This document shows, in pieces, positions 1 to 63,063 of a stretch of 63,063 nucleotides of DNA. This DNA comes from Lachnospiraceae bacterium. Its GTDB lineage: Bacteria; Bacillota; Clostridia; Lachnospirales; Lachnospiraceae. The stretch covers positions 1 to 63,063 of the forward strand of contig BLLW01000015.1 of the NCBI GenBank assembly GCA_011959285.1, given 5' to 3'. Below the pieces are notes generated by a model. The model made no database searches. It had not been told where the DNA came from and saw nothing but the letters and a program-made list of their open reading frames with translations. A program made the translations under genes and the position numbers. Every line of letters begins with the position of its first letter. Position 1 is the first letter of the stretch.

Positions 1-2
1 AC

Positions 3-1217
3 TTGCGTAAGGTAAATAATTTGAATTTTATAGTAAAGATTTTTGATGCAGGTCCGGCGATGTATGCACTATCAGAGGATGGTCATATATATGCATGGGG
101 AAGTAATGAATGGGGGCAAATCAGTACAGAGGATAGGGATGCGTACTTTGAAGATGCTATACAGCTGTTTGGATTATCCAATATTGTAGATATGGATGTC
201 AGCTTGGATATGGATTCAGAAAAGGGAAAAGGATTTTGCATAGATGGAGCTGGCAATTTCTATGAATGGGGATTATACGTATACTTTGAGGAAACTAAGG
301 ATTGTGAACCTGATTTTCCAAAGCAAAATGTTGATTTAGTTAAAGGAGTCCAACAACTATATGCAGGAACAGGCAATTACAATTATTTTGTCAGGGAAGA
401 TGGGAGCGTTTTTTCAATTATGGAAACTACTTTATGGGAAAATACACGGGACTTTATTTTCCCGAGCCTTCCTATAGAAGAAAACCAATTTAATGTCAAT
501 GCCGCACCGTTAACAGAAAATGAAGTTTCTTATACAATTTTAAATCAAGGGACAAAATACGGAATGACAATTTTGTATGAACTTGGCGAGGAAGAGGGAA
601 TTGAAAAAATAGCATCAGATCCATACACTGTGTTTCTGTATAAAGAGGATGGTTCCCTTTGGTACTGGAATAGCGGAACAGTAAAGTATCATGATAATAA
701 AGCTGCAATGGCGAACCCAGAAATTTATGGAGAAGATTATCAGGGTGGTTTTGAAGAGGTAGACTTAAAAAGCATTTTAGAAATGGATGGCGAAGATGAC
801 ATTCCAGAAATAGTGGACATGTGTGCTGGAAGTGAAAATATCCTTTTTCTTGCAGACAACGGTGAAGTGTTTGTAAGTGAGTATGTGACGAAAGAAATAG
901 GAGATGTAGAATATTATTATTTGAAAAGTACTAATCCGAATAGAGATAAAACGGGATGGATAAAAGATTTTCCTTTTAAAACAATCAACTTCTATAAATT
1001 GGATTGGGAAAATATTGTGAGTATTAATACAAATGGAGAGTACTGTTTCTCGGCAGTGGATAAGAAGGGGGATTATTTGTATCTGGATATGGATTCAGAG
1101 AAAGAGAATAAAGAAGCATCTTTTATGCCTCAAATTATTGACGTAATTATAGAGAATGACAATTGTACAGCATTGTGCGAGGATGGAAGTGTGTGGGAAT
1201 GGAAAAGGTATTTATGA
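3..1217 (+). CDS. RCC1-repeat protein (copy A), 5' end uncertain
   Basis: A 404-residue reading frame opens at a TTG at the very left edge, so the true start may lie outside the window. It contains recurring RCC1-type signatures, for example 'YALSEDGHIYAWGS' near residue 22, 'FLYKEDGSLWYWNSG' near residue 210 and 'ALCEDGSVWEW' at the C-terminus. Such repeats fold into a beta-propeller and usually mediate protein binding; no enzymatic domain or signal peptide is visible. Its stop at 1217 is followed at once by a second, related gene (copy B), which indicates tandem duplication. Propeller membership is well supported; the cellular role is unknown. Confidence 0.75.
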   Translation: MRKVNNLNFIVKIFDAGPAMYALSEDGHIYAWGSNEWGQISTEDRDAYFEDAIQLFGLSNIVDMDVSLDMDSEKGKGFCIDGAGNFYEWGLYVYFEETKDCEPDFPKQNVDLVKGVQQLYAGTGNYNYFVREDGSVFSIMETTLWENTRDFIFPSLPIEENQFNVNAAPLTENEVSYTILNQGTKYGMTILYELGEEEGIEKIASDPYTVFLYKEDGSLWYWNSGTVKYHDNKAAMANPEIYGEDYQGGFEEVDLKSILEMDGEDDIPEIVDMCAGSENILFLADNGEVFVSEYVTKEIGDVEYYYLKSTNPNRDKTGWIKDFPFKTINFYKLDWENIVSINTNGEYCFSAVDKKGDYLYLDMDSEKENKEASFMPQIIDVIIENDNCTALCEDGSVWEWKRYL

Positions 1218-1236
1218 AAAAAGAAATCTACACAAA

Positions 1237-2210
1237 ATGTCCAATCTAAATTTTGTAGTAAAGATTCTGGATGCCGGTGAAGCCATGTATGCGCTTTCGA
1301 TAAATGGAGATGTTTATGCATGGGGAGCAATGCAGGGCACCAGATTGATGCAGAAGAGGATTCTGGTACAATGTTCTATGAGCCAGTAAAATATATATCG
1401 GGTATTTCTGATATGGAAGCTAAAAACGGAAGTCAATTTGCAATTAGTCAAGATGGAAAATTCTATATGTGGGGGTTAAATATTTATGGCGATTTAAAGG
1501 AAAATTGTACGTCCCAGTTTCCCGAGAAATATGCGTATTTGGTGGAAGATGTAAAGCAACTGTCAGAAGGAAGAGAAAATAATTATTACTTTATCAGAAA
1601 AGATGGAAGCATATTTTCGATTATGAAAAGTTGTCTTGCGTTGGATTTTTATGAATTTATTTTTCCTGTAGTGGGTGATGAGGAAGAGGTGATTTCTCCC
1701 TACGAAGACGCTAGATGCACAGATATACGAATAAGCTATGATCAAAAGAAGATAATTTTGTATGAGCTGGGGAAAGATGACAAAGTTGAAAAAATGGGTG
1801 CAGACGCATATACAGTATTTTTGTACAAAAAGGACGGCACGCTATGGTATTGGGATAGCAACAATGTAAAGTATCATGATATGTTGGATTTACTTCCGCA
1901 GTATCCTGGTGGGGTATGTGATTACAGAGGAAATTTCATTGAGGTAGAAATGCAGGAAATACTAAAACCCCAGAACGGAGCGGAAAAGTTTTTGATTACA
2001 GATATTTGTGCTGGGGCAGAAAATGTGCTTTTTTTGACAGACGATGGACAGGTATTTATGAGTGAATATGTAACCAGTGAAATCCAAGATATTGACTATT
2101 ACAATCATTTTCCCCGTTCCGGCGTTGATCCTGCGTGGCAATTGCGCCGTGCCTATAATGTGGAAATAAAGACAATCAACTTTAGTTTGAGTTGGATATG
2201 GATCAGATGA
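1237..2210 (+). pseudogene. RCC1-repeat protein (copy B), frameshifted
   Basis: This is a paralogue of the gene before it. The N-terminus ('MSNLNFVVKILDAGEAMYALS') reads from ATG 1237 but leaves frame at about 1323-1326. Copy A has TGGGGAAGTAAT there (WGSN) and this copy has TGGGGAGCAAT, one base fewer. The rest ('GSNAGHQIDAEEDSG...') continues in the +1 neighbouring frame to a stop at 2210. Similarity to copy A runs to 'IKTINF' near 2178-2184 and then ends in a short unrelated tail. A second indel near 2190 may have cut it off from the frame that starts at 2192. A sequencing error is the main alternative to a real pseudogene. Confidence 0.7.
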
Positions 2211-3022
2211 AAAGCCTATTTCCAGAATTGGAAAAATCGGAAATAGAAATAACAAATAAATTTGATGCATATAAACTGGTCAGCGGTACAGAAAATTGTG
2301 TGAACATGTTTCATTTTCAAATGGCTTCTGATCAGGATAATTACGTTATCGTGGAAAGCTCGGGAGGTTCAAACGGGGCAATCGTAGTTGAACTGACAAA
2401 AAGAGAAAATGGTGAATTTATTACAATCAGCAGCTTTGAGACCCAGAATGAAGGATATGGAAGAGTGATTCAATATGGGGGAGAGTTTTATTATGTTTTT
2501 GCCGAATATAATTATAATTTAAAGACGGATGATGGAATACGTATTCACAGATTAGGAGAGAATGCGGCGGAGGAAAACCTTTTGATAAAATATCTCCCAT
2601 ATAATTATATATGGAAAAATGTATATATGACCGCCGAAGGCAGCTGCCTGGGCACAATAGGTGTTTCTATATATATGAGAAAATCAAATTTTATTCCCTC
2701 AAACTATAGAACGGTTTGGCAATTTAAATGCAGATTCTTTTTGCCAGATTCGGGAAACAACTGCGTACGGGAGTTAGAACGACTGGAGATAGGGGCAGAA
2801 GCAATTCCGCCAGCTTCAAATCGTCCGAATCTGGTACAGATGTGGTTTGAGGAGATAGAAGGTAAGGTATATACGCTATGTTTATACCATGTGTTTGATT
2901 ATAATTATGTGTTTTGTGCATACGTGTTGGAGGGTAATCAGATAGAACGGATTCGCACGGATATTTTATCTCCGCAGCGAGCATTCATTTTGACAGAAGG
3001 AGAGAAATTTTTCAGTGGATAA
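2198..3022 (+). CDS. Hypothetical protein, possibly the C-terminal part of copy B
   Basis: The frame is open from TTG 2192, with the first ATG at 2198, and gives about 274 residues without a recognisable domain, signal peptide or membrane segment. It is rich in beta-prone Tyr/Phe/Val stretches ('GEFYYVFAEYNYNL'). There is no convincing ribosome-binding site. The first residues ('LDMDQMKSLF') can be aligned with copy A's 'KLDWENIVSI', which follows the same 'KTINF' motif. This frame may therefore be the displaced C-terminal half of the broken RCC1 gene rather than an independent gene. Function unknown. Confidence 0.5.
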   Translation: MDQMKSLFPELEKSEIEITNKFDAYKLVSGTENCVNMFHFQMASDQDNYVIVESSGGSNGAIVVELTKRENGEFITISSFETQNEGYGRVIQYGGEFYYVFAEYNYNLKTDDGIRIHRLGENAAEENLLIKYLPYNYIWKNVYMTAEGSCLGTIGVSIYMRKSNFIPSNYRTVWQFKCRFFLPDSGNNCVRELERLEIGAEAIPPASNRPNLVQMWFEEIEGKVYTLCLYHVFDYNYVFCAYVLEGNQIERIRTDILSPQRAFILTEGEKFFSG

Positions 3023-3088
3023 AATTGGAAAAATGCACAATAAAAGCGTGCGCTGTTTTTATAAAGTATACAAATTTGCTTTTGCCAA

Positions 3089-3117
3089 TTGACAGTTCTA
3101 TGTTTTTGTGATATAGT
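3089..3117 (+). promoter_or_regulatory. Sigma-A promoter of the beta-glucoside operon
   Basis: TTGACA at 3089-3094 and TATAGT at 3112-3117 are separated by 17 bases. The predicted start lies near 3124, just ahead of the RAT/terminator leader and 135 bases upstream of the antiterminator gene. Confidence 0.7.
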
Positions 3118-3146
3118 TTTTACAGATTTGAACGAATGACTCCATC

Positions 3147-3223
3147 AAGCTTGTGACTATTTGATAGGCAAGACTTGAAATTACATGTTTATTTTGTATG
3201 CATGTAATGGGGGTCTTTTTTTT
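3147..3223 (+). promoter_or_regulatory. RAT antiterminator site overlapping an intrinsic terminator
   Basis: Positions 3147-3178 contain TTGTGACTATTTGATAGGCA followed by AGAC. This matches the layout of ribonucleic antiterminator targets bound by BglG/LicT proteins (TTGT.ACT...GGCA.). The RAT 3' part is shared with a terminator: AAGAC (3170-3174) pairs with GTCTT (3213-3217), TTACATG (3181-3187) pairs with CATGTAA (3201-3207), and a run of T follows at 3216-3223. The two folds exclude each other. Inference: the downstream LicT-like protein stabilises the RAT when beta-glucosides are present, allowing read-through into its own operon. Confidence 0.8.
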
Positions 3224-3258
3224 ATCCGCAAACAGCGAAAGGGCATGGTTATAAACAT

Positions 3259-4119
3259 ATGAGCTCCAGAAGATGGGTCATAAAGAATGCGATCAGCAAT
3301 AACATGGTGTGTGCCAGAAACGAACGCAATCAGGAGAGGATCCTGGTGGGCAAAGGTATTGGATTCAAGGCGAAATCCGGCGATGAAATCGACGCTTCCC
3401 GGGTAGAAAAAGAATATTTCTTAAAATCAAAGAATATTACCGGAAAGCTCTACGCGCTGCTGGCGCAGACGCCGGAGGTCTATATGGAAATAGCGGATGA
3501 AATCGTAAAGCGTGCCCAGAAAGCGTTGGGCAGTGAGTTGGATGAAGCTTTGTTTTTGCATCTGATCGATCACATTTCCTTTGCGGTGTCCCGCATGGAG
3601 CAGGGGCTGGAATTTAAAAATGTACTGCTGCTGGAGATCAGGAATTTTTATCCAAGGGAATTTGAGGTGGCGAAGGATGCCCTTTCCCTGATTGAGGAGA
3701 AGACCAAGGCGGCGCTTCCCGAAGACGAAGCCGCATCTATTGCCATGCACATTGTAAATGCAGAATTTAACTATCAGGATATCAACGCTTCTGTCCGGAT
3801 GACAGAATTGATTCACAAGATCATCAGCATCGTGCGTTATCAGTATCAAATGAATTTTGATGAGGAATCGGTACATTACATACGCTTCGTGACGCATCTT
3901 AAGTTTTTTGCCCAGCGTCTGTTTGGAGATACCATGCTGGATGGAAATGATTTAGACTTCCAAAAGCTGATCAGGACACAGTACAAAGAAAGCTATGCAT
4001 GTGCGGAAAAAATCGCAAAGGCTATCTGGGATGACTATCAGATTGCTGTCTCCGAGGAGGAGCTGATTTATCTGACTGTTTATATCCGCAGAATTACAAC
4101 CGTGGGAGACGAGGAGTGA
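3259..4119 (+). CDS. licT: BglG/LicT-family transcription antiterminator
   Basis: The 286-residue product has the family layout. An N-terminal RNA-binding CAT domain (about residues 1-60, 'VIKNAISNNMVCARNE...GKGIGFKAKSGD') is followed by two PTS regulation domains. PRD1 includes 'LFLHLIDHISFAVSRM' and PRD2 'ESVHYIRFVTHLKFFAQRL'. The conserved PRD histidines, phosphorylated by HPr or EIIB, are present. It should bind the RAT site just upstream and prevent termination when the cognate PTS transports substrate. It is the first gene of a licT-EII-glucosidase operon, the usual arrangement. The ATG at 3259 has only a weak GAAAGGG site, which is common for autoregulated antiterminators. Confidence 0.93.
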   Translation: MSSRRWVIKNAISNNMVCARNERNQERILVGKGIGFKAKSGDEIDASRVEKEYFLKSKNITGKLYALLAQTPEVYMEIADEIVKRAQKALGSELDEALFLHLIDHISFAVSRMEQGLEFKNVLLLEIRNFYPREFEVAKDALSLIEEKTKAALPEDEAASIAMHIVNAEFNYQDINASVRMTELIHKIISIVRYQYQMNFDEESVHYIRFVTHLKFFAQRLFGDTMLDGNDLDFQKLIRTQYKESYACAEKIAKAIWDDYQIAVSEEELIYLTVYIRRITTVGDEE

Positions 4120-4169
4120 CAGCTTACTGCAGGAGCTGGATTTCCTTTCTATATTAAAAAATATAATAA

Positions 4170-7474
<3,305 letters not shown>

Positions 7475-7478
7475 CGTT

Positions 7479-7528
7479 AAAGGTGCTGCTAAAAGCCGTC
7501 CTTGGGCGGCGGGATGCAGCACCTTTTA
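7479..7528 (+). terminator. Intrinsic terminator of the beta-glucoside operon
   Basis: AAAGGTGCTGC (7479-7489) pairs with GCAGCACCTTT (7515-7525) around a loop that itself holds a small GC-rich stem, and a short T tract follows. It lies 5 bases after the glucosidase stop codon. Confidence 0.85.
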
Positions 7529-7747
7529 TGTATTCTATAAGAATATTCTCTTAAATCGGTGATTTTTCAATGTGCTATTTTAAAGGTAGTTTGTGTACAT
7601 GCACTTGTATTGTAAGGATGACATAAAGAAGAGAAAATATCAAACCTTTTGTATTATTAGGAACAATAGGTTATTCTGCCTTTGGAAAAAATATGGTATA
7701 ATTTTAACGGAAAAATGTAGAAATGCTGGCTGTGATATGAAAGGAGA

Positions 7748-8131
7748 ATGATGTATGCGAGCGAAAATGGTGAGGTAATGGCTATATTTACGCCATATTC
7801 AGAAAGCAATCCAGCGCCAAGTAAATTGGCAAGAGACACAAAAGTAAATGTCAATTGCTCAGTTCCAGGGCGTCAGCAAGGGTACCTGTCGAATATATAT
7901 TATTTTAGCGGCGGGCAGAAGTTGCAATTGAATATAACAATAAATCCTCAAGTATCGAGTAACGTAGGGTTATATAATCGGGATACAAATTCTTTTGGAT
8001 TCCCAGAAGGTGGTTTAAGCTCATCAGGGTGGTATGGCACATTGGAAGTAAGTAACAGTGGGAGGTATTCATTAGCATTCCGGAATAATTCTGGAACAAC
8101 CGCTAACTATACAGGGTCCTATACATTTTAG
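7748..8131 (+). CDS. Small hypothetical protein, probable beta-sandwich, no signal peptide
   Basis: 127 residues, unrecognised. The C-terminal 90 residues alternate hydrophobic strands with Gly/Ser/Asn turns ('YYFSGGQKLQLNITINPQ', 'GWYGTLEVSNSGRYSLAFRN'), as in small secreted or surface beta-sandwich proteins. However, there is no N-terminal signal. AAGGAG (7741-7746) sits very close to ATG 7748/7751. The protein may therefore be an N-terminally truncated relic of an exported protein, or a cytoplasmic member of an unknown family. The next small membrane-anchored ORF follows after 30 bases and is probably co-transcribed. Confidence 0.55.
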   Translation: MMYASENGEVMAIFTPYSESNPAPSKLARDTKVNVNCSVPGRQQGYLSNIYYFSGGQKLQLNITINPQVSSNVGLYNRDTNSFGFPEGGLSSSGWYGTLEVSNSGRYSLAFRNNSGTTANYTGSYTF

Positions 8132-8161
8132 AATAGCTTACTGATAAAGAGAGGAAATTGC

Positions 8162-8338
8162 ATGCAGAAAAAATTTTTAATAGTTGGAGCAATCCTTGTA
8201 GTAATCGTAGTGGGGATTTTTGTTGGAAAAGTTTTTATCGATAAGCAGGGGGATAGTCCTCTTCCGGCAGAGGAAATCATTATAATCGATTCTGAAGAGG
8301 CTGATACTACTGTTGATCATATGTATTATGAAAATTGA
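8162..8338 (+). CDS. Small membrane-anchored protein (58 aa)
   Basis: A short frame beginning 'MQKKFLIVGAILVVIVVGIF' has GAGGAAA 6 bases before ATG 8162. One N-terminal hydrophobic helix (residues 5-24) is followed by an acidic tail of about 30 residues ('DSPLPAEEIIIIDSEEADTT'). The layout suggests a single-pass membrane or signal-anchored protein with an outside tail. No family recognised. It sits directly downstream of the 127-residue hypothetical, so the two may act together. Confidence 0.6.
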   Translation: MQKKFLIVGAILVVIVVGIFVGKVFIDKQGDSPLPAEEIIIIDSEEADTTVDHMYYEN

Positions 8339-8410
8339 TATAAAGAATAGATGCATAAAGGAGCTGATGCAAAAGTAGATGAATAATCTTCCGGAGCAGC
8401 AGCTCCCCTT

Positions 8411-10243
8411 TTATTCTGGCAGCATGAGCACGGCGGACATTAGGTAAAAGGGCAGGGAAAGTACCATAAAGTACACATACCGAAATTCCGTTGCCACTGG
8501 AGTGGCAATGAGTACCGTCAAAAGCAGCGTCACGCTTGGAAGGTAGAGAATCAGCTTCCTTCTTTCCTTGCGGATAAAAGTGCAGCCGATGCAGAAGACC
8601 AGTACCCAGCACACCACGCCCATGCTCCAGAGGGTTCCGTAAAGGGGAAGCATTCCACCCAGTTTGATAGAAATTTCCTTGGCTTTGACGACGAGAGGAC
8701 CGCCAATCAAAGGGGTGTGAGATACACCGAGTGAGGTGGCGCTTACGCCCTCAGCTTCCGCTACCAAGTAGAAGGAATCTGGGTACCAGTAGCCGTAGGT
8801 CTGATGGATATAAGCGGTCAGATAATCGCCGGGGTAGCGGAGCAGAAGGGATGCCCACAATTTGAAAAATTCGCCTTTATGCGCTGCCAGATAATCCTGA
8901 TTGCCGGCGCGCACCAGTTCTTTGATGTTGTCAGCAAAATAAGGATCATATAAATCCTTGATGTAGGTGAGGTCTACTACCTGTTCAATCAGTGTTCGTT
9001 CTTCAGCCGTTAATTCTCTGTCATGGCATATAACGGCGGTAACCTGCTGAACCGGAATAGAAAGAGATTCCACTAAGTCCGGCTGCACCACATGGAGGCG
9101 GTTCATGACAGGGTACTTGATGATAACGGCAGTAAAAAGGACGGCGCACAAAAGGGGAAGCATGCACTTTTTTCTCTTCCTGAAATGGAAAAGGAGAAAG
9201 GGAAAGCAAAGAAGAAAGGCATACCAGCCGTTTGAGCGGAAGAGACAGAGCGCAAGAGCGCAGATGCCGAAAACGCACAGGTCAAAGATGCCGGTTTTCT
9301 TAAAAAGTCTCAGGAGCGCACAGCTAAATCCAAGTACTGCCGCCGCAAAAAGGATATCCTTCCAGATGGTGACGGAGAACACGGCATGATAAGGCACCAG
9401 CGCATAAAATAGGGTTATGATAAAGCAGATAACAGGTCTTATTCGATATTGCTTTAGGGTTCCGATAAAATAAGAGATGCACAGGGAAAGCATGCACATC
9501 TGGAAGAAGGTATAAAAGGAAAGGGCGATGAGCATGCTGCCGGTTATCTTAAGACCGATGGTGTAAAGAAGCTTGATCAGAAGGGTATGCATGAACGGGT
9601 GATGATTGCTGTAAGGAATCACCCCCAGCACCTGCTCGAACTGGTTCAGGCTGTCAGGCGTCATGATTCCCGGATATTGGTAAAGGAAATAGGGCATCCA
9701 GCAGAGCATGCAGAGCAAAAAGGCACACAGGGCGGTGTGCTTTATATAAAAGGCAAGAAGCCGGTCTTTGCATTTTGAAAGAAATTGAAAGCGGCAGGCA
9801 GAACTCGCTTGAAGGTCGGCATTATCGTAGCAGTCCGTAAAAATAAAAGAATGCAGGGACACCGTATCCTCGATTAGGGAATATAACAGTCTTAGCAGAT
9901 AGTAAAACAGGATTGTAAAGCCTAAGAATACAGAAAAAAGAATGCCGAGCCGAAACAAGGGATTGGTCAGGGTTTCTATGTAATGGGGATAATCTACTGC
10001 CATGTAAAGAATGGTAAAGAGCATCGCAGTGATAAGCGAGACGCGGACCAGCTGCCGCTTATTTTTACATGCGGATTTGGAAAATTTATCATCTGCATAT
10101 AAATAGAAAATAAAGCTTAAGGTAAAAAAGAGCAGGGTAAGGATATTGCCCGGCTCCATACGGCTGGCTTTCATCAGTGCCCATGTAGTGAAAAAGCCTT
10201 GGACGGCTTTGAAAATCAGTCTGCGCTTCGGCATGGCGTTCAT
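8411..10243 (-). CDS. DUF6020-type polytopic membrane protein (glycosyltransferase-like)
   Basis: 610 residues with about a dozen hydrophobic segments. The central motif 'YPGIMTPDSLNQFEQVLGVIPYSNHHPFMHTLLIKLL' region matches my memory of DUF6020 proteins, which resemble GT-C-fold membrane glycosyltransferases of cell-surface polymers. The Asp in 'TPDS' and the His pair in 'NHHP' lie on the predicted external loop, like GT-C catalytic loops. The start at 10243 has AGGAG 8 bases before it. It is divergent from a cytoplasmic TPR glycosyltransferase gene, which fits a role in envelope glycan building. The substrate is unknown. Confidence 0.75.
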   Translation of the reverse strand: MNAMPKRRLIFKAVQGFFTTWALMKASRMEPGNILTLLFFTLSFIFYLYADDKFSKSACKNKRQLVRVSLITAMLFTILYMAVDYPHYIETLTNPLFRLGILFSVFLGFTILFYYLLRLLYSLIEDTVSLHSFIFTDCYDNADLQASSACRFQFLSKCKDRLLAFYIKHTALCAFLLCMLCWMPYFLYQYPGIMTPDSLNQFEQVLGVIPYSNHHPFMHTLLIKLLYTIGLKITGSMLIALSFYTFFQMCMLSLCISYFIGTLKQYRIRPVICFIITLFYALVPYHAVFSVTIWKDILFAAAVLGFSCALLRLFKKTGIFDLCVFGICALALCLFRSNGWYAFLLCFPFLLFHFRKRKKCMLPLLCAVLFTAVIIKYPVMNRLHVVQPDLVESLSIPVQQVTAVICHDRELTAEERTLIEQVVDLTYIKDLYDPYFADNIKELVRAGNQDYLAAHKGEFFKLWASLLLRYPGDYLTAYIHQTYGYWYPDSFYLVAEAEGVSATSLGVSHTPLIGGPLVVKAKEISIKLGGMLPLYGTLWSMGVVCWVLVFCIGCTFIRKERRKLILYLPSVTLLLTVLIATPVATEFRYVYFMVLSLPFYLMSAVLMLPE

Positions 10244-10303
10244 TGCAATAACTCCTGTTCTAAAAATAAATCCTATGATATGATATATAGTGTATTATAA
10301 AAC

Positions 10304-10332
10304 ACTATAGTTGAAAGTGACAAAGTTGTCAA
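10304..10332 (-). promoter_or_regulatory. Promoter of the DUF6020 gene with overlapping palindrome
   Basis: On the minus strand, TTGACA (10332-10327) and TATAGT (10309-10304) are 17 bases apart. TATAGTGT (10286-10293) and ACACTATA (10302-10309) form a perfect 8-base inverted repeat overlapping the -10 box, and so a possible operator in this divergent spacer. Confidence 0.55.
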
Positions 10333-10354
10333 TCATATCTAAGGGAGAAAACGT

Positions 10355-11386
10355 ATGGGAAAAGAAAAGCATTCCGCAATTACCATCAGTCTGTGCATGA
10401 TCGTTAAGGATGAAGAGCGCATCTTGCGGCGCTGCCTTGACAGTATCAGGGACTTGATGGACGAAATCATTATTGTAGATACCGGCTCCGGAGACAGGAC
10501 AAAAGAAATTGCAGGGGAATATACGGACAAAGTATATGATTTTGCATGGACAGGTAACTTTTCCGATGCGAGAAACTTTTCTTTTTCCAAGGCAGGATGC
10601 GATTATATCTATACAGCGGATGCAGATGAGGTGCTGGATGAAGAAAATAGGGAAAAATTCCGGATTTTAAAGGAAACGCTGATGGAGGAAGTGGAGATCG
10701 TGCAGATGTACTACGGGAATCAGCTCTCTTTCGGCACGGTATATAATTATGACAAAGAACTCCGCCCCAAGCTTTTCAAAAGGTGCCGCAGTTTTTGCTG
10801 GATTGAACCGGTGCATGAGACCGTGCGGCTCCTCCCGGTGGTCTTCGACAGTGATATTGAGATTACCCATCTGCCGGAAAATAATCATGCCGGAAGGGAT
10901 ATGGAAATTTTTGCAAAAATGACGGAAGACGGACAGGTTTTATCCGGTCGCCTTGCTACCATGTATGCGAAGGAGCTTTTGATTTCCGGCGGGGAAAAGG
11001 AGCTGCAAAGGGCGGAGGATTATTTTACCCGTATAGCGGACGGGGAAGAGACAACCCCGGATCAGATGAAGGAAGCGGTGTGCGTGGTGGTCCGCGGAGC
11101 AAGGCTGCGAGGGGATTTTCTTAAGATGTACCGGTATGCCATGAAAGATGTGGCAAGCGAAGGAGTCAGCGAGGTCTGCTATGAACTGGGAGAATATTAC
11201 TTCGGACAGGGGGATTTCAAGGAGGCTGCAATCTGGTTTTATAACGCGGCGTACGAGACCCAGAGCATCCTGAATATCCATTGCGGCAGTGATCTGCCCC
11301 TTAACGGCTTGGGAAGATGCTATGAAGCGTTGGGAATGAAGGAACAGGCGAAGGAGTACTACGAAGAAGCCGCAAAGGCTTTGTAG
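10355..11386 (+). CDS. GT2 glycosyltransferase with C-terminal TPR
   Basis: 343 residues. The N-terminal GT-A domain has 'SLCMIVKDEERILRRCLDSI', 'IIIVDTGSGDRT' and the metal-binding DxD-type motif 'YTADADEVLD' near residue 88. This is the signature of the SPBc2-type TPR-glycosyltransferases. The C-terminal 130 residues contain helical TPR-like repeats ('YELGEYYFGQGDFKEAAIWFYNAAY', 'GRCYEALGMKEQAKEYYEEAA'). It probably transfers a sugar to a protein or surface acceptor in the cytoplasm. AAGGGAG precedes ATG 10355. Acceptor and donor cannot be deduced. Confidence 0.85.
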   Translation: MGKEKHSAITISLCMIVKDEERILRRCLDSIRDLMDEIIIVDTGSGDRTKEIAGEYTDKVYDFAWTGNFSDARNFSFSKAGCDYIYTADADEVLDEENREKFRILKETLMEEVEIVQMYYGNQLSFGTVYNYDKELRPKLFKRCRSFCWIEPVHETVRLLPVVFDSDIEITHLPENNHAGRDMEIFAKMTEDGQVLSGRLATMYAKELLISGGEKELQRAEDYFTRIADGEETTPDQMKEAVCVVVRGARLRGDFLKMYRYAMKDVASEGVSEVCYELGEYYFGQGDFKEAAIWFYNAAYETQSILNIHCGSDLPLNGLGRCYEALGMKEQAKEYYEEAAKAL

Positions 11387-11408
11387 GTGCTGCTGTCTTT
11401 GCGCACGG

Positions 11409-11885
11409 TTATTTTTTCGCCATAGCCTGTAAGTTCACCATAGAAATAATTTGGTTCTGCATATCCTCAACAGTTTCTATCCTGATTCTGCCTATATTTT
11501 TTCTTGTCATTGCAAAATCTATATGGGGAAACAATCTTTCACAAAAACTATTTGTTTCGGGAGATGCCCCCATTAAAGCTGTTACAAGCGAATTAGTGTC
11601 AAACTGTCCTAATACTTCTTTCAGTTCTTTTTCAGAAATTGTTGAAATCTGCTCAAAATCGGTTATCCGATGAGGCTGTATCTTGGGTTCTAATATGTCA
11701 TTTATCGTGATGCCATATAATTTAGAAATTTTCAATAAAACTTCTAAGTCGGGAATAGCCGTCCCTGTTTCCCATTTTGATACTGCCTGCCTTGATATGC
11801 CTAACTCTTTTGCTAAATCATCTTGCGTGTAGTTGTTGCTTTTACGCAAAAGCCGTAAGTATTTCGATATAATATTCATATTCAT
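11409..11885 (-). CDS. XRE-family HTH regulator
   Basis: About 158 residues. An N-terminal Cro/C1-type HTH (residues 5-60; 'YTQDDLAKELGISRQAVSKWETGTAIPDLEVLLKIS') is followed by about 90 residues without a known domain. ATG 11885 is chosen because AGGAG lies 10 bases upstream; upstream in-frame codons have no such site. It faces the GT2 gene with only 22 bases between stops. The target is unknown and may be its own promoter. Confidence 0.85.
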   Translation of the reverse strand: MNMNIISKYLRLLRKSNNYTQDDLAKELGISRQAVSKWETGTAIPDLEVLLKISKLYGITINDILEPKIQPHRITDFEQISTISEKELKEVLGQFDTNSLVTALMGASPETNSFCERLFPHIDFAMTRKNIGRIRIETVEDMQNQIISMVNLQAMAKK

Positions 11886-12114
11886 AAAAATCACACTCCT
11901 TATTGCCATTATAAAGTATATGGCAACAAGAATAAAGAATTTGCTAAGTGCTAAAAAGCAAATACCAGTTGCGTACTATTTTACAATTCTTCCTTCCTCT
12001 GTTTAGTTTTGTTTTGCCATCCCCTCCGCACTATCCAACATCTGCTAGTCATACGCGCCGCTGCCCTGCCAATATCCTGTTGTCCACATTGCGACGGTCT
12101 TGTCGGCTAAAGTT

Positions 12115-12147
12115 AATAGTTTTTACGAATTTTCAGTAAAAACTATT
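12115..12147. promoter_or_regulatory. Perfect 12-base inverted repeat upstream of the DUF4143 ATPase gene
   Basis: AATAGTTTTTAC (12115-12126) and GTAAAAACTATT (12136-12147) are separated by 9 bases and end 47 bases before the ATPase start codon. There is no T tract suited to termination of a plus-strand gene, so an operator or an mRNA leader hairpin is more likely. The rest of 11910-12190 shows no gene. Confidence 0.5.
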
Positions 12148-12194
12148 GATATTGTGAATGTTTTTGGGTATGCTGGTGGTAAGGAGGTGATTAG

Positions 12195-13394
12195 ATGGTT
12201 GTTAGACCTTATTATATGGATATTTTGAAGAAGTATCGGGATGTGGCGCTGGTGAAGGTGCTGGCGGGGGTTCGGCGCTGCGGGAAGTCTACGATTTTGG
12301 AAATGCTCAGAGAGAATTTGATTGAGGATGGGGTTTGCGCGGAGCGAATCATTAGTGTGTCTTATACTTCGGAAGAGCTTGAAGATGGGATGACGGATAA
12401 GAATATGTATAATGGTATCAAGGAGAGGATGGTTGGGGAGGAACGATATTATCTTTTGCTTGATGAGGTACAGGAAATTACCGGCTGGGAAAAAGCTGTC
12501 AACAGTCTGCTGGAAAATGCCAATACGGATATTTATGTGACAGGTTCTAATTCTAAGTTGATGTCAAGTGAGATATCCACTTATCTGACAGGGCGGTATA
12601 TTTTGATTCCTGTATTTACACTATCTTTTGCAGAATATTTGGAATTTAAGAAATCAGATGACCGCGCGCCTAGGGAGCTTTTGAATGAGTATATACGGAT
12701 GGGAGGTTTTCCGATTGTGGCGGGCAGCGGTGTGGATGAGCGCGGGGCATATCAGATCGTGGAGGGGATTTATCATTCTGTTATTTCCAGCGATATTACC
12801 AAGCGTCATAAGATTACGAATTTTGATCTTTTTAACCGTGTGGTGAAGTATGTGGTGGAAAATGTGGGCAAGACTTTTTCGGCGCATGCGATTGTGAAGT
12901 TCTTAAAAAGCGAGGGGCGTTCGCTGTCGGTGGAAGCTGTTTATAATTATCTGGAATGGCTGGAAAAAGCATTCGTGATTTATCGATGTCAGAGATATGA
13001 TATGCAGGGGAAGTCTGTGTTGAAGACGCAGGAGAAGTTTTATCTTGCGGATGCGTCCTTAAAATATAGCATAATGGGTTTCAATCCTAAGTATGTTGCC
13101 GCTATGCTTGAAAATATCGTTTATTTTGAGCTTCGCAGAAAAGGCTATGAGGTATATATCGGCAAGAATGAAGCGAAAGAGATTGATTTTGTGGCGGTGA
13201 GGCGCGATGAGCGTATCTACGTGCAGGTGTGCCGCAATCTGCCGGAGGAATCCGACCGGGAGATTGCTAATCTGCTTGAAATCAGGGATCATTACCCCAA
13301 ATATGTGGTGACGCTTGATGCCCTTGCATCGGGGAATGTCAACGGGGTTAAGATTATGCATTTGGCGGATTTTTTGTTGATGGATGTGTATTAA
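12195..13394 (+). CDS. AAA-type ATPase with DUF4143 domain
   Basis: 399 residues. The P-loop is 'GVRRCGKSTILEML' (near residue 25), Walker B is 'YYLLLDEVQEI', and a sensor-like 'IYVTGSNSKLMSSE' follows. The C-terminal DUF4143 region includes 'KFYLADASLKYSIMGF' and a nuclease-like 'YVGKNEAKEIDFVAV' motif, where an E..D pattern recalls PD-(D/E)XK folds. These proteins are abundant, often multi-copy and mobile in Bacteroidetes and Clostridia, and their function is not established. TAAGGAGG lies just before ATG 12195. The stretch is rich in G/T at third positions compared with its neighbours, a hint of separate ancestry. Confidence 0.88.
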   Translation: MVVRPYYMDILKKYRDVALVKVLAGVRRCGKSTILEMLRENLIEDGVCAERIISVSYTSEELEDGMTDKNMYNGIKERMVGEERYYLLLDEVQEITGWEKAVNSLLENANTDIYVTGSNSKLMSSEISTYLTGRYILIPVFTLSFAEYLEFKKSDDRAPRELLNEYIRMGGFPIVAGSGVDERGAYQIVEGIYHSVISSDITKRHKITNFDLFNRVVKYVVENVGKTFSAHAIVKFLKSEGRSLSVEAVYNYLEWLEKAFVIYRCQRYDMQGKSVLKTQEKFYLADASLKYSIMGFNPKYVAAMLENIVYFELRRKGYEVYIGKNEAKEIDFVAVRRDERIYVQVCRNLPEESDREIANLLEIRDHYPKYVVTLDALASGNVNGVKIMHLADFLLMDVY

Positions 13395-13428
13395 AGGGGC
13401 ATTGGTTATGGAAAATGCAAAAGAGGGC

Positions 13429-13477
13429 TTGACAAAGCGACACAAGTGACGCATAATAAAAAGCGACATGAGTGTTG
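13429..13477 (+). promoter_or_regulatory. Promoter and probable TetR operators
   Basis: TTGACA (13429-13434) and CATAAT (13452-13457) are 17 bases apart. Within the spacer, GCGACACAAGTGACGC (13437-13452) is a near-perfect dyad, and a related half-conserved copy GCGACATGAGTGTTG follows at 13463-13477. Placement over the promoter suggests autorepression by the TetR protein encoded next. Confidence 0.65.
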
Positions 13478-13493
13478 AAAAAGGAGGCGCAAA

Positions 13494-14090
13494 ATGAGTG
13501 TGCGGGGAGATAAGACAAGGAAGGATATTTTGGAAAAGGCATATGGTCTGTTTGCGGAAAAGGGATTTAAAGACGTTACGATGAAGGATATCTGTGAACA
13601 GACGGGGCTTAGCCGGGGGGGATTGTATCGGCATTATGAAAGTACGGAACAAATTTTTCTGGAGATCGTCAATTCTTTTTCCGACAGGCAAAAGGTTGAA
13701 ATATCTTCTAAAATAGAACGGCGTATTCCTGCGGTCACGATATTGGAGGAGGAGCTGTCTGGGTATGTAAAGGAAATGCTGGACTGTGAAAATAGCTTAA
13801 GTCTTGCCCTGTGCGAATTTTTTAGTGATCCGGCAGTCTCTAAAACAGACAATTCGGTGATGAGGCAGTATGAAGGCTCAAAGTCGGCGTGGATGGAACT
13901 TATAAGCTATGGAACTCGTACGAAGGAGTTTTGCTGCGAAAACCCGGAGGCAGTTTTTCACCTCATTGTGTTTGCATATCAGGGGGTACGAATGTACAGC
14001 AGGATGATGAAAATGGAGAAAGACATTCCTGATCAAATAGTAAATGAGATAAAAAGACTTTTGCTGCCAGAGGAGGTAGGACATGAATAA
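13494..14090 (+). CDS. TetR/AcrR-family regulator
   Basis: 198 residues. The N-terminal TetR HTH (residues 8-55; 'ILEKAYGLFAEKGFKDVTMKDICEQTGLSRGGLYRHYES') is canonical and is followed by an all-helical ligand/dimer domain. AAGGAGG precedes ATG 13494. Its last codons overlap the GNAT gene by 8 bases, so the two form an operon, probably self-regulated through the dyads over the promoter. The effector is unknown. Confidence 0.9.
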   Translation: MSVRGDKTRKDILEKAYGLFAEKGFKDVTMKDICEQTGLSRGGLYRHYESTEQIFLEIVNSFSDRQKVEISSKIERRIPAVTILEEELSGYVKEMLDCENSLSLALCEFFSDPAVSKTDNSVMRQYEGSKSAWMELISYGTRTKEFCCENPEAVFHLIVFAYQGVRMYSRMMKMEKDIPDQIVNEIKRLLLPEEVGHE

Positions 14091-14622
14091 AAGAATATCT
14101 TTGATAAGACCTACATTAGAATTAAAGGAAGAAGCGCTTGCGTACCGCAGGGAACATTTTGCACACGGGGAGGATATTATTAACGGAAGCGAACTTTTTG
14201 ACAAAACGGAAAGTTATGAGGAGTGGCTGTCTGCCGTAACCCTCAATATGAATCCGGAAACGGTAAATGAAAACTGGGTCGTTACGGATACATTTTTTGC
14301 GGTCAGAGGAGATGATAATAAAATAATCGGCATAATTGATTTAAGGCATACGCTAAATGATTTTTTGAAGGACTTAGGAAATTGTGGGTACAGTGTGCGC
14401 CCCTCTGAGAGAAACAAAGGATACGCAACGGAAATGCTGGGGCAGGTTTGCGATATCGCGCGAAAATATGGCATGCCTAAGTTAAAGCTGTCTGTTGAAA
14501 AAAGTAATCTTGCTTCTGTCCGGACCATACAGAAGAACGGCGGCGTTTATAGTTATAGCTTTATGTTTGAAAATGAACAGGCTGATGTATATGTCATTAA
14601 GCTGGGAGAAGGCGCTTTATAG
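14083..14622 (+). CDS. GNAT-family N-acetyltransferase
   Basis: 179 residues with the acetyl-CoA-binding core. 'NCGYSVRPSERNKGYATEML' holds the R/Q-x-x-G-x-G/A-type motif A, and 'LSVEKSNLASVRTIQKNGGV' is the C-terminal motif. It resembles RimJ/RimL or small-molecule acetyltransferases. It overlaps the preceding TetR gene by 8 bases, so translation is probably coupled. An antibiotic or toxic amine as substrate would fit a TetR-GNAT pair but is only a guess. Confidence 0.85.
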   Translation: MNKRISLIRPTLELKEEALAYRREHFAHGEDIINGSELFDKTESYEEWLSAVTLNMNPETVNENWVVTDTFFAVRGDDNKIIGIIDLRHTLNDFLKDLGNCGYSVRPSERNKGYATEMLGQVCDIARKYGMPKLKLSVEKSNLASVRTIQKNGGVYSYSFMFENEQADVYVIKLGEGAL

Positions 14623-14699
14623 CATATTATTATTCCTTTTGGGTTGATATTGTTCCGAAAGGGAGGGTATAATGTTTTTGAAAGTGAGGTGTGCTGTTT

Positions 14700-15593
14700 A
14701 TGTATATGACGGTAAAACAGGCAGCAGAGAAGTGGGGGATTTCCGATAGACGTGTGCGTGTATTATGTGCAGAAGGTAAGATTTTGGGTGTCACCCGTGA
14801 AGGACGCAGCTGGATGATTCCTATAGATGCGAGAAAACCAGATGATGGACGTTTCAAAGCCACAGAAAGCTTATTGACAGCGATTGACAGAAAGAAAAGA
14901 GAACTGGACAGCAGACGTCCGCTGACTAAGGGGGAATTGGAACGTCTGACCGAAGAATTTGTTGTGGAGTATACCTATAATTCTAATGCAATTGAGGGAA
15001 ATACGCTGACTTTGCGTGAGACAGATATGGTTTTGCGGGGGCTGACGATTGACAGGAAGCCGCTAAAAGACCATATGGAAGCGGTCGGGCACAAAGAGGC
15101 GTTTGATTTTGTGAGAGATTTGGTAAAAGATCAGGTGCTTTTATCGGAGGGCATCATCAAGCAGATTCATTATCTCGTATTGGCGGATAAACGTGAGGAT
15201 CGTGGCGTTTACAGAAGGGTTCCTGTTAGGATTGTAGGGGCGAAACATGAGCCGGCACAGCCATATTTGATTCAGCCCAAAATGGAACAGCTTCTGGAAG
15301 ACTATGGAAACAGCACAGAGCATATCATTCCGCGGCTTGCACGATTTCATATTGAATTTGAGGGAATCCACCCTTTTATCGACGGAAATGGCAGAACTGG
15401 GCGGCTACTTGTGAATTTGGAATTGATGAAAGCCGGATATCCGCCGATTGATATTAAATTTGCAGACAGGGTCTCTTATTACAATGCGTTTGATGAATAT
15501 CATGTAAAACATAATCTTGGCGCAATGGAAAAGTTGCTTGAAGGTTATGTAAATGCAAGATTGGATAGTTACTTAGCGATGCTGGAAGTATAA
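14700..15593 (+). CDS. Fic-domain protein with N-terminal excisionase-like HTH
   Basis: About 297 residues from ATG 14700; GTG 14691 and ATG 14706 are also possible, with GTGAGGTG upstream. Residues 5-45 resemble an excisionase/MerR-like DNA-binding HTH ('TVKQAAEKWGISDRRVRVLC'). The Fic core 'HPFIDGNGRTGR' (about residues 224-235) has every catalytic residue for AMP transfer. The inhibitory helix motif S-N-A-I-E-G lies N-terminal of the core, placing it in the self-inhibited class II Fic proteins. 'PAQPYLIQPKMEQLLEDY' is the typical flap region. No antitoxin gene adjoins it. Target protein unknown. Confidence 0.9.
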   Translation: MYMTVKQAAEKWGISDRRVRVLCAEGKILGVTREGRSWMIPIDARKPDDGRFKATESLLTAIDRKKRELDSRRPLTKGELERLTEEFVVEYTYNSNAIEGNTLTLRETDMVLRGLTIDRKPLKDHMEAVGHKEAFDFVRDLVKDQVLLSEGIIKQIHYLVLADKREDRGVYRRVPVRIVGAKHEPAQPYLIQPKMEQLLEDYGNSTEHIIPRLARFHIEFEGIHPFIDGNGRTGRLLVNLELMKAGYPPIDIKFADRVSYYNAFDEYHVKHNLGAMEKLLEGYVNARLDSYLAMLEV

Positions 15594-15619
15594 TCATGTG
15601 GTGAGACGGTATCATACTT

Positions 15620-16432
15620 TCACTTTTCAATCATAATACTTTCGCCATCGCCCGGAATAACTAAGTTGCCCGAATAAAACTTTTGCCCTTCGTCTGCGTA
15701 TAGCTTTTTTCTATCCGCAATATGGCTGTCTTCTGTATGCATCAGCAAAAGGTTTTTGATATGCAGATCTTCTGCCATGGAGCAGACATCTTTTACGGTA
15801 CTGTGGTGTTTTTCATATGGTTTAAATTTTTCCCGTTCAGAGTACAGGCAGAAGGCTTCATGGAGCAAATAATCTGAATCTGCCGCGTCATCATAAAATT
15901 CTTTGTTTAGCGGTTCGTCTCCGCAAAAAAACAGGCTGTTTTCTTTGATTTTGAAACCGTATTGTAAAAGTTTTGTCGACTTAATATCAAAAAAAGTGAT
16001 TTCCCGATTAAGGATATGATGGGAATCACCATTGTGCAGCTTTATGAATACAAATCTCCGGTCAAATAAATCTGTGATTTTCGTCATTAAGACAATCCTA
16101 CATATTGTCTGTAACTGATCAACTACTTCCTCATGTGCATATATTTTTAAATTGCCGTCATATTTGTTGTTAAGAAGTAATTGACCTATCATTCTGATGA
16201 TCCATACGGCGCCTAATATATGGTCAGAATGGGCGTGAGTAACAAATAAATCATGAATCTGCGTGAGCGGAATTTCCTGTTCCTCCAATATCCGGAGGAT
16301 CTGATTGCCGCCGCCTGCATCCACCATAAAACACTGATTATTTTCCCTTAATACGAAGCAGGTGTTATAACACTTTGTGACCGTTGCGTGTCCGGTACCA
16401 AGCATAGTAATACATAATTTATTGTCACTCAT
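15620..16432 (-). CDS. MBL-fold metallo-hydrolase, RNase Z-like
   Basis: About 270 residues. 'MLGTGHATVTKCYNTCFVL' opens the fold, the Zn motif is 'VTHAHSDHILG', and 'LFFCGDEPLN', 'HEAFC' and 'LLLMHTEDSH' supply the later metal ligands. This is the layout of RNase Z/ElaC-related proteins, though many such paralogues act on small molecules. ATG 16432 is chosen because GGAG lies 8 bases upstream; a longer in-frame extension lacks a site. It lies 41 bases downstream of the flavin reductase gene on the same strand, so co-transcription is likely. Confidence 0.82.
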   Translation of the reverse strand: MSDNKLCITMLGTGHATVTKCYNTCFVLRENNQCFMVDAGGGNQILRILEEQEIPLTQIHDLFVTHAHSDHILGAVWIIRMIGQLLLNNKYDGNLKIYAHEEVVDQLQTICRIVLMTKITDLFDRRFVFIKLHNGDSHHILNREITFFDIKSTKLLQYGFKIKENSLFFCGDEPLNKEFYDDAADSDYLLHEAFCLYSEREKFKPYEKHHSTVKDVCSMAEDLHIKNLLLMHTEDSHIADRKKLYADEGQKFYSGNLVIPGDGESIMIEK

Positions 16433-16473
16433 ATTTTTCTCCATTCCGAAGCGTTTTGCGCTGAGGCGCAAAG

Positions 16474-17040
16474 TTACTTTTTAAGCTGTAAACCGTCTCT
16501 GAAAGCTTCGCCCACTCTTTCCCCCACTTTATAGTAGCCATGTGTATAAGGATCAAAGGCGATTGCATTCACCAGAGACATATCGATCTTGCCGTCAACC
16601 AGAACCTTTTCATCTGCTGTGACATTTACGACTCTGCCGATGACGCCGCAGCCGTACTCGCTGTCCTGATATTCAATAAATTCACATTCTAAGCAGAGCG
16701 GAAATTCATTGATGATTGGAGCATCCACAATTTCAGACTTGGCGGCGGTAAGACCGCTGTTTTCAAATTTGTTTGAAACTTTGTTGCCCGATTCGACGCC
16801 AAAGTAGTCGGCTTCCACTACATGGGCAGCGTCAGCGATGCTTACTGTGAAAGCGCCTCTTTTCTTGATGTTTTTAACGGTTTTGTGCGTTTCCGTTAAA
16901 TTGAGGGCAACTTTGTCTCTCTCCTGCATGGTACCCCACGCGGCATTCATCACATTGACACTGCCGTCTTCATTGTAGGTTGCTACCATTAAAACCGGCA
17001 TTGGAAAGATGCCTTCTGTTATGCTGAGTTTTTTTCTCAT
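16474..17040 (-). CDS. Flavin reductase-like FMN-binding protein
   Basis: 188 residues of the flavin-reductase-like family. The N-terminal 'PMPVLMVATYNEDGSVNVMNAAWGT' and 'RDKVALNLTETHKTVKNIKKRGAFTVSIAD' hold the FMN-contact region, and 'PLCLECEFIEY' closes the barrel. Members reduce free flavin or transfer electrons using NAD(P)H; some are orphan flavoproteins. It is divergently transcribed from an HxlR regulator 107 bases away, a frequent pair, which implies control by that protein in response to electrophile or redox stress. Confidence 0.87.
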   Translation of the reverse strand: MRKKLSITEGIFPMPVLMVATYNEDGSVNVMNAAWGTMQERDKVALNLTETHKTVKNIKKRGAFTVSIADAAHVVEADYFGVESGNKVSNKFENSGLTAAKSEIVDAPIINEFPLCLECEFIEYQDSEYGCGVIGRVVNVTADEKVLVDGKIDMSLVNAIAFDPYTHGYYKVGERVGEAFRDGLQLKK

Positions 17041-17147
17041 TGTGATTACCTCGTTTCTTGTATAGGATTGACATGTTCTATGTCTTTATATATGATTGTA
17101 GCAGGTAACGTATAAAGTGCAAGTACTGTCTTAAAGGAAAGTGTAAA

Positions 17148-17480
17148 ATGATAAAGAACTATATAAAAGAAGCTAATTTTGAAGATACGGGATTCAGCTA
17201 TACGTTGTCGCTGATATCTGGCAAGCATAAGATGGTCATTCTTTACTGTCTGATGGAGTTTAGCGTTGTGAGGTTCAATGAATTGAAAAGATACCTGAAA
17301 AAAGTGTCGGACAAAACACTCAGCAACAACCTAAAAGAGCTGGAGGCGGACCGGCTCATTATCAGAAAAGAATATCCTCAGATACCGCCCAAGGTTGAAT
17401 ACTGCCTGAGCGAGAGGGGAAAATCTCTTATGGATGTTTTAGACCAGCTGTGTGTCTGGGGGGAAAATAATAGACAATAA
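17148..17480 (+). CDS. HxlR-family winged-helix regulator
   Basis: 110 residues. The HxlR winged helix covers nearly the whole protein: 'LSLISGKHKMVILYCLMEFSVVRFNELKR', 'VSDKTLSNNLKELEADRLIIRKEYPQIPPKVEYCLSERG'. It is divergent from the flavin reductase gene and is its likely regulator. No conserved sensory Cys is obvious near the N-terminus, although one Cys (residue ~29) lies in the recognition domain. Confidence 0.9.
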   Translation: MIKNYIKEANFEDTGFSYTLSLISGKHKMVILYCLMEFSVVRFNELKRYLKKVSDKTLSNNLKELEADRLIIRKEYPQIPPKVEYCLSERGKSLMDVLDQLCVWGENNRQ

Positions 17481-17564
17481 TGCTTGCAGGTATGGCTGGA
17501 TAATGTTACCATAGTTGGCAGAGATTTAAGAGTATCAATATCATTTTAAGCAAAAAGAGGATAG

Positions 17565-18635
17565 ATGATGAACTGGGAAAAGAATGTAAGGAGGGTAGAA
17601 CCCTACGTTGCAGGGGAGCAGCCCAAGGCAGAAGGCGTGATCAAGTTAAATACAAACGAATGCCCTTATCCGCCGGCGCCGGGGGTTAAGCGGATTGCCG
17701 AAAGCCTTAACTGTGATAAGCTGCGCCTCTACCCCGATATGAATGCGGAAAAGCTGGTGAACGCGCTGGCGGATTATTATCATGTATCGCCCGCCCAAGT
17801 CTTTGTGGGAGTGGGGTCGGACGATGTGCTGGCGATGGCGTTCCTAACCTTTTTTAACGGCGGAGAGCCGATTTTGTTTCCTGATATTACCTACTCTTTT
17901 TATGATGTGTGGGCGGAACTTTTCAGGATTCCTTATAAAACATGTGCCCTGGATGAAAATTTCTGCATTAAAAAGGAAGACTATCTGACGCCCAATGGAG
18001 GCATCATTATCCCGAACCCTAACGCGCCTACCGGGGTATTGGAGGATACGGGTCTGTTTGAAGAAATTCTTGCGGCAAACCCGGATTCTGTGGTGATTGT
18101 TGACGAGGCGTATGTAGATTTCGGTGGTAGGAGCATGGTGCCCTATGTGGATCAGTATGACAATCTGATGGTAGTGCAGACCTTTTCCAAATCCCGGGCG
18201 ATGGCGGGGATGCGGCTTGGCTTTGCCATTGCAAATGAAAAGCTGATCGGTTATTTAAAGAACGTGAAGTTCTCCTTCAATTCATACACAATGAATATGC
18301 CGGCAATTGAAATGGGAACGGCGGCGGTCTTGGAGGATGCTTACTTTAAAGAGATTGTGGGAAAAATCGTAAAGACAAGGGAATGGACGAAAGAGAAATT
18401 GCAAAGGTTGGGATTTTCCTTTGCGGATTCCCAGAGTAACTTTTTATTTGTCACCCATGAAAGAGTTCCCGCAGAGGAGATTTTTCTTGCTCTGAAAAAA
18501 AACAATATTTATGTAAGATATTGGAAGAAACCCAGGATAGACAATCATCTGCGCATCACCATTGGGACGGATGAACAGATGGAGACGCTGGTTGCATTTT
18601 TAGAAGAGTATTTAAATGAAAGAAAAGGTGATTGA
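17565..18635 (+). CDS. hisC: Histidinol-phosphate aminotransferase
   Basis: 356 residues, the usual HisC length. 'IKLNTNECPYPPAPGV', 'VGVGSDDVLAMAF', 'NPNAPTGVL', 'VDEAYVDFGG' and the PLP-lysine motif 'QTFSKSRAMAGMRLGFA' are all present. It converts histidinol-phosphate and 2-oxoglutarate to imidazole-acetol phosphate and glutamate (or the reverse transamination) in the cytoplasm. No other his genes are nearby, so it is an isolated copy; related subgroups also transaminate aromatic amino acids. Start at ATG 17565 or 17568. The next gene begins 1 base after its stop. Confidence 0.9.
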   Translation: MMNWEKNVRRVEPYVAGEQPKAEGVIKLNTNECPYPPAPGVKRIAESLNCDKLRLYPDMNAEKLVNALADYYHVSPAQVFVGVGSDDVLAMAFLTFFNGGEPILFPDITYSFYDVWAELFRIPYKTCALDENFCIKKEDYLTPNGGIIIPNPNAPTGVLEDTGLFEEILAANPDSVVIVDEAYVDFGGRSMVPYVDQYDNLMVVQTFSKSRAMAGMRLGFAIANEKLIGYLKNVKFSFNSYTMNMPAIEMGTAAVLEDAYFKEIVGKIVKTREWTKEKLQRLGFSFADSQSNFLFVTHERVPAEEIFLALKKNNIYVRYWKKPRIDNHLRITIGTDEQMETLVAFLEEYLNERKGD

Positions 18636-18636
18636 G

Positions 18637-19482
18637 ATGATTAAGACGATTTTAAAAGGTGTAGTGATGGGAACGGCAAACATTATTCCGGGAGTCAGCG
18701 GAGGAACTATGGCGGTTTCTATGGGTATTTATGATAAGCTGATTCATTGTCTGACCCATTTGTTCAAAGAATTTAAGGAAAGCATCAAGTTTCTTATTCC
18801 GGTTGCAATTGGAATGGGGATTGCGCTGGTGGGGCTGTCCTTTATTATCGAACCTGCCTTCGCCCATTTCCCGCTGCAGACGAACTGCCTGTTCGTGGGG
18901 CTGATCGTGGGAGGGCTTCCGGCGGTCATTAAGAAGGTAAAGGGAAAAGGGGTGAAAGTAAGTTATGTGATTCCCTTTTTGGTTTTCTTTGCGGTGGTAG
19001 TGGGAATGGCTGCTATAGGGGAGCAGGAAGGCGCGGCTGCGGATCTTTCCTTTAACCTCTGGTCGGTCATCAGGCTGTTCGTTGTGGGGGTTATTGCCTC
19101 TGCAACCATGGTGATTCCGGGAGTGAGCGGCTCTATGATGCTTCTGCTTATGGGATATTACAATCCAATTGTGGCTTCTATCAAGAATTTTGTCAAAGCT
19201 CTGGTAGCTTTTGATGTAAACGGTATTTTGCAGGGCTGCGGTGTCTTGGTTCCCATGGGACTAGGAATCGTGGTAGGCATTTTTGCCATTGCAAAGTTGA
19301 TTGAGGTTATCTTTGAGAAATTTCCGATTCAAGCATATTGGGCAATCATCGGTCTGATCGTGGCATCGCCCTTTGCCATCTTTTTATTGGGAGAAATCGG
19401 AACTGTTACGGTGGCAAGCGTGCTGGTGAGCGTGGTGACATTTGCAGTTGGATTTGTGGTAGCGATGAAGCTGGGAGAGTAA
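18637..19482 (+). CDS. DUF368 membrane protein, probable polyprenyl-phosphate flippase family
   Basis: About 281 residues with eight or so hydrophobic segments and the duplicated DUF368 signature: 'GVVMGTANIIPGVSGGTMAV' at the N-terminus and 'VIASATMVIPGVSGSMMLLLMG' in the second half. DUF368 (PopT-type) proteins have been linked to recycling of undecaprenyl phosphate across the membrane. ATG 18637 is preferred over ATG 18616 because AAAGGTGAT sits about 7 bases upstream and no overlap with hisC is needed. It is probably co-transcribed with hisC and the methyltransferase after it. Confidence 0.85.
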   Translation: MIKTILKGVVMGTANIIPGVSGGTMAVSMGIYDKLIHCLTHLFKEFKESIKFLIPVAIGMGIALVGLSFIIEPAFAHFPLQTNCLFVGLIVGGLPAVIKKVKGKGVKVSYVIPFLVFFAVVVGMAAIGEQEGAAADLSFNLWSVIRLFVVGVIASATMVIPGVSGSMMLLLMGYYNPIVASIKNFVKALVAFDVNGILQGCGVLVPMGLGIVVGIFAIAKLIEVIFEKFPIQAYWAIIGLIVASPFAIFLLGEIGTVTVASVLVSVVTFAVGFVVAMKLGE

Positions 19483-19483
19483 G

Positions 19484-20326
19484 TTGGAAGCATATACGGA
19501 TTTTGCGGGTGTGTATGACATTTTCATGGATGATACGCCTTATGAGGCGTGGGCGGATTTTCTGGTGTCCTTGATTGAAAAGTATGGGATTTCCGCACCC
19601 ATAGCATCTTCCTCAAAGATGGAGGAAAGATGCGCCGGACATATGGAAGAAAAAAGGGAAGAGATTTTAAAGAGCGAGCGAAATTTGGTGCTTGATTTAG
19701 GGTGTGGAACCGGAACGCTGACCGAGCTTTTATATAAGAGGGGCTATGATGTGATCGGCGTGGACAATTCGGAGGATATGTTGAACATTGCCCTTGCAAA
19801 AAGAGAAAAAACAGGCAGCGGAATTCTTTACCTGTGTCAGGATATGCGGGAATTGGACTTGTACAGCACCGTTGGAACGGTGGTGTGCGTCTGTGATTCC
19901 ATCAATTATCTTTTAGAGGATGAAGAGGTGGAAGATACCTTTTCACTGGTTCACAATTATCTGTATCCCGGAGGCATATTTATTTTTGACTTTAATACGG
20001 TTTATAAATACGAGAAAGTCATTGGAGATACGACCATTGCGGAAAACAGGGAAACGTGCAGTTTCATATGGGAAAATTATTACCATGAGCAGGAGCGGGT
20101 TAATGAGTATGATCTGACCATTTTTGCAAGGGAAGATTCGGGACTGTTCCGCCGCTTTTCGGAGACCCATTTTCAGAGAGGCTATACTCTTTCTGAAATG
20201 ACTGCTTTTGTAAAGAAGGCGGGAATGGAAGTGGTGCTGGTGTTGGATGCAGATACGCATAAGGAGCCTGGAGAGGACAGCGAGAGGATTTATGTGGTAG
20301 CACGGGAGTGTGGCAAAATCGTGTAA
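19484..20326 (+). CDS. Class I SAM-dependent methyltransferase
   Basis: 280 residues starting with TTG 19484, which immediately follows the DUF368 stop. Motif I is 'VLDLGCGTGTLTELLYKRGYDVIGVDNSEDML' (about residues 68-100), and motifs II/III lie in 'LYLCQDMRELDLYSTVGTVVCVCDSINYL'. The family fold is clear. Orthologues in Clostridia commonly lie near hslO, as here, but the substrate is unknown. Confidence 0.87.
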   Translation: MEAYTDFAGVYDIFMDDTPYEAWADFLVSLIEKYGISAPIASSSKMEERCAGHMEEKREEILKSERNLVLDLGCGTGTLTELLYKRGYDVIGVDNSEDMLNIALAKREKTGSGILYLCQDMRELDLYSTVGTVVCVCDSINYLLEDEEVEDTFSLVHNYLYPGGIFIFDFNTVYKYEKVIGDTTIAENRETCSFIWENYYHEQERVNEYDLTIFAREDSGLFRRFSETHFQRGYTLSEMTAFVKKAGMEVVLVLDADTHKEPGEDSERIYVVARECGKIV

Positions 20327-20412
20327 CGCAAATTTGTGCCGGAGCGTCACAAATTTGTCTGATGGCAGATGCAGATTTAAGATTTGCATCGTCTGTCGTG
20401 TAAACGCTCCGG
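20320..20412 (+). promoter_or_regulatory. Nested inverted repeats in the hslO leader (possible pseudoknot)
   Basis: CAAATTTGTG (20329-20338) pairs perfectly with CACAAATTTG (20348-20357). The 9-base loop between them, CCGGAGCGT (20339-20347), is the exact complement of ACGCTCCGG (20404-20412), which lies just ahead of the GGAGAGG ribosome site of hslO. A weaker hairpin (GATGCA...TGCATC) lies between. The segment is also flanked by near-identical TCGTGTAACGC (from 20320) and TCGTGTAAACGC (from 20396). It could be an RNA switch or a small inserted palindromic element. Confidence 0.6.
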
Positions 20413-20425
20413 AATGGAGAGGAAA

Positions 20426-21304
20426 ATGTCAGATTATATCGTCAGGGCAACGGCGGCAAATGCTCAGATCAGGGCGTTTGCCGCGACGACCAGAGAATTG
20501 GTGGAAACGGCAAGGAAAGCACATGACACCAGCCCGGTGGTGAGTGCTGCGCTTGGGCGGCTTATGACCGGAGGCGTGATGATGGGGGCTATGCTGAAAG
20601 GAGATAAGGATTTATTGACTTTGCAGGTCAGCGGGGACGGACCGTTAAAGGGAATGACTGTTACGGCTGACAGCAAGGGGAATGTGAAAGGTTATGCAAA
20701 TAATCCCGAGGTAATGCTTCCTCCCAATGCGCGTGGGAAATTGGATGTAGGCGGAGCCGTGGGGCAGGGGCTTTTGCGTGTGGTCAAGGATATGGGATTA
20801 AAAGAGCCTTACGTGGGGCAGACTGTATTACAGACAGGGGAAATTGCGGAAGACCTTACCTATTATTTTGCCACCTCCGAGCAGGTACCTTCCAGCGTAG
20901 GGTTGGGAGTGTTGATGGAAAAGGACAATACCGTGAAACAGGCGGGCGGTTTTATCATTCAGCTGATGCCTTTTACGGAGGAGCAGGTGATTGCTTCGCT
21001 GGAACAGAATCTGGCCGAATTTACATCGGTGACGCAGGTGCTGGATGAAGGAAAGTCGCCGGAGGAGATGCTGGGAATGTTGCTAAAAGGTCTGGATTTG
21101 GAAATCACAGATACTATGCCGGCACAGTTCTACTGTAACTGTGATAAAAAGAGGGTGGAGAAGGCAATCATCAGTATCGGCAAAAGAGACATTCAGGAGA
21201 TGATCTCAGATAATAAAAATATTGAGGTCAACTGTCATTTCTGTAATACCTCTTACACATTTTCAGTGGAGGAGCTTAAGGAACTGTTAAAAAAGAGCAG
21301 ATGA
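20426..21304 (+). CDS. hslO: Hsp33 redox-regulated chaperone
   Basis: About 292 residues. 'DYIVRATAANAQIRAFAATTRELVETAR' opens the N-terminal domain, 'LLTLQVSGDGPLKG' and 'GGFIIQLMP' follow. The C-terminal zinc centre is C-x-C ('FYCNCDKKR') plus C-x-x-C ('VNCHFCNT'). When oxidised, these four Cys release zinc and form disulfides, turning the protein into a holdase. ATG 20426 is chosen because GGAGAGG lies directly before it; the family starts at this Met. The leader upstream is unusually structured. Confidence 0.95.
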   Translation: MSDYIVRATAANAQIRAFAATTRELVETARKAHDTSPVVSAALGRLMTGGVMMGAMLKGDKDLLTLQVSGDGPLKGMTVTADSKGNVKGYANNPEVMLPPNARGKLDVGGAVGQGLLRVVKDMGLKEPYVGQTVLQTGEIAEDLTYYFATSEQVPSSVGLGVLMEKDNTVKQAGGFIIQLMPFTEEQVIASLEQNLAEFTSVTQVLDEGKSPEEMLGMLLKGLDLEITDTMPAQFYCNCDKKRVEKAIISIGKRDIQEMISDNKNIEVNCHFCNTSYTFSVEELKELLKKSR

Positions 21305-21314
21305 GGAATTGCAT

Positions 21315-23240
21315 ATGAGGCATGGATTTGTAAAGGTAGCGGCGGTTACGCCCAAGGTGAAGGTGGCGGACACCATTTATAACAAAGAGCAGATTTGTGC
21401 AGGAATAAAAGAGGCTTCCGGGGCGGGCGCGAAAGTGATCGTTTTCCCGGAACTTTGCATAAGCGGCTATACCTGCGGCGATTTGTTTTTGCAGGAGCGC
21501 TTGCTTGTGTCCTGCAAGGAGGCGCTTGCCCAGATAGCGGCGTACACCAAGGGGATAGATGCGCTTATTTTTGTGGGTGTTCCCATGGAGCGGGAGGGAA
21601 AGCTGTACAATACAGCGGCGGCGATCCATGACGGGGAAGTGCTCTGCTTTATCCCAAAGACCTTTATCCCCTCTTACGGGGAGTTTTATGAGACAAGACA
21701 TTTTGCGCCGGGCAATAAGGAGGCGGTAATTTTCTCCTTCCAGGGAGAGCAGGTTCCTTTCGGCACCCATATTCTGCTGGAAGCGGAAGGGATGGAGGGT
21801 CTGGTGGCAGGATGTGAGATCTGCGAGGATATCTGGGCGCCGGATGCGCCGGGAATTTCCCATGCGCTTGCAGGGGCAACTCTTCTGGTCAACTTATCTG
21901 TCTCCAATGAGACGATTGGTAAAGACGCCTACCGGGAAATGTTGGTCAAATCCTCCAGCGGCAAGTTAATTGCAGGATATGTGTATTGCAGCGGCGGAGA
22001 AGGAGAATCCACTCAGGATCTGGTCTTCGGCGGTCATGATATTATAGCTGAAAACGGGACTGTGCTTGCCCAGAGCAAGCGCTTTGAGAGTCAGATTGTG
22101 TATGGGGATATCGATGTAAGCAGGCTGCGGATGGAGCGCAGAAGGATGAACACTTTTGCCTGTGATACCCGCCGGGGTTATGTGGTGATTCCTTTTTCTA
22201 TGCAAAAAGAAGAGACCAGTCTTACAAGGACTTTCCCGGCGATGCCTTTTGTACCTTCTGACATAAATGAGCGGGCAAGACGTTGTGAAGAGATTCTGTC
22301 CATTCAGGCGATGGGTTTGAAAAAGCGATATGAACACACCGGATGCCGCAAGGCGGTAATCGGCGTTTCCGGCGGGCTGGATTCCACCCTTGCTCTTTTA
22401 GTTACGGTGAGAACCTTCGACCTGCTGAAAATAGAGAGAAAAAATATCATTGCCGTTACCATGCCTTGTTTCGGAACTACGGACAGGACCTATGACAATG
22501 CGTGCAGGCTGGCAAAGGCGCTGGGGGCGACGCTGAAAGAGGTGGATATCAAGGAAGCGGTCCTGATTCATTTTAAAGAGATTGGGCAGAGCCCTGAAAA
22601 ACATGACGTGACCTATGAAAACGGGCAGGCCAGGGAGCGGACACAGGTCCTTATGGATATTGCCAATCAGGAAGGCGGGATGGTGGTCGGCACCGGCGAT
22701 TTGTCGGAGCTTGCCTTAGGGTGGGCGACTTACAATGGTGATCACATGTCCATGTACGGCGTAAACGCAGGCGTTCCCAAGACCTTGGTGCGCCATCTGG
22801 TGCAATATTATGCAGACACCTGTGGGAATGCAGAATTGACACAGCTCCTTACAGACGTGCTGGATACGCCCGTAAGTCCGGAACTGCTTCCCCCTGTGGA
22901 CGGTGTGATCGCCCAGAAGACGGAAGACTTGGTAGGACCTTATGAACTCCATGATTTTTTCCTGTATTATATGCTCAGGTGCGGATTTGAGCCGTCCAAG
23001 ATCTTCCGCATTGCGAAACAGTCATTTGCAGGACAGTATGGAGAAGAAGAAATCCTTAAATGGATGAAAGTTTTTTATAAACGGTTTTTTAGCCAGCAAT
23101 TCAAACGCTCCTGCCTGCCGGACGGACCGAAAGTGGGAAGTGTTGCTTTATCGCCCAGGGGGGACTTGAGAATGCCCTCTGATGCCTGCGTGCGTGTGTG
23201 GATGGAGCAGGTGGAAGAACTTTCCACATCCAAGGCATAA
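21315..23240 (+). CDS. nadE: Glutamine-dependent NAD+ synthetase
   Basis: About 641 residues, the length of the two-domain enzyme. The N-terminal nitrilase-type glutaminase has Glu in 'VFPELCISGYTCGD', Lys in 'PKTFIPSYGEFYE' and the nucleophilic Cys in 'GCEICEDIWAP'. The C-terminal synthetase has the PP-loop 'GVSGGLDSTLALL' and 'VGTGDLSELALGWATYNGDHMSMY'. It makes NAD+ from deamido-NAD+, ATP and glutamine. ATG 21315 is preferred over TTG 21309 because GAGGAA is 7 bases upstream. It follows hslO by 10 bases. Confidence 0.95.
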   Translation: MRHGFVKVAAVTPKVKVADTIYNKEQICAGIKEASGAGAKVIVFPELCISGYTCGDLFLQERLLVSCKEALAQIAAYTKGIDALIFVGVPMEREGKLYNTAAAIHDGEVLCFIPKTFIPSYGEFYETRHFAPGNKEAVIFSFQGEQVPFGTHILLEAEGMEGLVAGCEICEDIWAPDAPGISHALAGATLLVNLSVSNETIGKDAYREMLVKSSSGKLIAGYVYCSGGEGESTQDLVFGGHDIIAENGTVLAQSKRFESQIVYGDIDVSRLRMERRRMNTFACDTRRGYVVIPFSMQKEETSLTRTFPAMPFVPSDINERARRCEEILSIQAMGLKKRYEHTGCRKAVIGVSGGLDSTLALLVTVRTFDLLKIERKNIIAVTMPCFGTTDRTYDNACRLAKALGATLKEVDIKEAVLIHFKEIGQSPEKHDVTYENGQARERTQVLMDIANQEGGMVVGTGDLSELALGWATYNGDHMSMYGVNAGVPKTLVRHLVQYYADTCGNAELTQLLTDVLDTPVSPELLPPVDGVIAQKTEDLVGPYELHDFFLYYMLRCGFEPSKIFRIAKQSFAGQYGEEEILKWMKVFYKRFFSQQFKRSCLPDGPKVGSVALSPRGDLRMPSDACVRVWMEQVEELSTSKA

Positions 23241-23291
23241 ATCCCCGTTTCCCATAATACTATAGTAAAAAGAATGTAACGGGGATAGCCT

Positions 23292-23762
23292 ATGAGCTCC
23301 AAGACCAAAATTGTTGTACTTCATCTGAAAGAATTAATATATACCGGTATTTTTGCATTACTGGGAATATTATTTATCATTCTCCTGATTATCATGTTCG
23401 TGCCCAAGGATAAAAAGGAAAACTCCGCAGTGGAGACCCCTTCCGCTTCTTACGTGCCCGGCATTTACACCACATCCCTGATTTTAAATGATAATGCAGT
23501 AGATGTGGAAGTGACGGTGGATGAGACCAACATCAACGATATCCGCATCGTAAACTTAGATGAAGCTGTAACGACGATGTTCCCTCTTCTAGAGCCGTCT
23601 TTCGACGATCTTGCAAGCCAGATCATCAAAAGCCAGTCACTTGAGGGCATTACCTATTCAGATGACAACAAATATACTTCCATGGTTTTGCTAAATGCAA
23701 TCAAGACCTCCTTGGAAAAGGCAGCGCTCCCTACCCCTACAGCCTCCCCTTCTCCTACCTGA
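23292..23762 (+). CDS. Membrane-anchored hypothetical protein
   Basis: 156 residues. One N-terminal transmembrane helix (about residues 16-37, 'GIFALLGILFIILLIIMFV') is followed by an external domain of about 100 residues. 'VPGIYTTSLILNDNAVDVEVTVDETNINDIRIV' resembles the repeat of FMN-binding-like domains but lacks the attachment motif. The tail is Pro/Thr/Ser-rich ('TPTASPSPT'). The family recurs in Lachnospiraceae without assigned function. The weak GGGGATAG site before ATG 23292 suggests low expression. Confidence 0.7.
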   Translation: MSSKTKIVVLHLKELIYTGIFALLGILFIILLIIMFVPKDKKENSAVETPSASYVPGIYTTSLILNDNAVDVEVTVDETNINDIRIVNLDEAVTTMFPLLEPSFDDLASQIIKSQSLEGITYSDDNKYTSMVLLNAIKTSLEKAALPTPTASPSPT

Positions 23763-23867
23763 TAAGTTTTTATGCCTTAAACTATTATTTGGAGAAATGG
23801 TAGCTTGAAAACGTAAGGATTATGAGAGAGACCGTGGATAAGAATATGGTTCAAACGCAAAAGGCAA

Positions 23868-23887
23868 GGGCGAGGGAAACCTCGCCC
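23868..23887 (+). terminator. GC-rich hairpin with GAAA tetraloop
   Basis: GGGCGAGG and CCTCGCCC are perfectly complementary around GAAA. The hairpin lies about 105 bases after the preceding gene. Only a broken T tract (ACATTTTGG) follows, so it is a terminator candidate rather than a sure one. Nothing else is seen in 23763-24000. Confidence 0.5.
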
Positions 23888-24006
23888 GCTTAACATTTTG
23901 GCGGTCCAATTTCAGAGTCCTTTCATCATACGTGTGGACATCAGGCAGGTTTCTCTGTTGGTAAAATAGATGATTCGGTTTTTAACGTACTGGTTTGAGA
24001 AAATCA

Positions 24007-24035
24007 TTGTTTTTACTGGTATAGTATTCTATAAT
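24007..24035 (+). promoter_or_regulatory. Promoter of the 60-aa membrane protein
   Basis: TTGTTT (24007-24012) and TATAAT (24030-24035) are 17 bases apart, with an AT-rich start region and a strong GGAAGGAG site before ATG 24071. Confidence 0.6.
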
Positions 24036-24070
24036 AAATATATATTTGTTTTGGAAGGAGATATAAAGTT

Positions 24071-24253
24071 ATGAAGGATTTTTTTAAAGGAGCTGTTGTA
24101 GCGGTAGTAGTTCTGATTGTTTTAGTTGTAATCAATGTAATCTGCAATATAAATGGTCTTACATTAGATCCGGTAACAACAGGTGTATCATCAGGAATTT
24201 GTGCTATGTTTATTTATCGCGGATTGACCAAAAACGAAAAAAATAAGGAGTAG
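24071..24253 (+). CDS. Small two-helix membrane protein (60 aa)
   Basis: 60 residues with two hydrophobic helices (about residues 8-28 and 36-50) and a charged tail ('TKNEKNKE'). It has its own promoter and an excellent ribosome site (GGAAGGAG, 9 bases away), which supports real expression. No family recognised. It lies just before the glnA promoter. Confidence 0.65.
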   Translation: MKDFFKGAVVAVVVLIVLVVINVICNINGLTLDPVTTGVSSGICAMFIYRGLTKNEKNKE

Positions 24254-24258
24254 CCCTA

Positions 24259-24288
24259 TTGACAAAGAAGTGGAAGGGTTGTTATTAT
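24259..24288 (+). promoter_or_regulatory. glnA promoter
   Basis: TTGACA (24259-24264) and TATTAT (24283-24288) have an 18-base spacer, giving a start near 24295, directly before the leader hairpin. Confidence 0.55.
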
Positions 24289-24298
24289 TATACGGAAC

Positions 24299-24354
24299 AA
24301 AGGCGTTCTTATCGTAGCCGGCACATGCCGATTGCTGATATAGGAACGCCTTTT
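24299..24354 (+). terminator. Attenuator-like hairpin in the glnA leader
   Basis: AAAGGCGTTC (24299-24308) pairs with GAACGCCTTT (24344-24353), and four T follow the arm. An inner TATC/GATA pairing and a small CGGC/GCCG stem extend the helix. It lies between the best glnA promoter and the glnA start, and so can act as a transcription attenuator. It may instead terminate the upstream small gene: a TATAAT box at 24357-24362 could serve a promoter downstream of it. Confidence 0.65.
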
Positions 24355-24390
24355 GCTATAATGAAAAGAAAGGAAGGGAAAGGATAAATT

Positions 24391-25725
24391 ATGAGGAAAC
24401 ATTATTCAAAAGAAGATATTATGGAACTGGCAGGCGATGAAGATGTGGAATTTATCAGGCTGCAGTTTACAGATATGTTCGGGAGCCTTAAGAATGTAGC
24501 GATTACTGCCAGTCAGCTTGAAAAGGCACTGGATAATAAGTGTATGTTTGACGGTTCTTCCATAGAGGGATTTGTGCGGATTGAAGAGTCGGATATGTAT
24601 CTTTATCCGGATTTGAGCACGCTGGAGATTTTCCCATGGAGACCCCAGCAGGGCAAGGTGGCGAGGCTGATTTGTGATGTGTACCGACCGAATGGAGAAC
24701 CTTTCGAGGGAGACCCTAGATATATTTTAAAGCGTGCCATTAAGGAAGCGGCAGATATGGGGTATACTTTCGAGGTGGGACCGGAGTGCGAATTTTTCTT
24801 GTTCCACACAGATGAAAACGGCATGCCTACTACGCTGACCCACGAGAAGGCAGGATATTTTGATTTGGGACCGCTGGATTTAGGGGAAAATGCAAGAAGA
24901 GATATGGTCCTCAATCTGGAGGATATGGGATTTGTGGTCGAGGCGTCTCACCATGAAGTGGCGCCTGCTCAGCATGAGATTGATTTCCAGTATGACGAAG
25001 CACTGGCAACCGCCGACAACATCATGACCTTTAAGCTTGCCGTCAAGACGATTGCCAAACGGCATGGACTGCATGCCACTTTTATGCCGAAGCCTAAGTT
25101 TGGGGTAAACGGTTCGGGAATGCATATCAATATGTCTTTATCAAAGGATGGAAAAAATATTTTTAATGATTCTTCCGATAAGCTGGGACTCAGCAAAGAA
25201 GCATATTATTTCATTGGAGGGATCATCCGCCACATGAAGGGAATGACCGCAGTCACCAATCCCCTTGTAAATTCCTATAAGAGGCTGGTGCCGGGGTATG
25301 AAGCACCGGTTTATATTGCTTGGAGCGCAACCAACAGAAGTCCCTTGATCCGTATTCCGGCATCACGGGGAGAGGGGACGAGAATCGAGCTTCGCTGTCC
25401 CGATCCGTCTGCAAATCCTTATTTGGCGCTGGCAGTGTGTCTGCGTGCAGGTCTGGATGGAATTGCCAACAAGATAGAGCCCCCGGCAAGTGTGGACTGT
25501 AATATTTTTGCCATGACAGAAGAGGAAAAAAGAAATCTCGGCATTGAAGCCATTCCTGGCACGCTGATTGAAGCGGTATATGAACTGGAAAAGGATGGAT
25601 TCATTCAGGAGGTGCTTGGCAGGCATGTGTCACAGAAGTATATAGAAGCCAAAAAGGCAGAATGGGCAAACTATCGGGCACAGGTTACAGACTGGGAGAT
25701 CAATCAATATCTGAACCAATTTTGA
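24391..25725 (+). CDS. glnA: Glutamine synthetase, type I
   Basis: 444 residues, the length of Gram-positive GSI-alpha. '[20 protein letters not shown]', '[24 protein letters not shown]', the catalytic '[11 protein letters not shown]', '[12 protein letters not shown]', '[22 protein letters not shown]' and '[22 protein letters not shown]' are all intact. It makes glutamine from glutamate, ammonia and ATP. The C-terminal residue region matches the feedback-sensitive Gram-positive type. The gene is preceded by an attenuator-like hairpin and followed after 30 bases by an ANTAR protein gene, suggesting antitermination control. Confidence 0.97.
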
Positions 25726-25755
25726 GCATAGAACATTATAGGAGGAGGTGTGCCA

Positions 25756-26307
25756 ATGACTGGTGTGATTGTAGTCCTCCCCAAAATAGATGATGCAAAA
25801 AATATGAAAAATCTGCTGGTCCGGAATGGCATTACGGTAGCAGGCGCCTGCACAACGGGCGCGCAAGCCATTACGCTGGCAGACAATTTGAATGATGGCA
25901 TTATTCTATGCGGGTATAAACTGACGGATATGCTTTACGCTCAGCTGCATGAGTATCTGCCCCCGGGATTTGAAATGCTGCTCATTGCTTCAACGCACAT
26001 TATAAACGGAGGCATGGTGGAAAGGGAAATCATATGCCTGTCCATGCCGCTTAAGGTCCATGATCTGATCAATACCATCGATATGATGATTCAGTCCGTG
26101 GAACGGCGCAGGCGAAGGCTTAAGGCAAAGCCAAAGGAGAGAAATGCAAAAGAGATGGAGCTGATCAAAGACGCAAAAGAGGTTCTCATGAACCGCAATC
26201 ACATGACGGAGGAGGAGGCGCATAAGTACATACAAAAATGCAGTATGGACAGCGGTACCAACATGGTGGAGACGGCGCAGATGGTGCTTACCATGATGAA
26301 AGGGTAG
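25756..26307 (+). CDS. ANTAR-domain RNA-binding response-regulator-like protein
   Basis: About 183 residues. The N-terminal receiver-like domain ('TGVIVVLPKIDDAKNMKNLLVRNGITVAGACTTGAQA') lacks the canonical phospho-acceptor Asp pocket. A helix ('IQSVERRRRRLKAKPKERNAKEM') then links to the C-terminal ANTAR three-helix module ('LIKDAKEVLMNRNHMTEEEAHKYIQKCSMDSGTNMVETAQMVL'). ANTAR proteins bind paired hexaloop RNA hairpins and prevent termination. ATG 25756 is chosen over GTG 25750 because GGAGGAGG is 7 bases upstream. The glnA-ANTAR order resembles the glnA-nitR arrangement of solventogenic clostridia. The likely target is glnA or other nitrogen genes. Confidence 0.9.
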   Translation: MTGVIVVLPKIDDAKNMKNLLVRNGITVAGACTTGAQAITLADNLNDGIILCGYKLTDMLYAQLHEYLPPGFEMLLIASTHIINGGMVEREIICLSMPLKVHDLINTIDMMIQSVERRRRRLKAKPKERNAKEMELIKDAKEVLMNRNHMTEEEAHKYIQKCSMDSGTNMVETAQMVLTMMKG

Positions 26308-26310
26308 TGA

Positions 26311-26371
26311 GGGCAGGACAGCAGTGACACGTGGCTGCTGCCTGGTCCGCGACCTGCCCCGTGTCATTGCT
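26311..26371. repeat. Overlapping inverted repeats after the glnA-ANTAR operon
   Basis: Three helices compete. GGGCAGG (26311-26317) pairs with CCTGCCC (26353-26359). CAGGACAGCAG (26314-26324) pairs with CTGCTGCCTG (26335-26344) with one bulge. The 15 bases from 26320 pair with 26357-26371 (AGCAgTGACACG against CGTGTCAtTGCT). There is no T tract in either direction, so an ordinary terminator is unlikely. No gene is seen in 26372-26567. Confidence 0.5.
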
Positions 26372-26567
26372 AACGACTCTGAAATCCCTGTCTTCTTTCT
26401 ACATTTCTAAAATCCTTATTCGACAAAACGTAGTTTAAAAACAAAAAGAAGAAAAAAAATGCAAACGAACTTCAAAGCATCAAATAGCAAAACCAGTTGT
26501 GTTAGTCAGCGGCAAAAAGAAATTTTTGTAAATTTCCGTCTATTCCGGATTATGCCGCCTGAGTTGA

Positions 26568-27194
26568 CTACTTTATGGGGTGGCGGATTACTGTGCGTAG
26601 TTTTGAAGGTGCGGTTCGGCGGGGGTCGCTTAAGTAGATCTCGTGGTGGAAACGTGTGGCTGAAAAATCGGGGGAATAGCCGTTTGCAGATGCATATTCA
26701 TCCATTAGTTTGATGGTGGCAGGTTCATTATCATAGCTGCCGATGTGCATGCAATGGACACAGCGTCCTTCATGGCAGGAAAAGAACTCCGCTTTGGAAA
26801 AATCGTTTTGCTTCTTTTGGGAAGCTTCGCGCACTGCCCAGTCGAACTCTTCTTTTGTCACAAATTCAGGCAGGCGTATCATGGAGATCCAGTCAAAGTT
26901 TTCTTTGTGTGCGTAATCGATGGTATCGCTGCCTTCCTGGCGCCATAGTCCTTCCAGGGGCGGGACAACATAGGAAAAATAGCCGTCTATTTTGTGGCTG
27001 CCTTTGTAACTCATTTTGATGGTAAAGGCGATTCCATATAACAATTCGATGGACGCTTTGTATGCGCCGTCAGGATCGTTTGGGTCGCCGTGTCCTCTGA
27101 CAGCGACATAATTCATTGCCGGTATATCTACGATACAGGGTTTTTTAGGCGGCAGGTAAAATTCTTTGTATTCTTTCTTATAATCAAATGCCAT
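26568..27194 (-). CDS. GyrI-like small-molecule-binding protein
   Basis: 208 residues of the stand-alone GyrI-like type. 'DIPAMNYVAVRGHGDPNDPDGAYKASIELLYGIAFTIKM' opens the SHS2-type ligand-binding fold, 'YFSYVVPPLEGLW' follows, and the C-terminal 'GRCVHCMHIGSYDNEPATIKLMDEYASANGY...HHEIYLSDPRRT' is conserved. Members bind or slowly hydrolyse hydrophobic or cationic compounds. It is the third gene of a minus-strand operon after a WYL regulator and a YjbR protein, a common trio, so the regulator probably responds to the same compounds. Confidence 0.87.
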   Translation of the reverse strand: MAFDYKKEYKEFYLPPKKPCIVDIPAMNYVAVRGHGDPNDPDGAYKASIELLYGIAFTIKMSYKGSHKIDGYFSYVVPPLEGLWRQEGSDTIDYAHKENFDWISMIRLPEFVTKEEFDWAVREASQKKQNDFSKAEFFSCHEGRCVHCMHIGSYDNEPATIKLMDEYASANGYSPDFSATRFHHEIYLSDPRRTAPSKLRTVIRHPIK

Positions 27195-27216
27195 GTGATT
27201 TTCCTCTATTCAAAAT

Positions 27217-27603
27217 TTAATTGGCTGGGTTTTGTAATTGCGTCAGTCCAAGAAGTTCACGCTGCTTTTTCTTGCTGAAACCGCCTAATACCAGTTTATA
27301 AGAGCGTTCCAGCATATCTTTTAGAAGTTCATCCGGCACTTCCCCGTCCGGTTTTACGGAGTTCCAGTGTATTTTGTTCATGTAGAAGCCCGGAAGGATA
27401 TCCGGGTATTGGGTTCTCAAAAAATTTCCTTCGGAGGGTTCTAGCTTTAATGTGATATAATAAGGTTCGTCTTTGTCGTTAAGACAGACGGCGGCAAACA
27501 TTTTTCCGCCGATTTTGTAGCGGATCCAGTTCCAGTCAGATTGCAGGTCTTTTGTTACGCTCGGCATGGAGAGCAGGTATTCATCAATCCAGGGATATTT
27601 CAT
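27217..27603 (-). CDS. MmcQ/YjbR-family protein
   Basis: About 128 residues. 'YLLSMPSVTKDLQSDWNWIRYKIGGKMFAAVCLNDKDEPYYITLKLEP' and 'NKIHWNSVKPDGEVPDELLKDMLERSYKLVLGGFSKKKQRELLG' span the YjbR DNA-binding-like fold. ATG 27603 is chosen because AGGAAG lies upstream and family members start here; an upstream in-frame ATG has no site. It lies between the WYL regulator and the GyrI-like gene. Its biochemical role is not established. Confidence 0.85.
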   Translation of the reverse strand: MKYPWIDEYLLSMPSVTKDLQSDWNWIRYKIGGKMFAAVCLNDKDEPYYITLKLEPSEGNFLRTQYPDILPGFYMNKIHWNSVKPDGEVPDELLKDMLERSYKLVLGGFSKKKQRELLGLTQLQNPAN

Positions 27604-27664
27604 GTTCAGTACTTCCTTTCTCATATTTTTTAAAGAATCAATTCTGCCGCATGCGATTATTTGC

Positions 27665-28573
27665 TTAAGGCTGGTAGCGTTTCATGGTCTTGCTTAGAGC
27701 AAGGCAAAGCTCTTTGCGTATGCCTTCCGGCTCTAAAAGTTCCGCCTGATCGCGGAAGGATAAGAGCCATGTGATCAGACTTTCTTTATTGGTATAGTCT
27801 GCATGAAACAGCAGTCTTCCGTCTTTTTGTTCTTCAAAGCATTCCGTCCCAAATTCCTCCACCAGACGCCACTTGCATTCGGGATTGAACAAAGCTTTCA
27901 CCTGAATGCCGCCGGGAAAAATCTGCTCATTTTTTAAATCTGGCAGGGCGGATGGATTTTTGATAAAATGCTGGTCTGATAATTGGAGCTTGTCCATGCG
28001 ATTTAATTTGAACAGGCGGAAATCCTTGCGGCTGTTGCAAAATCCCCATAGGTACCAGCTGGACCAGCGGAAGATCAGATAGTAAGGCTGGGCGGTTCTT
28101 TGGGATTCTCCTTGGGGAGAGTAATAGCGGAAGGATAATTCTAAGCAGCTGTCGATGGCGTTCCGGATCAATTCAATTTTGGGTGCCAGTGAGTCTTTGT
28201 ACCAGGAGGACAGATCGATCAGCACAGATTGATTGCCGGTCATGAAGTCTGATGAGCCGACAGAGAGCTTTTCCATAAGCTGTCCGTAGCGGTTTGTGCC
28301 GTTGATACTGTCCAAGCTCCGAAGCCCAGCCAGAATATCCTGCATTTCTGCATTGGTGAGCAGGGTGCGTTCCATTTTGTAATCTTTCATAATGGAAATG
28401 CCGCCGTTCATCCCCTGACGCGTCATAATGGGGATTCCTGCCTGGCACAGGTCATCAATATCCCGGTTGATGGTCCGGCGGGAAACTTCAAACCGTTCCG
28501 CCAGATAAGGGGCAGTGACCACATCCTTTTGCAGGAGGATGGATAAGATTCCAATCAATCTGTCTATTTTCAT
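27665..28573 (-). CDS. WYL-domain transcriptional regulator (YafY type)
   Basis: About 302 residues. The N-terminal HTH_11 winged helix ('RLIGILSILLQKDVVTAPYLAERFEVSRRTINRDIDDLCQAGIPI') is followed by the WYL domain ('RTAQPYYLIFRWSSWYLWGFCNSRKDFRLFKLNRMDKL') and a WCX-like C-terminus. ATG 28573 is preferred because AGAGG lies 10 bases upstream. It is the first gene of the operon with YjbR and GyrI-like genes and probably controls it. The effector is unknown; WYL domains bind nucleotides, nucleic acid or small ligands. Confidence 0.9.
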   Translation of the reverse strand: MKIDRLIGILSILLQKDVVTAPYLAERFEVSRRTINRDIDDLCQAGIPIMTRQGMNGGISIMKDYKMERTLLTNAEMQDILAGLRSLDSINGTNRYGQLMEKLSVGSSDFMTGNQSVLIDLSSWYKDSLAPKIELIRNAIDSCLELSFRYYSPQGESQRTAQPYYLIFRWSSWYLWGFCNSRKDFRLFKLNRMDKLQLSDQHFIKNPSALPDLKNEQIFPGGIQVKALFNPECKWRLVEEFGTECFEEQKDGRLLFHADYTNKESLITWLLSFRDQAELLEPEGIRKELCLALSKTMKRYQP

Positions 28574-28751
28574 AGCTGCAACCTCTTTTTTCATAAGATT
28601 AGCACAAGGAACATGACATCAGTGTGTCTTGTTTCCATTATAGCAGGAAAATTGTTTATTTTGTATGGATGAACTTCTGGGTTTGACGCACAAAATAATT
28701 TCTGATAAATTATGTTATACAAGAAAAAAGTTCAGCAAGGAGGAAATGGGT

Positions 28752-29369
28752 ATGAAGGTGTTGATGATTAATGGAAGTCCCAGGGCAAATGGGAATACTT
28801 ATGTTGCATTGCATGAGATGGAAAAGGTTTTTGCAAAGGAAGGGATAGAAACGGAAGTTTTACATATTGGGAATAAGGATATCCGTGGATGTATCAGCTG
28901 TGGGCAGTGTGGTCAGAAGGGGAGATGTGTCTTTGAGGATGCTGTGAATGAGGCGGCAGAGAAATTTGAGGTGTGCGACGGGCTTGTGGTTGGCAGTCCG
29001 GTGTATTATGCTTCTGCAAACGCTACGCTTGTCGCTTTTTTGACCAGACTTTTTTATAGTACACATTTTGACAAGACGATGAAGGTGGGGGCAGCCGTCG
29101 CAGCAGCAAGACGGGGCGGGCTTACGGCAACTTATGATGAATTGAATAAATTTTTTGGGATTTGCGGGATGCCTATAGCCTCCGGTCAATATTGGAACGG
29201 AATTCACGGCGCTGCGCCCGGTGAAGCTGGTCAGGATGTGGAAGGTCTGCAGATGATGCGTACGCTTGCACAGAATATGGTATTTTTGATGAAGAGTATT
29301 GCGCTTGGGAAAGAGAAGTATGGCGTGCCGGTGAAGGAGCCGTTTTCACGGATGAATTTTATTCGATAG
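28752..29369 (+). CDS. NADPH-dependent FMN reductase / flavodoxin-family protein
   Basis: About 205 residues. 'MKVLMINGSPRANGNTYVALHEM' is the FMN phosphate loop. 'IRGCISCGQCGQKGRCVFEDAVNEAAEKFEVCDGLVVGSPVYYASANATLVAFLTRLFYS' is the iron-sulfur-flavoprotein-like region with its Cys cluster. It reduces flavins, quinones or nitro compounds. ATG 28752 is favoured over ATG 28746 because AAGGAGG then has about 9 bases of spacing. It is divergent from the WYL operon and followed after 22 bases by an NTF2-like gene. Confidence 0.88.
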   Translation: MKVLMINGSPRANGNTYVALHEMEKVFAKEGIETEVLHIGNKDIRGCISCGQCGQKGRCVFEDAVNEAAEKFEVCDGLVVGSPVYYASANATLVAFLTRLFYSTHFDKTMKVGAAVAAARRGGLTATYDELNKFFGICGMPIASGQYWNGIHGAAPGEAGQDVEGLQMMRTLAQNMVFLMKSIALGKEKYGVPVKEPFSRMNFIR

Positions 29370-29391
29370 TTGGAAAATGAGGGGGAGTCAG

Positions 29392-29760
29392 ATGGATCTA
29401 TATGGTTTCTGGGATGCAGTTCTTAGGCAGGATGCAGGAAGGCTGCGGGAATATTTTTGTAAAGATGCGTATGTGAACTGGCATTGCACGAATGAGCATT
29501 TTAATGTTGAAGAATATATAAGGGCAAACTGTGAATATCCGGGCGAATGGGATGGAAAGATTGAAAGGATAGAAAAAACGGGAAATTTGTGGACCGTGGT
29601 AGTTCATGTGTATGCACGGGATAAAACGATGTCCTTTCATGTGGTCTCATTTATGAAAATAGAGGGGAAGAAAATCAGTTCCCTTGACGAATATTGGGGA
29701 GATGATGGAGCGGCGCCTTCGTGGAGGCTGGATAAAAAAATAGGGACGGCAATTCTATAA
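29392..29760 (+). CDS. NTF2-like (SnoaL-type) protein
   Basis: About 122 residues matching the cone-shaped NTF2 fold. An N-terminal helix ('FWDAVLRQDAGRLREYFCKDAYVNWHCTNEHF') is followed by a curved sheet ('GKIERIEKTGNLWTVVVHVYARDKTMSFHVVSFMKIEGKKISSLDEYWGDDG'). Stand-alone members bind small ligands or act as isomerases or hydrolases. It is co-oriented with the flavodoxin-like gene upstream. Its stop overlaps the convergent DegV gene by 6 bases. Confidence 0.78.
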   Translation: MDLYGFWDAVLRQDAGRLREYFCKDAYVNWHCTNEHFNVEEYIRANCEYPGEWDGKIERIEKTGNLWTVVVHVYARDKTMSFHVVSFMKIEGKKISSLDEYWGDDGAAPSWRLDKKIGTAIL

Positions 29761-30654
29761 CACAGACTTTTTGATGATGCCGAGTCCTAACGGATAAGGT
29801 CCTGTGTGCACGCCGATGGTAGCTCCAATCTGATAGATGGGAAGCTCTTGCAGACCATAGTTTTCTCCCAGTACTTTAAGTACCATGTCGCGGTAGGATA
29901 TGGCTTCTTCGTAGTCATAGCCAAAACCTACGGCGATGCTGAAATGGTCAATGGATTCACCCTGCTCGTTAAGATAGTTTAAAATCAGGTCGATGGTCTT
30001 TTCCATGGATTTTTTACGGCTTCTGGCAATGCCGGAGGGGAATATTTCGCCCTGCTTTAAGGTGATGATTGGGCGGATGCCTAAGACGCTTCCGGCAATT
30101 CCTGCTACCTTGCCGATTCTGCCGCCGTGCTGTAGATATTCCATGTTTCCTACGGTAAAGAAGATGCGTCCCGTGGACTTGATCTCTTCCATCCGGTCGA
30201 TGGTCTCTTGGTATTCTGCGCCGCTTTCCTGCATGCGCACTGCTTCTAATACATAAAGACCCTGCAGCACGGTATTGACTGTGGCGTCGATTACCGTAAT
30301 CTGTGCGTCAGGGTAAGTTTCTGACATCATATTTTTGGCGTTGACGGCGGACTGCATGGAACCGCTGAATTTGGTGGTGATGCAGATACAGATGATAGGT
30401 ATATTCTGTTTGACAAAGGGAAGAAAAGCGTCCGCATAATCCTGAACGGAGGGCATGGAGGACTTAGGATATACTTTAGATTCATCCACCATTCTCTGAT
30501 AAAAATCGCGGATTCCGATTTCTTCTATCTCCTTCTGATAATGTTCGTCATCAAAAGAGACGTAAAAGGGTACGACCGTTACGTCTTTTTCTTTTGTCAA
30601 TTGGGGCGGCAGATCGCAGGAGCCGTCGGTGATGATATGAAATTTCTTGTCCAT
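29755..30654 (-). CDS. DegV-family fatty-acid-binding protein
   Basis: 299 residues of the FakB type. 'HIITDGSCDLPPQLTKEKDVTVVPFYVSF' begins the domain, 'SSMPSVQDYADAF' and 'TTKFSGSMQSAVNAKNMM' line the lipid site, and 'YLQHGGRIGKVAGIAGSVLGIRPIITLKQGEI' is the conserved middle. The C-terminal 'IGATIGVHTGPYPLGLGII' is typical. These bind a fatty acid and present it to the kinase FakA for phospholipid synthesis; no fakA is nearby. The 290-base gap after it (30655-30948) holds one 15-base palindrome (30768-30782) and no gene. Confidence 0.92.
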   Translation of the reverse strand: MDKKFHIITDGSCDLPPQLTKEKDVTVVPFYVSFDDEHYQKEIEEIGIRDFYQRMVDESKVYPKSSMPSVQDYADAFLPFVKQNIPIICICITTKFSGSMQSAVNAKNMMSETYPDAQITVIDATVNTVLQGLYVLEAVRMQESGAEYQETIDRMEEIKSTGRIFFTVGNMEYLQHGGRIGKVAGIAGSVLGIRPIITLKQGEIFPSGIARSRKKSMEKTIDLILNYLNEQGESIDHFSIAVGFGYDYEEAISYRDMVLKVLGENYGLQELPIYQIGATIGVHTGPYPLGLGIIKKSVL

Positions 30655-30948
30655 ATATTCTGTAACATCCTTCCGCTATATTTCTTCGTGAAGTAAATTG
30701 CTCAAATTAAAATTCTTATTTTCAACAATACATTACCACTTCTGGTAGAATTTATCAATATGAAATATAGTTTTAAAAACTAAATATATTTTAAAAAACT
30801 AATTATGGAATATTTAGAAGTTCTTAAGAAATATAGGCGGCGTTTGTTTAGGTTTTTGAGGTATTCTCTTTTTGTAATCCGTTATATATGGCAGACGGGG
30901 AGCCAGCCAGGCTGAACTGTAATTTAAATCAGGAAGGATGTGCGGAAT

Positions 30949-31458
30949 ATGACGATGGAATTGATTATGCAGTATTTTGCGAGGTATGGCGGTATTGCCA
31001 TTTTTGTGATTGTGCTTCTGGAGTATTTGAATCTGCCGGGATTTCCGGCGGGAGTCATCATGCCTCTTGCAGGACTGTGGGCGGCAAGGGGGAATATCAA
31101 GTTTCTTCCGGCGCTTGCAATCACGGTGGCAGCAGGTCTTACGGGAAGTATGATTTTGTATTATTTAGGATATAAGGGCGGAGAGTTGTTTTTACAGAAA
31201 TATCTGAACAAATTTCCTAAGCAGAGACCGGCAATAGAAAAGAAGTTAGCCTGGATTCGTGATAAAGGGAGTGTAGGCATTTTTATAAGTAAGCTGGTTC
31301 CCATGGTAAGGACGTTAGTTTCCATACCGGCAGGGGTCTCAAAGATGAATCTGGTGCAGTATACAATAAGTTCCACGCTTGGAATTTTTGTTTGGAATTT
31401 GTTTTTTGTGGGAGCGGGATATTATCTCGGCGACGCGGTTTTAAGTTATCTGGCATAA
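30949..31458 (+). CDS. DedA-family membrane protein
   Basis: About 169 residues with four to five hydrophobic segments. 'GIAIFVIVLLEYLNLPGFPAGVIMPLAGLWAARG', 'GLTGSMILYYLGYKGGE' and 'SKLVPMVRTLVSIPAGVSKM' contain the conserved acidic, Gly-rich and Arg/Pro residues of the DedA fold. DedA proteins flip phospholipids or undecaprenyl phosphate and support the proton-motive force. AGGAAGG precedes ATG 30949. It is followed 13 bases later by a GT4 lipid-type glycosyltransferase and then a two-component system, probably a membrane-lipid operon. Confidence 0.87.
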   Translation: MTMELIMQYFARYGGIAIFVIVLLEYLNLPGFPAGVIMPLAGLWAARGNIKFLPALAITVAAGLTGSMILYYLGYKGGELFLQKYLNKFPKQRPAIEKKLAWIRDKGSVGIFISKLVPMVRTLVSIPAGVSKMNLVQYTISSTLGIFVWNLFFVGAGYYLGDAVLSYLA

Positions 31459-31471
31459 GGAGGGCGGCAGG

Positions 31472-32671
31472 ATGAAGATTGCAATGATGACAAATAATTA
31501 TAAACCCTTTGTGGCAGGAGTGCCGATCTCCATAGAAAGACTGACGGACAGTTTAAGAAGTTTAGGGCATGAGGTGGTGGTCTTTGCTCCCAGCTATGAC
31601 GACCAGGAAGAAGAGGCGGATGTGGTAAGATATAAAGCTCTGATACGCGGAGTGACAGGCGGATTTTCTGTGCCCAATAGTCTGGATTTTGAGATAGAGC
31701 GTAAGTTTAAGGAAGGAAATTTCGATATCATCCATGTCCACCATCCCATGATGATCGGACACACGGCAAGATATCTTTCATGGAAGTATCATGTGCCTAT
31801 GGTATTTACCTATCATACCAGGTATGAGCAATATCTGCATTACATTGGGCTTTCAAAGCTGCAGGGAGTGATGCCGGCATATATCAGAAGCTACACAAAG
31901 CACTGTGATATGGTCATTGCACCAACGCCGCTTATGAAGAAATATCTGGAGAAAGTACAACCAGAGGCGGATATCAGGGTGCTTCCCACAGGGCTTTCAA
32001 AGGACAATTTTATGCCGGAAGAGGAGAAAGCATTGTGCCTTCGCAAGACGCTGGCAGGCGGAAAAAGGTATTTGTTCTGCACAGTGGCAAGGCTTGCAAA
32101 GGAAAAAAACTTGGTTTTTTTGCTTAATTGCATGAAAATGTTAAAAGATTCATGGGGAAGTGACTTCCGGTTAGTCTTAATTGGTGAGGGACCGCAGCGG
32201 TCAGAACTTGAGAAAAGAGCCGATAAACTGGGAATCAGGGATGAAGTGTGTTTTGCCGGGAAGATACCAAATCAGGAGATTAAAAATTATTGCCACGCAT
32301 CAGATTTATTTTTGTTTCCTTCTTTATCAGAGACACAGGGGATCGTACTGCTCGAGTCAATGGCAGCAGGCACGCCGGTTCTTGCTCTTCGTGCCACAGG
32401 AACCCAGGATGTGGTCCTAAACGGGGAAAACGGATATATGACGGATATGTCAGAGAAGGAGTTTGCCAGTAAACTGATAGATATTTTGGAAAAAAAGGAA
32501 ATTGACCTGCTCCGTCAAGGAGCGCTTGAGACAGCCCGGTGCTATAGCAGCGTACAGATTGCCAAGGAGGCAGTGCTCTTCTATGCACAGGCGGTTTACA
32601 ATAGAAAGGAAAAACAGCAGCAAAAACATGGAAATGGGAATAGAAAGAAAGATATGGTATACTTGGGATGA
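31472..32671 (+). CDS. GT4 glycosyltransferase, glycolipid-synthase-like
   Basis: 399 residues with the GT-B fold. N-terminal 'MTNNYKPFVAGVPISIERLTDSLRSLGHEVVVFAP' is followed by 'FDIIHVHHPMMIGHTARYLSWKYHVPMVFTYHTRYEQYLHY'. The donor-binding half has 'LVLIGEGPQRSELEKRADKLGI' and the E-x7-E motif 'SETQGIVLLESMAAGTPVLALRATG'. It resembles diacylglycerol glucosyl/mannosyl transferases of Gram-positive glycolipid and lipoteichoic-acid anchor synthesis. The DedA gene before it supports membrane-lipid work. The sugar donor is not decidable here. Confidence 0.88.
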   Translation: MKIAMMTNNYKPFVAGVPISIERLTDSLRSLGHEVVVFAPSYDDQEEEADVVRYKALIRGVTGGFSVPNSLDFEIERKFKEGNFDIIHVHHPMMIGHTARYLSWKYHVPMVFTYHTRYEQYLHYIGLSKLQGVMPAYIRSYTKHCDMVIAPTPLMKKYLEKVQPEADIRVLPTGLSKDNFMPEEEKALCLRKTLAGGKRYLFCTVARLAKEKNLVFLLNCMKMLKDSWGSDFRLVLIGEGPQRSELEKRADKLGIRDEVCFAGKIPNQEIKNYCHASDLFLFPSLSETQGIVLLESMAAGTPVLALRATGTQDVVLNGENGYMTDMSEKEFASKLIDILEKKEIDLLRQGALETARCYSSVQIAKEAVLFYAQAVYNRKEKQQQKHGNGNRKKDMVYLG

Positions 32672-32708
32672 TACAAACTGATTGATAAAATTCTGAAGGG
32701 GGAGCACC

Positions 32709-33416
32709 ATGGAAGCATACCATATCTTAATTGTGGAAGACGACAAAGAAATCAGAGAGGGAATTGAAATTTATTTAAAAAACCAGGGATATATTGTGTA
32801 TCAGGCAGCAGACGGCGTAGAAGGACTTGAAAAAATCAAACAGGAGGAAATCCATTTGGCAATCGTGGATGTGATGATGCCCCGGATGGACGGAATCACC
32901 ATGATGATGAAGGTCAGGGAGCAAGGCTATGAGTTCCCGGTCATCATGCTCTCGGCAAAGTCGGAGGAAGTGGATAAAATCATGGGGTTGAATATGGGGG
33001 CAGACGATTATGTGACCAAGCCCTTTACCACCATGGAGCTGCTTGCCAGAGTCAATTCCCATCTGCGCCGATACGCAAAGTTTCTGGAAGCAGTGGGAGA
33101 CAAAAAGCAGGATGACAAGGTCTATGTAATCGGCGGGCTGGAACTGAACGAGGAGACGGTGGAGTGCAGCGTGGACGGAAAACCGGTGAAGCTGACGCCG
33201 CTGGAGTTCAAGATTCTTCTTCTGTTGATGAAAAATCCGGGCAGGGTGTACAGTGCAGAGGAAATTTATGAGAGAGTCTGGAATGAGCAGGCAATCAATA
33301 CAGATACCATTATGGTACATGTGAGAAAAATAAGAGAAAAAATAGAAATCAATCCGAAGGAACCAAAATACTTAAAGGTGGTGTGGGGTGTTGGATACAA
33401 AATCGAAAAGCAGTAA
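32709..33416 (+). CDS. OmpR-family response regulator
   Basis: 235 residues. The receiver domain (1-120) carries the acidic pair 'EDDKE', the phospho-acceptor Asp in 'LAIVDVMMPRMDG', Thr/Ser in 'IMLSAKSEE' and Lys in 'DYVTKPF'. The C-terminal winged helix ('KLTPLEFKILLLLMKNPGRVYSAEEIYERVWNEQAINTDTIMVHVRKIREKI') binds DNA. GGGGGAG precedes ATG 32709. The 3' end overlaps the histidine kinase gene, its evident partner. Confidence 0.94.
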   Translation: MEAYHILIVEDDKEIREGIEIYLKNQGYIVYQAADGVEGLEKIKQEEIHLAIVDVMMPRMDGITMMMKVREQGYEFPVIMLSAKSEEVDKIMGLNMGADDYVTKPFTTMELLARVNSHLRRYAKFLEAVGDKKQDDKVYVIGGLELNEETVECSVDGKPVKLTPLEFKILLLLMKNPGRVYSAEEIYERVWNEQAINTDTIMVHVRKIREKIEINPKEPKYLKVVWGVGYKIEKQ

Positions 33417-35736
33417 AAAATTCAGTTTCCTTATGGCAGGCGCCATGGTAGCGCTTTCAGTGGCAATATTCATGTCATTTTATCCTGTGCTGAAAAAGCA
33501 GGCGATGAATTACTATACAGGGGAGTTAAGGAGCGACCAGCTTTTAAAGCAGTTTTATCAGAGCAATCTGATTCTATACAAAAGTATGCTGGATAAGACA
33601 CAGCAGGAGGAGATTCCTTATTCAGAATTGTATCTGGTGATAGAGGAAAGGGAATTGCTGCCGGAGGAGATGGAATCCGCCCAAGAATTTGAGATAGACA
33701 AAACGGCAAAAGAACTGAAGGAAGAACTGGTGCAGTATTTTGATGCCTATATGGATGGCACGAAAGATAAAATTATGGAGGGAATTGCCAAAAGTGCGGA
33801 TTACTGCGTGATTGACCATAGCACAGGTGAAATCATGAAGAACACAGGCAGGAGCATTGAAGCGCTGTACACGGATAAGAAATTTAGGGGAGAAGACGCC
33901 CCTTATGTGTATTATGCCATGATGACATATGACAGTGCAGGGAATCTTTCAGATGTGTCGGTGCGGGACGAAAGACCGGATGAACTTTTAAAGAGCCTCC
34001 AGAGCGTTATGGCAAGAGAATGGCTTAAGAGTGATTTTAACAGCTTCTTGAGCGGTGCACTGTATTATCAAACCACATTCAATTTCTATGATGATAAGGC
34101 GCAGGTGTCCTTCCGTGTGACAGACAGACCCAAAGATATGACCTTCATCTATGCATTGACCAAGGAGCAGAAGGATGCGCTGTGCCTGTCTGTGGGCGGA
34201 AGTGCAAATAGGGTTATGGCAGGATATGAGTGGGAACTGGAGAGAGCATATGAGCGTGCGGGCACGGTTTATATTTTAAATTGTATTTTAATCGTACTTG
34301 CTATTGCGGCTTTGCTATTAACTCGGTCAAAAAGATATTGCCTGCATAAGTTAAAGGGGGTTTCCCTCCACCTTGAAGTCAGCCTGTTTTCCATGATGTG
34401 CATGTTTTTTGGCTTTTGTTACGTCATAGTGAGGCTGGTGGGGTATACCAATAATGGAATTTTTGATGAGATGTACGGCAAGTATCTGGAGTTTTTGCCA
34501 TATGGGGTCTATCCAGTGCTGACAGGTGTGATCAATGTAACCGTATTAGCGCTGTATTTCGGCGCATGGTATTACTTTGCCACATCCTTAGGAGAACTAT
34601 TTGACTTAGGATTGGGCAGATTCTTGAAGGAACGGAGTATCATTGTGAAGCTTGCCCGCTGGTTTATGGACGGATGCAGGAATCGGAAAGAGCGGTTTAA
34701 GGAAGAAATTCTCCACGTGGACTTAGGGGCAAGCGCGGAAAAGACCATCAGGAAACTTGTTTTTTGGAATTTTATATTCCTTGCGGTGACGTGTTTTATG
34801 TGGATGTTCGGATGGATGGCGCTGATACTTTACACGATTGTACTTTATTTTGCCTTGAAAAAGTATGTGCAGAAGATACAGGAGCAGTATCAAAAACTTT
34901 TCCAGGCGACCAGGTCTATCGCGGAGGGAAATCTGCAGACACAGTTCGATGATGACTGGGGAATCTTTGAATCTTACAAGGAAGAACTTTCTAAAATACA
35001 GGACGGCTTTAAGACGGCGGTGGAGGAAGAGGTAAAAAGTCAGAAAATGAAGACAGAACTTCTTACCAATGTGTCCCATGATTTGAAAACCCCCCTTACG
35101 GCAATCACGACTTATATAGAATTGCTGGAATCAGAGAACATTACGCAGGAGCAGCGGGAAGAGTATCTTGGTGTGCTTAAAAAGAAGTCAGAGCGGCTAA
35201 AGCATCTGATCGAAGATTTATTTGAGGTGAGCAAGGCAAGCAGCGGCAACATCACTTTTCATCCTGTGGATGTGGATATCTGTCATCTGATGCGCCAAGT
35301 CTATCTGGAATATGAGGACCGGGTTGAAGATGCAGGACTGATTTTCCGATTTTGCGTGCCGGAGGAGAAAGTGATCCTGCTGCTCGATCCGCAGAAAACA
35401 TATCGGATTTTTGAGAATCTATACACGAACATCATCAAATATGCGATGCCAAACACCAGAGTCTATGTCAACGCTCAGAAGACGGAAAACGGCATTTTCA
35501 TTGAACTTAAGAACATGTCAGCATCGGAGCTGAACATACCGGCAGAAAACTTGACAGAACGATTCGTACGTGGCGACAGCTCGAGGAATACCGAAGGCAG
35601 CGGGTTAGGGCTTGCCATAGCCACCAGCTTTGTTGAACTTCAGGGAGGTAAGATGAAGGTGGAGATTGATGGGGATTTATTTAAGGTTAAAATTACGTGG
35701 AAAAAAGGTAGAGAAAATACTCTGTGCAGTCCTTAA
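33388..35736 (+). CDS. Membrane sensor histidine kinase
   Basis: 782 residues; GTG 33388 (or TTG 33391) overlaps the regulator by 29 bases. There is one N-terminal membrane helix (about residues 12-30), a long outside domain to about residue 290, then several more membrane helices (about 295-500). Next come a HAMP-like linker ('FQATRSIAEGNLQTQFDDDWGIF'), HisKA with the phospho-His in 'NVSHDLKTPLTAITTYIELL', and HATPase_c ('RIFENLYTNIIKYAMP', 'RNTEGSGLGLAIATSFVELQGG'). The outside domain is not recognised, so the signal is unknown. Location after DedA and a glycolipid transferase suggests envelope sensing. Confidence 0.92.
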   Translation: MLDTKSKSSKKFSFLMAGAMVALSVAIFMSFYPVLKKQAMNYYTGELRSDQLLKQFYQSNLILYKSMLDKTQQEEIPYSELYLVIEERELLPEEMESAQEFEIDKTAKELKEELVQYFDAYMDGTKDKIMEGIAKSADYCVIDHSTGEIMKNTGRSIEALYTDKKFRGEDAPYVYYAMMTYDSAGNLSDVSVRDERPDELLKSLQSVMAREWLKSDFNSFLSGALYYQTTFNFYDDKAQVSFRVTDRPKDMTFIYALTKEQKDALCLSVGGSANRVMAGYEWELERAYERAGTVYILNCILIVLAIAALLLTRSKRYCLHKLKGVSLHLEVSLFSMMCMFFGFCYVIVRLVGYTNNGIFDEMYGKYLEFLPYGVYPVLTGVINVTVLALYFGAWYYFATSLGELFDLGLGRFLKERSIIVKLARWFMDGCRNRKERFKEEILHVDLGASAEKTIRKLVFWNFIFLAVTCFMWMFGWMALILYTIVLYFALKKYVQKIQEQYQKLFQATRSIAEGNLQTQFDDDWGIFESYKEELSKIQDGFKTAVEEEVKSQKMKTELLTNVSHDLKTPLTAITTYIELLESENITQEQREEYLGVLKKKSERLKHLIEDLFEVSKASSGNITFHPVDVDICHLMRQVYLEYEDRVEDAGLIFRFCVPEEKVILLLDPQKTYRIFENLYTNIIKYAMPNTRVYVNAQKTENGIFIELKNMSASELNIPAENLTERFVRGDSSRNTEGSGLGLAIATSFVELQGGKMKVEIDGDLFKVKITWKKGRENTLCSP

Positions 35737-36030
35737 AAAGGGCTGCATGGAGTTTGGGGATGGATAAGATTTTGGCGTTATCTTAAGAAAGTGCCAGCTG
35801 CCGTGTGTTTCTCCGGGATATTCATAAAAGTGAACCGAGACACCGGCAATAATTTTAGACAAATGATTGAGCTGTTCTCGCAAAGAAGCAATCTCATCAT
35901 TTAAGCAGACAGCCATTCGTTCATTTCGGCAGAAAGAGAATTTGAGGTGACAAGGTGCGTGTTTGTAGTTTGAGTCATAGAACATCCTTAGAATAAAAGA
36001 AATTACAGAATTGTGTAAAAAATATATAAC
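35737..36030. other. Gap without a supported gene
   Basis: A partly complementary stem (about 35718-35755, GTGCAG against CTGCAT with flanking pairs) follows the kinase stop. The minus strand holds a 122-codon open frame (36045-35677) and a 25-residue frame, both unrecognised and without good start signals. I take the stretch as remnant or non-coding DNA. Confidence 0.4.
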
Positions 36031-36038
36031 ATGGAAAA

Positions 36039-36087
36039 TTGACAAAAGTCCGAAAACAGACTATAATACAAAGGTCTGTTTTCGGAC
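36039..36087 (+). promoter_or_regulatory. MarR-gene promoter inside a perfect 14-base inverted repeat
   Basis: TTGACA (36039-36044) and TATAAT (36062-36067) are 17 bases apart. GTCCGAAAACAGAC (36048-36061) fills most of the spacer and GTCTGTTTTCGGAC (36074-36087) is its exact complement beyond the -10 box. A repressor bound to both arms would enclose the promoter. The same repeat in RNA is followed by CTTTTATATTTT and could also act as a terminator for readthrough. Confidence 0.75.
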
Positions 36088-36150
36088 CTTTTATATTTTA
36101 TAAACTTAAAAACAAAATATAGGGCGATAGAAGGCGTTTGGAGGGGTGAT

Positions 36151-36606
36151 ATGAAAAAAAGAGGGACAAGAGATTGTCTGGCAGAGTATAACGGCATTAT
36201 CAAGGAAAATGATGATATATACCGTAACCTTGCAAGAATATTTGGATTATCGGAATGCAGTTTCTGGATTTTATATACGCTGCGGACCAACGACACAGCG
36301 CTTGCCCAAAGTGAGGTATGCGCCTATATGTACCAGCCTAAGCAGACCGTCAATTCCGCATTAAAGAAAATGGAATCAGAAGGATACCTTAAACTAGAGA
36401 AGGGAAAGGATCATAGGAGTAAACAGATTTCACTTACTGCAGGCGGAATTCGCCTTTGCGAAAGAACGGTTGATCGGATCATTGAAAGTGAGCGTGGAGC
36501 GTTAGGGCGTATGACGGCAGAAGAACAGGAAATGTTCTTATCGCTTTTTCATAAATATACGGACCTGTTAAGACAGGCGATGCAGGATATTTCACGAAAA
36601 GAATGA
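36151..36606 (+). CDS. MarR-family regulator
   Basis: 151 residues. The winged helix is 'ECSFWILYTLRTNDTALAQSEVCAYMYQPKQTVNSALKKMESEGYLKLEKGKDHRSKQISLTAGG', flanked by dimerisation helices. GGAGGGG precedes ATG 36151. The MATE gene follows after 24 bases, a well-known pairing in Clostridia in which MarR controls the exporter. The large inverted repeat over the promoter is its probable operator. The regulator is intact although the exporter is not. Confidence 0.92.
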   Translation: MKKRGTRDCLAEYNGIIKENDDIYRNLARIFGLSECSFWILYTLRTNDTALAQSEVCAYMYQPKQTVNSALKKMESEGYLKLEKGKDHRSKQISLTAGGIRLCERTVDRIIESERGALGRMTAEEQEMFLSLFHKYTDLLRQAMQDISRKE

Positions 36607-36630
36607 GGTAAAAGAGGTTAAAAGAAAATT

Positions 36631-37495
36631 ATGAGCGTACAATTATCGGAACATTTTACTTATAAAAAGTTAGTTCGCTTTTGCCTGCCGACAATTGCAA
36701 TGATGTTGTGTACATCTCTTTATGGAATTGTTGATGGCTATTTTGTTTCAAATTATGTTGGGAAGACGGCTTTTGCGGCAGTCAATCTGATTATACCTTT
36801 TCTCATGATCTTAGCTTGTTTTGGATTCATGATCGGCACAGGCGGAAGTGCGCTGGTTGGAAAGACGCTGGGGGAAGGGGCAAAGGAACGCGCCAACCGC
36901 TACTTTACGATGATGGTGTATCTAACGCTTATTTTGGGAGTAGTTCTGACGTTGATTGGTATTTTCTTTATGCGCCCTATTTCTTATATGCTGGGAGCTA
37001 CGGATGCTATGATAGAGGACTGTGTAGTGTACGGTAAGATTATGAATGCCTTCAATATTGCATTTATGCTTCAATTTCTATTCCAGAGCTTTTTCGTCAC
37101 AGCAGAGAAGCCAATGCTTGGATTTATGGCGACAGTGGCAGCAGGGATTACGAACATGGCGCTGGATGCCTTGTTTATAGCCGTTTTTCATTGGGGCGTG
37201 GCAGGGGCAGCATGGGCGTCTGTGATTGGACAATGTATCGGCGGTGTTCTGCCGCTTATTTATTTCCTGCGCCCGAATAGCAGTCTGCTGCAGCTTAAGA
37301 AAACGGGGCTTGAAGTGTCGGTCCTTTTGAAAGCCTGCCTAAATGGCTCGTCCGAACTGATGACCAATATATCCACAGCCGATTGTGTTCGGACTTGACG
37401 GTATCTGGTGGGCGATTACCGTTGCAGAAGCGTTTGCACTGGTGGTTTCAGCCATCTTTTTGCTTACTAAGAGAAAGAAATACCATTACCTATAA
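36631..37495 (+). pseudogene. MATE efflux transporter with internal deletion
   Basis: The first 245 or so codons encode a normal MATE N-terminal half ('YKKLVRFCLPTIAMMLCTSLYGIVDGYFVSNYVGKTAFAAVNLI', 'LGATDAMIEDCVVYGKIM', 'AWASVIGQCIGGVLPL', 'LNGSSELMTNIS'). The frame then runs into a stop at 37398. The C-terminal end of the family ('PIVFGLDGIWWAITVAEAFALVV...KRKKYHYL') is found straight after, in another frame, ending at 37495. About 180-200 residues that should lie between are absent, so a deletion near 37375-37385 removed part of the second half. It cannot make a full 12-helix exporter. Confidence 0.85.
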
Positions 37496-38020
37496 TGTGC
37501 ACTCCAGCTGGCAGTCGTAGGGCTCATCTTCGGCATGCTTCTGGTGAATAAACTCCGCGTCCACACATCCCATTTTTTTATAAAATGCCTGGCTCTCCAC
37601 GGCGGAATGGGCAGATATATATAGTTTTGCAGCGCCCTGCGATTTTGCCCATTCCTTTGCCGTGTGGAAGAGGGAAGCTCCGATGCCCTTGCCGCGCAGA
37701 TCTTCTGAGACATGGATGCTGGATAAGTCAAGATAGCTTTGTGTATTTCCGAATAACCCGGATTCCACAGAGACAAAGCCTTTCAGCATGCCATGCCAGA
37801 AGGCGGCATATACGAAACCGTTGGTGGCAAGGGTATGCTTTAGGCAGGAAATCAGTATTTCATATTCCTTTTCACCCCAATCATCGATAAAATGGTCGTC
37901 TTTGATTACCCATTCTGCGTTTTCTTTTCGCCAACACTTGGTGACGACTTGATGGCGGATAAAATCTTTAAATAGATCCCGGCTTATTTCATCTGAGGAC
38001 AGTGTCCTGTATTGAATCAT
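37490..38020 (-). CDS. GNAT-family N-acetyltransferase
   Basis: About 176 residues. 'LDLSSIHVSEDLRGKGIGASLFHTAKEWAKSQGAAKLYISAHSAVESQAFYKKMGCVDA' is the acetyl-CoA fold with the R-G-x-G-x-G motif. ATG 38020 is chosen because GGAGA lies 7 bases upstream; the frame extends further but without a start signal. It converges on the truncated MATE gene, overlapping its tail by 6 bases. Substrate unknown. Confidence 0.88.
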   Translation of the reverse strand: MIQYRTLSSDEISRDLFKDFIRHQVVTKCWRKENAEWVIKDDHFIDDWGEKEYEILISCLKHTLATNGFVYAAFWHGMLKGFVSVESGLFGNTQSYLDLSSIHVSEDLRGKGIGASLFHTAKEWAKSQGAAKLYISAHSAVESQAFYKKMGCVDAEFIHQKHAEDEPYDCQLECTL

Positions 38021-38114
38021 AGGGTTCTCCTTTGCTGCTATGCTGAATTTGCTGCCTTTCTTAAGAATTATATCATAAAATGTTGGAGTAAATATAACTT
38101 TTTCGTTGGATATG

Positions 38115-38430
38115 CAGAACAAAAATCTGTTCCTGTGGAAACAAAGCAGCCGGAAACGGAAAACCGCCGCAGCCAAAGCCTTCCGCACTTGCGAGTAAAT
38201 ATCCCCGCCTAAAAGAGATTGACAACAGGCTTAAGGAGCAGAACAAAGCAATTTATGAGCGAGAGAAAAAGAGGCTTTCTGCTATCGTGAAGGAATATAA
38301 ATTTGATTCCGTTCAGGCATTTTATAAGGAATTGAATGCGGCAGAGAAAGAGAATCGTGATTATAAGGCGGCACGTACAGAGTGGGAGAAAGTCTATGGA
38401 AACAAAACGGCGGATTCCATTGTAGGCTTA
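38115..38430 (+). pseudogene. Relaxase/mobilization-protein C-terminal remnant (first copy)
   Basis: Two frames together give a charged, coiled-coil tail: 'AEQKSVPVETKQPETENRRSQ', then after a shift 'SALASKYPRLKEIDNRLKEQ' and 'IVKEYKFDSVQAFYKELNAAEKEN'. This is the same type of tail seen complete at 43685-44413, lacking its middle part and the N-terminal relaxase domain. It marks an old mobilizable-element remnant. Confidence 0.65.
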
Positions 38431-38483
38431 TGTCCATTGATTTTTCATTTAAGCAAAGTTTTATCAATTTCCAGCCGGACAGA

Positions 38484-38512
38484 TTGACAAATTATTCTCC
38501 CAGTGCTAATAT
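38484..38512 (+). promoter_or_regulatory. Promoter of the second TetR gene
   Basis: TTGACA (38484-38489) and TAATAT (38507-38512) are 17 bases apart. A short partly symmetric GACAGTCAGTC follows at about 38519-38529 and may be the operator. Confidence 0.55.
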
Positions 38513-38555
38513 TAAACCGACAGTCAGTCTACAAAAATAGGAGGGTGCAGATTCA

Positions 38556-39194
38556 ATGCGTGTGGTAAAAGAAGCGGAAGAGCGTAAAAATGAAATATTG
38601 GACGTGGCAGAGAGACTGTTTGGAACAAAAGGCTTTGACGGCACCAGCACCAGTGACATTCTGAATGAAATCGGCATTGCGAGGGGGACGCTTTATTACC
38701 ATTTCAAATCCAAAGAAGAAATTCTGGACGCAATGATCAGCCGCATGATGAGCAGGCTGGTTGAAAAAGCGGAAGCGATTGCGGCACAGAAAAATGTACC
38801 TGTGCTGGAGCGTCTTACTATGATGATGCTTGCATTAAATGTGAGCGATGGTAATTTTGGACAGGAACTCCTAAAACAGATACATAAGCCGCAGAATGCC
38901 CTTATGCACCAGAAAATGGAGAAGTTCCTGCTCTCTGGTATCAATCCTATTATTACGGATTTAATAAGAGAGGGAATGGAGCAGGGGATATGTCAGACGA
39001 ATTATCCCGAAGAAGCTGCGGAAATGACTTTTTTATATGCAAATACAGTGTTTGATGACCTTATGGAACACAGCGAAGAAGAAAAGCAAAGAAAAATAGC
39101 TGCATTTATTTACAATCTGGAACGACTGCTAAATATGGAACAAGGCAGCTTGAAATCGGCTGTCATTCCTATTTTTCAAAACTGCAATAAGTAA
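38556..39194 (+). CDS. TetR/AcrR-family regulator
   Basis: 212 residues. The HTH (residues 8-55, 'EILDVAERLFGTKGFDGTSTSDILNEIGIARGTLYYHFKSKEEILDAM') is canonical; the C-terminal helical domain is divergent. AGGAGGG precedes ATG 38556. In related genomes such regulators precede ABC or other exporters; here the expected partner is missing and a small gene remnant follows, so this is an orphan regulator in a decaying region. Confidence 0.9.
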   Translation: MRVVKEAEERKNEILDVAERLFGTKGFDGTSTSDILNEIGIARGTLYYHFKSKEEILDAMISRMMSRLVEKAEAIAAQKNVPVLERLTMMMLALNVSDGNFGQELLKQIHKPQNALMHQKMEKFLLSGINPIITDLIREGMEQGICQTNYPEEAAEMTFLYANTVFDDLMEHSEEEKQRKIAAFIYNLERLLNMEQGSLKSAVIPIFQNCNK

Positions 39195-39202
39195 TACAGC
39201 AT

Positions 39203-39361
39203 AGTACCGATGATGCTGTTGGATATTGCAAAGATTTGATTATGAATAGGAATTGTCATATCTATCAACAGGGCAAAAATTGGTATTGCGAAATTGATAA
39301 TGTAAGGCTAACAGTCAATTCTTACACATATACATTTATTACTGCACACACCATGAAGTAA
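39203..39361 (+). pseudogene. DUF3781-like C-terminal remnant
   Basis: An open stretch without a start encodes 'STDDAVGYCKDLIMNRNCHI' followed by 'YQQGKNWYCEIDNVRLTVNS'. This resembles, from memory, the C-terminal half of DUF3781 proteins, which end in a beta-strand pair '..NIRITINSNTYRIITV'. The 5' part is absent. The rest of 39362-39660 has no supported gene. Confidence 0.45.
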
Positions 39362-39689
39362 TTTGTCATTGACGGATTGGATATCATGCATAATTAGGGG
39401 ACACAATTGTCCCTCAATTATTTAATCTAACATAGACAGGCAGACGGTCAATAAAAATATATTGATTAGAGAAAGTAAAAAGTTCTGTAAATAAGGAAAT
39501 GCCACGCAAAGTAGCGAAAAAAGGCGAAATGTAATTCCTGCTTGCTTGTAATGCAAAATGTGCTTTCCCATACTGAAGGCATCAAAACAAGGAGGCAAAA
39601 TCCTGCACAGCTTGCTGGGCATTGCTCCATGCAGTGGCAGTCGCATTTGGCTTCGCAAAACAAAAAGTTAAAAATATAGGAGGATTCAT

Positions 39690-40577
39690 ATGACATTTGC
39701 AGAAAAACTAAAATCTATCCGTAAGCAGGCAGGAATGTCACAGGAGCAGTTGGCGGAGAAGCTCGGCGTATCAAGACAGGCAGTTACCAAATGGGAAACG
39801 GATGCAGGCATTCCGGATATTGAAAACATTATGGCAATCTCTGCCCTGTTTGACATTTCCATTGATGAGCTGCTCTCGAATGAAAGAGGGGCAAAAAAGG
39901 CAGCGGACTATCTTTATGAGAGCGTTACAGAGTATGACATTGACGAGCCAAAACGCTACGATATGAAATTCGGCGGGGCAAAGCAATTCACACTGTCGGG
40001 ATATGAGGGCGAGAAAATCCGTGTCCGCCTCGTATCCAATACCATGCCCACGCTTCAGAATGATTTTAAGGTCAGGATTGACGACATCAAAAAACGGATT
40101 GATGTGGATGTAAGTCGTAAAAATGGGGTGACAGAAGCGACAGCAAAAGAAGCGGTCAGCATCTTTGTCCAGATACCGACGCCGTATATCGGGAAAATTG
40201 AATGTGCGGTCAATGCGGAAACGGTGGAAATCCGTTCTTTGGAGTGTGAGAGCATAGAACTTGATATAAAGACATCAGATGTTATCCTTGCGGACGTCAC
40301 CGGAACGGTAGAGATTAACTGTAACCTTGATATGGAAGTGGTCTGCCATTCCTTAAACGGGGAGGTGGCAATCAACCAAGTGTCTGCAACTTCAAAAATT
40401 CATGTTCCGAAGGACGCAGCGTTTACTGCCATTGCGAAGGGGATTGGCACAAGCATATCTTATGAGAAGGACGGAAAGCAGACCGAGCCTTTCAGTGTGC
40501 CGGAGGCGGAGAACATCATTGAACTGAATGGAATCAAGAGCGAGCTTGTTATCTGCACAGGTAGGGAGAGGGGCTGA
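39690..40577 (+). CDS. XRE-type HTH protein with DUF4097-like beta domain
   Basis: 295 residues. An N-terminal Cro/C1 HTH ('AEKLKSIRKQAGMSQEQLAEKLGVSRQAVTKWETDAGIPDIENIMAISALFDISIDELL') precedes about 200 residues of repeated short strands ('VEIRSLECESIELDIKTSDVILADVTGTVEINCNLDMEVVCHSLNGEVAI'). The latter resemble the beta-helix/adhesin-like DUF4097 fold. AGGAGG precedes ATG 39690. The following CPBP protease gene starts 4 bases after its stop, so they form an operon. It may link DNA binding to an unknown input through the beta domain. Confidence 0.87.
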   Translation: MTFAEKLKSIRKQAGMSQEQLAEKLGVSRQAVTKWETDAGIPDIENIMAISALFDISIDELLSNERGAKKAADYLYESVTEYDIDEPKRYDMKFGGAKQFTLSGYEGEKIRVRLVSNTMPTLQNDFKVRIDDIKKRIDVDVSRKNGVTEATAKEAVSIFVQIPTPYIGKIECAVNAETVEIRSLECESIELDIKTSDVILADVTGTVEINCNLDMEVVCHSLNGEVAINQVSATSKIHVPKDAAFTAIAKGIGTSISYEKDGKQTEPFSVPEAENIIELNGIKSELVICTGRERG

Positions 40578-40581
40578 CGGT

Positions 40582-41382
40582 ATGAAATCTAATTATTTGA
40601 AGAAATATATCATCAGTTCCTATATTCTGGTATGGGCGCTCATTATTTTTGTGGCAGGTACAGCAAGCCTTGTATTCCATGCGCCGCCCGTCATCATGTG
40701 GATTGTCCGCAACCTGATCGCATGGTCGCCAACGTATCTGCTTCTGATTGGCTGGAAACATTTCAGACCGGACGAAACGAGAATGAATTTCATAAAAAGG
40801 TGTTTTTCAGGCAAAATAAAACTTTTTCCGTTGTTATGTTCCTTTGCGCTTACGTTTGGAATCAGTGTTTTGGCGCTGTTCCTCTTTTCCGTCATCATGG
40901 GAACGCCGATGCTGTCTTATATCAATTTTGGAATAACGGCATTGCCACTCAGTATTTTCCTGTCCTTTACATCGGGACCGACAGGAGAAGAATTGGGATG
41001 GCGCGGCTTTATGCGGGAGGAATTTAACAAGAGATATGGTTTCTTAAAATCCTCTGTCTGTCAGGGTTTGGTATGGTGCTTCTGGCATACCTTGTTGTGG
41101 GCAGTGGATTCAGAATTTACCGACTGGAGGGCAGTCCCCTATGTCATTTCCAATATTGTTGTCATTACCTGCATGACCGTTTTGATGAACATTTTTTTGG
41201 AGTGGCATAATAATCTGATTTATTCGGTATTTCTGCACTTTGGATTTAATATCATTTATGTGTTTTTGGAGGCGGATATAGGGTTCTTTATAATCCTGAT
41301 AATCCTTTATCTGTTAATTACACCATTCGCTGTGCTTGCAAGGAACAGATTAGCGGGGAAACATAAAAAACAAAAAATTTAA
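40582..41382 (+). CDS. CPBP-family intramembrane metalloprotease
   Basis: About 266 residues with seven to eight membrane helices. The family motifs are intact: 'GPTGEELGWRGFM' (E-E-x-x-x-R), 'LVWCFWHTLLW' (F-x-x-x-H) and 'FLHFGFNII' (H-x-x-x-N). These Abi/CAAX-protease-like proteins cleave within the membrane or act in bacteriocin immunity. ATG 40582 has GGGAGAGGGG upstream. It follows an HTH/DUF4097 protein gene and precedes a broken response regulator gene, a partial bacteriocin-immunity-like context. Confidence 0.87.
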   Translation: MKSNYLKKYIISSYILVWALIIFVAGTASLVFHAPPVIMWIVRNLIAWSPTYLLLIGWKHFRPDETRMNFIKRCFSGKIKLFPLLCSFALTFGISVLALFLFSVIMGTPMLSYINFGITALPLSIFLSFTSGPTGEELGWRGFMREEFNKRYGFLKSSVCQGLVWCFWHTLLWAVDSEFTDWRAVPYVISNIVVITCMTVLMNIFLEWHNNLIYSVFLHFGFNIIYVFLEADIGFFIILIILYLLITPFAVLARNRLAGKHKKQKI

Positions 41383-41459
41383 TGTTCAGGTAATGTTCAG
41401 ATTGCATTCAGGTAATATTCGGGGTGTAAAATCGTAAAGACTGCTGTTTGAACATAAAT

Positions 41460-42029
41460 ATGGAAAGGAAGCGGGAGTATGGCAATATCCTGATTGCAGA
41501 TGATGACAAAGATATTATCAGAATGCTGCGGTTTTATCTTGAAAAAGAAGGATTTTAGATTTACGAAGCCTATGATGGGAATATGGCGTTTATGATTTTG
41601 CAGAATTATGGGATTGATGTTGCCCTTGTTGATATTATGATGCCGCATATGGACGGTTTTGACCTGATTCAGAAAGTGCGCCGGACAATGGATGTCCCCA
41701 TACTTGTCATTTCGGCAAAGGTTGATTTGTCTGACCGGATACGGGGTTTAGACCTTGGGGCGGATGATTATATCCTGAAACCGTTTGAACCGCTGGAAGT
41801 TGTTGCAAAAGTGAAAGCAAGGCTGCGCCGCCTGAATGCAGGACAGAACTGCATAACTGACGGAATGGTTTCATCAGGCGGTTTATTCTTAAACACCGGA
41901 GAGTGCTGTCTGATTAAGAACGGTGCAGACAGGTTTGATGATGCAGGCAGTATTACATTTGGCATCTTTTTGATAGCAATTTCTGTTGTTGTTCGCTACG
42001 GTGCGGAACGGGAGCAAGGGAGGAAATGA
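41460..42029 (+). pseudogene. OmpR-type response regulator, broken
   Basis: Receiver-domain sequence is clear ('ILIADDDKDIIRMLRFYLEKEGF', 'DVALVDIMMPHMDGFDLIQKVRR', 'LDLGADDYILKPFEPLEVVAKVKARLRRL'). However, a TAG at 41556-41558 interrupts it. The likely original start near 41478 (ATGGCAATATC) is one base short of an open MANIL-type frame. After about codon 160 the DNA-binding domain is replaced by an unrelated hydrophobic tail ('SITFGIFLIAISVVVRYGAE'), so the gene is both mutated and truncated. No kinase gene remains beside it. Confidence 0.85.
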
Positions 42030-42030
42030 A

Positions 42031-42351
42031 ATGAAAAATCAACAAGCTATGGAAAATAATAAAAAGGGTACTATTCTCACAATTATAGGTGTGGCAATAA
42101 TGATACTATTGACGGCAACAAAAGTTGTGCCGTCCTCAAATATTGCAAGTTATTCCGTGTTTGTTGGGATTGCGTTTTTCTTCATTGTGGAAGCGGTTTT
42201 CAAAACACCAAATGCCGAATCGGGGTTGCGTTTTAATACGATTGTGGAGGATATTAAAAAGTCGGGTGTAATCGCATGGGCATTGGTGCCATGCTTTAGT
42301 GGCATTGTAACGATTGTTGTGGGAAAATCGGAATTTGTGGAGGTGTATTAG
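42031..42351 (+). pseudogene. Truncated CPBP-type membrane protein
   Basis: 106 codons encode an N-terminal segment with three membrane helices ('GTILTIIGVAIMILLTATKVVPSSNIASYSVFVGIAFFFIVEAVFKTPNAESGLRFNTIVEDIKKSGVIAWALVP'). It resembles, from memory, the start of CPBP proteases, but stops before the catalytic E-E-x-x-x-R region. GGAGG precedes ATG 42031. Its stop TAG shares a base with the GTG start of the next gene. It may be a genuine short gene, but truncation is more likely. Confidence 0.55.
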
Positions 42352-42812
42352 TGGAGATTATAACTTTCAAATCTGATATGCAGCAATCGGTGGATGCTTT
42401 TTTTGAAAAATGTCTTACTGCCGTAGGCATACCATATTCGCCAATGGATAGACATGCTGATGTTGCTGATGTAGAACAATATTATATGCGAGATGGTTGC
42501 TTTTGGTGTCTATCTGATAATGGGGTTCTTATAGGAACAGTAGCAATACGAATAATTGATAATGAAAGTAAAGAGATTGAACTTAAACGTATGTTTGTGC
42601 TGCCTGAATATCAGGGCAGAGGCTATGGAAGATTACTTTTAGTACATGCTATAAATTATGCAAGAGAACAGAAGTATAAAAAAATTTATTTAGATACTAG
42701 AAAACAGTTTTCAGTAGCACAACACCTGTATCGAAGTAATGGATTTCAGAAAACTGAAAAGTATAACGACAATGAACATGCTGAATTATATTTTGAACTG
42801 GTTTTAAGCTAA
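42351..42812 (+). CDS. GNAT-family N-acetyltransferase
   Basis: 153 residues. 'GVLIGTVAIRIIDNESKEIELKRMFVLPEYQGRGYGRLLLVHAINYAREQKYKKIYLDTRKQFSVAQHLYRSNGFQKT' contains the complete acetyl-CoA core (Q-G-R-G-Y-G). The GTG start at 42351 overlaps the preceding stop by one base and uses the internal GTGGAGGTG site, so translation may be coupled. Substrate unknown. It lies just outside the presumed element end at 42849. Confidence 0.87.
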   Translation: MEIITFKSDMQQSVDAFFEKCLTAVGIPYSPMDRHADVADVEQYYMRDGCFWCLSDNGVLIGTVAIRIIDNESKEIELKRMFVLPEYQGRGYGRLLLVHAINYAREQKYKKIYLDTRKQFSVAQHLYRSNGFQKTEKYNDNEHAELYFELVLS

Positions 42813-42848
42813 ATATATAAATCGAAATTTGCAGTTGAATTTATAGAA

Positions 42849-42943
42849 CTTTCCCTTATTTTTCAAGGCTTTATAAGCCTCATACAGTGAATTGATATGT
42901 ATTTTCCCTTGTTTTTGCTCTTATGGGCAGTTTACAAGGGAAA
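42849..42943. repeat. Left end of a presumed integrative element: TTTCCCTT motifs
   Basis: TTTCCCTTATTTTT (42849-42862) recurs exactly at 49048-49061. TTTCCCTTGT (42903-42912) and its inverted copy ACAAGGGAAA (42934-42943) lie between this repeat and the integrase remnant. The pattern resembles core plus arm-type recombinase sites. Confidence 0.5.
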
Positions 42944-42960
42944 GTTTTTTCTAAATGTAT

Positions 42961-43671
42961 CTAATCGTTGCCTGCCACTTTATCTAAGAGCCTTGCGGAA
43001 GTCCGCTTTGCTTCCCTTGTGGCATGGGCATACACATTCATTGTGGTACTTACGTCAGAGTGTCCCAAGAGTTCCTGCACGTCCTTCGGTGCTGCACCGT
43101 TTGACAGCAGATTGCTTGTATAAGTATGGCGGAGCTGGTGGAAATGAAAACCCTCAAATCCGTCCAGTTTCTTTGCGAGTGTTCGGCAGACGATACTCAA
43201 TGTACTTGGCGTTTCAAGGCAACCATCCGGTCTTAAACATACAAATGAGATTTCGTTGTAATCCGCCGGAATATCCTGCGTGTTTTCCAAGCTGTAATAC
43301 TCATAGTAAACCCTGTTTTTATCCTGCACTTCCTTGTAGTAGTTGCGGTGGTACAGTTCCCCGTACTGCATCTGATTTTTAAGCTGTTCTTTCCTTGCCC
43401 TTTTCAGTATGGTGGTAAGTGTGTCCCCAAAATCTACCGTCCGCACTTTCTTACGTTTAGTCGGTCCGATAATCGTTTTGTGCTTTGCGCCGTCATAGCG
43501 GACGCTCCGCTTTACCGTAAGATACTGTTCCTCAAGGTTGATGTCCTGCCAAGTCAGCCCGCATACCTCGCCGATCCTAAGCCCTGCATAGTAGGCTATC
43601 TGTATCGGCAGAACCGCAGAGACATTTTTCTTTTCAAGATAAGCGATATTCGGCAGCCAGCCGGAACGTCT
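42961..43671 (-). pseudogene. Tyrosine integrase, catalytic C-terminal part only
   Basis: About 236 codons of a phage-type integrase. The catalytic Arg is in 'YYAGLRIGEVCGLTWQDI', H-x-x-R is in 'FHFHQLRHTYTSNLLSNG', the third His is in 'ELLGHSDVSTTMNVYAH' and the Tyr nucleophile is in that last motif. The N-terminal arm and core-binding domains are missing. At about 43672 the frame passes into DNA that, on the other strand, codes for a relaxase tail. Full-length members of the Tn916-like or related ICE family are about 380-400 residues. It lies at the left element end, reading toward it. Confidence 0.85.
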
Positions 43672-43684
43672 TGGAAGTATTATT

Positions 43685-44413
43685 ATGACCGCTGTTACGG
43701 CGTTGGCATTGCTGATTTCTAAAGTATTGGATAAGGCAAGGGAACTGTCAGCAAAGTTATTTGAGAAAGAAACGATACAGCCGGTTGCAGAGCCAAACGA
43801 GAGAAGAACGACACAAGTAATACCGCAGACTGATAAAATACCAATGCAGGAAAAAAACACTCATAAAGAACCGACTGCTAATCCATCATCACAGAAACAG
43901 GAGTTGCAGGCAAAAACACAGACAACAGAACAGGAAAAACCTAAAATTCCACCAAAGCCTGTTATGTCCGCTGAAGCCACCGCATATCCAAAGCTGCTGA
44001 AAATTTATAAGGAATTAAACCGCCAAAACGGAATTATCTTTGATGCGGAGAGGGAACGCAATGAGTTGGAACTGGAGCGTGACAGCCTGAAAGGATTTGC
44101 GAAATTGACAAAGAAGGGGGAACTGCAAAGCAGGATTGACTGTAAAAATGAGGAAATAGACCTTCTCAAAATTGGTTTGTCGGGGATAGTCAAGCGATAT
44201 GGATTCCAGACGGTGCATGATTTCTACAAAGTCTTTTCTGTCTCTAAAACTGCTAATGCCGAATATCGGGACAAGGTGGATAAATGGGAAGAACAATACG
44301 GGGAAAAAGTACAAAAGAAGGAAGAAAGCATACACAGACGGTTGCAGAATTATCAAAGGGAAATTTCAAACCAATATATGAAGCGAACTATCAAAAACAG
44401 AGAGGCGAGATAA
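43685..44413 (+). pseudogene. Relaxase/mobilization-protein C-terminal tail (second copy)
   Basis: 242 codons of highly charged helical sequence ('VLDKARELSAKLFEKETIQPV', 'YPKLLKIYKELNRQNGIIF', 'ERNELELERDSLKGFAKL', 'GIVKRYGFQTVHDFYKVF') match the tails of MobA-like relaxases of Firmicute conjugative elements. The relaxase domain with its His triad is absent. The first codons abut the integrase remnant on the opposite strand, so a deletion has joined two element parts. A related, shorter tail lies at 38115-38430. Confidence 0.72.
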
Positions 44414-44519
44414 TTATTCTCCCCTCTCTGGTAAAATTGTAGGGCAAATTTTTATGCTATTGCATTTTCGTGAACGAAACGGATTCCCTGATTTTAATGC
44501 TTGTTAAATTTCAATACAC

Positions 44520-44699
44520 CTATACTTCCTGTAATTGCATTTCTTGAATCTGTCTGTGTACTTCCATGCCTCGTTTATTATAATAATCCCGTCTTTCCTG
44601 CGGTGTCATGTCTTTTGTGATATTATAGTTATATTCCCTTATTTTGTGTATGTCCTCAATCGTAAAGTCCGGACTGATTATCAGTTTATCCATAGTCAT
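44520..44699 (-). CDS. Small antitoxin-like protein paired with the PIN protein
   Basis: 59 residues ('MTMDKLIISPDFTIEDIHKI', 'REYNYNITKDMTPQERRDYY', '...VHRQIQEMQLQEV'), charged and helical. ATG 44699 overlaps the PIN gene's stop in an ATGA arrangement (a second ATG is at 44693), so translation is coupled. Size, charge and position fit a VapB-like or other small antitoxin, but with the toxin gene first, the less common order. No known antitoxin domain is visible. Confidence 0.65.
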   Translation of the reverse strand: MTMDKLIISPDFTIEDIHKIREYNYNITKDMTPQERRDYYNKRGMEVHRQIQEMQLQEV

Positions 44700-45178
44700 A
44701 CCTCGCTTTCCAATAACATAGATGGATTGATAATTTCAACTGGTTTATAACCCCTTAGATTCGTGATAGCTCTTACTCCCCTGATGGTCTTAATATTAAC
44801 AATATGTTTAAAATTCCATGATATAATGCAGTCACAGCCATATATGACTGCGGCAGCGATATGCTGGCAGTCATCATAACTCTTTTTTGTCAAGATACCC
44901 ATATCAATAATCTGCTGAGCAACAGATGACATGGAATCCGTAATCTGGATAGGTGTATAATTTATTTGTTTCAAATATTGATACATCTGGCTTTTCTTTG
45001 GCTCTTTACAATCTGATATTTCCTCTAATGTGACAGTAGACAAATATACGTCATATTGTCCGGATTTAAACTTTTCCCACAATTTTCTCGTATCTGCCAT
45101 CTTTTCAGGAACATCTTCCTGCAGCAAATAGCTGATAACTGATGTGTCCAAGTAGACCTTAAGATTTTCCATAAGCAT
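44696..45178 (-). CDS. PIN-domain protein (VapC-like toxin candidate)
   Basis: 160 residues (or 158 from ATG 45172). The PIN fold is indicated by 'KVYLDTSVISYLLQED' at the N-terminus, 'VYLSTVTLEEISDC' with the second acidic site, 'KSYDDCQHIAAAVIYGCDCIISWNFKHIVN' with the third acid and the conserved W-N-F-K-H, and 'IRGVRAITNLRGYKPVEIINPSML'. PIN proteins are Mg-dependent ribonucleases. AAAGGAG precedes the start. It overlaps the small downstream gene by ATGA. A ribonuclease toxin role is inferred from this pairing. Confidence 0.85.
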   Translation of the reverse strand: MLMENLKVYLDTSVISYLLQEDVPEKMADTRKLWEKFKSGQYDVYLSTVTLEEISDCKEPKKSQMYQYLKQINYTPIQITDSMSSVAQQIIDMGILTKKSYDDCQHIAAAVIYGCDCIISWNFKHIVNIKTIRGVRAITNLRGYKPVEIINPSMLLESEV

Positions 45179-45416
45179 CTTACTCCTTTAACCTGTCTGT
45201 TTTTGGCTTTTATTAGACTTCCAGATTCGCCTTATAGTTTTATCGCCTTATATCATTGACATATGCTCCAATTCAAAAATAATGTATATTCATTTTCATA
45301 AATATTGTAACATTCATTTGCCGCTTTTGCAATCAGGTGAGTCCATTATTTCAGCATTATTGTTACAAATTTAAGCACACGTATTCACCACATTATTAAC
45401 GAAATTGTATGAGGCA

Positions 45417-46589
45417 TTATAAAGAGAGAATTTCCCCGTCCTTCAAATATAGTATCGGGCATTTTAATTCTAATTTTTTGAAAGCTTCCCCATTCTCTGT
45501 ATGGATGGGAACAATTCCTTTTTTGGGCAATACGGCATTGCAGATTATCTGTGTATCCGTCAATGTTGCATGACCGCTTGAATGTAAATACCGTATATTT
45601 CCTGTTTCTTCAAATGGCAGAACAAACTTGGAGAGTTCCGGCGAACGTCCATCTAAATATCCCTCCCACATGGAATAAATTAAAACTGCTTCCGGATACA
45701 TGGAAATAATTTTCAGGAAACTGTGGTTCGCCCGAACAGGCATGACAAATCCCCGTTCTCTTAATTTCAGGTTTTCTCCATAAACGAGAGCTTTATCAAA
45801 TTGATACCATCCTGAACCGGATTTTGCCGCAATTACATCTAAAAGGCTTTTCTGGTATTTATCGCATACGAAATACTTTCCTCTGGGGGTGGCATTATAA
45901 AAGGACGCTAAACGGTCAATATTCGTGGAAGCGCATAGCGCAAATACATATTTATGGGAACGTATTTCTTTGGAGATTTCCTTTTGTAATTCCAACTCTG
46001 ACATTGTTTGCAGGGTGTCTCTTGAAAGCTGGGTTCCCTCAATAATTAAAACGTCTATGCCCTGTGCATATTGGGACAATAATTTAGGCGTGGCTTTTCC
46101 ACGGAAACCATGCAGGCGAAAATCGCCCGTGTGCAGTATTCGTTTACCCTCCGCCTCAATTAGAAACATATAGGCATCGTAAGCAGAGTGGTCTGCAGGG
46201 ATTGGCGTAACTCTTATATCACCAACGGTTACCGGTTTTAAAGCAGTAAGTGGGCGAAGTCTGCCGGATATGCCTTTATAACTGTTTTGCACTCTTTCTG
46301 AAAAGGTTGTCAAAATATCAATAGCTGTCCCGCCCAAGAAGATTGGTATTGGTTCCATTATGCCAGAAATTAAGCCGATATGATCCCCATGATAATGAGT
46401 TAAAAACACGCCGTCAAAATCAGTCTTTCCGCAATTAAGACCGTCAATTTCAAGCGTGTCTATAGAGACATTTCCTTCTGCATCCGGCAATTCAGCCCCA
46501 AAATCAATCAAAATCCGTGTACTGTCCGTTCTTATTTCCGCAGCGCATCCACCGATTTGGCGCGTGCCGCGATGAATTATAATCTGCAT
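45417..46589 (-). CDS. RNase J-like beta-CASP MBL-fold hydrolase (fourth gene of the candidate system)
   Basis: 390 residues. The metallo-beta-lactamase core has 'VFLTHYHGDHIGLISG' (H-x-H-x-D-H), 'PADHSAYDAYMFLIEAEGKRILHTGDFRLHGFRG' and, after an inserted beta-CASP domain, 'IRYLHSSGHATLTDTQIICNAVLPKKGIVPIHTENGEAF'. The last block matches the H-x-S-G-H-A and P-x-H motifs of RNase J-type RNA/DNA exonucleases. It is shorter than RNase J (about 550) because the C-terminal dimer domain is missing. It overlaps the PD-(D/E)XK-like gene by 13 bases. A nuclease acting with the other three products is inferred. Confidence 0.85.
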   Translation of the reverse strand: MQIIIHRGTRQIGGCAAEIRTDSTRILIDFGAELPDAEGNVSIDTLEIDGLNCGKTDFDGVFLTHYHGDHIGLISGIMEPIPIFLGGTAIDILTTFSERVQNSYKGISGRLRPLTALKPVTVGDIRVTPIPADHSAYDAYMFLIEAEGKRILHTGDFRLHGFRGKATPKLLSQYAQGIDVLIIEGTQLSRDTLQTMSELELQKEISKEIRSHKYVFALCASTNIDRLASFYNATPRGKYFVCDKYQKSLLDVIAAKSGSGWYQFDKALVYGENLKLRERGFVMPVRANHSFLKIISMYPEAVLIYSMWEGYLDGRSPELSKFVLPFEETGNIRYLHSSGHATLTDTQIICNAVLPKKGIVPIHTENGEAFKKLELKCPILYLKDGEILSL

Positions 46590-47242
46590 ATTTGATACGC
46601 TTTCTCCCCTGTTTTCTCAAAACGGAAAACAGTGATATTTGCTTTTGTCAAAAGTTCTTTTATCTCCGGTGCTGCTTTTTCAAATTCAGCAGCCTGTTTC
46701 GTTCCCTCAAAAAATGCGATTGCCTTTACGTATTTTCCTGTCGGATATCCAATCGTATAAGTCATAATTTCCGCAATCATCCGAAGCAGTGTTTCCGTAT
46801 TTCCTTTATAAGGTTTCAGTTCCGTGGCATATTGTGTTTTCCCATCGCTGATAATTAAGTCAATTTCACCAATCCCTTTTCCGTAGAAATGTGCAGGAAC
46901 CTCATAATCTGTTATCCGGTAATTGCCAGTAATATCAAATCTGTCCGCAAAACCACATTCCCTGCATACATTCGGATTATGGTATTTTCCATTTCTGTAA
47001 TACAGGCATTTGCAGAACCGTTTTTCTGTGAACCGATTCCCTTTCAGTCCGTCACAGCGGTTATGCCCTCCCTCCTGATAAGTTCCATGTGAAGAATATA
47101 ATTCCGGATTTTCACAGCCAATAAGAATCTTTTTCAGAGCATCCCCTCCCATGTCGATGGCAATCAGCAATTCCTTTGCCAAAACAGTATATTCTTTTTT
47201 GGTTATCTTGTCTTTAAACAGTATTCGTTCTTCACTTGCCAT
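46577..47242 (-). CDS. PD-(D/E)XK nuclease-like protein (third gene of the candidate system)
   Basis: 221 residues, not matched to a named family. The stretch 'GKGIGEIDLIISDGKTQYATELKPYKGNTETLLRMIAEIMTY' has the E...D...E-x-K spacing and following helix of PD-(D/E)XK nucleases (E and D in GEIDLI, E-L-K in the next strand). The N-terminal half has Cys/His ('HNRCDGLKGN', 'CKCLYYRNGKYHNPNVCRECGF') that may bind zinc. AGGAG is 9 bases before ATG 47242. One base separates it from the gene before and it overlaps the gene after by 13 bases, so it is co-translated with both. Confidence 0.72.
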   Translation of the reverse strand: MASEERILFKDKITKKEYTVLAKELLIAIDMGGDALKKILIGCENPELYSSHGTYQEGGHNRCDGLKGNRFTEKRFCKCLYYRNGKYHNPNVCRECGFADRFDITGNYRITDYEVPAHFYGKGIGEIDLIISDGKTQYATELKPYKGNTETLLRMIAEIMTYTIGYPTGKYVKAIAFFEGTKQAAEFEKAAPEIKELLTKANITVFRFEKTGEKAYQICRL

Positions 47243-47243
47243 A

Positions 47244-47858
47244 TCAGTTTTCTCCTTTTTCTTTTTGGTACAGCAGCGCCTGCTGAAAGATGTTTGTTAC
47301 TGCATAATAATTGAGCAGGGCAGGATAATAATTTGCAGGATGATAGTAGTCAATCAGCCTTAACTGTTTTTTGATTTCTTCTTTGTCCGCAAGTGCATAT
47401 GCTTCTATTTCCCCATAGTCTGACGATGATTTCCCACCGCTCTTTTTCAGGTTTACTACTGCGATATGGTTGAACAGTTCTGTATGATGTTCGTAAATGC
47501 CAGGTGAATATTTTGCAATCCCGCTTTCGGTTGTATTTTGGATTCCGTAAGCCCATTCAATTACCCGTTTCCAGACAGAGGATGAGGGCTTTGCACGCAG
47601 TAACCATTCTGTCAGACTCCAATCCGCATCTTCCCCATAAGCCTCTTTTAATAGATACAAGATTTTCCTGCCAGTCTGATGATTCCAGACAGCTTCATTT
47701 ACGATCCCATCACTGATAAATACATTCTTATGATTAATTGAAACTGTCTTTTCCTGTTTTTTATCAACATAACTTCTTGTGACAGGCTCTTTTGTTTTCC
47801 ATAGCTCCAACAGTTCTCTCTCTGTTTTACAAACGGCGATGTTATCATAGTATCCCAT
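47244..47858 (-). CDS. Uracil-DNA-glycosylase-like uncharacterised protein (second gene of the candidate system)
   Basis: About 204 residues from ATG 47858, chosen because GGAGG lies 8 bases upstream. 'RKILYLLKEAYGEDADWSLTEWLL...SSVWKRVIEWAYGIQNT' and 'FNHIAVVNLKKSGGKSSSDYGEIEAYALADKEEIKKQLRLID' recall a family with a glycosylase-like fold, ending with an H-P motif 'YYHPANYYPALLNYYAV'. In relatives as I remember them, a 'P-D-I-I-V-C-G-x' strand and some 40-50 residues precede that end. Here 'LRLID' joins directly to 'YYHPAN', so an in-frame deletion is possible. Function unknown. Confidence 0.6.
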   Translation of the reverse strand: MGYYDNIAVCKTERELLELWKTKEPVTRSYVDKKQEKTVSINHKNVFISDGIVNEAVWNHQTGRKILYLLKEAYGEDADWSLTEWLLRAKPSSSVWKRVIEWAYGIQNTTESGIAKYSPGIYEHHTELFNHIAVVNLKKSGGKSSSDYGEIEAYALADKEEIKKQLRLIDYYHPANYYPALLNYYAVTNIFQQALLYQKEKGEN

Positions 47859-47880
47859 AAAAATTTCCTCCATTTTCTTA

Positions 47881-48465
47881 CTAATCACCCCAAAGGACAG
47901 ATTTCCCTTCCGTTAATTTCCATCCCCTCAAAGTTCTGTCATATTCAATCCATTCTCCCGCAACTCTTAATGTTTCAATATACCTTTGGACGGAACGCTT
48001 TGATATTTCCAGTCGTTTTGCAAGCTGTTCCGTTGTAGTACCCGGGTATAGGCGAATCTGGCTTAAAATCATAATGGCGTTCGCTAATGTGGCGCTGAAA
48101 GTCTCGTTTTTCCTGCTATTGCGGTAAGCTGACAAAAGGACATATTTCAGTTCTGATTGCAGCTTATCAAAACTTGAAAAAACTTTTATCCTGCCTTTTA
48201 ATTGTTTGGGAATCTCTGCATGTCCAACCAAAACAACTGTTTCCGAAGCCGGACCAACTTCAAGATAAAATTCCCACAACATTTCTAAATCATCAGCAGA
48301 TACCATCATAGTGTTAATAAATATTGCGTATGAATTGCAGGCAATGATGTCTGTAAAGCATTCTGTAGAAGTCAAATAGCTTTTTTTAGTTGGTAACAGC
48401 TTTCTTATGCATCCTTCTTCAAACTGCGTGAAACCGTATGAAAAAACATTATCCGTATGAATCAT
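47881..48465 (-). CDS. Receiver-like N-terminus plus HTH regulator (first gene of the candidate system)
   Basis: 194 residues. The first 120 residues resemble a degenerate receiver or Rossmann-like domain ('AIFINTMMVSADDLEMLWEFYLEVGPASETVVLVGHAEIPKQLKGRIKVFSSFDKLQSEL') without the phospho-acceptor set. The C-terminus is a winged HTH of the HTH_11/DeoR type ('ANAIMILSQIRLYPGTTTEQLAKRLEISKRSVQRYIETLRVAGEWIEYDRTLRGWKL'). GGAGG precedes ATG 48465. It heads the four-gene operon and probably controls it. Confidence 0.75.
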   Translation of the reverse strand: MIHTDNVFSYGFTQFEEGCIRKLLPTKKSYLTSTECFTDIIACNSYAIFINTMMVSADDLEMLWEFYLEVGPASETVVLVGHAEIPKQLKGRIKVFSSFDKLQSELKYVLLSAYRNSRKNETFSATLANAIMILSQIRLYPGTTTEQLAKRLEISKRSVQRYIETLRVAGEWIEYDRTLRGWKLTEGKSVLWGD

Positions 48466-48661
48466 CTTTCCACCTCCGCTGACACAATTTTAACACACCA
48501 CCACGCCAACAGTCTTGTATATTTGCCTAAAAAATCAATCTCCTGCTTTATCCTTTATTATACTGATATTAGTTTCTTTTTCAACAGTTGAAAGAAAGCT
48601 GTGAGATTAAAATATCTTTCGGCAAGCTTCAAGAGAAAATAGGATAGTTATGAGTAAAATC

Positions 48662-48695
48662 AGGACTGATTCTCATTGATATTAGAATCAGCCCT
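48662..48695 (-). terminator. Hairpin terminator after the DUF6061 gene
   Basis: AGGACTGATTCT (48662-48673) and AGAATCAGCCCT (48684-48695) pair with one mismatch. On the minus strand GATTTTACTC follows. It lies between the DUF6061 gene and the four-gene operon, so the operon has its own promoter. Confidence 0.6.
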
Positions 48696-48711
48696 GATTT
48701 ATTGAAAATTG

Positions 48712-48951
48712 TTACCACAATTCCAATGAATCCTCTGCATCCACCCACATCTGCATATTTCCTTCAAGATGCAATTTTGCATATTCAAGCGGTTCGTCTA
48801 TTGCCAGAGCATTTAGGGCACATTCAGAACATGGTGTAGTTTTTAACCCTTCTTCTGCTTTGTTGCAGTCTATCCGTAAAAAGTAGCCCGCATGGGTGTA
48901 TACGTCAATGCTGTTATGGTGGATATTGTATGTTGCGTAAATCATATTCAT
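48712..48951 (-). CDS. DUF6061-like small protein
   Basis: 79 residues ('MNMIYATYNIHHNSIDVYTH', 'AGYFLRIDCNKAEEGLKTTP', '..LALNALAIDEPLEYAKLHLEGNMQMWVDA'), which fits DUF6061 proteins as I recall them. These are common cargo of Firmicute conjugative elements and have unknown function. GAGGA lies 10 bases before ATG 48951. Its presence supports that 42.85-49.1 kb is element DNA. Confidence 0.65.
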   Translation of the reverse strand: MNMIYATYNIHHNSIDVYTHAGYFLRIDCNKAEEGLKTTPCSECALNALAIDEPLEYAKLHLEGNMQMWVDAEDSLELW

Positions 48952-49047
48952 TTTTTATCTGTCCTCTTTTCATTGATTTTTTGAAAGCATTTCAATCAGT
49001 TTACCAATTCCCGTATATTATGTGTTATAATGTTTTATGTGATTTTG

Positions 49048-49124
49048 TTTCCCTTATTTTTTCCCTTATCAGGGTTCGTAATGCCCTATGGGAAGATATA
49101 ACACAAGGGACACTTTAAGGGAAA
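49048..49124. repeat. Right end of a presumed integrative element: TTTCCCTT motifs
   Basis: TTTCCCTTATTTTT (49048-49061) repeats the left-end sequence. TTTCCCTTAT (49060-49069) overlaps it, and inverted forms ACAAGGGACA (49103-49112) and TTAAGGGAAA (49115-49124) follow. Confidence 0.5.
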
Positions 49125-49242
49125 GCTCATCTGCGATAAACTTAGTGTTTTTAAGGGTTAGTGAGGATTTTAATAATAAAATATAACAGCTAATATTACC
49201 CTTAAAAAACATCAAATCGCAATCGAAATTTGAGGTGACGAT

Positions 49243-49935
49243 ATGAAAAAATTAGGTTTAGTAGGTGGAATGGGAGTGGAATCAACAATTCCTTATTACC
49301 ATGATATTGTTTATGGGGTACAAAATAAAATTGGAAAGAAATTCTTTCCGAATATAACTATTGAAAGTGTAAATGTATTTGATGTTTTGGGGTTATGCAG
49401 CGAGCAAAAATATGACGAATTAACAGACTATTTAATGCAAGCGATTAAGAATCTTACAACAAGTGGAGCTGATTTTATAGCATTATCGGCAAATACGCCA
49501 CATATTGTATTTGACAGATTGCAAAATATATCAACGGTTCCATTAGTTAGTATTGTTGAAGCTACATGCAATGAAGCAATTCGCTTAAATAAGCATAAGC
49601 TGGGGTTGCTTGGAACGATTTTTACTATGACAGAAGATTTTTTTAAGAAGCCATTTTACAACAGCAATATTGAAATCATTACACCAACTGCGGAAGAAAT
49701 GGAATATATAAATTTAAAAATATCTTCCGAATTAGAATTTGGTGTCATAAAAGAAGAAACATTGCAGGGCTTTAAAAAAATAATAAAACGTATGCAGCAG
49801 GAAGATAGTATTGAAGCTGTAATATTAGGCTGTACAGAACTGCCTCTTTTACTTAATGACGAAGTAAGTCCTATTCCATGCTTAGACACCATGAAAATAC
49901 ATATACAGCTTTTAATTGATTTGATTGTTGAATAA
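49243..49935 (+). CDS. Aspartate/glutamate racemase-family protein
   Basis: 230 residues. 'KLGLVGGMGVESTIPYYHDIV' opens the fold. The second catalytic Cys is in 'AVILGCTELPLLL' near residue 198. The first site reads 'ALSANTPHIVFD', with Ala where the racemase Cys normally sits (C-N-T-x-H). Without the Cys pair, ordinary two-base racemisation is unlikely; a one-base or other activity is possible. GAGGTGACG precedes ATG 49243. It lies just outside the element's right end. Confidence 0.85.
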   Translation: MKKLGLVGGMGVESTIPYYHDIVYGVQNKIGKKFFPNITIESVNVFDVLGLCSEQKYDELTDYLMQAIKNLTTSGADFIALSANTPHIVFDRLQNISTVPLVSIVEATCNEAIRLNKHKLGLLGTIFTMTEDFFKKPFYNSNIEIITPTAEEMEYINLKISSELEFGVIKEETLQGFKKIIKRMQQEDSIEAVILGCTELPLLLNDEVSPIPCLDTMKIHIQLLIDLIVE

Positions 49936-49998
49936 GACAAATTTCCATTTGTCGAGAAGCAAGAATAAAGAGAAATCGGAATTTGGGAGAAAAGTATC

Positions 49999-50864
49999 GT
50001 GAAAAAGGGATTGAATTTTAGAACAATAGAAAGTCAAAAGGAATATTTTGTTGCATATGAAAAAGCTTTGAAACTTGTGTCCGTACCATTTAATGAAAAA
50101 TATATCACTACTTCATTTGGAGACAGCTATGTGCTTTGCGCAGGAAACGAGAAAAATCCGCCGCTAGTATTACTTCATGCAGCAAGCTGTGGTCCCCTAT
50201 CTGGTATAAAAATATATTGTTTTGGAGCAACTATTTTTGTGTTTATGCGATTGATTTGATAGGAGAATCCTCTAAAAGTATTCTCACAAAGAAAATGAAA
50301 ACACCACAGGATAATGCTATGTGGCTTGATGAAACTTTAGTCGGATTAGAATTGGATAAAGTATTTCTTTGCGGGCTTTCGATAGGTGGTTGGAACGCTG
50401 CAAATTATACCGGTTTTTATCCGAAGAAAGTAATAAAGCTAATTTTACTTAGTCCAGTTCAAACTCTTGCTAAAATGTATTTTTCATTTTTCTTTAAGAT
50501 AATGAAGATGGGATTTAGACCAACAAGAGAAAATGTTGAAAATTATATTGGGTGGGGAAGCGAAAAGGAGGAGTCGTTACCAAATAGTATTATCAAACTC
50601 TTTACAATTTCAGTTATGAACATGAATTCAAATGCCAGTTTTCCCAAATGGTTAAAAAAAGAGCATTTGCTGAATGTAACAATGCCTGTTCTTTTATTGT
50701 TAGGAGAAAATGAGTTTGCGTTTTCAATAAAAAGAGCGACAAAGCGTGCAAAATCCGTATTCCGTAATTTGGAATTACACATTGTAGAAGAAGCGTCCCA
50801 TTTACTTTGTGTGAGTAAGCCAGATAAGATTAACCATAAAGTATTAGAATTTTTGATGAAATAA
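49999..50864 (+). pseudogene. Alpha/beta hydrolase, frameshifted
   Basis: The N-terminus reads from GTG 49999 ('KKGLNFRTIESQKEYFVAYEKAL', 'NEKNPPLVLLHAASCG'). It leaves frame near 50193-50200, where one base appears to be missing. The remainder ('SPIWYKNILFWSNYFCVYAIDLIGESSKS', nucleophile elbow 'VFLCGLSIGGWNAANY', C-terminal His in 'IVEEASHLLCVSKPDKI') continues in another frame to 50864. All catalytic parts exist, so correction of one base would restore a protein of about 288 residues. Sequencing error or recent inactivation. Confidence 0.82.
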
Positions 50865-50956
50865 TTAACAATTCAGAAAATTCCCATTTATCGGGAAGAA
50901 AATAGAAGGGATATATTAAATGTCTGGAAGAAAGGAAAGTCAGGGAATTAAAGATT

Positions 50957-51409
50957 TTGCAGGCGCTTGACATTGATTATTATACAGTGAGTCAGGATAT
51001 GCAGGCTACAGAATTTTCAGAATTATTTGCCTCTGTAGGCTGGAGCTGCCCTACGCAAGAGCAGATGAACTTTGCCATCAGGAACAGCACAAAATCCTTT
51101 ATTGTACGCCATAAAGATAGGGCAGTGGCAACAATAAACTGGCTTGGTGATTATGGTATGCACTGGTTTATGAAGGAATTTATTGTAAGCAGGGAATTTC
51201 AAGGACAGATGATAGGAACTTTTCTCTATCGCTTTTCGGAGAATTTTATTAAAAGCACTTTGAAGGAAAACTGGAAGGTCTGCATAGACCTGAGAGCTTC
51301 CAAAGGGCAGGAGGGTTTTTACCGTAGTCTTGGCTTTCAAATAATGTCTGAAAATGAAACGGGCAGTGGGATGGAAAAGATGATAGGGGGGAATGATAGA
51401 TGGAGTTAA
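50957..51409 (+). CDS. GNAT-family acetyltransferase, start uncertain
   Basis: About 150 residues. 'RAVATINWLGDYGMHWFMKEFIVSREFQGQMIGTFLYRFSENFIK...GQEGFYRSLGFQIM' fits GNAT, with Q-G-Q-M-I-G as the CoA motif. The frame opens at TTG 50957 without a ribosome site. An ATG at 50920 with upstream sequence GAAGGG lies in another frame, so a 1-base indel near 50940 may have displaced the true N-terminus. Its stop overlaps the next gene by 10 bases. Confidence 0.65.
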   Translation: MQALDIDYYTVSQDMQATEFSELFASVGWSCPTQEQMNFAIRNSTKSFIVRHKDRAVATINWLGDYGMHWFMKEFIVSREFQGQMIGTFLYRFSENFIKSTLKENWKVCIDLRASKGQEGFYRSLGFQIMSENETGSGMEKMIGGNDRWS

Positions 51410-51759
51410 TTATGCAGCCTACTTTTTCAACGTGTGGACAGGCGTGTATTGCCATGATTGCAGGGAAAAGCGTTGAGGAAGTAATAAGGGATATGAAAAC
51501 AGATGGAGCTACAAGTATCGGTCAACTGATAGAAATACTTGATTTTTATGGCATCGGACACGCTGAAAGAAACAAACGGATTTCCAAGAAGAATCCTGTT
51601 CCCTACAAGTATTCGATTCTGACGGTTCATACAGATGCGGGGTATACGCATTGGACGCTGTTTTATGACAATAAGTATTATGATCCGGAGTTTGGATTAA
51701 TTGAGGGCGAATATACACATGGGAAAATCACATCATTTTTAGAAATATATACCAAGTAG
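51400..51759 (+). CDS. C39-like peptidase-fold protein
   Basis: 119 residues. The Cys site is in 'MQPTFSTCGQACIAMIAGKSVEEVIRDM' and the His site in 'DAGYTHWTLFYDNKYYDPEFG', with the Asp of the catalytic triad in 'YYDP'. This is the papain-like C39 layout of peptidases that cut double-glycine leader peptides, but without any ABC transporter part. GGGGGGAA precedes ATG 51400. It could be a small intracellular protease or a non-enzymatic relative. Confidence 0.78.
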   Translation: MELIMQPTFSTCGQACIAMIAGKSVEEVIRDMKTDGATSIGQLIEILDFYGIGHAERNKRISKKNPVPYKYSILTVHTDAGYTHWTLFYDNKYYDPEFGLIEGEYTHGKITSFLEIYTK

Positions 51760-51789
51760 AAAATTCAAATTTAGAAAATGAGAATTATT

Positions 51790-52257
51790 GAATAAATAAA
51801 GGAGCCTGTTTTGAATTTGAGGAACACAAAAAATACATATGGATATTCCTGCTGTGCTGTCTGCCGCTTTCCAATATACTGTGGTATGCCGCATATTCAT
51901 CGGGGGACGAGTCCGTGGCGGCTTCACTTGTCATTCTGACCTCGTTTCTTCCGTCACTGACAGCGCTTATTCTATGTAAGATAAGCAGGGAAGGATGTGA
52001 CAATCTTATGATTCTCTCCAATATCAGAAAGGCTTGGAAAGCCTACCTCTTTGCAGTAATCGGTGCGCTGGTCATGAATTACTTAAACGAGCTGCTCATG
52101 TATCTTATGTTCAGGGGAGAGATATCTTTTCATGCAGGAGCATTTACCCTGCGTGGATTGGGAGAGATTTTTGGTCTATCTGACAAAAAGGAGCACATCG
52201 CTGTTTCCTGCGGCAGTGGTTCATTCTGTAACAAACCTGCTCCCTGCATTGGTGGAT
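51790..52257 (+). pseudogene. CPBP-like membrane protease, broken and internally deleted
   Basis: An N-terminal membrane part is recognisable ('KKYIWIFLLCCLPLSNILWY', 'VAASLVILTSFLPSLTALILCKISREG', 'AYLFAVIGALVMNYLNELLMYLMF') up to 'LGEIF' near 52173. In a different frame the last helix with an H-x-x-x-N motif follows ('LFPAAVVHSVTNLLPALVDSD'). The catalytic E-E-x-x-x-R block that should lie between is missing. The start is also unclear. It is a relic beside the HD-GYP gene. Confidence 0.65.
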
Positions 52258-52261
52258 TCAG

Positions 52262-53338
52262 ATGCTGCCGTTTTTGGGCATTATCAACGGGCTTCTTGTT
52301 CCGACACTGATCATGCCTCCGTATTTCTTTGCGCTGTCGGCACAGGAAACCGTAGTTTATCAGTTTATCCTATATGGGGTATTATTCATGCTGCTTCTTT
52401 TATTCTATATGAAAGGGAAAAGCTGGCGTAGTTGGTTTCATGAGAGTATGCAGCACAGGAGTCTGCGGAGATCGGAAAAGTATCTGCTTTGGATCGTCGG
52501 AATCCTGATGCTGCTCTTTTCTAACCATACGGCAATGCAGATTACGGTGGACAGCGGTAATGTACAGGCAGCAGACAGTATATACGGACGAGGGCTGGCT
52601 CCTTTTATCGGGATTACCAGTGTTTCTGCCTTTGTTATGACGATTACGATTATCGTGCTGATTATGCAGGGCAATAAGCGTTCTTTTTACCATGAAAAGG
52701 TTTCCCGTATGCAGTCGGGCATGATTACGTTCATGGCGGAGGTGGTGGAGAACAGGGACGATAATACGGGCGGACATATCAGACGTACAGCGGCATATGT
52801 GGAGTGCATTGCGAAGGAGCTGAAAAGGCAGGGAAGATACAGTAATATTCTTACGGACAGATATCTGAGCGATATGGTGGTTGCAGCGCCGCTTCATGAC
52901 ATTGGGAAAATACATATACCAGATGCAGTCCTGAACAAACCGGGAAAGCTGACGGAAGAAGAATTTGAGATAATGAAAACGCACACCACGGCAGGGGAGG
53001 AACTGCTTACTCACGCAAAGAAGGAACTTGGAGAATCGGGGTATCTGAATACGGCGGTGGAAATGGCGGCGTATCATCATGAGTGGTGGAACGGAAAAGG
53101 TTATCCTTATGGCATCAGCGGGGAAGAAATACCGCTCTGCGCAAGGATTATGGCGGTGGCGGACGTATTTGACGCACTGACTTCCAAACGATGTTATAAA
53201 AGCGCCATGCCGCTTGAAAAAGCGTATGCGATCATCAGGGAGGAATCCGGCACGCACTTTGATCCGGCAGTTGTAGAAGCGTTTTTTGCTGTAATAGCAG
53301 ACATGGATGAACGGGAAGAACTAAATAAAAGGATTTAA
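52262..53338 (+). CDS. Membrane HD-GYP phosphodiesterase
   Basis: 358 residues. There are four hydrophobic helices in the first 140 residues ('FLGIINGLLVPTLIMPPYFFAL', 'VVYQFILYGVLFMLLLLFYM', 'YLLWIVGILMLLFS', 'FIGITSVSAFVMTITIIVLIM'), then HD-GYP. Here 'DDNTGGHIRRTAAYVE', 'APLHDIGKIHIPDAVLNKPGKL' (HD) and 'AYHHEWWNGKGYPYGISGEEIPLCARIMAVADVFDALTS' (GYP) are complete. It should hydrolyse cyclic di-GMP. The N-terminus may be shortened, because it follows at once on a broken membrane gene in another frame; no sensor domain remains. Confidence 0.87.
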   Translation: MLPFLGIINGLLVPTLIMPPYFFALSAQETVVYQFILYGVLFMLLLLFYMKGKSWRSWFHESMQHRSLRRSEKYLLWIVGILMLLFSNHTAMQITVDSGNVQAADSIYGRGLAPFIGITSVSAFVMTITIIVLIMQGNKRSFYHEKVSRMQSGMITFMAEVVENRDDNTGGHIRRTAAYVECIAKELKRQGRYSNILTDRYLSDMVVAAPLHDIGKIHIPDAVLNKPGKLTEEEFEIMKTHTTAGEELLTHAKKELGESGYLNTAVEMAAYHHEWWNGKGYPYGISGEEIPLCARIMAVADVFDALTSKRCYKSAMPLEKAYAIIREESGTHFDPAVVEAFFAVIADMDEREELNKRI

Positions 53339-53419
53339 ATAGGTTTTATTTCATCAAAGAGCCAGACGCGGAAGAGAGGAATTGCAGCCGAAGAACATGA
53401 AAATAAGGGAATATTCATA

Positions 53420-53695
53420 GAAAGCCTTATCTATGTTTGGCAGTGGAGGATGAAGGGGGGAGTTTGCTGCCCATTGTACCTGTTGGTATGATGAAAGGAC
53501 ATCCTATGCTTACGTGGAACCGGTCTGTACCATACCTAAGTACCGCGGCAGAGGGCTTGCTTGGGCTGTTGTGGCAACAGCATTGAACCGCTGCAGGAAA
53601 TTGGGGGCAAAAAAAAGCTATGTATTGTCGGACATGGAGTTTTACAAGAAGATGGGATTTGCAATGCATTCCCATTATAGCTTTTACCTAGCGTA
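53420..53695 (+). pseudogene. GNAT acetyltransferase remnant
   Basis: The C-terminal half of a GNAT is clear: 'FAAHCTCWYDERTSYAYVEP' then 'VCTIPKYRGRGLAWAVVATA' and 'SYVLSDMEFYKKMGFAMHSH'. The frame breaks in the run of six G at 53455-53460, and no N-terminal half is found upstream. Confidence 0.65.
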
Positions 53696-53717
53696 GCGGA
53701 TCTGACAAAGCTTGTAT

Positions 53718-54743
53718 TTATAGATTTTCATATATCTTAATAAATGCATTTGTATAGAACAATGGATTTTCTGGTGCAATTCCCGTAGTAAGATAGTTAA
53801 ATAAAAGCTTGATCGGTTTGGAACCTTGCTGAAAAGGTTGTTGACATATCGTAGCAGATATAACTCCTTGACGTATTAATTCTTTGACAGGATTATTCAC
53901 ATCAAAACAAATAATTTTCATGTCTTTTTCACGCTTCAAGTCCAGAACTGCCTGACACCCTGCATGCACGCCGGCAGCAGTGAAACATAAAGCGTTCAGG
54001 TCAGGATATTTTTCAAGAAGCTGGCAGGTAACATGGTAACTTTTAAGTTCATCATCATGATTTTCTACAATTTCAAGGAGCTCTATGTGAGGGTAGCGCT
54101 CCGAAATTGTATTTAAAAAACCGCCGATACGTTCGGTGTGGCAAAATACCATAGAAGAACCAGTGACAATGCCAGCCTTAGCTGATCCGCCTGTAATCAG
54201 CCCCATAAATCCTCCAGCAACACAACCGCTTTCATAATAGTTGCTCCCAACATAAAATAGTCTTTTTGAATTTTGAATATCTGTATTCGTGGTAGCAGTG
54301 GGAATTCCCATTTCAAATAATTCATCAATTTTACGGGCTATTTTGGGGGTATTGCAGGGAGCGATAATCAGACCGTTGATACCGTCTTTTACAAACTCGT
54401 CAATGATATCAATCTGCTCCTGGTCATCAAAGGACGATTGCCTTACAAGAATGCGGCAGCCATATCCTGACAGGTTACGCTGCTGGTAGGTAACACCATC
54501 CATAACATCATTCCAGAAAAGGTTGTTACTATTTGCACCAAGAAGTAAGATTCCGATTGTAATTTTCTTTTTTTGGGCAGCTAATGCCATACCCGCTTTA
54601 TTTGGCTGGTAGTTCAATTCACGTGCAATTTCACGGACACGTTGTTCTGTTTCAGGTTTTACAGCACCGCGGTGGTTGAGAACACGGTCAACAGTTCCCC
54701 TGGATACGCCTGCCAAAGCAGCAATTTCTTTTGATGTAATCAT
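53718..54743 (-). CDS. LacI-family regulator
   Basis: About 341 residues from ATG 54743, chosen because AGGAAG lies 7 bases upstream and the LacI HTH begins here ('MITSKEIAALAGVSRGTVDRVLNHRGAVKPETEQRVREIARELNYQPNKAGMALA'). The effector domain is of the sugar-binding type ('NNLFWNDVMDGVTYQQRNLSGYGCRILVRQSSFDDQEQIDIIDEFVKDGINGLIIAP', 'TTNTDIQNSKRLFYVGSNYYESG'). It is divergent from the RbsABC-like importer and most likely represses it through the paired operators between them. The inducing sugar is unknown. Confidence 0.92.
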   Translation of the reverse strand: MITSKEIAALAGVSRGTVDRVLNHRGAVKPETEQRVREIARELNYQPNKAGMALAAQKKKITIGILLLGANSNNLFWNDVMDGVTYQQRNLSGYGCRILVRQSSFDDQEQIDIIDEFVKDGINGLIIAPCNTPKIARKIDELFEMGIPTATTNTDIQNSKRLFYVGSNYYESGCVAGGFMGLITGGSAKAGIVTGSSMVFCHTERIGGFLNTISERYPHIELLEIVENHDDELKSYHVTCQLLEKYPDLNALCFTAAGVHAGCQAVLDLKREKDMKIICFDVNNPVKELIRQGVISATICQQPFQQGSKPIKLLFNYLTTGIAPENPLFYTNAFIKIYENL

Positions 54744-54904
54744 ATAATACTTCCTACACTTTCTGCATTTATTCCCGCGGGGCAACAAGCCAAGTAGACG
54801 TGCAATAGAGAGGCGAAGCATCTCATAGATATTTGGCGGCTCAATTTGTTTCACGTCCTATATTTATTAAAATAGCATGAAAATGTGTAATAGTCAAACA
54901 GATA

Positions 54905-54918
54905 AGGGCACGTGCACA
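54905..54918. promoter_or_regulatory. LacI-type operator, distal
   Basis: AGGGCACGTGCACA matches the symmetrical sequence TGTGCAC/GTGCACA with two mismatches, one half being perfect. It lies 175 bases from the second copy, a distance that permits looping. The space between holds only AT-rich promoter DNA. Confidence 0.65.
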
Positions 54919-55035
54919 TACAAAAAATATTCATGATAAAAATCGCATACATATTTAAAATAGACATTTTGACCAAAAAATAATTCATTTACTCTCTGCG
55001 CCATGTGAAAAAACACTATAAAAAATATACTTACA

Positions 55036-55093
55036 TTTACAGATATATATAAATATTGTATTATCCTTTTTATAAAAAATGTGCACGTGAACG
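55036..55093 (+). promoter_or_regulatory. Promoter and proximal operator of the sugar ABC operon
   Basis: TTTACA (55036-55041) and TATTAT (55059-55064) are 17 bases apart, with a start near 55071. TGTGCACGTGAACG (55080-55093) follows, sharing the TGTGCACGTG core with the distal site, so a bound repressor would block the start of transcription. GAGGAG and GTG 55126 follow. Confidence 0.65.
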
Positions 55094-55125
55094 CGCGGAA
55101 TAAAGAAGAATGAGGAGTGTTGTGA

Positions 55126-56619
55126 GTGGGTAATGGAAAACAGTTGCTTGAAATGAAGCATATATGCAAAGCATTTCCTGGAGTGGTTGCGCTAAACGAT
55201 GTTTCTTTTGATTTGCATGAGGGAGAAGTACATGCATTAATGGGGGAAAATGGTGCTGGCAAATCTACATTGATGAAAATCTTAACAGGAACCTATAAAC
55301 AGGATTCAGGTGATATCGTATATAAAGGCGAAATCCTTGAAAAAAGAGATGAGAAATTCATGCTTTCCATGGGGGTAGCAATTATCCATCAGGAATTGTC
55401 ATATGTTCCGCATTTAACGATTGCGGAGAACCTATTTCTTGGAAGGGAAATTGTTCATCATGGAGTCTTACATCAAAAGGAAATGAATGAGAAGGCGGCA
55501 CAGTGGCTGGCAAATGTAGGGGTGGACTTAAATCCGAAGAGGCTTATGAAGAGCCTGATGGTATCAGAACAGCAGATGGTGGAAATTGCAAAGGCAATAT
55601 CGTACGATGCCAATATTATTGTTATGGATGAGCCGACCTCGGCAATCACAGACAGGGAAGTAGAGAACCTTTTTAAAGTAATTGCAGATTTGAAAGCAAA
55701 GGGGGTCGGCATCATTTACATATCCCATAAAATGGATGAAATTTTGAGGATCAGCGACAGAGTTACGGTATTCCGTGATGGATGTCTGGTGGATACGTTT
55801 CAGTCAGATGAAGTAGACATCGATCAGATCATTATCGCAATGGTAGGACGCAAATTGACAGATGTTTTTCCGAAAAGGAGCGTGGAGCCTGGAGAAGAGA
55901 TGCTGCGAATTGATGGACTGACAAGAAAAGGGGTTTTTGAAGATGTATCTTTTGCGGTACGGCGGGGAGAAGTGCTGGGGGTTGCGGGACTGATGGGCGC
56001 CGGAAGAACGGAAGTTATGCGATGTGTCTGTGGATTAGATAAATATGACAAGGGGGAGATTTATGTAAATGGTAAAGAAGCGAGGATTCGGACACCTAAG
56101 GACGCAATTGCGAACGGGATTGGACTGATTAATGAGGACCGAAAAGGGGTCGGGCTGGTTCTGCCTTTATCTGTTAAGCATAATCTGACCCTCTCAAATT
56201 TAAATAAATATTTTAAAACTCCGCTGTTGGTTAACAGGAAAGAGAATGAACTTGCTGATAAAGAGATTAAGGAATTACATATTAAGACACCAGGGAGAAA
56301 TTATCCGGTGCGCAATCTTTCAGGCGGCAATCAACAAAAGGTTGTTTTGGGAAAAGTCATGCTGGATGAATCGGAAATATTGATTATGGACGAACCTACG
56401 AGAGGAATCGATGTGGGGGCTAAGGTGGAGATTTATCAGTTGATAAATGATTTTGTCAAAAATGGGAAAGCGGTCATCGTGATTTCTTCGGAAATGCCGG
56501 AACTGATTGGTCTCTCAGATCGGATCGTAATCATGCACGAAGGAAAACTTGTTGGAAAAATCGATCAAAAGCAGGATATAACCCAAGAGAAAATCATGGA
56601 ATATGTTATGAAACAATAG
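55126..56619 (+). CDS. Sugar ABC transporter ATPase, RbsA/MglA type
   Basis: 497 residues with two ABC cassettes. The first has Walker A 'GENGAGKSTLMKIL', signature region 'LMVSEQQMVEIAKAIS' and Walker B 'IIVMDEPTSAI'. The second has a degenerate P-loop 'GLMGAGRTEVMR', a full 'LSGGNQQKVVLGK' signature and 'ILIMDEPTRGIDVG'. This is the layout of RbsA/MglA/XylG ATPases. The start is GTG 55126. It is the first gene of an ATPase-permease-binding protein operon controlled by the divergent LacI protein. Confidence 0.95.
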   Translation: MGNGKQLLEMKHICKAFPGVVALNDVSFDLHEGEVHALMGENGAGKSTLMKILTGTYKQDSGDIVYKGEILEKRDEKFMLSMGVAIIHQELSYVPHLTIAENLFLGREIVHHGVLHQKEMNEKAAQWLANVGVDLNPKRLMKSLMVSEQQMVEIAKAISYDANIIVMDEPTSAITDREVENLFKVIADLKAKGVGIIYISHKMDEILRISDRVTVFRDGCLVDTFQSDEVDIDQIIIAMVGRKLTDVFPKRSVEPGEEMLRIDGLTRKGVFEDVSFAVRRGEVLGVAGLMGAGRTEVMRCVCGLDKYDKGEIYVNGKEARIRTPKDAIANGIGLINEDRKGVGLVLPLSVKHNLTLSNLNKYFKTPLLVNRKENELADKEIKELHIKTPGRNYPVRNLSGGNQQKVVLGKVMLDESEILIMDEPTRGIDVGAKVEIYQLINDFVKNGKAVIVISSEMPELIGLSDRIVIMHEGKLVGKIDQKQDITQEKIMEYVMKQ

Positions 56620-56642
56620 AAGAACAGAGAGGTGGAAAAATA

Positions 56643-57623
56643 ATGAATAAGAACAATTTCTCAAAGGCAGGTGCAGGAGAAACAATGAAAATTATTTTTC
56701 GGAAATATGCGATTGTATTTGCACTGATTATCTTAATAGCAGTACTTTCCGTCATTTCAGACAGATTTTTTACATTCACAAATTTTATAACGATTTTGAC
56801 GCAAACTTCAATTAATGCCATATTGGCAATCGGCGTTACTTTTGTAATATTGACAGGTGGAATTGATTTATCTGTCGGTTCCATGCTGGCGGTGTCAGGG
56901 GTAGCGTTTGCAATGATTGCAAAAGTGGATGCTAATGGGGAAGCATTATTCCCGCCCGCTTTGGCTGTCCTTGCAGGAATCTTTACTGGATTGCTGTTCG
57001 GTCTGCTGAATGGACTGATTGTTGCAAAGGCAAAAGTGGCTCCTTTTATCGTGACTTTAGGAACCATGACCATTTCCAGGGGGATAGCACTTATCGTAGC
57101 AGATGGACGTCCTGTTTCGGGAATGTCTTCTGTATTTAAAAGCTTTGGGAGCGGCAGTATTGGAGGCATTCCATATCTTGTAATAATCATGATCATGGTA
57201 TCTGTGATAGCCATATTCCTATTAGGGAAAACAAAGTTTGGCAGATATATTTATGCAGTAGGAGGAAATGAAGAGGCTGCCAGGGCCTCCGGGATACCTG
57301 CATCGAATGTAAAAATGATGGTATACATAATTTGTGGTTTTATGGCAGGTTTATCGGGTATTATGCAGGCTTGCCGTGTCGTGGTCGGGCAGCCGAATGC
57401 AGGCGAGGGTTATGAATTACAAGCGATTTCAGCAGTTGTGATTGGCGGCACTGCACTTTCCGGCGGAATCGGAAAAATGTGGGGAACAATTGTAGGCGCA
57501 TTTATTATTGGTGTCTTAGGCAATGGTCTTGACCTTTTAGGCGTGTCTTCGTACTGGCAAAAAGTAATCAGCGGAATTATCATCATAGCCGCAGTGCTGC
57601 TGGATCGTGCAGATAAGAAATAA
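56643..57623 (+). CDS. Sugar ABC transporter permease, RbsC type
   Basis: 326 residues with eight to ten membrane helices. 'ILAIGVTFVILTGGIDLSVGSMLAVSGVAFAMI' and 'GGNEEAARASGIPASNVKMMVYIICGFMAGLSGIMQACRV' with 'GYELQAISAVVIGGTALSGGIGKMWGTIVGAFIIGVLGNGLDLLGVSSYWQKVISGIIIIAAVLLD' are RbsC/BPD_transp_2 signatures. It forms the membrane channel with the preceding ATPase. GAGGTGG lies before ATG 56643. Confidence 0.95.
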   Translation: MNKNNFSKAGAGETMKIIFRKYAIVFALIILIAVLSVISDRFFTFTNFITILTQTSINAILAIGVTFVILTGGIDLSVGSMLAVSGVAFAMIAKVDANGEALFPPALAVLAGIFTGLLFGLLNGLIVAKAKVAPFIVTLGTMTISRGIALIVADGRPVSGMSSVFKSFGSGSIGGIPYLVIIMIMVSVIAIFLLGKTKFGRYIYAVGGNEEAARASGIPASNVKMMVYIICGFMAGLSGIMQACRVVVGQPNAGEGYELQAISAVVIGGTALSGGIGKMWGTIVGAFIIGVLGNGLDLLGVSSYWQKVISGIIIIAAVLLDRADKK

Positions 57624-57693
57624 TGGTATCGTTATAAGATTACAGGATGATTGGTTCTGTAATTTTAAATAAAAAACATAGGAGGAAAAGTAA

Positions 57694-58719
57694 ATGAAAA
57701 AATTATTAGCAGCGATGGTGGTAGGGGCAACAGTAGCAATGTTTGCCGGCTGCGGGCAGAAAGCGGAAGAAACGCCGGCTCCGGCTGAAACGACAGCGCA
57801 GGAAACTGTGGAAGCGCCATCAGAGGCAGCGCAGGAGGAGACAAAGGAAGAGGAAACGACAGAGGGAATGACCTTTGGTTATCTTATCTGCAATGAACGG
57901 ACGGCATTCATGCTGGATCTTATTCAGGGGACCCAAGATAAGTGCGATGAGCTTGGAATTAAACTTATTGTGAATGATTCTGACATGGATCCGGCAAAGC
58001 AGATTTCCCAGGCAGAAAGCATGATCAGCCAGCAGGTTGATGCAATTATCGTGACGGCGGCTGACGCGGAAGCATGTGTTCCCATTATTGAAAAATGTAA
58101 TGCGGCAAACATTCCGGTAGTTGGTGTATGCAATACTTTTAGCGGGGATCTGCAGCCCGACGGATTTGTGGGATCCAATGACAATCAGTCAGCAGAACTG
58201 GCAGTGTCAGCTTTGTGCGAGGCATTAGGCGGCGAAGGGAAAATCGGTATGATTAGTGGTGTTGCAGGTCAATCGTCGGAAGTGATTCGTGGGGAAGCGA
58301 CCAAAAGGCTTCTTTCTGAAAAATATCCTGATGTTGAATTAGTGGTAGAAGATACCGGAAGCTGGACTAGGGATGGCGCCATGACATTGACGGAGAACTG
58401 GATTCAGAAATATGGAGAAGAAGGTTTAGATGCAATATTCTGCCAAAATGACGAGATGGCAATTGGAACTTGCAATGCATTGGAAAATGCAGGGCTGACA
58501 GGGAAAATTTTGGTATCAGGCATTGATTTGATCCCGGAATCAAAGGAGTATCTTGAAAGTGGCAAAATGTATGCAGATGTTTTCCAGGATGGCTACGGAC
58601 AGGGATTTAAGGCGGTGGAAGTGGCTTTTGGGCTGGTAAATGGGGAAGATGTAGGTGGTGAGACATGGATTCCATTTGAATTGGTCACAAAGGAGAATAT
58701 GGCGGATTATTTTGAGTAA
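57694..58719 (+). CDS. Sugar-binding lipoprotein, RbsB type
   Basis: 341 residues. A lipoprotein signal ('MKKLLAAMVVGATVAMFAGC', Cys 20) and an acidic Pro/Glu/Thr linker (about residues 22-55) precede a periplasmic-binding fold. That fold has 'GYLICNERTAFMLDLIQGTQDKCDELGIKLIVNDSDMDPAKQISQAESMISQQVDAIIVTAAD', 'GFVGSNDNQSAELAV' and 'DAIFCQNDEMAIGTCNALENAGLTGKILVSGIDLIPESKEYLESGKM'. It captures the substrate at the outer face of the membrane. AGGAGG precedes ATG 57694. The sugar type is not decidable. Confidence 0.94.
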   Translation: MKKLLAAMVVGATVAMFAGCGQKAEETPAPAETTAQETVEAPSEAAQEETKEEETTEGMTFGYLICNERTAFMLDLIQGTQDKCDELGIKLIVNDSDMDPAKQISQAESMISQQVDAIIVTAADAEACVPIIEKCNAANIPVVGVCNTFSGDLQPDGFVGSNDNQSAELAVSALCEALGGEGKIGMISGVAGQSSEVIRGEATKRLLSEKYPDVELVVEDTGSWTRDGAMTLTENWIQKYGEEGLDAIFCQNDEMAIGTCNALENAGLTGKILVSGIDLIPESKEYLESGKMYADVFQDGYGQGFKAVEVAFGLVNGEDVGGETWIPFELVTKENMADYFE

Positions 58720-58764
58720 AGCGGTATAGAAGATGGTATTTTGATTGATAGGAAGGAGCATAGG

Positions 58765-59442
58765 ATGAGTAAAGAAAAGTTGAATACACAATGGCCGGAT
58801 TGGAAATTGGATGGTGAATATATAGAAAGCTGTAGCTGTGACGTAAGCTGCCCATGTCTTGTAAGTGCGCAGGCACATAATACAATACTGCCAGATTATC
58901 TTCCTTGTGATGTAATACTGAGTTTTATTATTGATAAAGGTCACTTTGAAGATGTGGTATTAGACGGATGTAAATTTGTGGTAGCGTTTTCCACACCTCG
59001 GGAGATGTGCCTGAAAAACTGGACGACTGCTTACTATATTGATGCAAAGACAGCAGAGCAGCAAGCGGCGCTTACCAAAATTGTAACAGGCCAAGTAGGC
59101 GGTCCAACTGCTGGGATGGCAGATCACACCGAGGAAAATTATGGGGTCAAATTAGTAGATATCAGCTATGAACGTCCAGATATATATGGAAGAGAAGCTG
59201 AAATACCGGGTATCATGAAAGTTAAGATTAAGGCGAAGATAGGGCAGCATGATAATATGCCGATTGTTTATGAAAATGCCAGTGATATTGCGTATGTTGT
59301 TACACAGTCCTATGGCACAGATGTAAGGTACAACGACAATATGAAGGTGATGAACAATACGGGACGCAATGCCTTTTATGGACGTTATGTGTGGGTTCCG
59401 GATTCTCCGATTGGTATAAAATATGATCGGTATGAAAAATAG
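58765..59442 (+). CDS. DUF1326 protein
   Basis: About 225 residues, cytoplasmic. The N-terminal Cys motif 'GEYIESCSCDVSCPCLVSAQ' (C-x-C-x3-C-x-C) is the hallmark of DUF1326. 'ILSFIIDKGHFEDVVLDGCKFVVAF', 'QQAALTKIVTGQVGGPTAGMADHTEENYGVKLVDISYE' and 'GTDVRYNDNMKVMNNTGRNAFYGRYVW' follow. DUF1326 often lies beside DUF2182, as it does here four genes later. ATG 58765 has AAGGAG 7 bases upstream. Function unknown; a metal or thiol role is suggested by the Cys motif. Confidence 0.82.
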   Translation: MSKEKLNTQWPDWKLDGEYIESCSCDVSCPCLVSAQAHNTILPDYLPCDVILSFIIDKGHFEDVVLDGCKFVVAFSTPREMCLKNWTTAYYIDAKTAEQQAALTKIVTGQVGGPTAGMADHTEENYGVKLVDISYERPDIYGREAEIPGIMKVKIKAKIGQHDNMPIVYENASDIAYVVTQSYGTDVRYNDNMKVMNNTGRNAFYGRYVWVPDSPIGIKYDRYEK

Positions 59443-59469
59443 AACGGGAAACATATAAAAAAATGGATG

Positions 59470-59510
59470 CTGCTATGCTGAACCAATGCTTGGCATAGCA
59501 GTGTTTATTT
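59470..59510 (+). terminator. Hairpin between the DUF1326 and DUF4418 genes
   Basis: CTGCTATGC (59470-59478) pairs with GCATAGCAG (59493-59501), then TGTTTATTT. It may terminate or tune transcription between the first gene and the four after it. Confidence 0.6.
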
Positions 59511-59528
59511 AATAGGAGCTGATAAACT

Positions 59529-59954
59529 ATGAAAAAAATAATGACAGCAGGAATTATCCTTTCCGTTCTTGGCATTTTCCTTGCACTTGTACCGTGGTAT
59601 ATTTTGCCGGTATGTGATACGATGGTTGAATTATCAAATGGAAAGACCGCACCGATGGGATGCCATTACATGGGGGTGGTTGTTACAATGGGAGGTCTAT
59701 TGACTGCGTTTACCGGAATTTTTATGGCTTTGATGCACAGCGCTGCTGCAGCAGTAGTATTAGGAATACAGTCTGTGGTGGATTCTCTGGCTACTGTCAT
59801 AGTGTCAGTCGGTGTTATTGGTACATGTAAAAATGCAAAAATGCCATGCCGCATGGGAACACGGCCCGCTGTCCTTCTGCTATGTGTATTGATTATAATC
59901 GTTGGTACCGCAGGGGTATTTAGGGGATTAAAAGAAAAAAGGAAAGGGAGCTGA
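59529..59954 (+). CDS. DUF4418 membrane protein
   Basis: 141 residues with four membrane helices. 'ILSVLGIFLALVPWYILPVCD', 'GCHYMGVVVTMGGLLTAFTGIFMAL', 'GIQSVVDSLATVIVSVGVIGTCKNAKMPCRMGTRPAVLLLCVLIIIVGTAG' match DUF4418 as I recall it. Cys and Met cluster in the loops (V-C-D, G-C-H, T-C-K, M-P-C-R-M). AGGAG lies ahead of ATG 59529. The FtsX-like permease starts 2 bases after its stop, implying one functional unit. Function unknown. Confidence 0.8.
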   Translation: MKKIMTAGIILSVLGIFLALVPWYILPVCDTMVELSNGKTAPMGCHYMGVVVTMGGLLTAFTGIFMALMHSAAAAVVLGIQSVVDSLATVIVSVGVIGTCKNAKMPCRMGTRPAVLLLCVLIIIVGTAGVFRGLKEKRKGS

Positions 59955-59956
59955 GT

Positions 59957-61162
59957 ATGGGCGCAAAACGTTTGCATGTTTTACGGTTAGCTTTTTTAAA
60001 TATAGTCCATAGACCAGTGCGGGCAATAGGGCTTATCGTGATTGTCGCTGTTTTTGCCTTTGTTATTTTTGCCGGGAATATGCTGAATGCCAGTTTAAAG
60101 ACCGGAATAGATCATATGGCAGACCGGCTTGGGGCAGACTTGATGGTAGTCCCGGAGGGTGCAGATAAAAATTTAGAAAACTCATTACTGCGCAGTGAAC
60201 CAAGTACATTCTATATGGAAGATAACATTGTGGGCAGCCTTGCGGAGATGGAGGATGTTGAAAAGGCATCTTATCAGCTTTTTATAGCGTCGCTCGACGC
60301 AGCATGCTGTACGGAACCTGTTCAGCTCATCGGTTATGATCCTGAAACGGATTTTATCATAAAACCTTGGATGATGAACAGTATGACGGGAGAACTTTCA
60401 TTTGGGGATGTTGTTGTGGGGAATCTTGTGCTGGCAGAGCCGGGTGACGAGGTTATTTTTTATGGGCAGCCTTTTCATGTGGCAGCTAAATTGGATAAGA
60501 CTGGAATGGGATTTGATTCCTCTATTTTTATGACGGCAGATACAGCGCAACACATGATCGACTTATCTGGCGAACGGGCTGTGCATCCGGCAGGTGATTC
60601 AAAAGGGTTGATTTCCGCTGTCTTTTTAAAGGTTAAAAATGATACAGATTTGCATCAGACAGCAGATCGGATTACCCAAAGCTGTCATAACGTAGAAGTA
60701 GTGATATCGGATGAGTTTATGAGCAATATTTCAGACAAGCTCAATAAAACAAGTGGAATTACCTTTGTGGTGACTATTTTCTTGTGGATTGCGGCTATTT
60801 TGGTTTTGCTATTTGTTTTTTCAATTTCTTTTCACGAGCGTAAAAGGGAATTTGCCCTATTGGCTGTTCTGGGCGCTGACCGGAAGAAAATTGCTGGTGT
60901 CATTATGTGTGAATCATTGATGATCGCGGCAGCGGGTACAATCTGCGGAATCTTTATTACAGGATTGATTTTGTTCCCGTTTCAAACATTGATATCCGTT
61001 TCTATGGAACTTCCTTATTTGATACCAGACTTTGTGACAATCATAAAGAATCTGTTTGTGAGCGTGGCGATTTCAATCAGTATGGGACCCATTGCCTGCT
61101 TTTACTCAGCCATGCGCATGAGTAAAATAGATACCTATTTTATTTTGAGGGAGAATGAATAA
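59957..61162 (+). CDS. FtsX/MacB-type ABC transporter permease
   Basis: 401 residues. There is one N-terminal membrane helix (about residues 20-40), a large external domain (about 45-270) with an adjacent Cys pair ('ASLDAACCTEPVQLIGYDPETDF'), and three C-terminal helices ('VVTIFLWIAAILVLLFVFSISFHERKREFALLAVLGADRKKI', '..IAAAGTICGIFITGLILFPF'). This is the FtsX layout. Such permeases with LolD-like ATPases drive periplasmic work rather than solute transport. The start lies 2 bases after DUF4418 and its stop overlaps the ATPase start by one base. Confidence 0.9.
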   Translation: MGAKRLHVLRLAFLNIVHRPVRAIGLIVIVAVFAFVIFAGNMLNASLKTGIDHMADRLGADLMVVPEGADKNLENSLLRSEPSTFYMEDNIVGSLAEMEDVEKASYQLFIASLDAACCTEPVQLIGYDPETDFIIKPWMMNSMTGELSFGDVVVGNLVLAEPGDEVIFYGQPFHVAAKLDKTGMGFDSSIFMTADTAQHMIDLSGERAVHPAGDSKGLISAVFLKVKNDTDLHQTADRITQSCHNVEVVISDEFMSNISDKLNKTSGITFVVTIFLWIAAILVLLFVFSISFHERKREFALLAVLGADRKKIAGVIMCESLMIAAAGTICGIFITGLILFPFQTLISVSMELPYLIPDFVTIIKNLFVSVAISISMGPIACFYSAMRMSKIDTYFILRENE

Positions 61163-61854
61163 TGTTATTGCAATGTATACAGGTAACGAGGCGATATGAA
61201 CGAAAAGGGAAGGTTTTGTGTACGGCTGTAAAGGATGCAGGCTTTGATGTTAACAAGGATGATTTTATAAGTATTATAGGAAAATCAGGCAGCGGAAAGT
61301 CCACTTTACTGAATATGATTGCGGGTCTTTTACGTCCTACGGTTGGAACGATCTTATTGGAAGGAAATGAGATCTGGGCGGGCGAAGAGGAAAAAATCGC
61401 ATTTTTGCGCAATTCAAAACTAGGATATATTCCGCAGGGTGTGAGTTTATTGGGCAATCTAACGGCAATTGATAATGTGCGGCTGCCGCACTTTCTGTAT
61501 AAGCGAGAGGGAGATGGGGTGAAACGTGCTGAAGCATTACTGGAAAGGGTAGGGCTTAAAGGCTATGAAAGCAGATATCCATCAGAACTTTCTGGCGGGG
61601 AGATGAAGCGTGTGGCGATAGCCAGGGCATTGATGAATAATCCGGTATTGCTTCTCGCAGACGAGCCGACTGCAGATATAGATGAGGAGACAACGGGAAG
61701 TATTATGGAACTTTTTGCTGAAATATGCGCTGACGGAACGGCGATTCTGATGGCAACGCATGAACTGGAAAATATAAAATACGGAAAACGCGTACTAAAA
61801 ATGTCCGGCGGGGTGCTGACAGAAGAAGAAATGGAAATATATAAAAAGGGATAG
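61162..61854 (+). CDS. LolD/MacB-type ABC ATPase
   Basis: 230 residues with a single ABC cassette: Walker A 'IIGKSGSGKSTLLNMI', Q-loop 'LGYIPQGVSLLGNLTAIDNVRLPHFL', signature 'ELSGGEMKRVAIARALMNNP', Walker B 'VLLLADEPTADIDEE', H-loop 'ILMATHELE'. The order and length are typical of MacB/LolD/FtsE partners of FtsX-type permeases. ATG 61162 overlaps the permease stop (TAATG). It energises the preceding permease. Confidence 0.95.
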   Translation: MLLQCIQVTRRYERKGKVLCTAVKDAGFDVNKDDFISIIGKSGSGKSTLLNMIAGLLRPTVGTILLEGNEIWAGEEEKIAFLRNSKLGYIPQGVSLLGNLTAIDNVRLPHFLYKREGDGVKRAEALLERVGLKGYESRYPSELSGGEMKRVAIARALMNNPVLLLADEPTADIDEETTGSIMELFAEICADGTAILMATHELENIKYGKRVLKMSGGVLTEEEMEIYKKG

Positions 61855-61870
61855 CGATTGAGGAAGTATT

Positions 61871-62704
61871 ATGGATCAAAAAAGAAAAAAATATTTTGAT
61901 AAAGAGCAGGCTGTGGTATTTATCATTATCGTTATACTTACCATGGCGTCATGGATTTATACAGCAAGGGCTTCGGTATCTGGCAGCGGCATGTCAATGG
62001 ATATGACAGGGGCAGTAGATCCGGAAATGGATGCACAGATGGCAGGGCGTTTAACAGAAGCAGCATGGAAACCGGTCATGTTACCTTTTTCGATGTTCGT
62101 GCCTATGTGGGTGGTCATGTGTATCGGCATGATGCTTCCTACCGCAGTGCCTATGATTTTTGCATTTGATATCATCAGCAAACGCCGTAGAAAGCAGGGA
62201 TTTGGCAATTCTTCCAGTTATTTGTTTATTGGCGGCTACATACTTTTGTGGGCATTATTTGGCATAATATGCTGGCTGGCAGGGGAAGGAATCATGCTTC
62301 TTATAGGGAACCGGTTTACCAGCTGGATACATACGCTCTGGGGGGTGGCAGCTGTTTTCTTAATTGCTGGGATTTATCAATTAAGTCCGTTCAAAGATGC
62401 ATGCATGAGAGGATGCCAGCATCCGCTGTCATTTATCATGCATAATTGGAAGGCGGGAGCAGGCGGCGCCCTGCTTATGGGAATGAAACATGGCATGGAG
62501 TGCATTGGCTGCTGCTGGGCCCTTATGATTGTCCTTTTTCCTTTGGGGATGATGAATTTATTTTGGATGGGTCTATTTACCCTGATTATGTTTTTTGAAA
62601 AAAACTCCAGGTTCGGTACATTGCTGTCAAAAATTGTGGGGTGGCTGCTGCTGATTGCAGGCATCATGCTCATGATCTTAGGAGGTGTTATGGCGTTGAT
62701 TTAG
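61871..62704 (+). CDS. DUF2182 metal-binding-type membrane protein
   Basis: 277 residues with six to seven helices. An external loop after the first helix is Met-rich ('SGSGMSMDMTGAVDPEMDAQ'), followed by 'MLPFSMFVPMWVVMCIGMMLPTAVPMI'. The C-terminal half holds the DUF2182 hallmark 'GMKHGMECIGCCWALMIVLFPLGMMNLFWMGLFTLIMFFEK' with C-x-x-C-C. The Met-rich loop suggests Cu(I) or another soft metal. It ends the five-gene set that begins with DUF1326. AGGAAG precedes ATG 61871. Confidence 0.87.
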   Translation: MDQKRKKYFDKEQAVVFIIIVILTMASWIYTARASVSGSGMSMDMTGAVDPEMDAQMAGRLTEAAWKPVMLPFSMFVPMWVVMCIGMMLPTAVPMIFAFDIISKRRRKQGFGNSSSYLFIGGYILLWALFGIICWLAGEGIMLLIGNRFTSWIHTLWGVAAVFLIAGIYQLSPFKDACMRGCQHPLSFIMHNWKAGAGGALLMGMKHGMECIGCCWALMIVLFPLGMMNLFWMGLFTLIMFFEKNSRFGTLLSKIVGWLLLIAGIMLMILGGVMALI

Positions 62705-62828
62705 CAATAGTTTTAAAAGCGGTCTCTTTTTGTGTCATAGAGTCATTGATTATGAAGTTTCCCAATGGTTTTTATATCGGAAGGGAGTTTGGTCTGCAAG
62801 GGAAGGACAGCTGCTTGAAAAGCGGACC

Positions 62829-63063
62829 GGTACAGGGGAGCGCATACCATATCATTTCCAGTCTTTGCGAAAAATCGGTAATTTCACTTGCAGAATGTTA
62901 GATTCCTAGGGGGAAATCGCCATGGATGGCGATTTCAGGAGTCGCGCGGCACGGATGCTGCTGACTCCGATCCGTCCGCCCTGGAACACCTAAACACATT
63001 CTGTTAGTGAAATCCGATTTTGAGAGGAGACTTGAAATGATATGGTATGCGCTCCCCTGTACC
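62829..63063. repeat. Long inverted-repeat element at the window end
   Basis: The left arm (62829-62897) and right arm (62997-63063) are complementary. The outer 30 bases match perfectly and the inner part with a few mismatches (AGTCT, AAAATCGG, ATTTCACT and CAGAATG blocks). The centre contains a perfect palindrome (62913-62936, GAAATCGCCAT with ATGGCGATTTC) and GGAGTC/GACTCC and CGGAT/ATCCG pairs. The right arm ends on the last base shown, so the element may continue. It could be a MITE-like repeat, a transposon-end pair or a structured RNA. No protein gene is seen in 62705-62828. Confidence 0.7.

Follow-up and report, generated by a model that had tools for sequence, protein, structure and literature searches.

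The window analysed here is a 63,063-nucleotide stretch of DNA from a Lachnospiraceae bacterium, and it carries four minus-strand open reading frames at positions 45417-48465. They encode g1 (194 amino acids), g2 (204 amino acids counted from the ATG), g3 (221 amino acids) and g4 (390 amino acids). The junctions in this g1-g2-g3-g4 operon are +22, +1 and -13 bases, and each gene has a purine-rich ribosome site, as judged by eye. The layout, junctions and ribosome sites are as described in the original prediction, which viewed the four genes as one defence or nucleic-acid-processing system. The features of the locus are:

41345..51783, no strand: variable island; its flanks enclose other DNA in the sister genomes L131 (4.1 kb) and L132 (7.8 kb)
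42819..49231, no strand: decayed mobilisable element, cargo slot at about 44.4-48.7 kb
42961..43860, minus strand: truncated tyrosine integrase (Phage_integrase, 1.7e-26)
43685..44413, plus strand: remnant of a presumably relaxase-like protein, matching a section of longer ORFs in L128 and L130 at 84-85% DNA identity
44520..44699, minus strand: 59-residue ORF overlapping the end of the PIN gene, likely its antitoxin
44696..45178, minus strand: PIN-domain toxin, a separate cargo (Pfam PIN_3, 3.4e-6)
45417..46589, minus strand: g4, beta-CASP metallo-hydrolase, 390 amino acids, RNA-type motif C
46577..47242, minus strand: g3, PD-(D/E)XK-superfamily protein by its motifs, Cys-rich insert, 221 amino acids
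46814..46861, minus strand: g3 catalytic-type motif, D128 ... E141-x-K143 (alignment of ten sequences)
47244..47858, minus strand: g2, accessory protein of the UDG superfamily, in-frame internal gap
47881..48465, minus strand: g1, pseudo-receiver and winged HTH regulator, 194 amino acids
48557..48584, minus strand: candidate g1 promoter, 11/12 consensus matches
48712..48951, minus strand: DUF6061 gene, which recurs as the other end of the element (PF19537, 5.7e-12; 89-92% in L128 and L129)

A mobile element, now decayed, carries the operon and the PIN pair as cargo. Positions 42819-43648 are found, whole or in part, at 93-94% identity in three sister genomes, one of which (L130) has a longer integrase gene of 385 amino acids. 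The relaxase-like remnant has no Pfam match. Elements of this kind in sister genomes have the DUF6061 gene at their other end. The mobile setting that had been proposed is therefore supported, but the segment is integrase-bounded on one side only, by the truncated gene, and on the other side it ends with the DUF6061 gene. The PIN neighbour is also real, with its small ORF behind it, and this pair is the only likely defence neighbour noticed within the window. Because a promoter and terminator scan gave no excess over shuffled sequences (12 promoter-like sites were found and 11.4 were expected), the candidate g1 promoter is weak.

The two nuclease-like proteins and their regulator

The g4 protein matches Pfam Lactamase_B_2 (1.7e-13), and its family profile matches EF2904 (2az4; 8.5e-39) and RNase J (3.3e-30) in the PDB. 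The predicted HYHGDH and HSSGHA residues are both in the sequence, which has the HxHxDH motif, the motif 3 His, the motif 4 Asp and motifs A (D/E), B (His) and C (His/Val). Nine catalytic residues, including the motif C His, are kept in 34 of 34 aligned g4 proteins, an alignment that leaves out the fragments L005 and L071. Thus, of the suggested RNase J-type beta-CASP hydrolase, the beta-CASP part holds with all of its catalytic residues, whereas RNase J proper is rejected (TIGR00649, 3.6e-15 and 55.4 bits against a cut-off of 400; RNase J1, 53 against 820). The active-site residues, motif C His included, are shared with EF2904, RNase J and aCPSF1. Unlike RNase J and EF2904, however, the g4 proteins are about 400 amino acids long, are tied to a PD-(D/E)XK partner and are patchy, being present in 15 of 397 genomes of the family. 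g4 lacks the additional C-terminal domain that RNase J has, and the host encodes a distinct RNase J-like protein of 557 amino acids (G000 C13; named by eye). A His in motif C is described as the mark of RNA-acting beta-CASP members in a passage of PMC3095777. This residue is not decisive for the substrate, since a Val-to-His swap in motif C of SNM1A left substrate choice unchanged, according to an extract of PMC7458816.

The residues predicted for g3, GEIDLIISDGKTQYATELK and the Cys clusters, are also in the sequence. E73, Y113, P116, D128, E141, K143 and E158 are kept in 10 of 10 g3 sequences, the window included, so that D128 and E141-x-K143 form an invariant D-x(n)-(D/E)-x-K motif. In the AlphaFold model (pLDDT 65) the order of strands and helices fits, and the motif positions fit predicted strands. 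A Foldseek search with this low-confidence model gave no match at E 0.001 or better; the weak matches include FokI, Hjc, AF1548 and RPA0323 (UPF0102), and a PDB profile search with window-type partners gave UPF0102 at E 0.75. The motif part of the PD-(D/E)XK proposal stands, the fold part found no significant structural match, and the putative fold is assigned by motif. As a search key g3 finds 2 of 144 relatives (the second only at 8.9e-4) and 3 of 397 genomes (one only at 1.8e-4), the window being counted each time. This is too rare, and so the loci described below were found by g4. No close g3 relatives are present in the viral contigs, plasmids and phages searched.

The regulator g1 matches Pfam HTH_11 (1.6e-6), and its AlphaFold model (pLDDT 80.5) matches the response regulator StyR (1yio; Foldseek E 9e-4); it combines a receiver fold with a DNA-binding domain, as the original prediction of a receiver-like HTH protein had it. 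The phospho-acceptor Asp is absent from the g1 family: the site at the end of beta-3, placed by alignment and predicted strands, is Asn51 in the window, Asn in four of five members and Ala in the fifth. Homologues of g1 are present in L004, L040, L041 and L067.

Recurrence of the pair and exchange of the partner

The unit that recurs is smaller than four genes. It consists of the g4 beta-CASP protein beside a PD-(D/E)XK-type protein, which is g3 or another type depending on the locus, frequently accompanied by an HTH or WYL regulator. In 27 of 36 g4-family loci (23 by a motif test and four by inspection) a partner adjoins g4 or is joined to it in one protein, and L035 is such a natural fusion. 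The motif test was positive for 23 of 70 genes adjacent to g4, and for 26 of 316 others (p 5e-7), a value that is optimistic because the motif was written after the partners were seen. With the g4 profile, a partner was present in 10 of 15 loci from the family scan (window included) and in six of seven further loci from the phylum scan. Together the loci span the Bacillota and the Alpha- and Betaproteobacteria. Clostridium sp. chh4-2 (L004) has the g1-g3-g4 order, with identities of 40, 57 and 44%, and the same 13-base overlap of g3 and g4; this indicates that the operon is more than chance. L067, from a different family in the phylum, has this order too. L004 and L005 entered the sample through g3, which makes them non-independent evidence for the pairing.

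No partner was seen at nine of the 36 loci (L005, L027, L030, L034, L036, L037, L048, L056 and L071); L037 stops at a contig edge, and L005 and L071 are broken. Of the 15 plasmid records with g4-like matches, eight were opened (H6, H9 and H11-H15 are left out). Also left out are five phage records with g4-like matches at 22-26% identity, the weak IMG/VR matches L042-L046 and L077, the repeats L072, L073, L075 and L078, a g3-type gene with no g4 beside it (L024), a g3 gene alone (L003) and weak matches of the g3 scan (L002/L038 in G025 and L007/L039 in G285).

The g4 tree has at least ten changes of partner type, where six types need five; a second tree was made without L036, which has a long branch. 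Partner types A11 and A12 resemble each other (77%, E 2e-5), and A11 and A13 do so less (5%, E 0.008). Comparison of window-type partners with A11 and A12 was not significant, although the motifs line up, and PDB profile searches with A11 and A12 gave nothing useful. Mobile settings are found elsewhere, namely plasmids, a Tn916-type integrase near L041 and the IMG/VR contigs L074 and L076. Some loci have McrBC, DUF262 proteins, restriction-modification genes or toxin-antitoxin genes as neighbours.

Possible functions

The same pairing in distant bacteria looks like an undescribed system against phages or plasmids. We predict that the window operon is a new, mobile and self-regulated module in which two nucleases act against phages or plasmids, and we would put the chances for and against this at about equal. 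The model that we infer covers a complex, the sequence of events, the substrates, the regulation and a defence role. Its core would be g4, which is conserved, and g3, which can be exchanged; the two are expected to form a complex that most likely defends against phages or competing mobile DNA. The PD-(D/E)XK partner would recognise and cut the target, probably DNA, or gate the complex. The g4 protein, with its RNA-type active site, would degrade nucleic acid, most likely RNA, and the invader or the infected cell would be shut down. Presumably g1 represses or activates the operon independently of phosphorylation, and g2 is a UDG-type accessory, probably dead in the window copy.

A defence role is not the only explanation. 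The beta-CASP protein might process or decay the transcripts of the element and the PD-(D/E)XK protein handle its DNA, in replication, transfer or copy control. The RNA-type motif C in every aligned g4 protein and the many loci on plasmids or elements would agree with such a role. So would L023, L025 and the Butyrivibrio plasmid L047, where the pair is mixed with DnaA-like and AAA-type genes, and in L047 also with dnaX. However, the pair does not lie in a core replication block: in the window it occupies a cargo slot of a decayed element, and in L074 it has a phage tail-type gene nearby. The repeated partner changes, too, resemble an arms race more than housekeeping. We consider upkeep of the element rather unlikely.

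A toxin-antitoxin-like arrangement, with one toxic enzyme neutralised by the other and the pair retained to maintain the element, would explain two tightly overlapping genes that are regulated, mobile and in one case fused. Usual antitoxins are not large proteins with complete active-site motifs, as g3 and g4 both are, and this explanation is improbable.

The original prediction, in which a glycosylase acts on modified bases by flipping or removing them and two nucleases finish the work, depends on g2. This protein does belong to the UDG superfamily, as predicted: hhalign with family 4/5-type UDGs gives 77% (E 2e-5), covering the core strand and the HP motif, there is no match to Ung, and the top match in a PDB profile search is a UDG (E 0.29). 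A UDG-superfamily DNA glycosylase, Brig1, is a proven defence protein according to a passage of PMC11078745, and g2 and Brig1 can be set side by side by superfamily. The same paper reports ADP-ribosylglycohydrolase neighbours for Brig1, and such genes adjoin g2 or g4 at some loci (L123, by eye; L005, L027 and L032, by Pfam). Unlike Brig1, g2 is an optional accessory and is gapped in the window. Its profile match splits at 47349-47357, and model positions 173-216, about 44 core residues including a core strand, are missing, whereas three aligned relatives retain the segment. The window g2 is probably broken, and base removal as a recognition step is unlikely here.

Nor is g2 a stable member of the module. 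It is near g4 in L025, but it is absent from the closest operon (L004) and has no match in the DNA examined around L040, L041 and L067. The g2 family is present in 27 of 394 family genomes and g4 in 15 of 397; both are present in two genomes, one of them that of the window, and about one would be expected by chance. Seven g2 regions besides L025 were opened, from 26 other genomes with g2, as were two of 18 plasmid records with g2-like matches; no close relatives of intact g2 were found in the viral contigs and phages searched. None of the opened loci outside the window carried all four genes. Since g2 does not travel with g4, a fixed four-gene set is rejected, and the glycosylase-led system is very doubtful. 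It is hardly probable that the operon is dead cargo, no longer functional in its source genome, because even though g2 is gapped and the integrase and relaxase-like genes are truncated, g1, g3 and g4 are full length, keep the conserved residues of their families and have tight junctions.

Returning to a two-nuclease defence module, the original claim that no named system has this set agrees with the searches made in PADLOC-DB 2.0.0 (2023) and the open-licence literature. The PADLOC models gave no match for the g2, g3, g4 and partner proteins scanned, except a weak LmuA match (0.0015) for g4. Regulator proteins (HTH/WYL) give matches, and six scanned window proteins gave only weak HTH matches to CRISPR regulators; membership in a PADLOC system is rejected, as the core proteins have no specific match. 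Among the matches listed in the open-licence literature, none names a beta-CASP and PD-(D/E)XK pair. The abbreviations in a DefensePredictor figure legend of predicted systems include UDG, HTH and REC, and so something related may be drawn there. Hachiman, AVAST, Lamassu and canu, as described in a portion of PMC12799240, include MBL nuclease-protease pairs. They are similar in that an MBL-fold nuclease is repeatedly coupled to a second defence enzyme, but their nucleases resemble those of the ComEC (DNA-uptake) type and pair with proteases, whereas here a beta-CASP protein pairs with a PD-(D/E)XK protein. The beta-CASP fold is also that of Cas14 of type VII CRISPR (A5 profile against 8yhd, 1.6e-15), but g4 scores only 24 bits on the Cas14 model, for which the cut-off is 800.

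More tentatively, and with somewhat less than an even chance, the loci may represent an undescribed class of defence systems, in which an RNA-type beta-CASP protein is the shared engine, an exchangeable PD-(D/E)XK partner chooses the target, REC-like, WYL or other HTH proteins are the regulators, and plasmids, conjugative elements and prophages spread the module in at least two phyla. The beta-CASP RNases are chiefly associated with RNA decay, the 3' processing of mRNA and type VII CRISPR. If the pair is a defence module, they would join the stand-alone immune enzymes of bacteria, and the loci would form a ready-made set of partner swaps in which target specificity might be read. They would also provide a testable function for proteins that are named only 'MBL fold metallo-hydrolase' or 'hypothetical protein' in the plasmid records opened.

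The operon and the g4-partner pair

Four minus-strand genes had been proposed as a fixed nuclease/glycosylase operon. The genes themselves, their coordinates, their ribosome sites and their junctions (+22, +1 and -13 bases) were all borne out:

47881-48465, minus strand: g1, regulator
47244-47858, minus strand: g2, UDG-like protein
46577-47242, minus strand: g3, PD-(D/E)XK-type protein
45417-46589, minus strand: g4, metallo-beta-lactamase (MBL)

A Pfam scan found an HTH_11 domain in g1 (1.6e-6), a metallo-beta-lactamase domain in g4 (1.7e-13) and no family above the cut-off for g2 or g3. The closest NCBIfam model for g4 is RNase J (3.6e-15), though far under that model's cut-off. PADLOC gave HTH-type matches for g1, a weak LmuA match for g4 (0.0015) and none for g2 or g3.

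The g3 gene is rare, being present in 2 of 144 relatives and in 3 of 397 family genomes, the window included in both counts, and at three loci in genome_contigs. One of these loci, L004 (Clostridium sp. chh4-2), has g1, g3 and g4 in the window order and the same 13-base overlap between g3 and g4. The g4 gene is more frequent, occurring in 15/397 family genomes (<=1e-25) and 8/299 phylum genomes (1e-40), with the window counted in both scans. Its surroundings were read at 36 loci, comprising all of the family- and phylum-scan loci, 8 of 15 plasmid records with g4-like matches, four strong IMG/VR loci, L004 and the decayed L005.

The protein repeatedly encoded beside g4 bears a PD-(D/E)XK signature and is about 200-430 residues long. 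In a motif test, whose pattern was composed only after the partners had been seen, the signature was present in the adjoining gene or a fused tail at 23 of the 36 loci (at L028 on the wrong stretch, with the true match further along). It occurred in 23/70 genes adjacent to g4 versus 26/316 other genes (p 5e-7), some of these control matches being real partners one or more genes off. Inspection and homology add L031, L049, L066 and L074, for a total of 27/36; no partner was found in the other nine (L005, L027, L030, L034, L036, L037, L048, L056 and L071). By scan, a partner lies beside g4 in 10/15 family loci (window included) and 6/7 phylum loci (window not recounted). At L035 the two are fused into one 929-residue protein. 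The pair is carried on Pseudomonadota plasmids (Cupriavidus, Ochrobactrum, Rhizobium, Sphingomonas and Cereibacter) and, in Bacillota, on a Butyrivibrio plasmid, among others; in the sole Bacteroidota locus, L048 (Prevotella), g4 lacks a PD-(D/E)XK partner.

Some of the neighborhoods display other genes. A metallophosphoesterase gene overlaps the g4 end by 4 bases in the Bacteroidota plasmid of L048 (9455-10024) and in an alphaproteobacterial plasmid (L055, 9215-9859). ADP-ribosylglycohydrolase genes (PF03747, 1e-27 to 8e-66) adjoin g4 in L027 (6368-7330) and L032 (6416-8143), and in L005 (3742-4767) another (PF03747) lies next to the decayed remains of g3 and g4. A g3-family gene without g4 is found at L024 (8400-12550); an integrase related to that of the window lies three ORFs away, and the g4 locus of that contig is 30 kb distant. 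A lone g3 gene (62% identity) at L003 (243-1913) adjoins a convergent gene that by eye resembles an Mrr-type restriction enzyme.

Predicted properties of the four proteins

The catalytic positions of g4 (H65, H67, D69, H70, H134, D156, E184, H340 and H363) are conserved in 34/34 rows, a set that leaves aside the L005 and L071 fragments. The family profile is closest to EF2904 (2az4, 8.5e-39), with RNase J next; the host encodes a separate RNase J-like protein of 557 aa elsewhere. Motif C of g4 is His, the residue of RNA-acting members, Val being that of DNA-acting ones (PMC3095777). This might point to an RNA substrate, but is a lead only, because a motif C swap in SNM1A left substrate choice unchanged (PMC7458816).

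The AlphaFold model of g3, from four sequences, has a pLDDT of 65 and is unreliable over residues 45-101 and 114-127. Its ordered part (strands 109-113, 129-132 and 137-143, helix 152-163, strand 172-178) has the order that would be expected of a PD-(D/E)XK core. Foldseek gave no PDB match at 0.001; phospholipase D structures headed the list but overlapped poorly, and the weak matches included FokI, Hjc, AF1548 and RPA0323 (UPF0102). Therefore, the fold is only likely.

The 33 partner proteins fall into 10 groups (sequence clustering, E 1e-3), six with at least two members, and none of the 16 scanned exceeded a Pfam cut-off. The ten window-type sequences retain E73, Y113, P116, D128, L129, E141, K143, E158, T161, Y162. 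A second signature, hydrophobic-x-D-[YLMIF]-[EQ], is found across groups, 15-44 residues ahead of the catalytic Asp in 20/33 rows by our own count. Profile comparison relates partner types A11 and A12 (77%, E 2e-5); the link of the window type to either was not significant. On a g4 tree built with a quick method, 24 rows need at least 10 changes of partner type, the minimum for six types being 5, and 0/200 shuffles (mean 13.9) gave as few. Partners thus follow the g4 tree in part and have also been exchanged. For example, sister g4 proteins on starred branches have different partner types (L068/L069, L023/L025 and L004/L065).

The AlphaFold model of g1 (pLDDT 80.5) resembles response regulators in Foldseek, 1yio (E 9e-4) being the sole match below 0.001. 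Since the phospho-acceptor position is Asn51 (Asn in four and Ala in one of five relatives, by alignment and model), g1 is a pseudo-receiver and is probably not under histidine kinase control. Regulators of this type occur at five loci (window, L004, L040, L041 and L067), WYL regulators at L023, L025, L047 and L048, and a third HTH type at L026, L027, L028, L032 and L033. For regulator type, 13 rows show 3 changes on the g4 tree, and 0/200 shuffles gave as few.

Profile comparison places g2 in the UDG superfamily (77%, E 2e-5 against family 4/5-type enzymes), with nothing against Ung or the window-type partners. The idea of a fixed set fails at g2, which is absent from the L004 operon. Its family occurs in 27/394 family genomes. 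Just two of these, that of the window and G470, carry g4 as well, versus about one expected by chance. In a profile search the window g2 match breaks at 47349-47357, and positions 173-216, including a core strand (NPDIIICG in the consensus of aligned relatives), are missing. All 11 other g2-family matches at E <=1e-20 span them; one has two stops, and three were aligned residue by residue. Seven other g2 loci have no g4, g3 or partner match within three genes either way, and one has a WYL gene there. At L123 (4133-8152) a g2-family gene lies, by eye, between ADP-ribosylglycohydrolase-like and macro-domain-like genes and close to a second UDG-like gene, possibly a cluster for defence or for the repair of bases or ADP-ribose.

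Mobile setting

Two sister genomes have other DNA (4.1 and 7.8 kb) between the flanks that lie at 38.4-41.3 and 51.8-53.4 kb in the window, which makes 41.3-51.8 kb a variable island. Three pieces of it recur in another locus, L128:

42.8-43.6 kb: integrase, 94%
43.6-44.3 kb: relaxase-like piece (named by eye), 85%
48.7-49.2 kb: DUF6061 end, 92%

The L128 element carries an ABC-type transporter ORF (type read by eye) as cargo, and at L129 integrase and DUF6061 ends enclose a different cargo. The integrase and relaxase-like pieces abut in the window, whereas 1.7 kb separates them in L128; the window element is therefore a remnant, with the operon and the PIN pair (PIN-domain gene 44696-45178 and 59-residue ORF 44520-44699) as its cargo.

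Elsewhere, g4, its partner and a g1 homologue are close to a Tn916-type integrase (L041 7992-13199; PF02920 4e-18), and at L074 (2510-8283) the pair adjoins a 1102-residue gene that by eye is tail-tape-measure-like, such neighborhoods being usual prophage cargo sites.

Comparison with known defence systems

Brig1 shows that a UDG-superfamily enzyme can serve as an immune effector, and it is reported beside an ADP-ribosylglycohydrolase gene (PMC11078745). MBL nucleases accompany proteases in Hachiman, AVAST, Lamassu, DRT and canu loci, although they are of another MBL type than g4 (PMC12799240). DefensePredictor reports 31 further validated systems, of which 13 have PD-(D/E)XK domains; 'MBL' and 'lactamase' do not occur in its main text, but a predicted-systems legend includes UDG and REC (PMC13092281). 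The CoCoNuT paper lists an MBL-fold gene in a figure legend (PMC11090510). None of the cited passages describes a g4 and PD-(D/E)XK pair.

In conclusion, the unit is g4, a PD-(D/E)XK partner and a regulator rather than the four genes of the original prediction. The pair is real, recurrent and mobile and unnamed within the literature and databases searched; a putative function in defence is our best guess, which we hold to be evenly balanced.
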